From a virus, in IMG/VR virus record IMGVR_UViG_3300036390_000003, positions 1-38,373 of that record: a stretch of DNA of 38,373 nucleotides; one strand, given 5' to 3'. The notes under the pieces are model-generated. The model saw only the letters and a program-made list of their open reading frames with translations. It made no database searches and was not told the origin of the DNA. Below, piece after piece: positions 1 through 38,373 of the stretch (the first letter of the stretch is position 1; each line of letters opens with the position of its first letter). Position numbers and translations under genes: made by a program.

Positions 1-255
1 ATGTTCACAGCAAGCTTCCTACTAGGTGCCGCGATGTGCATCGGTAGTTTTTTTGTCATCCAGCCGATCGCCCGATGGTGGGTGAGGCAGCACGAGCCTG
101 AGCCGCTTAGATTGCGGGACGTCGAGACGCTGATGCGTGACGACGACAAGGCCTATAGAGCGACCCAGGCGACACTGCACAAAACCGGCGAGACCTTTGG
201 AGCGATCATGGCGATCGTGATCTTTATCGGCGGCATCATCGTCGGCAATTTCTAG
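1..255 (+). CDS. Small two-TM membrane protein, unknown function
   Basis: An 84-residue protein with a hydrophobic N-terminal helix (about residues 3-21), a charged soluble middle (about 25-65) and a hydrophobic C-terminal helix (about 67-82), so probably two membrane passes with a short loop. No family is recognised. The gene begins at the first base of the window, so neither its ribosome site nor a longer upstream start can be judged. It converges on the integrase gene and their stop codons overlap by three bases. Since attR is at the far right, this gene lies inside the prophage between attL and int, a usual place for accessory genes. Confidence 0.55.
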   Translation: MFTASFLLGAAMCIGSFFVIQPIARWWVRQHEPEPLRLRDVETLMRDDDKAYRATQATLHKTGETFGAIMAIVIFIGGIIVGNF

Positions 256-1463
256 ACCGCCAGTTCCGCATTCCCGCCTGCCTCGTACCACTCGACGAGC
301 TTGCCGATCGCGGTCGTTGCCATTTCGGGATGAAGCGCCAGGTAGTGGCGCAGGATCAGCGTGGCGCCCTGCAGGGAGTGGCCGGAGACGGCGCAGATCT
401 CGGGAAGGGTCAGGCCTGACATCGCCATCCAGGTCACGCCCGTTGATCGGAAGTCCTTCTCCTGGACGGTCGCGACGGTCGCCACCTGCTTTGCCGCTTC
501 CGCGCGGATCTCGGCAAAGAGGTTGCGGTAGGTGTAGTGGTTCCAGGGCTGCCAGGTGGCCTCGTTCAGATGGACGAAGACGGATTTCAGGTTCTTTCCC
601 TGGCGACGGATGGCGGCCTGGTCCCAGCGTTTCTTGAGCTCGGGCGCTACCGGTGCGTTGACGATCGCGCCCGTCTTCTGCTGGCGCACAACGAAGCGGC
701 CGTTGCGGATGGCAGACAGTTTCAAGGCGAGGCGATCGGCCTGGCGCTGGGCTGTCCACACGCCGGTATAGAACACGTCGGCCATGTCGGGCCGGCCGAG
801 GCGCTCGGCGGCCTCGACCAGGGCGAGGAACTCTGACTTGGACAGGAAGCGGGCGCGGGGTGGCGGCTGCTGCATGTCGAGGTCGCGGGCGGGATTGAAG
901 GCAAGGCCCCGGATCTTGCCGGAGTTGAGGCCCCACTTGATGGCGATGCCGAGGACGGTGAGAACGCCGCGGGCCGTGGCCAGCCCCCTTTCCTTCCAGA
1001 GCTCCTCGTAGAGCCCGTAGCAGATCGGCCGATCAAGCGCGGCGACCTCGCAGGCCCAGAGATCCGGATCGTGATCCTGGATCACGCGGCTCTTCTGGCG
1101 ATAGTCCTTGATGGTCGCCGGCCGCTTCGACAGGATCCGCGGGCTTTGCAGCCAGTCTTCGAACAGACGCGACAGGGGGTAGACCGTGCGGCGCACGGCG
1201 ACCGAGGCGGCGGCTGTTGCCACCGTCTCGCGCTTTCCCTCAGATTTGATCGCTGGGCCGCGTTTGGCCTCGTCGGCGGCAAGTGACCGGCAAAAGGCGT
1301 CCGACCAATCCAGCGCCTCGCCAGGGCTGAACCAGCGGCCATCATCGTGGCGAAGGTCCTGGCCCTTAAAACCCTGCTCGCGGAGCCCCTTTGAGGGGAC
1401 GAAACGCGGGCGGCCTTCGCGCCAGGCAACGTGCCGGATCTTCGGGGTGGTGGTCTTTGCCAT
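252..1463 (-). CDS. int: Tyrosine-type site-specific integrase
   Basis: A 403-residue phage integrase that would insert and excise the prophage at the tRNA-Lys gene. The N-terminal half (about 1-200) holds arm-binding and core-binding parts; the catalytic domain runs from about 205 to 395. Visible catalytic residues are R240, K263, R339 in a DFRST motif, H362 in GHS and the nucleophile Y374 in RHY. The position three before R339, usually His, is Lys336. The start at 1463 is chosen because GAGGT lies seven bases upstream; an in-frame ATG at 1553 lacks a ribosome site and would overlap the neighbour. It is the last gene of the leftward strand, downstream of the regulator genes, as in lambda-like phages. 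Confidence 0.95.
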   Translation of the reverse strand: MAKTTTPKIRHVAWREGRPRFVPSKGLREQGFKGQDLRHDDGRWFSPGEALDWSDAFCRSLAADEAKRGPAIKSEGKRETVATAAASVAVRRTVYPLSRLFEDWLQSPRILSKRPATIKDYRQKSRVIQDHDPDLWACEVAALDRPICYGLYEELWKERGLATARGVLTVLGIAIKWGLNSGKIRGLAFNPARDLDMQQPPPRARFLSKSEFLALVEAAERLGRPDMADVFYTGVWTAQRQADRLALKLSAIRNGRFVVRQQKTGAIVNAPVAPELKKRWDQAAIRRQGKNLKSVFVHLNEATWQPWNHYTYRNLFAEIRAEAAKQVATVATVQEKDFRSTGVTWMAMSGLTLPEICAVSGHSLQGATLILRHYLALHPEMATTAIGKLVEWYEAGGNAELAV

Positions 1464-1473
1464 GGTGCTTACC

Positions 1474-1704
1474 TCAACACTCCATGAACCAGTGACGGCG
1501 CTGGTCGTCACGCTCGCAGGTGCAGCCGTTCGGCTCGCCGGTCTCGAACCCATCCTCAGAGATCTGCCAGCCGTGCTCCGTGCCGCACAGGTGCGCCATA
1601 TTGACCGCCTCTACGACTTCTTCGCAAGAGAAGGATGCAGGGACGCAGACCGACATGGACAGCGCCCCCACTTTGAGAAAGGTGACCTGGTCGGCCTTGC
1701 TCAT
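1474..1704 (-). CDS. Small cysteine-rich hypothetical protein
   Basis: A 76-residue protein whose ATG overlaps the stop of the upstream XRE gene by four bases (ATGA), which argues for translational coupling and for the gene being real. It ends ten bases before the integrase start. Six cysteines are visible, including a CTCE motif and a final cysteine after RRHWFM, so metal binding is possible but not shown. The tail resembles short proteins common in rhizobial prophages; no function is known to me. It probably belongs to the same transcript as int. Confidence 0.6.
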   Translation of the reverse strand: MSKADQVTFLKVGALSMSVCVPASFSCEEVVEAVNMAHLCGTEHGWQISEDGFETGEPNGCTCERDDQRRHWFMEC

Positions 1705-2165
1705 GCCGTGCCCCTGGCCGCCATGTCGGCGATCGCGGCCGAGGTCCTTGCCGGCAAATCGACAATCGGAACTTCGACCGCCGAGCCGCCGAGCGCCTCG
1801 ACGAGCAAGACCAGGCTGCGGCGCTGGACGGGATCCTCGATCCGCTCGAAGGCCTCGACCAGGCGGCGGCCCTGGTTCGACAGGATCGGCAGCTGCGGCA
1901 TGGGCAGGCCCTGGGTGACTTCGCTGCCCGTGCCGGCGAAGAGCGCCTCGAGCGGCACGGCGAGCGCGTTGGCCATGGCGACCAGCTTCGAGCCGGAGAC
2001 GCGGTTCGTGCCCTTCTCGTATTTCTGCACCTGCTGGAACGTGATGCCGAGCGCGGCCGCGAGCTTCTCCTGGGTGAGGCCGCGGCGCTGGCGGAGCGCG
2101 CGAATGTTGCTGCCGATCGCGGCGTCATCGGGGTTCGGCGTCTTCGGGTTCTTGGCAAACTGCAT
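1701..2165 (-). CDS. XRE/Cro-family transcriptional regulator
   Basis: A 154-residue DNA-binding protein. A helix-turn-helix of the XRE type spans roughly residues 17-75, with the core LTQEKLAAALGITFQQVQKY, followed by a helical C-terminal part that probably dimerises. The start at 2165 is set by GAGGAG seven bases upstream; an in-frame ATG at 2201 adds twelve basic residues but has no clear ribosome site. It is a second regulator besides the CI-like repressor at 3825-4433 and lies between the left operon and int, so it may control integration genes. Architecture matches XRE proteins common in alphaproteobacteria. Its target is unknown; the inverted repeat at 2297-2372 just upstream is one candidate. 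Confidence 0.85.
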   Translation of the reverse strand: MQFAKNPKTPNPDDAAIGSNIRALRQRRGLTQEKLAAALGITFQQVQKYEKGTNRVSGSKLVAMANALAVPLEALFAGTGSEVTQGLPMPQLPILSNQGRRLVEAFERIEDPVQRRSLVLLVEALGGSAVEVPIVDLPARTSAAIADMAARGTA

Positions 2166-2296
2166 GGGTCTTCTCCTCTTGCGTTGTTGAACATGGCACA
2201 AAAAGCCCCGGCGGCGCCTACGCAGAACATGCGCCGCCGGGCAGGATGCGGGCTGACAGGGAGGTCATCAGGCCCGGGGGATAGGATGCGGGGGTG

Positions 2297-2372
2297 TCAG
2301 AAGTCGGCTCGGCTCCATTTCGGGTTCCCTGACGGACAGCAAAACCCTGATCCCGACCCTGCCGACTTCTGA
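2297..2372. repeat. 12-bp inverted repeat, possible structured RNA or operator
   Basis: Arms TCAGAAGTCGGC (2297-2308) and GCCGACTTCTGA (2361-2372) match perfectly, with 52 bases between. Inside lie a five-base pair GGGTT/AACCC and two copies of CCCTGA. The element fills most of the gap upstream of the XRE gene (2166-2439), which otherwise shows no gene. It could fold as a long hairpin in RNA or bind a dimeric regulator at two distant half-sites. Confidence 0.5.
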
Positions 2373-2439
2373 AGACCAGTGCCGGGGGTCGGTGGCACTG
2401 GCTGGGGCTATGGCGGGCCGGAGATCCGCCGCGGCTTGA

Positions 2440-2619
2440 TCAGCCGTCCGGCCCGCCCTCGCGGCGCACGGCTGGGAGGCGACGGCGCCAGAAAGGCTCG
2501 CTCATGAAGAGCGCGGTAAGCACGAGCGTCTGTGCCGCCAGGAACGGCACGACGATGACGACGAATTGCGCCATGGTGAGCGGCGGCACGGCATCGATCC
2601 AGTCGAGCAGGGCTTTCAT
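2440..2619 (-). CDS. Small single-TM membrane protein
   Basis: A 59-residue protein with one clear hydrophobic stretch (about residues 16-40) followed by an arginine-rich, positively charged tail, which predicts a cytoplasmic C-terminus. Its ATG overlaps the stop of the upstream gene by four bases, so it is probably the last member of the five-gene minus-strand operon that begins at 3661. No family recognised. Supporting evidence is the ATGA coupling and the coherent membrane topology. Confidence 0.6.
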   Translation of the reverse strand: MKALLDWIDAVPPLTMAQFVVIVVPFLAAQTLVLTALFMSEPFWRRRLPAVRREGGPDG

Positions 2620-2897
2620 TGCGCCCTCCCCCTGTAGCCGCCGGCGACGGCCGCAAGCCGCGTGATCTGGCCGCCGCCCGGTAGATGGATGGCGTCATCC
2701 TCGTGCAGGATCCAGGCGGCCTCGGCGATGATGCAGGCATTCTCAAGCGTCGAGCGCTCGATGTGCCGCTCGATCGCGCCGAGATATTCTTCCGAAGCGT
2801 CGGCATAGGATTTCAGGCTGTCGAGCAGCCGGCGTTGCAGGTCGCTCGTCTGTTCGCCGAGCTGCTCGAGCTGGCGGATCAAATCACGGGTGTTCAC
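2616..2897 (-). CDS. Hypothetical helical protein of the left operon
   Basis: A 93-residue protein. Residues 1-70 look mainly alpha-helical with heptad-like leucines and many charges, compatible with a short coiled coil; the tail is glycine-rich. No known domain is recognised. Its start overlaps the previous stop by four bases and its stop overlaps the next start by four bases, placing it fourth in a tightly coupled operon. Probably an early or lysogeny accessory protein; function unknown. Confidence 0.65.
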   Translation of the reverse strand: MNTRDLIRQLEQLGEQTSDLQRRLLDSLKSYADASEEYLGAIERHIERSTLENACIIAEAAWILHEDDAIHLPGGGQITRLAAVAGGYRGRAQ

Positions 2898-3157
2898 TGG
2901 GATTGGCCTTTCAGCTTATCGAGGGCGAGCTTGCCCGCCTGGGTGAGATTGAGACGGCCGCCGGCGGCGGTAAGGAAGCCATGGTCCCGCAGCGTCTCGA
3001 TGGTGGATTTGGAAAAGCGCTTGTTGCCGACAGCCCAGCCGCCGTTGCGCGGCTTCTGGAAGCGGAAGAAGTCGATCGAGGACAGCGCGTCCTGCTGGCT
3101 CTTGGTCAGCGCCTTGCGCGGATTGGAGAGGGCGGGGTTTTCGGAAAGGCTAGTCAT
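2894..3157 (-). CDS. Small protein with a winged-helix-like C-terminal part
   Basis: An 87-residue protein, third in the leftward operon, overlapping the upstream gene by eight bases and the downstream one by four. Residues 45-80 read as helix, turn, helix and short strand (SKSTIETLRDHGFL then RLNLTQAGKLAL), the pattern of a small winged helix as seen in phage proteins that bind DNA or act as anti-repressors. The N-terminus is short and polar. The fold is inferred only from sequence pattern; no specific family is recognised. Confidence 0.65.
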   Translation of the reverse strand: MTSLSENPALSNPRKALTKSQQDALSSIDFFRFQKPRNGGWAVGNKRFSKSTIETLRDHGFLTAAGGRLNLTQAGKLALDKLKGQSQ

Positions 3158-3380
3158 AGCTGCGCCCCTCCTCGAGAGCGTAGTCCAAGACCTCGCGCAG
3201 GGCTCTCAGCTCCTCGTCGCGGATCCTGGTCGCCTCCGCATTCACGGCTTCGTCAACGTCGGTGTAAGCGTAGGAGATTTCCTCGAGCAGCAGCTCGATC
3301 TCCTTGATGCGACGAACGCAGAAAGAGTGCAGTCGCTTCGGAGTGACTTTGCCAGTGGGCCGGCGGGATCCCTTCCTCAT
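3150..3380 (-). CDS. Hypothetical small charged protein
   Basis: A 76-residue protein with a basic N-terminus (residues 1-26) and an acidic, strongly helical remainder rich in Glu and Leu, possibly a coiled coil. It is second in the leftward operon: its start overlaps the stop of the HTH gene by four bases. No domain recognised. The split charge pattern is compatible with binding nucleic acid or a partner protein, but nothing in the sequence fixes the role. Confidence 0.6.
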   Translation of the reverse strand: MRKGSRRPTGKVTPKRLHSFCVRRIKEIELLLEEISYAYTDVDEAVNAEATRIRDEELRALREVLDYALEEGRSYD

Positions 3381-3661
3381 GCCCCTGCCCTCGCATAGCG
3401 GGCGCGGAGGCGCTCATTCTGGTTGGCGATCATGTTGGGAACGCGGGAAGCGCTCTCGGCTTCCTCGACGATCGCGCGGCCATAGGTGCCGTCGATCCAC
3501 TCTTCCATGCGCCGGCGCGGCCAGACCCAGCCGATCGAACATTTCTCCGGCATGCCCTGTTCACGCGACAGGCGGCGATGGTGGCGTCGCATCCAGACTT
3601 CCGAGACACCAAACGCACTACAGATCTCAGGAAGCCCGACGAGTTTGCTCTCAATGGTCAT
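3377..3661 (-). CDS. HTH protein, excisionase-like (MerR/HTH_17 type)
   Basis: A 94-residue protein, first gene of the leftward operon. Residues 7-55 fit the small MerR-like fold of excisionases and AlpA-type regulators: a helix-turn-helix (LPEICSAFGVSEVWMRRH), a loop, then a strand and an arginine-rich wing ending in RRRMEEWID. The start has GAGG nine bases upstream and follows directly on the candidate left operator. Position as first gene of the leftward transcript on the same strand as int makes an excision or anti-repression role plausible. Assignment to excision is inference; it could equally be a transcription regulator. Confidence 0.7.
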   Translation of the reverse strand: MTIESKLVGLPEICSAFGVSEVWMRRHHRRLSREQGMPEKCSIGWVWPRRRMEEWIDGTYGRAIVEEAESASRVPNMIANQNERLRARYARAGA

Positions 3662-3676
3662 GGTTGCATCCCTCGC

Positions 3677-3737
3677 AAATCACTTTCGAGGAGATGAAAT
3701 CACCATTTTCAATTTTCGGCAATCGTTATTTCATGAA
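3677..3737. promoter_or_regulatory. Candidate left operator region (OL-like)
   Basis: Between the repressor gene and the leftward operon, AAATCAC occurs at 3677-3683 and 3697-3703, and the palindrome TTCATGAA at 3730-3737. The same two motifs occur on the other side of the repressor gene (4490-4517). The stretch is clearly AT-richer than the genes around it. A weak minus-strand promoter reading TTGAAA (3712-3707) overlaps the sites. Binding by the repressor is inferred from the repeated motifs. Confidence 0.5.
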
Positions 3738-3824
3738 TTAGATGACGACGCGATGAAAGCCGTGACTTGGGCGTCATGCTTTTCCGCAGAAATAATCCAC
3801 GCGTGGTTAGATTTTGGGTATTGG

Positions 3825-4433
3825 TCAGGCTGCCCGGCGGTCCCGGAAGGACGCCACCACAACGCCGCGTACAACCACACGTTCGTTGTCAATCAGCAGT
3901 GGCTTAAAGAACGTCCCGTCGAGCGACGACGCGACCAGGAACGGATCCTCGAAGATCCGGAAGACGGTCTCGGCGCGGCCGAGCCGATCGTAGACCTGGG
4001 CGCACACGACGTCGCCCTGCTCAGGCTTGGCATTCATGTCGACCATCAGCACGTCGCCGGGAACGTAGCCCGCGACCTCGAGGCAGCGGGACCGCAGCAC
4101 CCATGGATCGACGCCGTTCCGGCCAGATCTCAAGGCGCGGACGGCTTCATTAAGAACTTCAACGGGTTCGGCATCATAGGGGATGCTCTCTTGCTCCCCC
4201 AGGCCACGCGGCCGCTCGGTCTGTGTGGTGTCGAACGCCTTCAGCCCGGTCGCCCGCTCGATCAGCGTGATCGTGCCGGGCTCGAGCCGTGACTTGTTCT
4301 CTGGATCATTCTTGAATTTGGCAAAGGTCGACGCATTGACCCCGCTGCGGCGCGCGAGCTCCGCAGTTCTCCAGCCCTTCGTGCGCAACACGAAGTCTAA
4401 CCAGGCCAGTTGTTGTCGCCGATCGTTTTCCAC
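3825..4433 (-). CDS. CI-like phage repressor, HTH plus degenerate S24 domain
   Basis: A 202-residue protein that probably maintains lysogeny. Residues 5-65 form a helix-turn-helix (TAELARRSGVNASTFAKFK). Residues 105-198 align by eye with the LexA/CI S24 domain: the segment CLEVAGYVPGDVLMVD matches the loop that carries the catalytic serine, and AETVFRIFEDPFLV matches the strand that carries the lysine. Here Cys117 stands in place of Ser and Phe158 in place of Lys, so RecA-stimulated self-cleavage looks impossible. The gene sits between two intergenic regions with shared repeats, and diverges from the Cro-like gene, as in lambda immunity regions. Repressor identity is strongly supported; lack of cleavage is inferred from the residues. 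Confidence 0.88.
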   Translation of the reverse strand: MENDRRQQLAWLDFVLRTKGWRTAELARRSGVNASTFAKFKNDPENKSRLEPGTITLIERATGLKAFDTTQTERPRGLGEQESIPYDAEPVEVLNEAVRALRSGRNGVDPWVLRSRCLEVAGYVPGDVLMVDMNAKPEQGDVVCAQVYDRLGRAETVFRIFEDPFLVASSLDGTFFKPLLIDNERVVVRGVVVASFRDRRAA

Positions 4434-4453
4434 AACGCAAAACTAAGGTGGAG

Positions 4454-4517
4454 GTGATCACTAATAAATTCATGCACATTCACTTGACTAAATCACGCAA
4501 ATCACTTTTTCATGAAA
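4454..4517. promoter_or_regulatory. Candidate right operator region (OR-like)
   Basis: The gap between the divergent repressor and Cro-like genes contains the palindrome GTGATCAC (4454-4461), two tandem AAATCAC copies nine bases apart (4490-4496 and 4499-4505) and the ten-base palindrome TTTCATGAAA (4508-4517). AAATCAC and TTCATGAA recur in the left region at 3677-3737. The stretch is AT-rich against its neighbours. The likely function is cooperative binding of the repressor and Cro-like protein. Confidence 0.55.
4484..4513 (+). promoter_or_regulatory. Possible rightward early promoter (PR-like)
   Basis: TTGACT at 4484-4489 fits a -35 box; 17-18 bases later a T-rich hexamer (TTTCAT, 4508-4513) could be a weak -10. 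Both AAATCAC repeats fall within the spacer, so a bound repressor would block polymerase. The -10 match is poor. Confidence 0.35.
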
Positions 4518-4542
4518 TAGCAAACCCCGATTGGAACGAGCG

Positions 4543-4737
4543 ATGTCTATTACGTGGAAAACGATCGATGCGTGGCGCGAGAAGCGGGAGATGCAGGTTT
4601 CCGACCTCGCCCGCCGTGCCGGGATCCCTGAGCGGACCATCTATGCCGGCGTCGCCAGTGACGCGAAGCTGCGCGCCTCAACGGTTTCTGTCATGCGCCA
4701 GGTCTTCCCCGACGAGTTCCGGGAAGCCGCCGAATGA
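4543..4737 (+). CDS. Cro-like small HTH regulator
   Basis: A 64-residue protein with a helix-turn-helix at about residues 18-40 (VSDLARRAGIPERTIYAGV), the size and position of a Cro protein: first gene of the rightward early operon, divergent from the CI-like repressor and just downstream of the candidate right operators. The start at 4543 has GGAACGAG upstream; a TTG at 4531 would add four residues. Its stop overlaps the next start by four bases. Role as antagonist of the repressor is inferred from position and size. Confidence 0.75.
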   Translation: MSITWKTIDAWREKREMQVSDLARRAGIPERTIYAGVASDAKLRASTVSVMRQVFPDEFREAAE

Positions 4738-4913
4738 GACGCCCCGCCCTTTGCACGGCCGACGAGGCCGAACGGATCATGGAGCTCTGGGGATCCAGAC
4801 GCCTCGACACCTACGATATAGGCCGGATCCTCAACCTGCATGAAAGCGTGGTGGCCCGGACGATCAACCTGGTGCGCGACATGCGCTACCTGATGCTGCG
4901 GGGGCTGGCATGA
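4734..4913 (+). CDS. Small HTH-like protein of the early operon
   Basis: A 59-residue protein starting in an ATGA overlap with the Cro-like gene and ending in an ATGA overlap with the next gene. Residues 10-48 read as a helix, a helix-turn-helix (TYDIGRILNLHESVVARTIN) and a further helix, similar to short DNA-binding proteins common in rhizobial prophages. The coupling on both sides makes it a convincing gene in spite of its length. Target and function are unknown. Confidence 0.65.
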   Translation: MRRPALCTADEAERIMELWGSRRLDTYDIGRILNLHESVVARTINLVRDMRYLMLRGLA

Positions 4914-5095
4914 TCACTCTGGTTTCCGTCGTTCTCTATGCTCTGGCCGCCTTCTTCGCCTGCCTTCTCGGCTTCATGATGGAGGAAGTCCCCGTGCGGT
5001 CGATGACCAGGGAGGACCGCAGCGCCACCAATAAGGCCGGCTTGGGCTTCGCCCTATTCTTCGTGCTGGCCTTCATCCTGCAGGTGGCGGGATGA
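4910..5095 (+). CDS. Small two-TM membrane protein
   Basis: A 61-residue protein with hydrophobic helices at about residues 3-24 and 44-60, separated by a short charged loop. Start and stop each overlap the neighbouring genes by four bases. Small early membrane proteins of this type occur in many temperate phages, where some cause superinfection exclusion; nothing here proves that role. Confidence 0.6.
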   Translation: MITLVSVVLYALAAFFACLLGFMMEEVPVRSMTREDRSATNKAGLGFALFFVLAFILQVAG

Positions 5096-5364
5096 GCAAT
5101 CCAACGATCCTCATCGTGACGGGCGTGTTGCCGGATGATCCCGCGATCACCCGCCAATACTTCGAATGGATGATCGAGGATCTCAACCGCGAGGCCTCCC
5201 GCATGGGCTGGGAGGGCGTGGACTTCATCAAATACGGCCTGGCCGGCGGATGGGCTCTGGTCGAGGGAAAGCCCGGCACCCGGCCGGCCTCCCTGGAGCG
5301 GCTTACGGCATTTCGAGACGAGGAGCGGCGACGCCGCGAAGAGGAAGAAAGGCAGGTGGCGTGA
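5092..5364 (+). CDS. Hypothetical early protein
   Basis: A 90-residue soluble protein, mixed alpha/beta in appearance, with a strand-like ILIVTGV near the start, aromatic residues around position 25-55 and a C-terminal helix of almost only Arg and Glu (about residues 72-88). No family recognised. It starts in an ATGA overlap and its stop shares one base with the next ATG (TGATG). It lies directly upstream of the winged-helix regulator, so the two are probably made together. Confidence 0.65.
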   Translation: MSNPTILIVTGVLPDDPAITRQYFEWMIEDLNREASRMGWEGVDFIKYGLAGGWALVEGKPGTRPASLERLTAFRDEERRRREEEERQVA

Positions 5365-6212
5365 TGGCGTTTGAAGAGGTTGATGTGATTGAGAACGTGG
5401 CTGCAGCGACCAAAAGCGGCATCTCTGCCGGCCTGGTGAAAATGCGGTCTGCTCCGGCGAAGCTGCGCCTGACAGTCCGCGACACGGTCTTCGCCGATCT
5501 GGGTTATACGCTCGACGATCGCTTCGTTCTGCTGCTCGGTAAGGGCGAGGATCACGGCATCATCCGTTTGCGCAAAGACAAGTCTGGTAAGATCAAGCCA
5601 ACCGAGCGCAACTTTGTCGGCGGCGTCCGTGGCGTTCAGATCAGTCTCGGCGTTCGTGCTGAGTTCGTCGACCAGGCGCAGAAGGCTACTCCCTGCCAGT
5701 TCGAAAAGGTGGACCTGACAACGGTCGAAATCATTCTGCCTCCCTGGGCAGACGAAACTCGGCCTGGGAAAACGGCGAGGATTGCTTCCAAGCCTCCCGC
5801 CATTGTCGCCGCGGAGACAGAGCAGGCTCGGAAGGAACAGGAAGAAGCGGAAGCGCGCGAGCGCCGGCGCCAGGCCGAGCTCACCGAAGTCGCCGAGGAA
5901 GCCGCACGGCAGACCCGGCAAGCACTGCGAGGCAAGCATCGGGAGTTCCGCGAAACGCTTCGCCTCACGGCGACCGAGACCGGCGTCCTCGATGTCCTGG
6001 TCGCCAATGCCGGGCGGCTGGTGAGCAAGGAAAACATTCATCAGCTGGTTTGGGGCATGGCCGACGAGATGCCCGACATCAAGATCGTCGACGTCATCAT
6101 CTGCAAAATCCGGCCAAAGCTACCGATCAGCGTCTCACTTAAGACCATCCACGGCCAGGGCTACAAGCTCACCGGCTCGACTGCCGACCTTCTTGAGGGA
6201 GCGGCGGCATGA
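5364..6212 (+). CDS. OmpR/PhoB-type winged-helix DNA-binding protein without receiver
   Basis: A 282-residue protein with three parts. Residues 27-125 form a compact domain rich in strands that I do not recognise. Residues 150-195 are a charged coiled-coil-like helix of Glu, Arg and Ala. Residues 198-269 match the C-terminal effector domain of OmpR/PhoB regulators: LTATETGVLDVLVANAGRLV, then SKENIHQLVWG, a recognition helix around VDVIICKIRPKL and the wing ending in IHGQGYKL. There is no phosphoacceptor receiver domain. This class binds direct repeats, often with an 11-bp period, which is notable because an array of short direct repeats lies at 13271-13510. It is a good candidate for activator of late genes or initiator of replication; the role is inference. 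Confidence 0.82.
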   Translation: MAFEEVDVIENVAAATKSGISAGLVKMRSAPAKLRLTVRDTVFADLGYTLDDRFVLLLGKGEDHGIIRLRKDKSGKIKPTERNFVGGVRGVQISLGVRAEFVDQAQKATPCQFEKVDLTTVEIILPPWADETRPGKTARIASKPPAIVAAETEQARKEQEEAEARERRRQAELTEVAEEAARQTRQALRGKHREFRETLRLTATETGVLDVLVANAGRLVSKENIHQLVWGMADEMPDIKIVDVIICKIRPKLPISVSLKTIHGQGYKLTGSTADLLEGAAA

Positions 6213-6547
6213 GCCCGAACCTCGAACGCATTGCCGACCTCGAGCGGCTGATCAACTGGATCGACGGCGCGATCGCTACCGCGCCGGCATGGCCGCAATG
6301 GAACAACGGCGACAGCTTCGAAACTCGGCAGGCAGCGCAGGCCGAGCACCACGCAGGCATGGCACGGATCATCACCACGCTCTGCGACCAGCATGGCGCT
6401 CGATACAACGGCTCGGCCGCAAGCGCTTCGACGCTCCGGATCGCCGGCATCCAAACAAGCTGCACGTCCGGGACACCTGGCCTGTTGCGCAACTGGCAGG
6501 CGGCGGCGCGCCGTCGCATCGAAAAGCTGAAAGGAGCGACACAATGA
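6209..6547 (+). CDS. Hypothetical early protein
   Basis: A 112-residue protein with a helical N-terminus (residues 4-28), a middle part rich in Ala, Gln and His, and a basic C-terminal helix. No recognised domain. It overlaps both neighbours by four bases, so it belongs to the same early operon as the winged-helix regulator. Function unknown. Confidence 0.6.
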   Translation: MSPNLERIADLERLINWIDGAIATAPAWPQWNNGDSFETRQAAQAEHHAGMARIITTLCDQHGARYNGSAASASTLRIAGIQTSCTSGTPGLLRNWQAAARRRIEKLKGATQ

Positions 6548-6969
6548 CCAGCGAAACCAAGAGCTATTACGAACTGCCGCCAACTCCCGACTATCCGATC
6601 TTCCATCGCACCTGGATCATCCGCGCCGACTGGGCGCACCCGCTTTGGCACTCCTATGCCGTGCTGCTGTATGACCTGACCACGCCCAGCCAGTCCGACC
6701 CGGTGATCTATCTCGAAGGCGCAACGCACGAAGTAATGGTCTTCGCAATGGATCCGGATCACCCGGCCGAGCCGCCACTCAAGTTCCTGCGGCCAGCCAA
6801 CCACGGGTATCAATTCATCGCTGAAAGCAATGAAGCCGCTGTCGAGCGAATTGTCGCGCTTCTCGAGGAGATCGATGGCCGAAAGCTCAGCCCCGACACC
6901 GACTTCCGCTACATGTGGGACGATCGGTTCCCAGATGGCGCGACCTTGCACATGCGAGGGCCGCGATGA
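6544..6969 (+). CDS. Hypothetical early protein rich in aromatic residues
   Basis: A 141-residue protein with many Trp, Tyr and Pro residues in the first half and a helix around residues 95-115 (NEAAVERIVALLEEIDG). It looks like a folded soluble alpha/beta protein, but I do not recognise a family. The ATG at 6544 overlaps the previous stop by four bases and is preferred over an in-frame codon far upstream that would overlap two genes. Confidence 0.65.
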   Translation: MTSETKSYYELPPTPDYPIFHRTWIIRADWAHPLWHSYAVLLYDLTTPSQSDPVIYLEGATHEVMVFAMDPDHPAEPPLKFLRPANHGYQFIAESNEAAVERIVALLEEIDGRKLSPDTDFRYMWDDRFPDGATLHMRGPR

Positions 6970-7298
6970 CCCTCTCCCTCGTCGAAGAGATCGAGCAGCT
7001 CGCCAATTGCCGGACGCATCAGGAATGCGCCCAGTGGCTGCTCACCTGCCCTTACTCGAAGCTGATGACCTACGAGATGGCAATCCGCGCGCGCCTGCGG
7101 ACGCGGGGCTTCCTCGTCGGCATTGAGCACCTGGACAGTTTGCTCGCCAGCCTGCGATCACCCCGCGAGGAAGGTCGCCCGCAGTGGAGCGAGGCTGATC
7201 AGCAACTGGGCGACTTCATCGGCGCGATCGCCGCCGGTCACTACCGGGAAGAAGACCAGAGCTTCCCCGCGATCGACGCCGGCGACGTCGACGCCTGA
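6966..7298 (+). CDS. Hypothetical early protein, last gene of first early operon
   Basis: A 110-residue, largely helical acidic protein with two cysteines in the first third (NCRTHQEC) and one at residue 29. No family recognised. It starts in an ATGA overlap with the previous gene. Two strong hairpins follow its stop within 85 bases (7305-7334 and 7337-7380), which suggests that the first early transcript is ended or processed here. Confidence 0.65.
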   Translation: MTLSLVEEIEQLANCRTHQECAQWLLTCPYSKLMTYEMAIRARLRTRGFLVGIEHLDSLLASLRSPREEGRPQWSEADQQLGDFIGAIAAGHYREEDQSFPAIDAGDVDA

Positions 7299-7304
7299 CC
7301 CTCT

Positions 7305-7380
7305 GGCTGCCGGCGTCCCCCGCCGCCGGCAGCCTCTTCGAGCCCGGCCGGATTTGTTCCGTTTACCGGCCGGGCTCGAA
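7305..7380. terminator. Two adjacent perfect hairpins between early operons
   Basis: Hairpin 1 has 11-bp arms, 7305-7315 (GGCTGCCGGCG) and 7324-7334, with an eight-base loop. Hairpin 2 has 15-bp perfect arms, TTCGAGCCCGGCCGG at 7337-7351 and 7366-7380, with a 14-base loop. Neither is followed by a clear T run, so they may be terminators of the non-classic GC-rich kind, RNA processing or stability elements, or paired protein-binding sites. Confidence 0.5.
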
Positions 7381-7406
7381 CCTGATGCAGCATTTCGGAA
7401 AGAAGC

Positions 7407-7652
7407 ATGTCGAAACGGACCTATCGCAAGCCAGCAGTGGCCGAGCTCGCGCGCATCGAGGCCAAGCGCCTCGAGCTCAAGATCTCCCATGAGGATCTCT
7501 ACCTCGCCGCCGGCATCACGCGGGCGACCTATTACGCCATGCGCAGCGACCAGGTCGCCTTCCCCCGGAACCTGCAGGCCCTTCGCTACGGCTTGCGCAC
7601 CGTCGAGCAGCGCCTGCGCAATGCCGACCGGATCCTCGAGGGCCAGTCATGA
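7407..7652 (+). CDS. Small HTH protein
   Basis: An 81-residue basic protein. Residues 25-50 form a helix-turn-helix of the Cro/XRE kind (SHEDLYLAAGITRATYYAMR), followed by a helix that resembles the C-terminal part of such regulators. It is the first gene after the twin hairpins, with GGAAAGAAG just before the ATG, so it probably heads a second early operon. Its stop overlaps the next start by four bases. Confidence 0.7.
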   Translation: MSKRTYRKPAVAELARIEAKRLELKISHEDLYLAAGITRATYYAMRSDQVAFPRNLQALRYGLRTVEQRLRNADRILEGQS

Positions 7653-7939
7653 GCCTGGAGCGCACATCAGGAGACAAGGCGAAGGCGGCGGCGCGCATTG
7701 CATTGAACGGGATCCGGGCGGCCGTCGCCGCCTCGCCGATCCGGCCGGCCGATCGGCGCGCGGCCGAGCTCTACCTGCTGGTCACCACCTGCAACGTCAA
7801 CCAGGTGCTCGCGGCCGCCGTCGCCGGCTGCACCAAACAGAACGTGTCGAAACTGCTCGCCGCCGCCGAGGACCGGCGCGAGGCCGAAGACTTCGACCGC
7901 GCCATCAGCGCGCTTGAGCGCTCGATCCTGGGAGAGTGA
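7649..7939 (+). CDS. Small helical protein with possible HTH
   Basis: A 96-residue, nearly all-helical protein. Residues 45-72 (VNQVLAAAVAGCTKQNVSKLLAAAED) fit a helix-turn-helix, and the following REAEDFDRAISALE helix recalls the end of small DnaA-C-like proteins from rhizobial phages. That resemblance is weak. It starts in an ATGA overlap with the previous HTH gene and is followed after one base by the methyltransferase gene. Confidence 0.6.
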   Translation: MSLERTSGDKAKAAARIALNGIRAAVAASPIRPADRRAAELYLLVTTCNVNQVLAAAVAGCTKQNVSKLLAAAEDRREAEDFDRAISALERSILGE

Positions 7940-7940
7940 G

Positions 7941-8660
7941 ATGGGGCAGAACAGATCTTCCGCCGTCATGAACCAGCGCAAGGAAGCACATGACAGCCTC
8001 GACGACTTTCCGACCCCGCCCTGGGCAACCCGGGCGCTGCTCGAGCATGTGATCTTGAAGCACTGCTATGACGCCCCGCTGCTGGCGAGCCAGCGCGTCT
8101 GGGATCCGGCGGCCAACCGTGGCCACATGATCCGGCCTCTTTCGGAGTATTTCGCCCAGGCGCAAGCGACCGATATCCATGATTACGGTTTCAGCCAGCA
8201 TTTGCGCACCGTCGACTTTCTCTGGCCGGGATCCGAGGCGCATCTCGAGCCCGACTGGATCATCACCAACCCGCCCTTCCGGCTTGCCGATCGCTTCATC
8301 AGGCGCGCCTTCACGCTGAACCTCTGGGGCTGTGCCTTCCTGATGCGCACCTCTTTCGTCGAGGGGATCGAGCGGCATCGCGACCTGTTCTCGACATTCC
8401 CGCCGACGCTGATCGCGCAGTTCTCCGAGCGCGTGGTGATGCACAAGGGCAAGCTGATCAACCCGAATGTGCCGGTGCGCGTCTTCGACAAGAAGAAGCA
8501 GGCCTGGGTGGAGCGCAAGCCGACCAGCGCGACGTCCTATGCCTGGTTTCTCTGGCTCCGGATCCACAGCCAATCCCGAACGACCCGGATGGTCTGGATC
8601 CCGCCCTGCCGCAAGCAGCTCGAGCGCGCCGGCGACTATATCCCGGAGGCGATCACGTGA
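7941..8660 (+). CDS. Phage DNA methyltransferase (adenine-N6 type likely)
   Basis: A 239-residue protein. Residues 53-62 (VWDPAANRGH) form the SAM-binding motif I, and residues 106-113 (WIITNPPF) the catalytic motif IV of the NPPF type, typical of N6-adenine methyltransferases. No restriction endonuclease is next to it, so it is an orphan enzyme that may protect phage DNA or affect gene control. Start at 7941 has GGGAGAG upstream. The C-terminal 80 residues are rich in Trp and Arg and could take part in target recognition. Its recognition sequence cannot be read from the protein. Confidence 0.8.
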   Translation: MGQNRSSAVMNQRKEAHDSLDDFPTPPWATRALLEHVILKHCYDAPLLASQRVWDPAANRGHMIRPLSEYFAQAQATDIHDYGFSQHLRTVDFLWPGSEAHLEPDWIITNPPFRLADRFIRRAFTLNLWGCAFLMRTSFVEGIERHRDLFSTFPPTLIAQFSERVVMHKGKLINPNVPVRVFDKKKQAWVERKPTSATSYAWFLWLRIHSQSRTTRMVWIPPCRKQLERAGDYIPEAIT

Positions 8661-8875
8661 GCGACACCTTTGCCGACAAAGTTGCTCAGATGATGGATGA
8701 CGAGGTCAAGCGCTTCGCCACCTGGTGCGCGAAGATCTGGACCATCAAGGCAGCCGATCGGGCGAAGAACGCCGACCTGGCCGAGCTCTCCGATGACTAC
8801 ATCAAGGGCTACAACACGGCCCTCGAGCAAGTCCGCGACATCTTTCAGACCTGGCTCGACGAGGGCGCACCATGA
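8657..8875 (+). CDS. Small hypothetical protein
   Basis: A 72-residue acidic helical protein. It begins with GTG in a GTGA overlap with the methyltransferase stop and ends in an ATGA overlap with the primase gene; this double coupling supports it. One cysteine and several Trp and Tyr residues are present. No domain recognised. Confidence 0.65.
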   Translation: MSDTFADKVAQMMDDEVKRFATWCAKIWTIKAADRAKNADLAELSDDYIKGYNTALEQVRDIFQTWLDEGAP

Positions 8876-9951
8876 GCCGGTTTTCCGTCGCCAAGGATCG
8901 TGTCGTCACGGATCTCGAGAGCATCGTCGAGGAGCTGCTGCAGGCCTCGCGCCGCCATCTCAAGGGCGGCACCTGGAACGTGCGCAATCCCTACCGGGCA
9001 AAGTCCAAGGAAAGCCAGATGGTGATCTGGACGCGCGGCGATCGGCGCGGTGCCTGGAAGGATTTCGTGTCGGGCGAGACGGGCGATGCGATCGACCTGG
9101 TCGCCTTCGCGCTGACCGGCATCGTCTCGGCCGACAGCCGCATGACGGCGATCGCCTGGATCGAGGATCGCTATGGCCTGAAAAGCATGGATCCGGCGAC
9201 ACGAGAAAAGGCCGCGGCCGAGGCCAAAAGCCGCCGGCTTGCCGCCCAGGCGCGCGACGACAAGCGCCGCACGGCCGCGCGCGATCGCTCGCGCCGGTTC
9301 TTCTATTCCTGCCAGGAGAAGATCGAGGGCACGGCCGTCGACGTCTATCTGGCAAGCCGCGGGATCAAGCTTGCGAAGGTGCCGAATCTGGGCCGCTCGC
9401 TGCGCTTTCATCCGGCCTGCGAATACTGGCGGGAGGAAGCGCGGCCGCGCTTCGAGGCCATGATCGCCGCCATGGTCGGCGCATCGGGCAAGCCCGGCGC
9501 GAACCATTATACCTTCCTCGCCCCTGGCGGCCACGGCAAGGCCCCGGTCGAGAAGGCGAAAATGATGTTTCCGGAAACGTCCGGGCTCGTCATCCGCCTC
9601 ACCAACGGCCCTTCCGGCCTGTCGCCGGAGCAGGCGGCCGAGGCCGGCACCAAGGGGCCTGTTGGTATTACCGAGGGCATCGAGGACGCGCTCACGGCCG
9701 CCATGGCCGAGCCGGCGCTCAGAATGTGGGCCGCCGGCTCTCTGTCAGGGCTTCTGACCGTGCCGGACCATGCGGCGATCTCCTCCTTCATCGTCTTCAA
9801 GGACAACGACTGGGGCAAACCCCAGGCGACCGCGCTCTTCAACCGCGCGATCGCCAGACTGAAAGGCTTCGGGAAGCCGGTGGAAGTGATCGCGGTGCCG
9901 GCCGCCTGGGGAAAGGACCTCAACGACGCGATCAATTCAGGAGAATGGTGA
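8872..9951 (+). CDS. Phage primase-like protein with Toprim domain
   Basis: A 359-residue protein that probably makes primers for phage DNA replication. The N-terminal region (about 33-80, ending WKDFVSGETGDAIDLVAFA) resembles the part of bacterial primases next to the zinc finger, though no CHC2 cysteines are present. Residues 105-145 are a highly charged helical linker. The Toprim domain lies at about 262-345, with the conserved Glu268 in GITEGIEDAL and the acidic pair Asp311 and Asp313 in FKDND. The gene overlaps its upstream neighbour by four bases, shares one base with the next start, and lies two genes before the helicase. Confidence 0.85.
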   Translation: MSRFSVAKDRVVTDLESIVEELLQASRRHLKGGTWNVRNPYRAKSKESQMVIWTRGDRRGAWKDFVSGETGDAIDLVAFALTGIVSADSRMTAIAWIEDRYGLKSMDPATREKAAAEAKSRRLAAQARDDKRRTAARDRSRRFFYSCQEKIEGTAVDVYLASRGIKLAKVPNLGRSLRFHPACEYWREEARPRFEAMIAAMVGASGKPGANHYTFLAPGGHGKAPVEKAKMMFPETSGLVIRLTNGPSGLSPEQAAEAGTKGPVGITEGIEDALTAAMAEPALRMWAAGSLSGLLTVPDHAAISSFIVFKDNDWGKPQATALFNRAIARLKGFGKPVEVIAVPAAWGKDLNDAINSGEW

Positions 9952-10262
9952 TGAATTCCGAAGACCAGATTGAAAGCGAGATCCAGCGCAAAGGCCTTAC
10001 CGCCCCCAGGCTGACCCCGGCCGACATCGATGCGGCCATCCTTGCCGAGCAGTATCACGTCTTTCCCGGCACCACGCTGACCGTCTGCTGCCTCACGCTG
10101 CAGAACGGCTTCAACGTTGTCGGCGAAAGCGCGGCCGCGAGCCCGGAGAACTTCGACCAGGAGATCGGCCGCAAGATCGCCCGGGAGAACGCCCGCAACA
10201 AAATCTGGCCGCTCGAGGGCTACCTGCTCAAGACGCGCCTGGCCGAAGGAGCTGCAGCATGA
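9951..10262 (+). CDS. N4 gp49 / Sf6 gp66 family protein
   Basis: A 103-residue protein matching the gp49/66 family by its pattern: an N-terminal helix with LTAPRLTPADID, then VCCLTLQNGF, GES, and the closing IWPLEGYLL. The family is widespread in phages and its function is not established. The start shares one base with the primase stop (TGATG), and the next gene starts in its stop. Confidence 0.85.
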   Translation: MNSEDQIESEIQRKGLTAPRLTPADIDAAILAEQYHVFPGTTLTVCCLTLQNGFNVVGESAAASPENFDQEIGRKIARENARNKIWPLEGYLLKTRLAEGAAA

Positions 10263-11185
10263 AGATCGAGGACATCAATGCCGTGGAGCTCGCGGCCGCA
10301 GCCGGCCACATGGCCGCCGGCCAATATTTCGCTGTCCTGACCGATGGCAAATGCTGGATCTCGCCGGAAATGGACAATGACAACATCGAGGAACTGCAGA
10401 AGGCCGTCCTGGTGCTCGGCGAATATGTCTGCACCCGCGAGATCATGCCCGGCCAGCTGATGAGCTTTGCCGGGATCGAGCGGATCCTCGAGATCGACGA
10501 CGACCTCGACCTGCACCGGACCCGCGCCTGGGCTTACGACCTCTTCACCGTTGCGACCCGCCACGCCTATCAGCTGACGATCCGCGAGCAGGAGAAGATC
10601 GCCGAGGACAAGGCCTTCGAGGAGCGCCAGGCGGCAATCGCGCCGCTCAAGCTCGAGGATTCGATCTTTGAGCCGCATGGTTCGCTCGGCGACATGGAGG
10701 ACTACCAGAAGCAGTTCCTGGCCGACCAGGAGAAGGAGCAGCAGCGGATCCTCGAGGAACAGCAGCGCGCCACGGCGCTCGAAACGGCCGATGGCACGAT
10801 CCTCATGGTCGCCGGCGGCCCGGCACCCGAACCGACCATGGCCGCGATGACGCTCGGCCAGGCCATCAACAGCACAGGCGACACCGAGGGCGACGATGAA
10901 AAAGAAACTGCAGATCAGGGATCGGAAGCGGGCAGCGAGACGTCGTCAGCTGGCGAGGCACCGGACACTCTTCGCGCTGCAGGTGATGCGGGACAAGCCG
11001 CTGCTGATCAGGAACGGGCTGGAGCCGCAGATCCGGCGGCTGGCAGTTCAGGGGAAGCGGAAGCGCTGCCGGGCGATGATCATGGTGGCGAAGTGACCGA
11101 GGAGGCCAAGGCCGACGCGCCTGCCGAGCCTGCCAGCGAGACCGAGGGCGGCGAAAAGCCGGTCAAGGGCAAATCAGCGAAGTGA
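10259..11185 (+). CDS. Early protein with long acidic disordered tail
   Basis: A 308-residue protein. Residues 1-115 look folded. The start (INAVELAAAAGHMAAGQYFAVLTDGKCWI) echoes a small domain seen in other phage early proteins, but I cannot name it. Residues 110-180 are charged and helical. Residues 205-308 are low complexity, made almost wholly of Glu, Asp, Ala, Gly, Ser and Thr, and are surely disordered and acidic. A second ORF with its own ribosome site (10896-11096) is read in another frame inside that tail, which may explain its unusual composition. Confidence 0.7.
   Translation: MKIEDINAVELAAAAGHMAAGQYFAVLTDGKCWISPEMDNDNIEELQKAVLVLGEYVCTREIMPGQLMSFAGIERILEIDDDLDLHRTRAWAYDLFTVATRHAYQLTIREQEKIAEDKAFEERQAAIAPLKLEDSIFEPHGSLGDMEDYQKQFLADQEKEQQRILEEQQRATALETADGTILMVAGGPAPEPTMAAMTLGQAINSTGDTEGDDEKETADQGSEAGSETSSAGEAPDTLRAAGDAGQAAADQERAGAADPAAGSSGEAEALPGDDHGGEVTEEAKADAPAEPASETEGGEKPVKGKSAK
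10896..11096 (+). CDS. Overlapping small basic protein, out of frame
   Basis: A 66-residue protein with about twenty Arg and Lys residues, encoded wholly inside the tail of the gene at 10259-11185 but in the +1 frame. A GAGGG ribosome site lies five bases before its ATG at 10896, unusually good for a chance ORF. The sequence is not simple: it has a hydrophobic centre (LFALQVMRDKPLLIRNGL) and basic ends, as expected of a small nucleic-acid-binding protein. Translation is not proven. Confidence 0.45.
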   Translation: MKKKLQIRDRKRAARRRQLARHRTLFALQVMRDKPLLIRNGLEPQIRRLAVQGKRKRCRAMIMVAK

Positions 11186-11206
11186 AATCCGTATCCGAAA
11201 TGTCAA

Positions 11207-11236
11207 CCGGAAGGCGGGTTTTGACCCGCTTTCCGG
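11207..11236. terminator. Hairpin directly upstream of helicase start
   Basis: Arms CCGGAAGGCGGGT (11207-11219) and 11224-11236 pair over 13 bp with one G-T pair and a four-base loop. It sits between the acidic-tail gene and the helicase, only a few bases before the ribosome site AGGGG (11238-11242). It could end transcription in part or control helicase translation. Confidence 0.45.
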
Positions 11237-11254
11237 CAGGGGATGAAAAAAAAT

Positions 11255-13114
11255 ATGGTCAGCGAACACACAAGCGGCGGGACACAGAAACTCGCGGGCC
11301 TGATCGCCCAGGGGCATAACCGCGTCCGGCTGGCTGAAAAACGGCGAGCCGCGCCCTATCCGCTCCCCGGTCAGAGCCTCGAGGGGATTGCGCCTGGCGA
11401 GTGGCGCGAGCATGGCCAGCTCGACGCGACGGGCTATCTGCCGGCCAATTGCCCCGTGCGGCCGCTCGGCTATGACGGGGAAAACTTCTTCTTCGAAGAC
11501 ACGATGGGCCAGGTGTTCAACACCGGCGACGGCGCGCTCGGCGTCGAGCGGATCCAGAAGCTGTTTGCCGGCCACGAGGATTTTCTCTACTGGGCCTGGC
11601 CGGCGAAGGAGCCGAAGAAGATGCGGGTCGATCCGAGTTTCAAGGCCGAGCGGGTGCGGCGCGATCTCTTTTCCGCCTGCCGCGAGCGCGGGGCCTGGAC
11701 GATGACGGACATGGTGCGCGGCCGTGGCGCCTGGCGCACCGCGCAAGGGAAACTCATCCTGCATTGCGGCGATCATCTCTGGGTCGATGGCGACATCGAC
11801 GACACGGGCGAGCGCGACGGCTATTTCTACGCCCGCCGGCCGCCGAGCCTGGCGCCCTGGGCGCATCCGGTCGAGGACCAGGACAACCCCGTCCCCGAGA
11901 TCTTCAAGATCCTTCGCACCTGGAATTTCGAGCGTGGGGATCTCGACGCGATGATCCTGCTCGGCTGGATCGGGATCGCTATGCTCGGCGGCGCGCTCGA
12001 CTGGCGCCCGTCGATCTTCATCACCGGCGACGCCGGCACGGGCAAATCGGAGCTGATCGGCCGACATGGCCTCTTTCGCGCCATCCTCGGCCGCATGATG
12101 ATCTCGACGACGAACGCGAGCGAGGCCGGTCTCTATCAGCTGGTCGGTCATGACAGCCTGCCGATCGCCATCGACGAGATGGAAGGCGACGAGGCCCCCG
12201 AGCAGACGCAGAAAATCATCAAGATGGCGCGCGACGCGGCGAGCGGTTCGGTCAGGATCCGCGGCGGCCAGAACCACAAGGGCGTGGAATTCGAGGCGCA
12301 GTCGAGCTTCCTGTTTTCCGGCATCAACCCGCCGCCCCTGCCCCCGGCCTCGCTGACCCGTATGGCGATCATCCAGCTCCGGCCGCTCAAGGTGACCAGC
12401 AACAAGGCCCCGACGATGAAGGCGGCCGAGACTGTGGGCCCAAGGATCCTGCGCATCCTTTCCGATCGGTGGGATGATCTCGATTACCGCCTCGACGACT
12501 ATTACGCGATCCTGCGCGAGGCCGGGCACAGCAGCCGCGGCCAGAAGACATTCGGCGCGTTCCTGGCCATGGCCGACGTGATGATCGGCGATCGCGGCCT
12601 GCGCGAGCTCGGCCTGCCCTGCGACGAGCGGGCCCAGTGGGGTGCGTTGCTGCGGCCGCAGGATCTGCAAGAGCTCGAGGGCGCGGAGCCCGCCTGGAAG
12701 CAGGCCCTGGACGCGATCATGACCAGCCAGATCGAGGCGTTCAGTGGCGGCCAGCGGCGCACGGTCGCCCAGGAGATCGCCCGGATCAAGCCGAGCATGC
12801 CCGACGAGGAGATCAAGGAGGCCCGCAGCAAGCTTGCCGCGGCGGATCTTGGCATCATGGGCACGGATGACGATCCAATCCTCTGCATACCCAATGCCAG
12901 CCGTGTGATCGGCAAGGCGCTGCTCGACACGCCTTTCGGTGCCCGCAATGGCAACGGACCTTGGAAGTTCGCCCTTCGACGAGGGCCGCCCGAAGTCATC
13001 CTGCAGCCGGAGCAGGTCAAGCAGGGCATGACCGACAACAGGGTCAGCGTCGCCGGCCGGCAGACGCGCTGCATCTTCGTCAACCTCAAGGCCTATCGCG
13101 AATGGACAGCCTGA
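11255..13114 (+). CDS. Replicative helicase, P-loop ATPase
   Basis: A 619-residue protein that probably unwinds phage DNA. In numbering from 11255, Walker A is GDAGTGKS at about 258-265 and Walker B is PIAIDE at about 303-308; a later stretch, PPASLTRMAIIQL, could carry the arginine finger. This order fits hexameric D5/P4-like or related phage helicases. The N-terminal 200 residues lack a recognisable primase motif. An ATG at 11243 is in frame but lies directly on the AGGGG ribosome site, so 11255, eleven to twelve bases beyond it, is preferred. The gene is followed by the repeat array at 13270-13510. Confidence 0.8.
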   Translation: MVSEHTSGGTQKLAGLIAQGHNRVRLAEKRRAAPYPLPGQSLEGIAPGEWREHGQLDATGYLPANCPVRPLGYDGENFFFEDTMGQVFNTGDGALGVERIQKLFAGHEDFLYWAWPAKEPKKMRVDPSFKAERVRRDLFSACRERGAWTMTDMVRGRGAWRTAQGKLILHCGDHLWVDGDIDDTGERDGYFYARRPPSLAPWAHPVEDQDNPVPEIFKILRTWNFERGDLDAMILLGWIGIAMLGGALDWRPSIFITGDAGTGKSELIGRHGLFRAILGRMMISTTNASEAGLYQLVGHDSLPIAIDEMEGDEAPEQTQKIIKMARDAASGSVRIRGGQNHKGVEFEAQSSFLFSGINPPPLPPASLTRMAIIQLRPLKVTSNKAPTMKAAETVGPRILRILSDRWDDLDYRLDDYYAILREAGHSSRGQKTFGAFLAMADVMIGDRGLRELGLPCDERAQWGALLRPQDLQELEGAEPAWKQALDAIMTSQIEAFSGGQRRTVAQEIARIKPSMPDEEIKEARSKLAAADLGIMGTDDDPILCIPNASRVIGKALLDTPFGARNGNGPWKFALRRGPPEVILQPEQVKQGMTDNRVSVAGRQTRCIFVNLKAYREWTA

Positions 13115-13269
13115 CATGAACGCAACTTACACGAGCCGAGGACCGCCACTTTGCGCGCTTTGGCGGCCGAGAACCCACACCCTGACCCTTCGCGCTGCGC
13201 GGAACCGCGTGGTTGACGTTTTGCGGCCTGGTGTAGGGTTTACCCATGGTCGCAAAGCCGGTGCGGTGT

Positions 13270-13510
13270 CTGTCTATTTGTCTAGGGAAGTGTCTAGGAC
13301 GAGGGGCAAGGCAAGTGACTGTAAACCTTCAACAAATCGCCCTCCCTAGACAAATAGACAGTTAGACAGGCTAAAGCCTCACATATGCACAGGCATGCGC
13401 ACGTATACGAGGAACATCACTGTCTAATTGTCTAGTTGTCTAAATTCATATGTAAGTGACTGATATATCTAGAGCTTTTCATTAGACAGTCGTTAGACAG
13501 TGCCTAGACA
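13270..13510. repeat. Array of twelve TGTCTA/TAGACA hexamers in four alternating triads
   Basis: TGTCTA occurs at 13271, 13279 and 13291; TAGACA at 13347, 13355 and 13363; TGTCTA at 13421, 13429 and 13437; TAGACA at 13483, 13494 and 13505. Thus three forward, three reverse, three forward, three reverse. Periods are 8 and 12, 8 and 8, 8 and 8, then 11 and 11 bases. The first two triads form a perfect 19-bp inverted repeat (13270-13288 with 13343-13361). The stretch 13434-13482 is AT-rich. The whole gap 13115-13538 has no convincing gene. The array resembles iterons of a replication origin or a multi-site operator in front of the late genes. Confidence 0.85.
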
Positions 13511-13538
13511 GTTTCAAGCCGGAGCGAGGATTTAAATA

Positions 13539-14156
13539 TTGGCGAACGGGTCGGAAAAGGATTTCCAGGAGCGCGCCGGCGGCGGTTCCGGCGAGGCCCC
13601 AAGCGGCGGGTTCGACTGGCGCTCGGACGCCGAGGCCAGCCTCGAGCGGCATGATCCGGGCAAGGCCGAGCGCCGACGCGGACGGCCGAAGGGCTCCGGC
13701 AACCGCAAGACGGCCGCCTTCGCGGACTGGTACCAGGAGAAGGGCTTCAAGGATCCGCTCGAGGCGCAGGCCGAGTTCCTGTCGGCCGATCCCGTGGCGC
13801 TGCAGGCATGGTTCGCCGAGCATGAGCGGACGCTCAAGGCGATCGGCAAGGCGACGGGGCTGGCGGTCCCTGCCCTGGTCGACATCGTGAAGGAGCAGAT
13901 GGCCTGCGCCCGGGATCTCGCCCCCTACCTGCATGGCAAGGCCAAGGTGCGCGAGGACGATCCTGACCAGCGGCTGCCGATCCTGGTGCTCAACCTCGGC
14001 ACCAACCAGCTCGACCAGGCGCAGCAGATCGCCCAGGCGAAGGGCTTGTCGGTCGGTCAGCCGCTCGTGATCGATGCCAGCAAAATCAACGGGTTAGCAG
14101 TCGAACCGGCGGAAAGTCTCACGACGAAAAGTCTCACGAAGGACAAAGGCGAGTGA
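13539..14156 (+). CDS. terS: Small terminase subunit
   Basis: A 205-residue protein placed directly before the large terminase. It has a GRPKGSGNRKTAAF segment near residue 48, a DNA-binding lead-in common in small terminases, then helices (about 60-135) for oligomerisation, including a PYLHGKAKV segment typical of the family. The start is TTG at 13539, supported by GAGGA eight bases upstream; there is no ATG nearby. The first 45 residues are Gly- and Asp-rich and probably disordered. It is the first late gene after the TAGACA array. It would recognise the packaging site on phage DNA. Confidence 0.8.
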   Translation: MANGSEKDFQERAGGGSGEAPSGGFDWRSDAEASLERHDPGKAERRRGRPKGSGNRKTAAFADWYQEKGFKDPLEAQAEFLSADPVALQAWFAEHERTLKAIGKATGLAVPALVDIVKEQMACARDLAPYLHGKAKVREDDPDQRLPILVLNLGTNQLDQAQQIAQAKGLSVGQPLVIDASKINGLAVEPAESLTTKSLTKDKGE

Positions 14157-14785
14157 TTACAATGGCTTATGGATCAATCCCGCTGATTGGATATCAGTTG
14201 CTTGACATGCCGGCTTGCGAGGGGGACCGGCCAGTTTCGAGCGATCGACCAGCGCACTGCCAGCGCGAGGCGCAAGCCATGCCCCCCCGGCATAGCTCGC
14301 ACCCCGCCCCCCGGGCGGCCGGCCTTCCCCCGAAGGGGGGCACCCCTACCCCCGAGGGGCGGGCGCACGCGCACCGATCCGATTTCCGGCAAGGGGTCTA
14401 TGCCCCGGCCGAAACGCCTGTTTTGGGGCAGGATGCGCCGGACTTGCGCCACCTCCCAGGGGTCGGGGTTCGGGTGAGTGGGTGCCCCGCGGTCCTCCCC
14501 GCCGGCTCCGGGTCGGGGTCCGGGTCTTCGGATGCCTGGTTCGTCTATCGGTGGAATAGACAGGGGCGGAAGGGCCAGCGGTGCCAGATCCTGGCGCGCG
14601 GCACGATGAATTCGCGACTGCTGCGGTTCGAGGATGGCTTCACGATGGTCAGCAGCGGCAATGCCCTGGCGAAAGAGAAGCGGACACCTTCCGCCCTGCG
14701 GGCTCCAGGTGACATCAGCGGAGCCGGCGCGCCTGCGCTGGTGCGCGCGCCGGCACTTCCGCGCGGCAAGAGGGCCGCGCGATGA
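14153..14785 (+). CDS. Hypothetical protein between the terminase genes
   Basis: An open frame of 210 codons that starts with GTG in a GTGA overlap with terS and ends in an ATGA overlap with terL. Only the last part looks like ordinary protein: from about residue 125 (AWFVYRWNRQGRKGQRC, then an ILARGTMNS segment and FEDGFTMVSSGNAL), a pattern I have seen in short phage proteins at this position. Residues 35-120 are Pro- and Gly-rich and lie over unusual C and G runs. The real gene may start later, for example at GTG 14474, or the early part may be a read-through region. Function unknown. Confidence 0.5.
   Translation: MITMAYGSIPLIGYQLLDMPACEGDRPVSSDRPAHCQREAQAMPPRHSSHPAPRAAGLPPKGGTPTPEGRAHAHRSDFRQGVYAPAETPVLGQDAPDLRHLPGVGVRVSGCPAVLPAGSGSGSGSSDAWFVYRWNRQGRKGQRCQILARGTMNSRLLRFEDGFTMVSSGNALAKEKRTPSALRAPGDISGAGAPALVRAPALPRGKRAAR
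14282..14482. other. GC-tract region with G-quadruplex motif, possible packaging site
   Basis: The stretch has a C7 run at 14282-14288, a CCCCC-GAA-GGGGG hairpin at 14327-14339, more C4 and G4 runs to 14363, and on the plus strand four G runs at 14459-14482 (GGGG, GGGG, GGG, GGG with loops of 2, 3 and 5 bases). It lies inside a poorly protein-like part of the frame between the terminase genes. A cos or pac site is one explanation. Confidence 0.4.
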
Positions 14786-16458
14786 GCCAGCACCTGGTCG
14801 ATATCGTCAACCGCGACGACATCAAGACGTACAACGACGCGGAGATGCGGGATCTCGTCGCCAAGCTCGAGCGCTTCGAGGATTTCAACCCGTTCAACTA
14901 CACGCCACCGGGCCCCGTCGCCCAGGCCTTCATCCTTTCGCACCTCACCACGGCCTTCCTGATGGGCCCCCTGGGTGGGGGTAAGACCACGGCCTGCGCG
15001 TTCAAGCGGATCTTTGCCGCCACGCTGGCGCCGATCGCCTGGCACCCGGAGACGGGCAAGCCTACCCGCATGTGCCGCTGGATCGTGCTGCGTGATACAT
15101 TCCGTTCGGCGGAAAAGACGGTTCTGGAAAGCTGGAAACAGTGGTTTCCCAAGACCTATCCCGGCTCGTCCTGGACGGGCGGCAACGATCGGCCGGCGAT
15201 CCACACGCTGCGCTTCATGGGCGAGGACGGGATCACGATCGAAGTCGTGACCGAGTTCGCCGGTCTCGGCGAAAACTCGATCGAGACCCTGATGAAGGGC
15301 CGCGAATATTCCGGCGCCTGGCTCAACGAAGCCGACACGCATGCCGCCGGCGCCCTCGACGATGCCGAACAGCGCGTCGGCCGCTATCCATCGGCAAAGC
15401 TGCTGCTCTCCGAAGACGAGCTGCTCGAGCTCGAGCGCGTCATGGGCCGGAAGCTTGTGAACGGTCGCCGGCGCGCCCAGGTCATCGGCGACTTGAACGC
15501 CCCGACGCTCGACAACCACGTCTACGAGAAGTTCATCAAGAAGCCGACGCCGGATCGCCATCTCTTCCGGCAGCCCTCCGGCCGATCGGCCGAGGCCGAA
15601 AACCGCTTCAACCTCGAGCCGGACTATTACGACAAGATCATCCGGAACCAGGAGGAGCACTTCATCAAGCGCATGGTCGACAATGAGTTCGGCTATTCCC
15701 GCCACGGCAAGCCAGTCTATGAGAGCTTCCGCCGCGATCGCCACGTCGCCCGCTCCAGGCTGATCGTCAACGCGCGCCAGCAGCTGGGCATCGGCGTCGA
15801 CACCTCCATGCATTCCCTGTCGCCTGCGGCCGTCTTCGGCCAGGTGCAGAACCCGGGCCGCATCGCCGTCTTGCGCGAGCTCTACATGGGCCACGGAGTC
15901 GGTACCGCCCGTTTCGGCGAGGGCATCAAGAACGTGCTCAACGAGCATTTCTCGAATGTCGGCGGTATCCGGATCTGGATCGACCCGGCCGCCGAGTATG
16001 GCGCGGACAAGGAAGGCGGGCAGCTGACGGCGATCGAGATGCTGTCGGTCATCCTCGGCCTGCCGATCCTCATTCCGTTCAACGGATCCAACGAGCTCGG
16101 CATGCGCCTTGATGGCGTCAAGACCGAGCTCCGCGGCTTCCTCGAGGCCGACACGCATCTCACCATCTGCCCGGAAGGCTGCCCGCTCCTAATCGAGGGC
16201 TTCGACGGGAAGTACCGCTACAAGAAACGGCCGGAGCATGCGTCGAACGAATACGACGAGACGCCGGAGAAAAAGCACCCCTGGTCGGACGTTCACGACG
16301 GCCTGCAGTACCTGATCGGCGGGATCCGCGGGCGCACCGCGATCATTCGTGCCGCCGGCGACAGCGATCGTCGCGAGGAGCGCCGGCCGAGCTCGCGGCG
16401 TGAGCGAAGCTCTCCCTGGGGTCAGGGATCCTTCGACCCCCATGGCGCGGGCTGGTGA
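14782..16458 (+). CDS. terL: Large terminase subunit
   Basis: A 558-residue packaging motor. The ATPase domain has Walker A GPLGGGKT at residues 62-69 and a Walker B-like GAWLNEA with Glu183. The nuclease domain begins near residue 330, where LGIGVDTSMHS carries the first metal-binding Asp, and a further acidic segment (KHPWSDVHDGLQYLIGG) follows near the end. The last 40 residues are basic and likely flexible. The protein moves DNA through the portal and cuts it, together with TerS. It starts in an ATGA overlap. Its place at the front of the late genes differs from T7, where the terminase genes come last. Confidence 0.93.
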   Translation: MSQHLVDIVNRDDIKTYNDAEMRDLVAKLERFEDFNPFNYTPPGPVAQAFILSHLTTAFLMGPLGGGKTTACAFKRIFAATLAPIAWHPETGKPTRMCRWIVLRDTFRSAEKTVLESWKQWFPKTYPGSSWTGGNDRPAIHTLRFMGEDGITIEVVTEFAGLGENSIETLMKGREYSGAWLNEADTHAAGALDDAEQRVGRYPSAKLLLSEDELLELERVMGRKLVNGRRRAQVIGDLNAPTLDNHVYEKFIKKPTPDRHLFRQPSGRSAEAENRFNLEPDYYDKIIRNQEEHFIKRMVDNEFGYSRHGKPVYESFRRDRHVARSRLIVNARQQLGIGVDTSMHSLSPAAVFGQVQNPGRIAVLRELYMGHGVGTARFGEGIKNVLNEHFSNVGGIRIWIDPAAEYGADKEGGQLTAIEMLSVILGLPILIPFNGSNELGMRLDGVKTELRGFLEADTHLTICPEGCPLLIEGFDGKYRYKKRPEHASNEYDETPEKKHPWSDVHDGLQYLIGGIRGRTAIIRAAGDSDRREERRPSSRRERSSPWGQGSFDPHGAGW

Positions 16459-16928
16459 TGGCCGTGCTCGTCCTCGACACGCCGGCGACGCTGCTCGACA
16501 TGGCCGACATGTTCGGCCCTATGTCGCCCCTAATGTGGGACGTCTGCCGCGAGATGTATCGCACCGGCCGCACCTGGTCGTTGTCGATCGACGACGAGCT
16601 CGCCGGCATTTTCGGCGTCTATCCGGTCGACGAGGGTGCCGAGGCCTGGTTCAACGTGCGCCCGACGACAGCCCGCCACATGCTTTTCATCTGCCGCCAG
16701 ATCCGGTTGACCCTAGACGCCCTTGATTACCCTGAAATCGTGGTGTTCTGCGAGACGGAAGCCGGGCGGCGCATCGCCGCGCTTTCGGGTTTCTCCTTCG
16801 CCACCCACCTCGAGCAAAGGGAAATCTGGCGATATGGGCGGACTATTCGGCGGCGGCGGCTCCCAGAAGGAGAGCCTGGCACTTCAAAAGCGGCAACAGG
16901 AACAGCAGCAGCGGCGGCAGCTGGCTGA
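16458..16928 (+). CDS. GNAT-like phage protein (T7 gp13-like)
   Basis: A 156-residue protein with a GNAT acetyltransferase-like layout: residues 35-60 hold two strands (SLSIDDELAGIFGVY), residues 70-100 a helix after a RPTTARH segment, and residues 100-130 the ending pattern IVVFCETEAGRRIAALSGF that resembles the C-terminal part of GNAT folds. Such proteins sit between terminase and portal in many podoviruses, and T7 gp13 is a related internal protein. The start at 16458 shares one base with the terL stop. The final 25 residues are Ala- and Gly-rich and overlap the next gene. Catalytic activity is uncertain. Confidence 0.7.
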   Translation: MAVLVLDTPATLLDMADMFGPMSPLMWDVCREMYRTGRTWSLSIDDELAGIFGVYPVDEGAEAWFNVRPTTARHMLFICRQIRLTLDALDYPEIVVFCETEAGRRIAALSGFSFATHLEQREIWRYGRTIRRRRLPEGEPGTSKAATGTAAAAAAG

Positions 16929-17052
16929 CCTGGCACGGCAGCAGGCCGAGACCGACCAGGCCGCATCAGGCCGCACCGGCCGACGCAACACGGGCGGCCA
17001 GATGCTGACTTTCCTTTCCGGCGAAGGCCTCGACAAGCTCGGCGGTGCCTGA
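16834..17052 (+). CDS. Small Gly/Gln-rich phage protein overlapping GNAT-like gene
   Basis: A 72-residue protein beginning MGGLFGGGGS, followed by a Gln- and Arg-rich helix (about 15-42), and a tail ending LTFLSGEGLDKLGG. Its first 95 bases overlap the end of the previous gene in another frame; its stop shares one base with the portal start. Short proteins of this form, with a Gly-rich start and a basic helix, are common between the GNAT-like and portal genes of alphaproteobacterial phages. Probably a minor virion or assembly protein. Confidence 0.65.
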   Translation: MGGLFGGGGSQKESLALQKRQQEQQQRRQLADLARQQAETDQAASGRTGRRNTGGQMLTFLSGEGLDKLGGA

Positions 17053-18590
17053 TGGCGACCGTCACTGACCTGAGAGCCCGGCGCAATGTCGCGCAGCGCG
17101 AACGCGACAGCTTCAAGCCCCTGCTCGACGATGTCTATCGCTATGCGATCCCCTTCCGGAAATCCACGCGAGACACAGGCCAGGCGGAAAAGCGCGTCGA
17201 CCAGGTCTTCGATCATACCGCGATCGACAGCGCCTTTCGTTTTGCGGGCAAGATGCAGCAGGACTTCTGGCCGGCGGGACAGGAAAACTTCTCGATCGAG
17301 CCCGGGCCGATCGTGCCGGACAATCAGCGCGACGCCCTGAAAAAGCAGCTTGAACCGATCTCGAAGGTCTGCTCCAGTTTCTTCGAGGATGGCGACTGGG
17401 ATCTCGCCTTCCATGAGATGGCGCTCGATCTCTGTGCCGGTACCGGCGCGATCCTGATGAACCCGTCGAGCGAGCCTGACGTCCTCTGGGAACCGATCTC
17501 GGTACCGACCGAAGAGCTGATGCTCGAGAGCGGACCCAACAACAAGATCGCCGGCATCTTCTGGGACCGCAAAATGTCCATCAAAGTGATGATGGATACC
17601 TGGCCGCGCGGCAAGTATCCGCAGGCCCTCAAGGACATGGCCAAGGACAAGCCGGAAACGGAAGTCGAGGTCCATGTCGACACGATTTGGGATGGGAAAA
17701 AGCGCCGCTGGCAGATGCTTGTCTGGTGCAACAAGGCCGACGACATCGTCTACAAGACGATGAGCCGGACGTGCCCCTGGCTCACTCCCCGCTATTTCCG
17801 CGTGCCTGGCGAAACCTACGGTCGCGGCCCGGCAATGCTCGCCATGCCGACCACGAAGACGCTCAACACGGCCGCGCGCCTGCAGCTGCAGGCGGCCGCG
17901 ATCGCCATGCTCGGCATCTACACCGCCGTCGACGATGGCGTCTTCAATCCCGATCTCGCCGAAGTGCGCCCGGGCAAGTTCTGGAAGGTCGCTCGCAATG
18001 GGGGTGCAATGGGTCCCTCGATTCAGCGCTTCCCGGATCCGCGCCTCGATCTCTCCAACATGGTGCTCAACGAGCTCCGCATGGGCGTCAAGGCAACCAT
18101 GATGGATCAGAGCCTGCCGCCCGATGGCGCGGCGGTGCGATCGGCGACCGAGATCCTCGAGCGCGTTAAACGCCTGGCTTCGGACCACCTTGGAGCCTAT
18201 GGCCGCCTAGTGAAAGAGGTGACGATCCCGGCCGTCAAGCGCGTGCTCGAGCTCGCCTATACCAAGGGGCTGATCCGCGAAGACATCCCGATCGACCAGC
18301 TCCTGGTGAAGATCCAGATCAAGAGCCCGCTCGCGATCGCCCGCGAGGCGCAGCGCATCGAGAAGATCGTCCAGTGGCTTCAGATGGTCATCATGATCAT
18401 GGCCGAGCGCTCGAACCGCGTCGCAAAGATCGAGCTTGCGCTCGCCGATATCGGCAGCCAGCTCGGCGTCCCCACCACCTACATCGTCACGAACGAAGAG
18501 CGGACGAAAATGGACAAAGACGAGCAAAAGCTGCTCGCCGCCCAGGCAGCGCTTGCGGCCGCCGGTGGCGCACCACAGGGAGCCGTTTGA
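17052..18590 (+). CDS. Portal (head-to-tail connector) protein, T7 gp8-like
   Basis: A 512-residue protein close in length to T7 gp8 (about 536). It has the connector layout: N-terminal helices with RERDSFKPLLDDVYRYAIP, a FRFAGKMQQDFWPAG segment where the family mentions membrane-proximal aromatics, a central strand-rich part with TGAILMNPS and YGRGPAML, and a long helical C-terminal region (about 330-460) with SATEILERV. It would form the dodecameric ring through which DNA is packed. Context agrees: terminase upstream, scaffold and capsid downstream. Confidence 0.92.
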   Translation: MATVTDLRARRNVAQRERDSFKPLLDDVYRYAIPFRKSTRDTGQAEKRVDQVFDHTAIDSAFRFAGKMQQDFWPAGQENFSIEPGPIVPDNQRDALKKQLEPISKVCSSFFEDGDWDLAFHEMALDLCAGTGAILMNPSSEPDVLWEPISVPTEELMLESGPNNKIAGIFWDRKMSIKVMMDTWPRGKYPQALKDMAKDKPETEVEVHVDTIWDGKKRRWQMLVWCNKADDIVYKTMSRTCPWLTPRYFRVPGETYGRGPAMLAMPTTKTLNTAARLQLQAAAIAMLGIYTAVDDGVFNPDLAEVRPGKFWKVARNGGAMGPSIQRFPDPRLDLSNMVLNELRMGVKATMMDQSLPPDGAAVRSATEILERVKRLASDHLGAYGRLVKEVTIPAVKRVLELAYTKGLIREDIPIDQLLVKIQIKSPLAIAREAQRIEKIVQWLQMVIMIMAERSNRVAKIELALADIGSQLGVPTTYIVTNEERTKMDKDEQKLLAAQAALAAAGGAPQGAV

Positions 18591-18955
18591 TGAAGGCACA
18601 GAGCATCGAAGACCTGATCGAAGGCGCCACCGCCGGCGGGCATGAGTGGTTTGAAGCTGTCGACGGGAAGATTCGTTCCAAGCTCGAGCTGCAGCAGGCC
18701 AAGGACAGCGAAGACGCCAAGACCATCGCAGCGGCCTGGGCCCGCTTTGCCGACGAACCTGATGGACGCAAGGCGCTCGAGCGGCTTTTCGACACGACGC
18801 TGCGGCGCACCGTCTTCTTCGTGCAGCTCGGCCTCGATGCCCAGTCCATGGCGGTCTTCGGAGCCTTCCGCGAGGGCCAGAATGCCGTCGCTTACGAGAT
18901 TGCCAGGCAGATCGGCCTCGGCAATGCGGAGGCGGTGACGCCCCGCGAAACCTGA
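18590..18955 (+). CDS. Hypothetical virion-region protein
   Basis: A 121-residue mostly helical protein between portal and scaffold. It starts in a TGATG overlap with the portal stop. Helices are visible at residues 5-30, 35-55, 58-75 and 80-110. The region FVQLGLDAQSMAVFGAFREGQNAVAYEIARQIGLG looks conserved in nature but I do not recognise it. It probably serves head assembly. Confidence 0.7.
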   Translation: MKAQSIEDLIEGATAGGHEWFEAVDGKIRSKLELQQAKDSEDAKTIAAAWARFADEPDGRKALERLFDTTLRRTVFFVQLGLDAQSMAVFGAFREGQNAVAYEIARQIGLGNAEAVTPRET

Positions 18956-18969
18956 GAAAGGCGTGAACC

Positions 18970-19872
18970 ATGCATGATTTGATGATGCGCCGCTTCGAGC
19001 GGCTTCTTGACGATGGCGGGATGGGTGGCGGCGGTGGCGCCGGCGGCCAGGGCGACGGCGGCGAAGGCCAGGGTGCCGGCGGGGACAAGTCCGGGGGCGA
19101 CCAGGGCGGCGGCGGCCAGCAGTGGAAGGCTCCGGACGGACTGCCGCCAGAGCTGCTCGGCGCATCGGCCGACGAAACGCTGACCAAGGTCATGGGGGCC
19201 TATTCGGAGCTCGACAAGCGGGCCAGCGGGCTCCGGGAAAAGCTGTCGAAATTGCCCTCCGCACCTGCCAAGCCTGACGAATATGCGTTTCAGCCGGCGG
19301 ACGATTTGAAGGACTATTTCGGCGACCTGACGAAGGACCCGGTTTTCAACGCGGCGAAGCAGGCGGCGCACAAGCACGGCATGAGCCAGGAGCAGTTCGC
19401 CGGCTTCATTTCCGAAACCTTCGGGCCTTTGGCCAAAGAAGGGCTGTTGCTCAAGCCCTACGATCCGAAAGCCGAGGTTCAGAGCTTCATGACGGCAACC
19501 GGCATGGATGCGAAGGCGGCCTCGGCCCAGCTCGACGCCAACATGGTCTTTGCCAAGGGAATATCCGAGCAGCTGCAGGTGCCCGAAAGCCTCAAGGCTG
19601 ACGTCCAGGCGCAGCTGATGGCCTTGACCGATACGGCCGTCGGCAATGCGCTCCTGACGGCCATCTCGGGCCGCTTCAACGAGATCGGAATCGGCGTCGG
19701 TGGCGACGGCGGCGGCCAGGGCGAACTGACCGAGGCCGACGTCAAGAAGCTGAGCCAGGATCCGCGCATTGATCCGCGCAATCGTGGGCACAAAGATCCC
19801 GACAAGCGCTTCGATGAGGACCTTCGCAGAAAGTACGACAGCGCCTACCAGAAGCTTGCCGCGAGAAAGTGA
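18970..19872 (+). CDS. Scaffolding protein, T7 gp9-like
   Basis: A 300-residue protein, near the length of T7 gp9 (about 307). Residues 15-50 are almost pure Gly with Asp and Gln; residues 58-230 are helical; the end (about 255-300) is charged with the closing helix RKYDSAYQKLAARK, fitting a C-terminal capsid-binding helix. Position directly before the capsid gene is typical. A strong hairpin follows the stop (19891-19921), so scaffold and capsid may be expressed at different levels. Confidence 0.85.
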   Translation: MHDLMMRRFERLLDDGGMGGGGGAGGQGDGGEGQGAGGDKSGGDQGGGGQQWKAPDGLPPELLGASADETLTKVMGAYSELDKRASGLREKLSKLPSAPAKPDEYAFQPADDLKDYFGDLTKDPVFNAAKQAAHKHGMSQEQFAGFISETFGPLAKEGLLLKPYDPKAEVQSFMTATGMDAKAASAQLDANMVFAKGISEQLQVPESLKADVQAQLMALTDTAVGNALLTAISGRFNEIGIGVGGDGGGQGELTEADVKKLSQDPRIDPRNRGHKDPDKRFDEDLRRKYDSAYQKLAARK

Positions 19873-19890
19873 GATCTCGCGCGCCGTTTC

Positions 19891-19921
19891 GAAGGGGCCG
19901 GACCTCGTGTTCGGCCCCTTC
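19891..19921 (+). terminator. Hairpin between scaffold and capsid genes
   Basis: Arms GAAGGGGCCG (19891-19900) and CGGCCCCTTC (19912-19921) pair perfectly over 10 bp with an 11-base loop. There is no strong T run after it, so it may end transcription only in part or stabilise the upstream mRNA end. A possible promoter follows: TTGACC at 19931-19936 with TATCGT about 15 bases later, which could add transcription of the capsid gene; that match is weak. Confidence 0.55.
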
Positions 19922-20075
19922 TGCGTCCGGTTGACCCGATCGCCTCCGACTTATCGTCGAGACTAGCAACGGGTGGACCTGCAAACGCCCCGGCCTCTCC
20001 GGCCTGACCGGACCCGGGCGCTTCGAGCGGCCTCTCCTCCCCGGTGTCTTTCCCCAAATTCATCGGAGCAAACCT

Positions 20076-20945
20076 ATGACGCTTGAAGCCAACAACTGGT
20101 TTACCACCCAGTATCAAGACCGTGCCATGCACATCTATCAGAACGAGGGCAACCGCCTTCGTCCGACCGTCACTGCCGCCACCAGTTTCAAGGGCTCGGA
20201 AAAAGCCGTCTTCTGGCTGGCCGGAAAGTCCAAGGCGGTCAAGAAGGACCGCCGCCAGCGCAACGTGCCGTCCAACTCTCAGCGCAAGCGGTTCGAAGTC
20301 AACCTCGAAACCTGGACGGCCTTCGACGAGATCGAAGAGTTCGACCTCGACCGCATGACGGTCGACGAGCGCGAAGTGGTGTATCAGTCCGGTGCCATGG
20401 CGCTCGGCCGCGCAACCGACATCGAAATCTACCAGAAGATGGCGGCCGCAAAGACCGTGGCCGATGTCGACTTCTCTGCCGGCGCCTTCAATGCGGCCCA
20501 GGCGCTGACGCTTTGCTCCATGCTGCAGAACGACAAGGTTCCGTGGGACGGCAATGTCTATTGCGGTCTGCCTTCGCTGCAGTGGAACCAGCTGATTGCC
20601 AACAAGGTGGTCAATTCGGCCGAGCACGTCGGTCCGGACATCCCCTTCGTCAAGGCGACGGATACGCGCTTCTGGAACGGCGTCAACTGGTTCCTCTTCG
20701 TCGAGGAAGATGCCCAGGATCTCTACCCGGTTCCGTCCGCCAACAAGCAGGACCTGTTCATCTGGCACAAGTCGGCCATGGGCTGGGGAGCGCATACCGA
20801 CCTGCAGACCCGCATCGTCTGGGACAACTATGAGGACGTCTGGACGGTCAACATGAAGGCCAAGGGCGCCGCCACCCCGCTGCAGGAAGGCAAGGGTGTC
20901 AAGCGCTTCACGACCTCCAGCAACTCGGCGATCGCCATCGTCTGA
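20076..20945 (+). CDS. Major capsid protein
   Basis: A 289-residue protein following the scaffold gene, with a strong ribosome site (GGAGCAAACCT) before the ATG. It has the look of a podoviral HK97-fold capsid protein: an N-terminal part rich in Gln, Asn and Thr, a charged arm around residue 55-75, a strand-rich middle with DEIEEFDLDRMTVDERE, and Trp-rich segments toward the end. It is shorter than T7 gp10A (about 345). Codon use is highly regular, with gene-body purity typical of an abundant protein. Assignment rests on position, length and family look. Confidence 0.85.
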   Translation: MTLEANNWFTTQYQDRAMHIYQNEGNRLRPTVTAATSFKGSEKAVFWLAGKSKAVKKDRRQRNVPSNSQRKRFEVNLETWTAFDEIEEFDLDRMTVDEREVVYQSGAMALGRATDIEIYQKMAAAKTVADVDFSAGAFNAAQALTLCSMLQNDKVPWDGNVYCGLPSLQWNQLIANKVVNSAEHVGPDIPFVKATDTRFWNGVNWFLFVEEDAQDLYPVPSANKQDLFIWHKSAMGWGAHTDLQTRIVWDNYEDVWTVNMKAKGAATPLQEGKGVKRFTTSSNSAIAIV

Positions 20946-21009
20946 CGAATGAACTGGCTGGCGGTCATGAGGCCGCCATCCACCCTTCGCGCAACAGGAG
21001 AACAAGACA

Positions 21010-21285
21010 ATGGCTTTCAACAAGCTTGGTTTTCGGACCACCGATCACATGCCGAACCCGTCCGGCGAAGCCGGCGCCAATCTCGCGGTACACAAGTACG
21101 TCACCAACGACGACACGGCGGCCGTCATCACGGCGGGTTACTTCAACTCGATCTGGACCCGCCTGAAGAAGGGCGACCACATCGACATGACGCTCGATCT
21201 CGACGGCACCGTCATGCGTCGCAACTACATCGTGACCGCGTCCTCCTCGTCGGGCGTCACGATCGCAGCGCAGAACGTCGCCTGA
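21010..21285 (+). CDS. Small virion protein after capsid, possible decoration protein
   Basis: A 91-residue strand-rich protein with AGGAGAACAA before its ATG. The C-terminal half alternates hydrophobic and polar residues (IDMTLDLDGT, NYIVTASSSSGVTIAAQNVA). Small beta proteins directly after the capsid gene are often head decoration or minor head proteins. A terminator (21300-21337) follows, so it shares a transcript with the capsid gene. Function is inferred from position. Confidence 0.65.
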   Translation: MAFNKLGFRTTDHMPNPSGEAGANLAVHKYVTNDDTAAVITAGYFNSIWTRLKKGDHIDMTLDLDGTVMRRNYIVTASSSSGVTIAAQNVA

Positions 21286-21299
21286 CGCCCTGCCCGCGC

Positions 21300-21337
21300 G
21301 GCCGTCGCCGGATCACGCCCCGGCGACGGCCTGCTTT
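21300..21337 (+). terminator. Rho-independent terminator after capsid module
   Basis: Arms GGCCGTCGCCGG (21300-21311) and CCGGCGACGGCC (21320-21331) pair perfectly over 12 bp with an eight-base loop, followed by TGCTTTTG. It separates the capsid genes from the tail genes. The next gene begins only 16 bases after it, so tail-gene expression needs read-through or a promoter I cannot see. Confidence 0.75.
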
Positions 21338-21352
21338 TGAGAGGAAATCGCC

Positions 21353-21982
21353 ATGGCGCTCACGACATTTGCCGACATCATCAACGCCGCCTGCGCCCGG
21401 ATCGGGGAAGAACCCGTCCAGGACTTCGACGACGATCTCGGCGGTGGCCAGAGCGCGCTCCTGATCTATGAGGAGACGGTCGACTTCAATCTCGGCCTGC
21501 AGCCTTCCGGCTTCTACTTTGCCCGCGAAGTGCGCCAGCTCTCCAAAATCGCCAATGCCACGCCCTTCACCGGCTTCGAGCATGTCTTCGACGTGCCACA
21601 GCCTTCGCTCGGCCCCCCGGTCTATCTGACCGACGATCCGAGCGACCCGAAACGGCGCTATGTCGACTTCCTGCTGACCAACGGCCAGGTGCATGCGGCC
21701 GACAATCCGCTCTACGCGATGATCAAGTTTCGGCCGGATCCGCATCGCTGGTCGCCCGTGTTCAAGAGCGCGACGATCACGGCGATCGCCGGGCACCTGG
21801 CATTTGCGATCGCCTCCGATCGCAATCAGCGCGCCGAGCTGCTGCAGCTCGCCTACGGCACGTCTTCCGAAAGCTTCCGCGGCGGCATGATGCGGGCCGC
21901 GCTCAGCGAAGACGGCTTCGCCAATCCCGCCCGCGAGATCAATGTTTCGGCCAATCCGCTCGAGAACGCCTGGAGATCCTGA
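21353..21982 (+). CDS. Tail tubular protein A (T7 gp11-like)
   Basis: A 209-residue protein, near T7 gp11 length (about 196). It begins with the family pattern FADIINAACARIGEEPV, followed by a central region with EETVDFNLGLQPSGFYFAREV, and a helical end where such proteins carry the SFRGG segment. It forms the adaptor ring between portal and nozzle. GAGAGG lies before the ATG. The next gene starts in its stop codon, giving the usual gp11-gp12 pair. Confidence 0.85.
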   Translation: MALTTFADIINAACARIGEEPVQDFDDDLGGGQSALLIYEETVDFNLGLQPSGFYFAREVRQLSKIANATPFTGFEHVFDVPQPSLGPPVYLTDDPSDPKRRYVDFLLTNGQVHAADNPLYAMIKFRPDPHRWSPVFKSATITAIAGHLAFAIASDRNQRAELLQLAYGTSSESFRGGMMRAALSEDGFANPAREINVSANPLENAWRS

Positions 21983-24009
21983 TGGTAGCCCGCCCCGGAC
22001 GCACCCAGGCAGCCTTTACCGCCGGCGAGCTCGACCCGCGCCTGCACGATCGCACCAATCTGAAGTATTTCTCGACCGGCCTGAAGCATGCCGAAAACAT
22101 CGTCATCACCCCGCAGGGCGGTTTGCGGCTTTCCGACGGTTTGCGCCTGGTCGGAGATCTGCCCGAAGATGCCAACCGGATCTTCCCTTTCGACGCCTCG
22201 AACGGAGCGAGCTTCGACCTGGTCTTCGCCGGCGAAACTTGCCAGGTCTGGACCGCGAGCACCATGTCGACGAGCTTTACCGTCGCCGGCGTCTCGGATC
22301 TGCTCGACGAGATGACCTTCGCCCAGCGCTTCGACACGATGCTGCTGTTTCATGCCGATCTGAAGTCGAAGCGGATCCGCCTCATGCCGTCCGGTTGGGT
22401 CGTGGACGACCTGCCCTATGCCAACCTGCCGCGCTACGACTATGGTGCGACCTACACCAACGGTGTGCCGGCGGTCTGGCGCCTGGAGTTTGTCGGCCTC
22501 GAGGGCACGTCTGTCTTCACGCTGACGGTCTCCCAGCAGGAGACGACGTCAATCACCTTCAGCACCACGGCGGCGACCCTTGTCTCGCGCATCAATGATG
22601 CAATTGCCGAGCTTCCCAACGTCGCGGCCGGCTTCGTCGTCGCCTCTGCCGGCACGAACAAAGTGACGATCACCTTCAGCGGCGCCGGCAATGAAGGCGA
22701 CGGATGGGCCGTTTCAGGCGAAATCATCAACAAGGCCGATGCTGCGATCGTTGCTTCGAAATCGACGGTCGGCGTTGCGCCTGGTGAACCGGTCATGTCC
22801 AACGAGCGCGGCTGGCCCCAGTGCGGCGCGTTCTGGCAGCAGCGTCTCCTGGTCGGCGGCATGAAAAGTCTGCCAAATGCCTGGCTCATGTCCAGGACGG
22901 GCGACTATTTCGAGTTCAACGACCGCTTCACCGAAGCCAACGGCCCGGCGCTGGTGCCGATGGACGTCGCCGGCGGCGAGACGATCGAGGCGATCGTGCC
23001 TTCGCTGAACCTGCTGATCTTCACCAGCCAGGCCGAATACTGGATTGCGGAGCGCGCCCTGTCGCGCACAGAAGCGCCGAACCATGTCCAGGCCAGTCGC
23101 CACGGCAGCAATCGCGGCCTGCCCGTCACCGAAAACGAAGGTGCTGCAATCTTCTGCCACAAAAACCGATCGACGATCGGCGAGCTCCGCTATACCGACG
23201 TCGAGGGCAACTTCATCGCGACCGACATCTCGCTGCTCGCGCCGCACCTGCTGCAGAACGTGCGTGACATGGCTGTCCGCCGCACCACGGAAAACATCAG
23301 CTGCAACCTGCAGGCCATCGTGCTGCAGAGCGGTGAGGCCCGCCTGGTTTCGCTTCTGCGCGAGCAAGAGGTGACGGCCTATGCACGGCGCACGACGCAC
23401 GGCCTGTTCAAGGCGGTTTCCCGAAACGGCCGAAACGAGCTTTCCTTCATCCTCGATCGCAACGGCAACCGCACCCTCGAGCGCATGGAATCGGGGCTCC
23501 TGCTCGACGAGGCGATCGACCTGACGCTCTCGCCGGCGTCTGCCACCGTGACCGGCCTTTCCCGCTATGACGGACGCGAGATCTGGCTGATCGGGGATGG
23601 TGACGTCTTCGGGCCCTACACCGTCTCCGGCGGCGAAGTGACCCTGCCGAAAGCCGTGTCACAAGTCACGGCCGGGACCTGGAAAGCGCCTGTCGTCGAC
23701 ACCCTGCCGCCGCCACGCGACATCGGGCCGAATACGGTCTTGAAGCGCAAGGCGCGGATCCACACGGTTCACATTGCCCTCGACGACACGACCAGCCTTG
23801 CGATCTCGACCAATGGCGGGCCGCTGAAAGAGGTGAGCCTCTTCCGTTACGGGGTCCTTGCCGACGTTCCCGAACTCTCCCAGGGCTTCACCGGGATCAT
23901 CAAGATCGGCGGCCTTCGCGGCTATGCCGACGAGCCCTTCGTCCGGATCTCCCAGCTTCGACCCGGTAGACTGAACATCCGCTCGATTACCGTCGAGACT
24001 GCACTCTAA
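21982..24009 (+). CDS. Tail tubular protein B / nozzle (T7 gp12-like)
   Basis: A 675-residue protein, shorter than T7 gp12 (about 794). The opening (TQAAFTAGELDPRLHDRTNLKYFSTGLKHAEN) and the following PQGGLRLSDGLRLVGD are characteristic of the nozzle family. The rest is beta-rich, with a middle block NPWL-like SLNLLIFTSQAEYWI and an end rich in short strands. It forms the tail nozzle on which the fibre proteins sit. It shares one base with the tail tubular A stop (TGATG). Confidence 0.9.
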   Translation: MVARPGRTQAAFTAGELDPRLHDRTNLKYFSTGLKHAENIVITPQGGLRLSDGLRLVGDLPEDANRIFPFDASNGASFDLVFAGETCQVWTASTMSTSFTVAGVSDLLDEMTFAQRFDTMLLFHADLKSKRIRLMPSGWVVDDLPYANLPRYDYGATYTNGVPAVWRLEFVGLEGTSVFTLTVSQQETTSITFSTTAATLVSRINDAIAELPNVAAGFVVASAGTNKVTITFSGAGNEGDGWAVSGEIINKADAAIVASKSTVGVAPGEPVMSNERGWPQCGAFWQQRLLVGGMKSLPNAWLMSRTGDYFEFNDRFTEANGPALVPMDVAGGETIEAIVPSLNLLIFTSQAEYWIAERALSRTEAPNHVQASRHGSNRGLPVTENEGAAIFCHKNRSTIGELRYTDVEGNFIATDISLLAPHLLQNVRDMAVRRTTENISCNLQAIVLQSGEARLVSLLREQEVTAYARRTTHGLFKAVSRNGRNELSFILDRNGNRTLERMESGLLLDEAIDLTLSPASATVTGLSRYDGREIWLIGDGDVFGPYTVSGGEVTLPKAVSQVTAGTWKAPVVDTLPPPRDIGPNTVLKRKARIHTVHIALDDTTSLAISTNGGPLKEVSLFRYGVLADVPELSQGFTGIIKIGGLRGYADEPFVRISQLRPGRLNIRSITVETAL

Positions 24010-24019
24010 GGAGGTCAGG

Positions 24020-24580
24020 ATGCAACTGGCATTTGCCGCGATCGGCAAGGTTCTTGGCGGGCTGGGCCTAAGCGCCGGCGCGGGCGCCGCAGCGGGCGCA
24101 GCCACCGCCGCGACGGGCGCTGCGGCCGCATCGTCAACGGCGCTGACAGCCCTGCAGGGCATCGGCACCGTGCTCAAGGTCCTGGGCACGATCGGCGCGG
24201 GTGCCGCGGCTGCCAACGAAAGCAACCAGCTCGCCGTCGAGGCGGATCTGCAGGCCGGGCAGGAACAGGTCGAAGGCCAGCAGCGGCAGAACAGGATCAG
24301 CCGCGAGCTCGCGCGTGTTCTCGGCCAGAACGAGGTCACCTATGCCGCCGCCGGCATCGATCTTTCCGGCGGGATTTCCCAAGGCCAGGCGCAGACGGCG
24401 AAGGAACGGGCGCAGGCCGAGATCACGATCGACCAGCGCGACACGGAATTCCGCCGCGCCATGTATCGACAGCGCGCGAGCGGCTACCGCCAGCGCGCCA
24501 AATCGCAGAAGGGCGGCGCGCTGATCCAGGCGCTGGGCACGGCGGCCGACTTCGGGATCGGACTGGCGGAGCGCGGCTGA
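24020..24580 (+). CDS. Internal virion protein B-like (T7 gp14-like)
   Basis: A 186-residue protein with an Ala- and Gly-rich hydrophobic first third (about 1-70) and a helical, Gln- and Arg-rich rest. Size and place agree with T7 gp14 (about 196), which is ejected first and forms a pore in the outer membrane. The segment YAAAGIDLSGGISQGQAQ is typical of this group. AAGGAGG lies before the ATG, and its stop shares one base with the next start. Function inferred from order and composition. Confidence 0.75.
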   Translation: MQLAFAAIGKVLGGLGLSAGAGAAAGAATAATGAAAASSTALTALQGIGTVLKVLGTIGAGAAAANESNQLAVEADLQAGQEQVEGQQRQNRISRELARVLGQNEVTYAAAGIDLSGGISQGQAQTAKERAQAEITIDQRDTEFRRAMYRQRASGYRQRAKSQKGGALIQALGTAADFGIGLAERG

Positions 24581-27438
24581 TGGTCAACAAGCAAAGCCGC
24601 AGCCCCGGCAACATTCTCCGCTTCGAGCCGGAAGCCCGCATCTCCGGCGATGTCCCCTCGGCCGCGGTCTATACCGGCCAGGCCTGGGAAGCGCTCGCCG
24701 GCGTCGCCGGCAGCCTGTCCAACAAGCTCGGACAGATGGCCGATCGAGCTCGCCAGCGTGAAGGCACGTATGATGGCCTCCCGATCGGACAAGCCTCTGG
24801 TCAGGCAACCTTGGACGCGGCCGCAGCAACAGCCGGGGCCGCCGGAGCAGCTGGCAAAGGCCCGTGGATCGAGCAGGCGAAGGCACTGCTTCGGAAAGAG
24901 GAGGGATTTCGCGATTCTCCCTACTGGGACGTGAACGCGCACCGCGTCGGCTATGGGTCCGACACCACGGTGACGGCCGATGGCAACGTCGTCCGCGTCA
25001 CCCAGGGAATGAAGATCACCCGCGAGGACGCCGAGCGCGACCTCGAATACCGGCTCATGCAGCGAGAGGGGGCTCAGGTTCAGAAGCAGCTCGGCGACAC
25101 CTGGAACAAGCTGAGCGACAGCGCCCGCGCCGGCCTGGCAAGCGTCGGCTACAATTACGGGTCTCTGCCGAAGTCGGTCGTCGCTGCAGCGAAGACGGGC
25201 GACCCGATGGCGATCGCTGCGGCCGTCGCGGCCCTGCCAGCCAACAAGGCGCGGCGACAGCGCGAGGCAGCGCTCATCCGTGGCGGCGGCATGCCCGCCG
25301 GCGTCTCCGGCGAAACGACCGCCTCGATCGCCCCGGGCCAACCCGCATCGCCTCCAGCCCAACCCCCACAGGTTCTGCCGAGTGAGCCACTCGCGCTGCG
25401 TCGCGATGGGACGATCTACGGCGACGCATATGATAACGCTGTTGTCTCTGCCTATTCCTGGCGCATGCAGCAGGGGCTGTCGAACGAGCTCTTCAACGCA
25501 CACCAGCAGTTCGCCGAGGATCCGGAACAGTTCGCGGCGGCCGTCTCGGATATCCGCGCCAAGTATGCGGCCGACCCAAACCTCTCTGATCCGCAGCTTC
25601 GCGAGGTGTTCGACAAGGCCTTCACCGAACGTTCCGAGGCCTATGCCCGGGACGTTGCAGCCAAGCGCGATCGCCGCCTCCGGGAAGAGCAGGTCGTTTC
25701 CTTCAACGAGGGTTACGACGCGCAGCGCATCGACATCGAGCGCCAGGCGCAGGTGCTCGGCGCAAACCCCGAAGGCGACGCCATCATCGGCCGGCAGGTT
25801 GCCCAGGCCGGCGCGCAGATCGATCGCGCCGTCGAGCTCGGCACGATCACGCCGGCGCAAGCATCCAAGGCCAAGGCCGACCTCGCCGAGACCGCAGCGC
25901 GCGGCCGTGTCCAGGGCGTCTTCGAGGCACTGCCGACCCCCGAACAGAAAGAGCAGTTCGCCCTCTCCCTGCTCGAGGACTGGCGCGAGGGCCAAGGGCC
26001 GCTCGCCGCTCTTCCCTTCGATACCGTGCGCGCCATGTCTGACACGTTCCGACGCGACGCCCGTGAGCAGATCAACCAGCGCCAGGCCGCGAACAAGGCC
26101 GAAGTCGCGCGGCTGGCAACGCTTGCCGATGACGACATAGCCTCGATCCAGGAGACCGGCAAAGGTCTCGATCCGTCCACTGGCCTCTCGCCCGAGCGGG
26201 TGCTCGAGCTTTCCGGCGAGGAAGGTCTCGCGAGCTGGCAGGCCGCCCGCGAGAAAGCGGGCCGGATCTTCGACGCGACCAACGGCATGGAAAAGCAGTC
26301 GGCCGAGGACATTCTCGAGCGGCTCGAGATCATCAAGCCGAAGCCGGGAACGGCCGGCTACACCGAAGCGCTCGAGATCTATCAGCTGGCCCAGAAGCGC
26401 GCCCAGGACGTGCTCAAGGAACGCCAGACCGACCCGCTCGGTCAGGCATCGCGTGCCGGCGTCGTCGAGGTGACGGCGATCGACCCGACCAGCGCCGACA
26501 CTCTGACGGCAACGCTGACCGAGCGGCGCCAGGCGCAAACGGCAGTCGCCGGCCTTTACGGCCAGGCCGTGCCCGTCTTCCGCCCGGGCGAGAAGGAGAT
26601 GCTGACTTCGGCACTGGCAACAAACCCCGAGGCCCTGCCCGCCTTCGCCTTCACCGTGCGCCAGGTCTATGGCAAGGATGCGCCGCGCGTGATCGCCGAG
26701 ATCTCGGAAGATGCGCCTGTCATCGCCCATGCCGCCGGCTTGTCGCTTGCAACCGGCGACAATACGGTCGCGGCCGACATCGCCAATGCACTCGGCATGA
26801 AGCGCGAAAAGCTCTTCACCGCAAAAATGCCGAGCCAGGGCGACATCAACCTCCTTGCCGCGTCCGAGATCGGCGGTGCTTTCATGGCGGATCCGCGAAC
26901 CCAGAGCGCTGTCCTGCAGACTGCGACCATCCTCTTCGAGCATGCGGCCAATACCCAAGGTTTCGACCCGGCCGACATCAAGACCGAAGGCAGCACCGCC
27001 CAGGCGGTCTTTGCCCGGGTGCTCGATCGAGCCGCCGGCGGGCGCACGATCGGCGGCGTCGCTTATGGTGGATTGTCCGACGTCAACGGCTCGACGATCG
27101 TCGTGCCGGCCGACATGCCGAAGGACCGCCCGCAGCAGCTGATGCGCAACCTGACGGAAGAGCAGCTCGCCAAATTGCCCGCGATCGACACCGGGGACTT
27201 CCCGCTCGACATCGCCGACATTCGCAACGCGACACTGATCTCGGACGGCGACGGCACCTATCGCGTGGCGATCGGCGATCCCCTGTCGGACGATCCGCAA
27301 TTCCTGGTCACGCCCGGCGGCGAATTCTGGCGGCTCGACATTCGCGCGCTCGAGGAGATCTCCCGCGCCAACCCGGGCAACGCGCTCGGCTTCTCGAGCT
27401 CGAATTTCAACCCCTTCGGATGGCAGCCCGGCCGATGA
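24580..27438 (+). CDS. Internal virion protein with GH24 lysozyme-like domain
   Basis: A 952-residue ejected virion protein. Residues 1-90 are a flexible lead with an Ala-rich part. Residues 97-235 match a T4-lysozyme-type (GH24) domain: Glu108 and Asp117 lie nine residues apart, as in T4 lysozyme Glu11 and Asp20, followed by VGYGSDTT and later GLASVGYNYG. The usual Thr six after Asp is Val123. Residues 280-950 are largely helical, with several YDNAVVSAYSW-like segments, fitting a gp15-type tube protein. It would open the peptidoglycan during DNA entry. In T7 the muramidase is on gp16 instead, so the domain has moved. Confidence 0.82.
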   Translation: MVNKQSRSPGNILRFEPEARISGDVPSAAVYTGQAWEALAGVAGSLSNKLGQMADRARQREGTYDGLPIGQASGQATLDAAAATAGAAGAAGKGPWIEQAKALLRKEEGFRDSPYWDVNAHRVGYGSDTTVTADGNVVRVTQGMKITREDAERDLEYRLMQREGAQVQKQLGDTWNKLSDSARAGLASVGYNYGSLPKSVVAAAKTGDPMAIAAAVAALPANKARRQREAALIRGGGMPAGVSGETTASIAPGQPASPPAQPPQVLPSEPLALRRDGTIYGDAYDNAVVSAYSWRMQQGLSNELFNAHQQFAEDPEQFAAAVSDIRAKYAADPNLSDPQLREVFDKAFTERSEAYARDVAAKRDRRLREEQVVSFNEGYDAQRIDIERQAQVLGANPEGDAIIGRQVAQAGAQIDRAVELGTITPAQASKAKADLAETAARGRVQGVFEALPTPEQKEQFALSLLEDWREGQGPLAALPFDTVRAMSDTFRRDAREQINQRQAANKAEVARLATLADDDIASIQETGKGLDPSTGLSPERVLELSGEEGLASWQAAREKAGRIFDATNGMEKQSAEDILERLEIIKPKPGTAGYTEALEIYQLAQKRAQDVLKERQTDPLGQASRAGVVEVTAIDPTSADTLTATLTERRQAQTAVAGLYGQAVPVFRPGEKEMLTSALATNPEALPAFAFTVRQVYGKDAPRVIAEISEDAPVIAHAAGLSLATGDNTVAADIANALGMKREKLFTAKMPSQGDINLLAASEIGGAFMADPRTQSAVLQTATILFEHAANTQGFDPADIKTEGSTAQAVFARVLDRAAGGRTIGGVAYGGLSDVNGSTIVVPADMPKDRPQQLMRNLTEEQLAKLPAIDTGDFPLDIADIRNATLISDGDGTYRVAIGDPLSDDPQFLVTPGGEFWRLDIRALEEISRANPGNALGFSSSNFNPFGWQPGR

Positions 27439-29276
27439 GCTACTGGTATTCCGACACGACGCGCGAGCGCCCGACCTCGATCGCCAGAGGCCGGGCCCCG
27501 CTCGAGGAGATCTGGTCGGCCGCCCGGGAGCAAATGCGGCTGGTCGAGAACGGCACCGCCGCCGGCGAGGCACTAACGCGCGCCTATGACGAACGGATCA
27601 AGGCGATCCAGGACGCGACCGGCGAGACATTCCAGAACCCGATGCGGGTCGATCTCTCGACCGGGGCTTTCGAGCAGAAGCGCAATCCGACCTACAGCTT
27701 CGAGACCGGGAACGAAAGCCGGGAGGCGAAAATCCAGAAGGCAGTGGACGGGTTCAACACCTGGCTCGTCGACGTGTCCAAGCGCCATCCGGACAAGGCC
27801 GGCGTGATCCTTGCCGATCAGCCTGTCGAGCGCGATGCAGAGGCCCTGGCGAAGCAGGCCGACGAGCGGCTGGGCCGGGCACTTGCAAACCGCGAGGGCC
27901 TCGGCAAGTGGGTGAGCCTCTTCGGCGGCGGCGTGTCGGGCTCGCTCTATGACCCGCTGCAGGCCATGTCGCTGGTCGCGGGCGGCGGCCCGGGCGCGGC
28001 GCGCACTGTCGGCGGCCGTATCCTTGCCGTCACGCTGAAAGAGGCAGCCATCAACGGGATTTTCGAGGCGGCGCAGCAGCCGCAGGTGCAGGCCTGGCGC
28101 AAACAGGTTGGCCTGCCGAACGGCTTCGACGAGGCGGCAAAAAACGTGGCTTTCGCGACCGCACTTGGCGGCGTTCTCGGCGGATCCTTCCAGGCCGCCG
28201 GCGAAGGGATCGGCCGGGCGCTGCGCAACATCGACACCGATACCGCGGCACGCGCTCTTGCCGACGCGCCAACCGTCCGGCCGGAGTTCCGCAGCGCCAT
28301 CGATGGTGATGCCCGCGCGGCTGCAGATCTGCTCGCGCCCATCCGTGCAGACCTACCGCCGGAGGCCCGCGGCGCTCTTGCCGCCGTCGAGATGGACCGG
28401 ATTGTCAGCGATGCGCGTCCGGCCGCCGCTACGCCTTCCCTGCACGACAGCGCGAGCGCCCGCGCGATCGCCGCCGCCCAGGCCAACACCGCCTTCTTCC
28501 ACGACCCGGCACCCGAGCAGATCTCCCGGATCGTCGATCAGCTTATTCCGGCCGAGGCCGCGCCGGCGCGATCGGCGGCCGAGCCGGAAAGCCTCGAGCG
28601 CTTTCTGACGCGCGCCGGCGGCGTCAAAGACTTCAAGGGCGAGCTTAAGGCGATCGGCATGGCGAACCGCTCCGAGCGTTTCGTCGGCAAGCTCGTGCGC
28701 GAAGACGGCCTGCCGCTCGACCAGGCGCGGCTCAAGGCAGCCGAAGCGGGCTATTTCAACGACCTCTATGGCACGGTCGAAAACGCCATGGAGAAGTCGA
28801 CCGTTACGGATCTGCTCGATCGGCTCGATACGGCCTCAAGGGAGACGACCACGGTTCGAGACGCCGGCGACGGCCGCGCCTATGCCGAGAGCCTGGTCTA
28901 CGACATTGCCGCCCGTGCAGGCCCGGCCGTCGACGATCGGCTCATCCTGCAGGCGGCGGAGCTTGCCAATGCCGAGGGACTGTCGCCGGCCGACGCGCTC
29001 GATCGGGTTCTGATCGCCGACGATGCGGAACGCTTTGCCGCCGAGGCCGGCGGCCAGGCCGAGCGGTGGACGCCTCAGGACCGGAGCGGCGGGCTCGACG
29101 ATCCTCTCGCCTTCCCGGACGAGATGGCCTTCAGCGCCCGCGACCTCGCCGACCTCGAGGACGATTTCGACATTCCCTTCTTCGATGACGAAGGCCCGGT
29201 TTCGGCCGCAGCCGTGCTCGATGACATCAAGCGCCTCGATCATCTGAAAACCGTGGTGGAGGCCTGCCGCATATGA
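27435..29276 (+). CDS. Internal virion protein
   Basis: A 613-residue protein starting in an ATGA overlap. Residues 1-160 are helical; residues 165-260 hold hydrophobic, Gly-rich stretches (SLFGGGVSGSLYDPLQAMSLVAGGGPGAA and ATALGGVLGGSF) that could insert in membrane; the rest is Ala-rich and helical with an acidic tail. Together with its neighbours it fills the place of T7 gp15/gp16, the ejected proteins that carry DNA across the cell envelope. No enzymatic motif was seen. The start at 27435 is preferred over an in-frame ATG at 27420. Confidence 0.75.
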   Translation: MSYWYSDTTRERPTSIARGRAPLEEIWSAAREQMRLVENGTAAGEALTRAYDERIKAIQDATGETFQNPMRVDLSTGAFEQKRNPTYSFETGNESREAKIQKAVDGFNTWLVDVSKRHPDKAGVILADQPVERDAEALAKQADERLGRALANREGLGKWVSLFGGGVSGSLYDPLQAMSLVAGGGPGAARTVGGRILAVTLKEAAINGIFEAAQQPQVQAWRKQVGLPNGFDEAAKNVAFATALGGVLGGSFQAAGEGIGRALRNIDTDTAARALADAPTVRPEFRSAIDGDARAAADLLAPIRADLPPEARGALAAVEMDRIVSDARPAAATPSLHDSASARAIAAAQANTAFFHDPAPEQISRIVDQLIPAEAAPARSAAEPESLERFLTRAGGVKDFKGELKAIGMANRSERFVGKLVREDGLPLDQARLKAAEAGYFNDLYGTVENAMEKSTVTDLLDRLDTASRETTTVRDAGDGRAYAESLVYDIAARAGPAVDDRLILQAAELANAEGLSPADALDRVLIADDAERFAAEAGGQAERWTPQDRSGGLDDPLAFPDEMAFSARDLADLEDDFDIPFFDDEGPVSAAAVLDDIKRLDHLKTVVEACRI

Positions 29277-31765
29277 GTTTCGCCGATTGCCTGCGCACCG
29301 CCGTCGAGGGCGGCGAACTGAGGGCCGAGGATGCCAAACGCCTCGAGAAGGACTTCAAACGGTTTCGCGATCGCTTTGCCAACAACAGCGAGGCGATGGC
29401 CGACGCCGAGGCGAAGAAGGCGCTGGCCGAGCTGCTCGCCGCCGAAAGCGCGCATCAGAAGCGCAAGGCCAAATTGTCGCTGCAGTCGATCAAGCGGATC
29501 GCGGCCGATATCTCCTCCTACAAAAACCCGAAGGGCGAAGCCGATATCGCTGCCGCGGCCGTCGATCTGCTCGAGCATTTCGGGACAGCGCCTTTTGCTT
29601 CGGTCGAGGGCCGCCGCAAGGCAATCGTCGGCATGGCCCACGCACGCATGGACGACGCCCTCTATCATTTTCGCCGATCGGCGATCGCCGGCGACCTGGC
29701 CCGCCACAACAAGGCGGATCTCGACAATGTGCTGCGCGAGGCTTTTGGCGAATCGACGGGTGACGCGAGCTCGAAACATTTCGCCAAGGTATGGGAAGAT
29801 ACGCACGAATGGCTTCGCCAGCGGTTCAACGCTGCCGGCGGCGCGATCGGCAAGCTCGAGCGCTGGGGCCTGCCGCAGCATCACGACGCCCGCGCGCTTC
29901 GGAAGGCCGGCATGCAAGCCTGGAAAGATTCGATCCGTCCTCTCCTCGATGTGGCCAGGATGAAGCACCCGCTGACAGGCAAGGCCGTCGATCCGGGCGA
30001 GCTCGACGAGATCCTGACCGAGATCTGGACCAATGTGGCGACAGAAGGATGGGCCAAGAAGCAGCCCGCGCGCCAGGCCTTCGGACGCGGCTCGCTTGCC
30101 AACCAGCGCGCCGATCACCGCTTCCTTATCTTCCGCGACGCGGACAGCTGGATTGCCTATCAGCGCGACTTCGGCGGCGGCGGCGACATCTTCGCCGCGA
30201 TGATGGGACACATCAACGCCATGGCCAAAGACATTGCGGCGATGGAAGTGCTGGGGCCAAACCCGTCCGGCACCATCGAATGGCTGAAGCAGGCGGTCAA
30301 GAAACAGGCGATGCAGAAGGCGGCCGGCCAGAAAAGCCTTTTTGCCGGCGACGCCGCCAAGGCGAACGACCTGGCCAATTCGGCCGAGCGGAAGCTCGAC
30401 AGTCTCTGGGGCAGTATTCGGGGAACGCTTGAAACGCCGGTCAACAGCACCTGGGCATCAGGCTTTGCGGCGGCGCGATCGCTGATCACCGCCTCCGTGC
30501 TCGGCTCGGCCGCACTGTCATCGCTTTCCGATATCGGCACGACCATGGTCGCGCGATCGTTCTCGGGGATCGGAGCAAAGGGCGCGTTTGCCGATATCGT
30601 CAAGGCCATGGGATCCATGACCAGGCGCGAGGCCGTCGCGGCAGGCCTCATTCTCGACAATGCCATGCATGTCTTCCACGCCCAGGCGCGCTATGTCGGG
30701 ACGCTCGACGGCCCCGGTTGGTCAAGCTTCATCGCCGATCGCGTGCTCACGCTGTCGGGCCTCACGCCCTGGACGCAAAGCGCCCGCCATGCCTTCGGTC
30801 TCGCCTTCATGCGGACGGCCGCCGAGAATGTCGACAAGCCACTCGACAAGTTGCCGGAGGCCTTCCGCTCGACATTCGCCCGCTATGGGATCCGGGCGGC
30901 CGACTGGGATCGTATGCGCCGCATGCCGATGCACGACATGGGCAGCGGCGTGAAGATCCTGCGGCCACAAGAGATCGCAGAGCGGGTCGACGAGCGCCTG
31001 GCCGAGCGCTTCCTCGAGATGATCCAGTCGGAAACCGAATACGCGATCCCGAACGGGTCCAATCGCTCGAAGATCATGCTGGTCGACCAGAACCGGCCGG
31101 GCACCTTCCTCGGCGAGGTGGTCCGTTCCTTTGCCCAGTTCAAAAGCTTCGGCGCCGTCTTCCTGCTGCTGCATGGTCGGCGGATCCATGGGCTGCTCCA
31201 GGGGAACAATCCGGCCAAGGGTGCCGCCTATGCCGGATCCCTGCTGATCTCGACGACGCTCTTCGGCGCACTGTCGCTGCAGCTGAAGGGGCTGGCACAG
31301 GGCCGAGATCCGCAGCAGATGGACGCGACCTTTGGTGCGGCCGCCATCCTGCAGGGCGGCGGCCTCGGCATCTATGGGGACTTCCTGTTTTCCAACATCA
31401 ACCGACAGGGCGGCGGCTTTGCAACGACCTTCGGCGGGCCCGTCGTGCAGCGAGCGAACGATCTCTGGAACCTGACGGCCGGCAACGTGGCCCAGCTGGC
31501 AAGCGGCGAGAGAACCCATTTCGGCCGCGAGCTCGTGAAGTTCATGAAGGGCAACACGCCCGGCGGCACCATCTGGTATACGCGCCTCGCCTGGGAACGG
31601 ATCCTGATGGACCAGCTGCAGTTCCTGGTCGACCCGGAAGCCAATAAGGCCTTCAAGAACCGACAACGCTTCTTCCAGAAGGAATTCGGCCAGGGCTTTT
31701 GGTGGGAGCCTGGTCGCGCGGTGCCGCAGCGAGCGCCAAACCTGGGCGCTGCCTTTGGCGGTTGA
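29273..31765 (+). CDS. Large internal virion protein, T7 gp16 C-terminal-like
   Basis: An 830-residue protein starting in an ATGA overlap. It is mainly helical with a hydrophobic block around residues 395-440 (ASGFAAARSLITASVLGSAALSSLSDIGTTM) and another around 635-690 (FGAVFLLLHGR, GSLLISTTLFGALSLQLKG), which fits a protein that inserts in the inner membrane as T7 gp16 does. The SALSSLSDIGTT and NRPGTFLGEVVRSFAQFKSF segments are patterns I associate with this family in podoviruses. No lytic domain is visible here, as that function sits in the protein at 24580. A terminator follows its stop. Confidence 0.8.
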   Translation: MSFADCLRTAVEGGELRAEDAKRLEKDFKRFRDRFANNSEAMADAEAKKALAELLAAESAHQKRKAKLSLQSIKRIAADISSYKNPKGEADIAAAAVDLLEHFGTAPFASVEGRRKAIVGMAHARMDDALYHFRRSAIAGDLARHNKADLDNVLREAFGESTGDASSKHFAKVWEDTHEWLRQRFNAAGGAIGKLERWGLPQHHDARALRKAGMQAWKDSIRPLLDVARMKHPLTGKAVDPGELDEILTEIWTNVATEGWAKKQPARQAFGRGSLANQRADHRFLIFRDADSWIAYQRDFGGGGDIFAAMMGHINAMAKDIAAMEVLGPNPSGTIEWLKQAVKKQAMQKAAGQKSLFAGDAAKANDLANSAERKLDSLWGSIRGTLETPVNSTWASGFAAARSLITASVLGSAALSSLSDIGTTMVARSFSGIGAKGAFADIVKAMGSMTRREAVAAGLILDNAMHVFHAQARYVGTLDGPGWSSFIADRVLTLSGLTPWTQSARHAFGLAFMRTAAENVDKPLDKLPEAFRSTFARYGIRAADWDRMRRMPMHDMGSGVKILRPQEIAERVDERLAERFLEMIQSETEYAIPNGSNRSKIMLVDQNRPGTFLGEVVRSFAQFKSFGAVFLLLHGRRIHGLLQGNNPAKGAAYAGSLLISTTLFGALSLQLKGLAQGRDPQQMDATFGAAAILQGGGLGIYGDFLFSNINRQGGGFATTFGGPVVQRANDLWNLTAGNVAQLASGERTHFGRELVKFMKGNTPGGTIWYTRLAWERILMDQLQFLVDPEANKAFKNRQRFFQKEFGQGFWWEPGRAVPQRAPNLGAAFGG

Positions 31766-31789
31766 CGCTACCCGGCGCGTGGAAAACTG

Positions 31790-31819
31790 ACCCCGGATCA
31801 AACATCATCCGGGGTTTTT
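31790..31819 (+). terminator. Rho-independent terminator abutting the tail fibre start
   Basis: Arms ACCCCGGAT (31790-31798) and ATCCGGGGT (31807-31815), an eight-base loop, then TTTTT to 31819. The next start codon is at 31821, so the only purine-rich ribosome site (GGGG, 31811-31814) lies inside the 3' arm of the stem. Confidence 0.85.
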
Positions 31820-31820
31820 C

Positions 31821-32567
31821 ATGAGCGTCGTGCTCCCGATCGAAGACGACCCGCGCTTCCGCATCTACTCGGCCGCCACAGGCCAGACGACGTTCGCCAT
31901 TCCTTTTCCGTTCCAGGATGCGATCGACATCAACGTCTATCTAGATATCGAGTCCACCTGGGTCCCGATCGACCGCAACCTTTTCGTCATTGCCGGCGCT
32001 CGAAACCCTGGAGGTGGGACCGTCGTTTTCGCGGCCGGTCGCACGAGCGAGGAGCGAATTCTCGTCGTTGGCGAAGCGGCGCTCGAGCGCACTTCCAGCA
32101 TCGTCATCAACGGCCGCTTCTCGAGCAAGGCCAACGATGACGAGCTCGATCGCAACCGGATCATTCAGCAGGAGATCCGCCGCGACGTCGATCGCACCTT
32201 GCGTGTGCGGATCGGCGGGGCACCGCTCGAGCTGGTCGACGACTTCGAGGAGGGCGACAGCCTGGCCTACATCAACGGCCGCGTGGGCAAAGGCCCCAAT
32301 GTCGTCGAAGTGATCGAGGCCGCTGGCAATACGGAAGAAAACGCAGCTGCCGCGGCAGCGAGCGCCGCGGCAGCCCTGAACTCCCAGATCTTGGCAGCCG
32401 CATCCGAAGTCGCTGCGGGCGCCTCCCAGGCGCAGGCGCAGAACCTCGTGGACGCAGCCCAGGCCGCCTATGTCGGATTTCAGCCCGGCACCTTCTACGA
32501 CCTCGGCCGCGTCACCGATGAGCTCGAACTTTTCCCAAGCGACCTCGGTCGCGTCGCAGACCTTTGA
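31821..32567 (+). CDS. Tail fibre anchor, T7 gp17 N-terminal-like
   Basis: A 248-residue protein whose first 150 residues match the tail-attachment domain of T7-like fibres: a start with FRIYSAATGQTTFAIPFPF, the IDINVYLD segment, and later a RNRIIQQEIRRDVDRTLRV helix. Residues 165-215 form an Ala-rich coiled-coil stalk, and the protein ends soon after in a short tail. It has no receptor-binding tip, so the tip must come from the next proteins. A short N-terminal adaptor with separate distal fibre is a known modular plan. It follows a terminator by one base. Confidence 0.8.
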   Translation: MSVVLPIEDDPRFRIYSAATGQTTFAIPFPFQDAIDINVYLDIESTWVPIDRNLFVIAGARNPGGGTVVFAAGRTSEERILVVGEAALERTSSIVINGRFSSKANDDELDRNRIIQQEIRRDVDRTLRVRIGGAPLELVDDFEEGDSLAYINGRVGKGPNVVEVIEAAGNTEENAAAAAASAAAALNSQILAAASEVAAGASQAQAQNLVDAAQAAYVGFQPGTFYDLGRVTDELELFPSDLGRVADL

Positions 32568-32576
32568 GAGGGGACC

Positions 32577-33785
32577 ATGGCAACACCGATTCAGCAGCTC
32601 AAGGGCACGGCCGCAGAAGTCGCCGCGAAGATCTACGCGCAGGGTCTGCTCGTCTGGAATGAAACCGCGAAGCGCTGGCATGGTGGCGACGGCGTCACCG
32701 CCGGCGGGATCGCAATGGCGCGGTTCGACGAGCGCAATGACGGCGCGCTGGGCTTTGAGCAGCGGATCGAGACGGATGCCGCAAACGCGGTCACCGTCGC
32801 CGACCTCGGCCGGGTCATCATCGGCAATCGGGCGACCGCCATCGCCTTCAATCTTGCGGCCGCATCGAGCCTGACCTCGAAGTTCGTTGCCGGTTTCAAG
32901 AATAGCGGCGCCGGCGCGATGAGCATCGTGCCAAACGGGACCGAGCTGATCGACGGTGTCAATGCCGCAATTACGCTTCCGACTGGGGCCTCTGTCCTTC
33001 TGAAATGCGACGGCACAGGTTTCCGTACCTATTTCAGCAACGTAGACGTCACCGGTACGGCCATCAACACAGCAGCTCCACTGACTGGTGCAAACCTCGC
33101 CGACGGGGACAAACTCGGCGTGTTCGATGTATCTGCGGCCGCTCTCGTCAGCATGACGATAAGCCAGTTCATCGACGGGATCTTCAAAGCCGCCAGGACG
33201 ATCGCCAACGCTCAATTCGCCTCGGCTTCATTCAAGCTATTCAACGCGGCGGGTACCCCTCGAGCACTGTCGTTCGACATCACCGCTCTGACCGCAGACC
33301 GGCAGATCTTGATGCCGAACAGGAATGTCGATCTTTCGCGATTGCCGCTTTTCGCCTTGTTGCAAGATCAGAAAAGTTCCGGCACCAATGGGGGCACGCC
33401 TGCGACGACGGGCAGCTGGCAGACACGAACCCTCAACACCGAGGTCCGCGATCCGGACTCGATCGTCTCTTTGTCTGGCAGCGATTTCACGACCACCGTT
33501 CCATGTATCATCAGGGCTTCGGCCGCATTCTATCAAGCCGGGAACGTGGGCCTCAGAGTCTATGATGTGACCAACGCGGTCGAGATGTTCCGTGCACCGC
33601 AGCAAGGAACCAGTGTCGCCAGTGGCAGCGGTGCGACCCCGGTCGTCGAGGGGTTCCTGCCTCCCGGGACCTACCGCCTCCAGTACCTCGTCACAACAGC
33701 AACCACGAACACCGGCCTGGGCGTAGCTTTGAGCGCCGGAACCGAAGTCTACGCTTCTGTCAGCCTTCAGAGTATCGTGACATGA
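32577..33785 (+). CDS. Tail fibre protein with jelly-roll-like receptor-binding end
   Basis: A 402-residue protein nine bases after the fibre anchor, with GAGAGGGG before its ATG. Residues 1-60 (LKGTAAEVAAKIYAQGLLVWNETAKRWHGGDG) recall an attachment motif in fibre and hyaluronidase-like proteins. Residues 60-250 are repetitive beta-strands with many Asn, Ala and Thr. Residues 265-402 fit a C-terminal jelly-roll of C1q/TNF type common in fibre tips: SGTNGGTPATTGSWQTRTLNT, several strands, PPGTYRLQYLV. Likely contacts the host surface. Its stop overlaps the next start by four bases. Confidence 0.75.
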   Translation: MATPIQQLKGTAAEVAAKIYAQGLLVWNETAKRWHGGDGVTAGGIAMARFDERNDGALGFEQRIETDAANAVTVADLGRVIIGNRATAIAFNLAAASSLTSKFVAGFKNSGAGAMSIVPNGTELIDGVNAAITLPTGASVLLKCDGTGFRTYFSNVDVTGTAINTAAPLTGANLADGDKLGVFDVSAAALVSMTISQFIDGIFKAARTIANAQFASASFKLFNAAGTPRALSFDITALTADRQILMPNRNVDLSRLPLFALLQDQKSSGTNGGTPATTGSWQTRTLNTEVRDPDSIVSLSGSDFTTTVPCIIRASAAFYQAGNVGLRVYDVTNAVEMFRAPQQGTSVASGSGATPVVEGFLPPGTYRLQYLVTTATTNTGLGVALSAGTEVYASVSLQSIVT

Positions 33786-35080
33786 CGCTGAGCACGCCAC
33801 AGCTGATGGAAATCTTTGGGGCTCGCCCTGTCACACTTCCCACGCAGAACGTCTCGGTCGGCGGTTTACTCGGCAACGCGACTCGAGTGGACACGGTTTC
33901 CATTCCAGGCGTTGCTGCTGGTGATCGACTGTCGGCGACGCTCCCGGCAAGCCAGGGAACGAACAGCCTCATCCTCAACGGGATAGAAGCAACCGGCCAG
34001 AACACTGCTCAGGTGAGGGCGTCCAACTATAGTCCATCGACGCAGTCTTACGGTTCACGTTCTTTCATTCCCGCTATTCTCGACAGCCAGCACCTTCGCC
34101 AGACCTTCGCGATCTCCGACTACATGGGCGAGGATTGCTGGCTGGCTGGCGTTGACAGCGAGACATCAAGCGGGAAGATCTTCCGCACTACGAACGGCTG
34201 GGCCTCATCGGTTCCGGTTTATGCCATACCGGCAATGGCGGTTCGTCAGTTCCTATCGCTCAACAGCAGCAAACAGGCGCAGCTTGCCGTCTGCTCCGAT
34301 CCCGGCATCGTTCTTAAGAGCGTCGACGGGGGCTTGAAGTGGTCGAATATCGGCCGCCTTGGCAATGAGGACGTGTTGTTTTGTGCTGAACTCGAAGGCG
34401 GCCCCGGCGCGAATACGGGGCGCGTTCTTGTCGGCTCTGGCTCTGGCCGCATCTGGTCGTCCAACGACAACGGCAATACCTTCTCCGACAAGGGCGTCGT
34501 GCTGTCCGGTTACGATCAGGTTTGGGGCCTTATATATGTTGGCGGCCATGGAGAGGCGGCCACATACCTTGCGTTGCTCAATGATAACACGGGCGTTCGC
34601 CCTCCCGCTATCGCGGTCGTGAATAACTACGGCGCAGATGCTTCGTTGCTTTGCACGCTTGGCAGCCCTGGCATCGACCATCAGGGCTTCATCAAACTTG
34701 CGTCTGGCGCCGTTCTTTGCGGGCTGTCCAACGGCAACCTTTACCGCTTGGAAGCGCCTTACACGTCTCCATCGTCTGTGTTCTCGACATCTGCCGTTGC
34801 TCTGGCTGAAACCAAGCCTCGCGCTTTTGCGCAGTGGACCGATGGCACTGTGATCATGGGCGGGCAGAACTCCGGCTATCTCTGGACCTCGACCGACGAC
34901 GGGATGGCATTCCAGCGGGAGCATCGCGTGGGTTACGGCGACGCCGTGATCTCGCTCAAGGCCGTGGCAAATGACATGATCGTGGTCGGGACAGGCCAAG
35001 GACTATTGACGGGCAAGCCTTTCAAGGCGGCGCTCTATCGCGGTATGCGCGACTGGTCCAAAGTCGAAGGTCCCGTTTGA
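33782..35080 (+). CDS. Tail fibre-associated beta-propeller with Asp-box repeats
   Basis: A 432-residue protein with at least three Asp-box (BNR) motifs: residues 180-187 (SVDGGLKW), 227-234 (SNDNGNTF) and 370-377 (STDDGMAF), plus a weaker one around FRTTNGW at 134. Such boxes mark beta-propellers of sialidases and other glycan-binding or glycan-cutting proteins. Residues 1-75 form a different N-terminal part that may attach it to the fibre. By eye the gene is AT-richer and less regular in codon use than its neighbours, as expected for an exchanged receptor-binding module. Enzyme activity cannot be claimed: no arginine triad of sialidases is obvious. Confidence 0.75.
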   Translation: MTLSTPQLMEIFGARPVTLPTQNVSVGGLLGNATRVDTVSIPGVAAGDRLSATLPASQGTNSLILNGIEATGQNTAQVRASNYSPSTQSYGSRSFIPAILDSQHLRQTFAISDYMGEDCWLAGVDSETSSGKIFRTTNGWASSVPVYAIPAMAVRQFLSLNSSKQAQLAVCSDPGIVLKSVDGGLKWSNIGRLGNEDVLFCAELEGGPGANTGRVLVGSGSGRIWSSNDNGNTFSDKGVVLSGYDQVWGLIYVGGHGEAATYLALLNDNTGVRPPAIAVVNNYGADASLLCTLGSPGIDHQGFIKLASGAVLCGLSNGNLYRLEAPYTSPSSVFSTSAVALAETKPRAFAQWTDGTVIMGGQNSGYLWTSTDDGMAFQREHRVGYGDAVISLKAVANDMIVVGTGQGLLTGKPFKAALYRGMRDWSKVEGPV

Positions 35081-35104
35081 CGGCACCACCGCCGCCTTAG
35101 ACTC

Positions 35105-35135
35105 GGCTCCAGTCACAACCAGGCTGGAGCCTTTT
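35105..35135 (+). terminator. Terminator abutting the endolysin start
   Basis: Arms GGCTCCAG (35105-35112) and CTGGAGCC (35124-35131) with an 11-base loop, then TTTT and a C before the ATG at 35137. The GGAG of the 3' arm is the only ribosome site seen for the endolysin. Same layout as at 31790. Confidence 0.75.
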
Positions 35136-35136
35136 C

Positions 35137-35832
35137 ATGTCGCGCCTTCCGACCAACGTTCCTGCACCGGCAAAACAGCTTCTGAACTTCATCGGCGACA
35201 TCGAAGCGCCGCGAGGTTACGACACCATCTACGGCAACAATCAGAACAAGTTGCCGAAGCCTCTCACCAGCATGACCTTCGGCGAGATCGTCGACGCGCA
35301 GGCCAGCTGGACCAAGCGCTTCAAGAGCTCGGCCGCCGGCCGCTACCAGTTCATGCGCGCAACGCTGCAGGGCCTGGCCAAGGAATTCCCCTCCGACATC
35401 TCCGGCACCACGCGCTTCAACCCGGACCTGCAGGATCGGCTGGGCTATGCCCTGCTGCTCCGCCGCGGCTACGCTTCGTTCATTGCCGGCTCAATCGGGA
35501 TCAACGAATTCGGCAAGCGTCTCGCGCAGGAATGGGCAAGCCTGCCTGTCCTTGCCGACACGAAGGGCGCCCACCGCCAGGTCAAGCGTGGCCAGAGCTA
35601 CTATGCCGGCGACGGGCTGAACAAATCCCTGGTCGCACCGGCGTCTGTCGAGAACATACTGCAGATCGTGCTGGCGACCGCGAAGCAGCCACCAGCCTCT
35701 GTTCCGGCACCCAAGCCCGCATCGCAACCTGTCGAAGCCCCGGCGGCCATCGAGCGCCGGCCGACACAGGCCAACTGGCTCGAAGCGCTGCTCGCGGCCC
35801 TGGTGAAGATCTTCGGAGGCAAGAAGCCATGA
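35137..35832 (+). CDS. Endolysin, lambda R-like (GH104-type) murein-degrading enzyme
   Basis: A 231-residue lysis enzyme. Residues 12-150 match the lambda R type: a helix with IGDIEAPRGYDTIYG, a loop, then FKSSAAGRYQFMRATLQGL and a later LLRRGYASFIAGSIG segment. Glu at residue 22 is the likely catalytic acid. The last 60 residues are a Pro- and Ala-rich linker ending in WLEALLAALVKIFGGKKP, an amphipathic or weakly hydrophobic helix that could contact the membrane. No N-terminal signal is seen, so release depends on the holin. The ATG directly follows a terminator, and the stop overlaps the holin start. Confidence 0.85.
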   Translation: MSRLPTNVPAPAKQLLNFIGDIEAPRGYDTIYGNNQNKLPKPLTSMTFGEIVDAQASWTKRFKSSAAGRYQFMRATLQGLAKEFPSDISGTTRFNPDLQDRLGYALLLRRGYASFIAGSIGINEFGKRLAQEWASLPVLADTKGAHRQVKRGQSYYAGDGLNKSLVAPASVENILQIVLATAKQPPASVPAPKPASQPVEAPAAIERRPTQANWLEALLAALVKIFGGKKP

Positions 35833-36347
35833 GCGCCATCGCATCCATCCTGATCGGGGTCGCGGCCAAGGTCGGCGCGCCGATCGTAAAGGGCCTGCTC
35901 GAGAAGCACCTGGGCGGCACGGCCGGCCAGGTCGGCGGCGCTGTCATCGACGCGATCGCCAATCGCGCCGGTGTCCCCGTGGATGAGCTCGAGCATCTGC
36001 CGGAACCGGAGCTCGAGGCGGCCGTCGCGGCCGTCGAGGAAGAGAGCCCGCAGCTGATCGCAGCCCTCCTCGAGTCCCAGCGTCAGGCCAATGAACTGAT
36101 GCTCGCCGAGATGCAGAAGGACAGCGCCTTCGGCTGGATGTGGCGGCCGGCGGGCATGTGGATGATGCTGGCCGTCTTTGGCTGGCTTGCCATGGGCCGG
36201 CCGATCGTCAACGCCTTCCTCTGGACCGTGACGCCGGGCGTGCAAATCGAGGCCGGGATCGACTGGCCGAACTTTCTCGGCATCTTCGGCATCTATGCCA
36301 CTCTCTACATGGGCGGCAACACGCTGCTGCGCAGTGTCAAACGATAG
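35829..36347 (+). CDS. 3TM-type holin (GTA-holin-like)
   Basis: A 172-residue protein starting in an ATGA overlap with the endolysin gene. Residues 1-50 have a weak hydrophobic segment; residues 50-100 are an acidic helix; the end has WMWRPAGMWMMLAVFGWLAM and a second strong segment (about 147-165) with FLGIFGIYATLYMGGNT. This is the layout of the gene-transfer-agent 3TM holins common in alphaproteobacteria. It would make the pore that lets the endolysin reach the cell wall. Confidence 0.85.
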   Translation: MSAIASILIGVAAKVGAPIVKGLLEKHLGGTAGQVGGAVIDAIANRAGVPVDELEHLPEPELEAAVAAVEEESPQLIAALLESQRQANELMLAEMQKDSAFGWMWRPAGMWMMLAVFGWLAMGRPIVNAFLWTVTPGVQIEAGIDWPNFLGIFGIYATLYMGGNTLLRSVKR

Positions 36348-36356
36348 CGAGGCAGC

Positions 36357-36683
36357 ATGACTTTCTGGGAATGGGTGTGGAGTGGGAAGGCCGAGGTCGC
36401 GCTTGCAGGGATAGCTGGCTCGGCTGTCTCTGTCGCCATGGAATGGACGGGCATAAAGTCGGGCATTCGGCGGCTGTTCGTCGGGGCCGTCACGGCCTAC
36501 TTCCTAGCCCCGGTTGGCCTTCCCATCATCCGCTGGGTGCTGGGTCAGATCGATGTCCCCGTTGAACAATCCGCCGGCGTCGGCGGTTTCATCCTGGGGA
36601 TCGGCGGCGTGATCATCTGCGAGATCCTCCTCAAGGCCTTCCGAATCCGGAAGGCGGAGATGAAAGGTGACGCCAATGGCTAG
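36357..36683 (+). CDS. Second holin-like membrane protein
   Basis: A 108-residue protein with three hydrophobic stretches (about 11-30, 41-62 and 73-95) and a charged tail RIRKAEMKGD, the layout of a class I holin. It follows the 3TM holin by nine bases, with GAGG before its ATG. Two holin-like genes in a row are common; one may be the holin and the other an antiholin or modulator. Which acts as which cannot be told from sequence. Confidence 0.7.
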   Translation: MTFWEWVWSGKAEVALAGIAGSAVSVAMEWTGIKSGIRRLFVGAVTAYFLAPVGLPIIRWVLGQIDVPVEQSAGVGGFILGIGGVIICEILLKAFRIRKAEMKGDANG

Positions 36684-36786
36684 GTTAAAAGCTCGACATG
36701 TTGCAAAGGCGGCAAAGCCCCAGGGGCGCGTCGCCGGCGTCGCCCTTCTGATCGTCCTGGTCTGGTTGTTTCTCGCTTCACACTGA
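36676..36786 (+). CDS. Tiny single-TM protein of the lysis cassette
   Basis: A 36-residue protein with a basic N-terminus (nine Arg, Lys and His residues in the first 18) and one hydrophobic helix (about 20-35). It overlaps the end of the preceding gene by eight bases and so is probably co-translated. It has no lipobox cysteine, so it is not an Rz1-like spanin. It ends one base before the stop of the converging minus-strand gene. It may modulate the holin. Confidence 0.5.
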   Translation: MARLKARHVAKAAKPQGRVAGVALLIVLVWLFLASH

Positions 36787-37128
36787 TCACGGCCGGAGCT
36801 CGACGAACTCCGCGCCGCTCTCCTTGAGCCTTGCGACCAGCGCCTGGTCGCGCTCCGTCATCCCCGGCCAGGTCCCGGCCATCACTCGATCATAGCAATC
36901 CTCGACGGCCGCCGCGGCCTGGCGGGCAGTGTCTGCGGATCCGGCAGTAACCTGCATCGCCGGCCGATCGTGCAGCGCCTGCTTCATCGTCAGAAACCAG
37001 AGCCAGTTTCCCTGGTGATGCCGGTGGATCCGGCCGAAGGTCCGCGATCCGTCATGGCCGACGAAATCGTCAGCCTTATCAGTCCAGGTCAGGCGCCAGG
37101 AATAACGGGGCACAGGTTCGATACTCAT
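36787..37128 (-). CDS. Accessory (moron-like) hypothetical protein near attR
   Basis: A 113-residue protein read against all late genes and placed between the lysis cassette and attR, where lysogenic conversion genes often lie. It has a YSWRLTWTDKADDFVGHDGSRTFGRIHR segment followed by an alpha-helical end; this opening pattern occurs in small hypothetical proteins of rhizobial genomes, but its function is unknown to me. The start at 37128 is chosen because GGTGG lies five bases upstream; an ATG at 37140 lacks a ribosome site. It abuts the lysis cassette directly (36786/36787). Likely expressed from the prophage. Confidence 0.65.
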   Translation of the reverse strand: MSIEPVPRYSWRLTWTDKADDFVGHDGSRTFGRIHRHHQGNWLWFLTMKQALHDRPAMQVTAGSADTARQAAAAVEDCYDRVMAGTWPGMTERDQALVARLKESGAEFVELRP

Positions 37129-37219
37129 GTCCGCCACCATATAGCGCGAGGCGGTTTCAAAGTGTAGAAACGAGCAAAAGTCTCATGGCCGGATCGGCGC
37201 AACCTGATGAAATCGTTAC

Positions 37220-37234
37220 AAGTTAGGATAACTT
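37220..37234. repeat. Inverted repeat at the attR boundary
   Basis: AAGTTAGGATAACTT at 37220-37234 has six-base perfect arms around GGA. It runs into the first bases of the tRNA fragment. It may be a binding site for the integrase or an accessory protein at the phage side of attR. Confidence 0.4.
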
Positions 37235-37276
37235 TTAATCAGTAGGTCCAGGGTTCGAATCCCTGCGCTCTCACCA
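37232..37276 (+). other. attR: 3' fragment of tRNA-Lys(UUU)
   Basis: Bases 37232-37238 (CTTTTAA) are an anticodon loop with anticodon TTT; 37239-37243 (TCAGT) is the 3' strand of the anticodon stem; 37244-37248 the variable loop; 37249-37265 a complete T arm (CAGGG, TTCGAAT, CCCTG); 37266-37272 the 3' acceptor strand; then A and CCA. The bases before it do not pair as a 5' half, so this is a displaced tRNA end. It marks the right end of the prophage. The gap 37129-37469 holds this site and no gene that I can support. Confidence 0.85.
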
Positions 37277-37469
37277 CTCTCCAAGTTGTCTTGACTTCCA
37301 TCTCTGTCACTCCGCCGCATGTCCCGTTTCGTTACGACGCCGGCATCGGCGTTTGTCATTCGTTGGTGATGACAGTAACCAAGCAGACTCGTTCTGCAAC
37401 CGGCCCACCTCCTCCCTGTTGTGCTTTGTGCCGGGCGCCGTTGCCCGGTGCATCAGAGGAGGAATACTC

Positions 37470-38078
37470 ATGTGTAGAACCCTGGGAATAGCCCTGCTGT
37501 CGAGCGTTGTCGCGCTCTCGGCTCCCCTGCCCTTGGCCGCGGACGGGATCAATATTGGCGGATCGAGAGGAATATCCGTCGATGTCAACACCTCCGACGG
37601 TCTCGGCGTGGACGCCTCCGTGGGCGGACGAGGCGGCGTCAATGCGAACGCCAATGTCGGCGGGAGCAGAGGGATCGCCGATGTCGATGCCGCGGTTGGG
37701 GGCTCGCGCGGCGTGAATGCGTCGGCGAATGTTAACGGAGGCCGTGGCCTGTCGGCAGATGTCGACGCAAGTGTTGGCGGTGAAGGCGGATTGAATGCGT
37801 CCGTCGGCGCGCAGATCGGCGGCTCCGGCTCCGGCACGGGGATTGACGTGGATGTGGGTCTCGGCCGGACGCCCGATGCCGGAAATGGCTCCGGCGGCTC
37901 CGGACCGGATGGATCCGGACCGGGCGGTCTCACCGCGCCGCAGCGCCAGGCATTGCGCGACATGTCGCCGGCCGAGCGTCAGCGCCTGCTGACCCGCTGC
38001 GGCAGCATCACAGCCTCGGGCTATGATCCGGCCCTGGTGGAACTCTGCCGCCTGCTGCGCCTCAGCGCCTCGCGCTGA
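37470..38078 (+). CDS. Host secreted protein with Gly/Asn/Asp repeats
   Basis: A 202-residue protein with a strong GGAGG ribosome site before the ATG at 37470; an in-frame ATG at 37353 is rejected because it lacks one. Residues 1-24 form a signal peptide ending in an Ala-rich site (LPLAAD). Residues 25-125 hold imperfect repeats built on GGSRGI or GGRGG followed by alternating Val, Asp, Asn and Ala, which suggests a beta-helix or calcium-binding surface fold. Residues 130-155 are a Gly, Ser and Pro linker. The last 50 residues are helical with two cysteines. It lies outside the prophage. Function unknown. Confidence 0.7.
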   Translation: MCRTLGIALLSSVVALSAPLPLAADGINIGGSRGISVDVNTSDGLGVDASVGGRGGVNANANVGGSRGIADVDAAVGGSRGVNASANVNGGRGLSADVDASVGGEGGLNASVGAQIGGSGSGTGIDVDVGLGRTPDAGNGSGGSGPDGSGPGGLTAPQRQALRDMSPAERQRLLTRCGSITASGYDPALVELCRLLRLSASR

Positions 38079-38250
38079 CCGCCTGTCGTCGCCTGGCCCG
38101 CAACCGTGGGCCAGGCACGTGCTAGACGATTGAAGAGGATCGCAGGCGGATCACATTTATTTCGAGATCACCCACATTCTAAGGATCCGCTTAGCCGTTC
38201 ACCAATCACCCCTGTCCTATTCTGAGGCATGCTCAGGCTAGGGGTAGCTC

Positions 38251-38373
38251 ATGCGCGTGATGGTAATCCTGATGATCGCGGCGGTGTTCAGCATTCTGGC
38301 GATCAAACACTCGAACAACTCGCTCGGTACCGGGCGCCTGACGGCCTCACCGGCCGAAGTGGCGACCGGCTGA
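38251..38373 (+). CDS. Host small membrane-anchored peptide
   Basis: A 40-residue protein with one hydrophobic stretch (about residues 3-18) and a polar tail. GGGG lies seven bases before the ATG, and the stop is the last codon of the window, so the gene is complete. No family recognised. The 172 bases before it (38079-38250) show no further gene or clear signal. Confidence 0.4.
   Translation: MRVMVILMIAAVFSILAIKHSNNSLGTGRLTASPAEVATG

Follow-up and report, generated by a model that had tools for sequence, protein, structure and literature searches.

A twelve-hexamer array downstream of a helicase gene is a probable replication origin of a temperate podovirus-like phage

The window, that is the whole stretch of DNA that we analysed, is a 38,373-bp virus record with an integrase, a repressor, replication genes and T7-like structural genes, and it represents a temperate, podovirus-like phage. 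An array of short repeats lies between its helicase gene and a putative terS gene. The features of the replication module, the array and its neighbour are as follows.

7649 to 7939, plus strand: 96-aa protein with a predicted DnaA domain IV fold, kept in most array-bearing relatives
8872 to 9951, plus strand: Toprim-domain primase (Toprim_3, DUF7146), same replication module
11243 to 13114, plus strand: initiator helicase, 623 aa, with a Walker A/B AAA+ core, weakly similar to DUF927; proposed to read the array
13037 to 13087, plus strand: helicase residues 599 to 615 (NRVSVAGRQTRCIFVNL), C-terminal motif
13046 to 13048, plus strand: helicase residue 602, which co-varies with the repeated word
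13061 to 13063, plus strand: helicase residue 607, which co-varies with the repeated word
13271 to 13296, plus strand: triad A, TGTCTA at 13271, 13279 and 13291 (steps of 8 and 12); position and spacing kept in relatives
13347 to 13368, minus strand: triad B, minus-strand TGTCTA at 13347, 13355 and 13363 (steps of 8 and 8)
13369 to 13420, no strand: B-C spacer, 52 bp, with a 17-bp alternating purine-pyrimidine run
13421 to 13442, plus strand: triad C, TGTCTA at 13421, 13429 and 13437 (steps of 8 and 8)
13443 to 13482, no strand: C-D spacer, AT-rich (28% GC), proposed melting element
13483 to 13510, minus strand: triad D, minus-strand TGTCTA at 13483, 13494 and 13505 (steps of 11 and 11)
13539 to 14156, plus strand: putative terS, starting 29 bp after the array

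The hexamer TGTCTA occurs 16 times on the two strands of the window, compared with a mean of 2.75 and a maximum of 7 in shuffled sequences, and 12 of these copies fall within positions 13271 to 13510. At the background rate of four sites in 38.1 kb, chance could not plausibly place twelve sites within 240 bp. Their positions and steps bear out the alternating order that an earlier note on this DNA had described (three forward, three reverse, three forward, three reverse). The perfect 19-bp inverted repeat it had seen in triads A and B is likewise real (13270 to 13288 and 13343 to 13361), and it had correctly placed an AT-rich stretch near 13434 to 13482, where the C-D spacer contrasts with flanks of 66 to 68% GC. 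Two further regularities had escaped that note. With spacers of 50, 52 and 40 bp between successive triads, the whole layout amounts to two copies of a single unit, a triad followed by 40 to 50 bp and an inverted triad, and the alternating purine-pyrimidine run in the B-C spacer was matched in none of 5,000 shuffles (mean run, 6.0 bp). Because the triads are inverted, a single strand of the array folds stably (z = −5.2). The array had no match in Rfam, nor to phages and plasmids by BLASTN.

We scanned viral contigs for a single triad, defined as three TGTCTA copies separated by two bases each, and found this pattern in 52 contigs, whereas by our own estimate about one would be expected by chance. 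Many contigs contained the complete quartet with near-identical spacings (for example, 8, 11, 46, 8, 8, 58, 8, 8, 46, 11 and 11 in L020), and many had twelve exact copies; the layout is seen again in dozens of phages. The earlier note had proposed a search of related prophages for the same triads, and Rhizobiales prophages with relatives of the helicase do hold the array, with the spacing grammar kept and the word varied. In most relatives the B-C spacer measures 50 to 53 bp and has purine-pyrimidine runs of mostly 12 to 30 bp. This alternating centre, which may be a flexible or supercoil-responsive joint, persists through word changes in the window's group and is absent from group 2. The C-D spacer has a GC content of 12 to 35% in those relatives in which it is resolved.

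Words at helicase loci include TAGACA (TGTCTA read on the other strand), GGGACA, GAGACA, GGTACA, GGTTACA, GGTTATG, GTTCCA, TGCAAC, GTAACG and CCTAACG, among others. TAGACA is kept in the very distant relatives L234 (3832 to 4055), L009 and L026, at helicase identities down to 40%, suggesting that some words are stable or recurrent. In two further families, whose terminases are 25 to 30% identical, the arrays have longer central spacers and lie 1.1 to 2.5 kb upstream of TerL; here the word varies between phages (TGTCTA, TGTCTT, TGTCAT, TGTAAT, AACGTA, TGGATA), yet all copies within one phage agree. Vibrio phage VA-RY-3 and the gut phage record MT835534 have similar arrays built from other words (AGGATA and AGAACC, respectively), and Cronobacter phage Ss1 has a weaker one (ATCCCC). 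The GC skew minimum of Ss1 falls in its array; elsewhere GC skew is confounded by gene direction. MT835534 (L070) also has a short CCGCGA tandem with 8-bp steps at about 568 to 600, separate from its AGAACC array.

We searched with a helicase profile in a sample of 397 genomes from the order to which Rhizobium straminoryzae belongs, as well as in the wider class. The helicase was present in 22 of the 397 genomes and in a few more from the class. Inspection of the 31 loci fetched from the order and the class revealed an array downstream of the helicase at 26 loci and none at the other five, while a strict array detector was positive for 19 of the 31 real loci and for none of 31 shuffled loci. 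The array begins 156 bp past the helicase stop codon in the window, within 5 bp of it in L311 and L312, about 100 bp from it in L316 and up to about 2.6 kb from it in L305 and L308. A position directly 3′ of the initiator helicase gene is characteristic of iteron origins of the SaPI/PICI type. In four prophages (L311, L312, L316 and L318), no more than about 100 bp separate the stop codon of a related helicase from the start of the array, and the window-type large terminase (TerL) is absent; the terminase of L311 is gpA-type (GpA_ATPase, E = 1.8e-54) and that of L318 is HK97-type (TerL_ATPase, E = 4.9e-28). Because the array stays beside the helicase where the window-type terminase is missing, it is linked to the helicase and not to the terminase. 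Phages BcepC6B, Hodr and MEP301 encode a related TerL but no DUF927 or DUF3987 helicase, and no array was found in them.

DUF927 helicases are also encoded by larger phage families that carry this kind of array. In the large lytic families, about 15 kb separate the array from the helicase and the array is close to the terminase, an arrangement that counts against reading it as an origin. The isolates Rollin and RHph_TM3_14A have DUF927 helicases and no clear array, against the prediction of one. Their helicases are without the terminal QxRC motif in which the DUF927 helicases of three group-2 phages end, and the tracking of array presence by this terminus among DUF927 helicases is suggestive only. 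The family matches of the window helicase are weak, with AAA_16 alone for the protein itself (E = 0.006) and a best DUF927 match within its family of E = 0.0095 (L303); a profile comparison with group-2 DUF927 helicases aligned the ATPase core (E = 0.0013, probability 19%).

Candidate readers of the array were compared by asking which protein changes along with the word. TerS, TerL and a phrog_1448-like neighbour do not, and near-identical versions of TerS and of that neighbour occur beside different words. The Trans_reg_C protein encoded in the window is not conserved among array-bearing relatives. Of the two binders suggested by the earlier note, the protein of 5364 to 6212 is missing from most relatives that retain the array, and the helicase is the one supported, since the word co-varies with its residues. 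Among 42 phages, residue 602 is alanine, serine, threonine or valine in 21 of 21 with a T-first word and lysine or arginine in 19 of 19 with a G-first word, although the C-terminal alignment is uncertain for the most distant helicases and canonical word orientation was assigned by hand from the triad order. This residue was the only one of 531 alignment columns that separated the two classes perfectly; inspection of helicase C-termini had prompted the residue test, and the subsequent column scan was unbiased. A tree that left out the helicase C-terminus implies six or more independent changes of the word's first base. Residue 607 is glutamine in all 22 phages with TAGACA, GAGACA or GGTACA and arginine or serine in all seven with GGGACA, which belong to two separate lineages. 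Closely related phages differ in the same manner: L012 (GGGACA, R602, R607) versus its sisters L014 and L006 (TAGACA, T602, Q607), L235 (GAGACA, R602) versus L234 (TAGACA, T602) and L297 (GAGACA, R602) versus L026 (TAGACA, S602). In protein-DNA contacts, glutamine is commonly paired with adenine, and arginine or lysine with guanine.

Partial correlations computed in sliding windows along the helicase singled out no region, the outcome to be expected if no more than one or two residues matter. These tests covered the arrays outside group 2, whose arrays lie far from their helicases. Through its co-variation with residues 602 and 607, the iteron word appears specific to the element's own initiator, and because these residues change with the word, the C-terminal domain of the helicase is the most likely reader of the array.

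We also considered an origin read by the 96-aa protein, with the helicase recruited afterwards, and regard this order of events as improbable. The predicted structure of the protein (pLDDT 94.7) is nearest to DnaA domain IV (Z = 10.9 for 1j1v and 10.8, with the next unrelated fold at 7.7), the protein accompanies the array in most relatives, and some group-2 words (TTATCCA) are similar to DnaA boxes. However, its recognition helix did not correlate significantly with the word once helicase distance was controlled (partial Mantel, r = 0.12, p = 0.11), while helicase distance correlated with the word when the recognition helix was controlled (r = 0.26, p = 0.0004). Moreover, L012 and L014 have the helix core in common and different words, and the protein was not found beside L309, L310 and L313 to L318, most of which have arrays. 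As an observation in its own right, many alphaproteobacterial prophages conserve this stand-alone protein in their replication module (homologues in L010, L014, L041, L299, L307, L312 and others), and Pfam misses it on sequence; a PF08299 search found nothing in these phages and misses the 96-aa protein as well. A DnaA-like HTT signature is still present in its homologues from L311 and L312. L234, L288 and L289, whose arrays have a 9-bp step instead of the 8-bp step, all have KQYVSKAV in the DnaA-domain-IV-like helix.

Short repeated packaging sites near terminase genes are known from lambda cosB and from the CCTAAAG repeats of T7. A cos or pac site, at which TerS would bind the triads and the concatemer would be cleaved within the array or next to it, in the manner of lambda cosB beside terS, would account for the position of the array immediately ahead of terS in most phages of the window type and, in two large lytic families, 1.1 to 2.5 kb upstream of TerL. 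Contig ends are also enriched near the array, with 7 of 35 contigs starting at most 100 bp upstream of the forward triad, but such ends are spread across the array and form another cluster at a G-run element, suggesting assembly breaks. In L311, L312, L316 and L318, which have other packaging genes, the array adjoins the helicase, and the linkage to its own terminase that would mark a cos or pac site is absent; TerS is nearly identical in L136 and L146 despite their different words (TGTCTT and AACGTA); and the TerL relatives BcepC6B, Hodr and MEP301 are without the array. Unlike the lambda and T7 packaging elements, the window-type array stays with the helicase when the terminase is replaced, and because it persists without the window-type terminase, a packaging site is quite unlikely. 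The G-run element (e.g. GGGGGGGAGGGACCGAGGGGGGG) lies in a divergent intergenic region about 480 to 600 bp upstream of TerL in contigs of the TerL-A family (e.g. L077, L090 and L091), many of which begin at it, perhaps through G-quadruplex sequencing dropout.

A late-gene operator, the other function offered in the earlier note, by which a phage regulator would bind the triads and switch on terS and the structural operon, fits the position of the array upstream of terS with no gene inside it and the presence of a Trans_reg_C protein, but is highly unlikely, though conceivable for the window itself, as that protein is missing from most array-bearing relatives, no promoter-like site was found at 12900 to 13700 and the word co-varies with the helicase. 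In the larger lytic families the array is not positioned ahead of the terminase operon, and in group 2 it lies on the far side of a divergent gene, away from that operon.

In SaPI and PICI islands, iterons lie directly downstream of the gene for the Rep initiator helicase (PMC6092414, PMC7581432). SaPI Rep binds them through its C-terminal domain, Rep helicases appear to bind as two hexamers, and SaPIbov1 Rep belongs to the DUF927 family (PMC7581432). The window array, whose twelve sites make up two units of six, fits this scheme. An AT-rich region surrounded by two iteron sets is a constant feature of PICI origins (PMC6092414); in the window, a spacer of this kind, 40 bp long with 28% GC, lies between triads C and D, and the extra triads A and B exceed the SaPI/PICI definition. 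The present array differs from the island origins in that it occurs in autonomous tailed phages, comprises four strictly alternating triads instead of two iteron sets and has a conserved alternating purine-pyrimidine centre, and in that the Toprim primase is encoded by a separate gene. New relative to this type are the conserved centre and the strict 3+3/3+3 arrangement, with its twelve sites and possibly two hexamers. The earlier note knew of no described phage element with this layout; as far as we found, this is true of the exact layout, and the principle is known from the islands. The putative origin of SCCmec Cch2 (AAGTG) also has iterons immediately downstream of a helicase, which is self-loading and whose isolated C-terminal domain binds the iterons; in contrast to the array, it has only three iterons, a Primase_Cterm-type helicase and no triads (PMC7581432). 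Geminivirus iterons resemble the array in being five to six bases long, with a conserved layout and diverse sequences, and their interaction with Rep is specific, but geminiviruses are single-stranded DNA plant viruses with a rolling-circle Rep and unrelated proteins (PMC12548392).

Together, the persistence of the array beside the helicase across unrelated terminases and the co-variation of the word with helicase residues support the origin with iterons that the earlier note had suggested. On this comparative sequence evidence, the array is very probably a phage replication origin of the SaPI/PICI kind, read by its own upstream helicase. We infer that the helicase would bind the twelve hexamers via its C-terminal domain, with residues around 602 and 607 touching the first bases of the word. 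The six sites of each half (A and B, C and D) would assemble one helicase hexamer, the AT-rich C-D spacer would melt, two hexamers would load and replication would start, primed by the Toprim primase of the same module. More tentatively, and with rather more doubt than confidence, the 3+3/3+3 array may be a measuring template that loads exactly two hexamers, and a two-residue code, in which 602 would specify the first base and 607 the one after it, may have enabled repeated word switches that keep origins private from co-resident relatives. Prophage pairs with related helicases and different words reside in one genome in G152 (L294 and L312), G252 (L295 and L311) and G597 (L313 and L318), consistent with the avoidance of cross-talk.

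How initiators of this class read their origins is poorly understood, and the residue-word pairs would provide an initiator helicase recognition code open to direct testing; that the number of sites is fixed at twelve is relevant to the loading of two hexamers.
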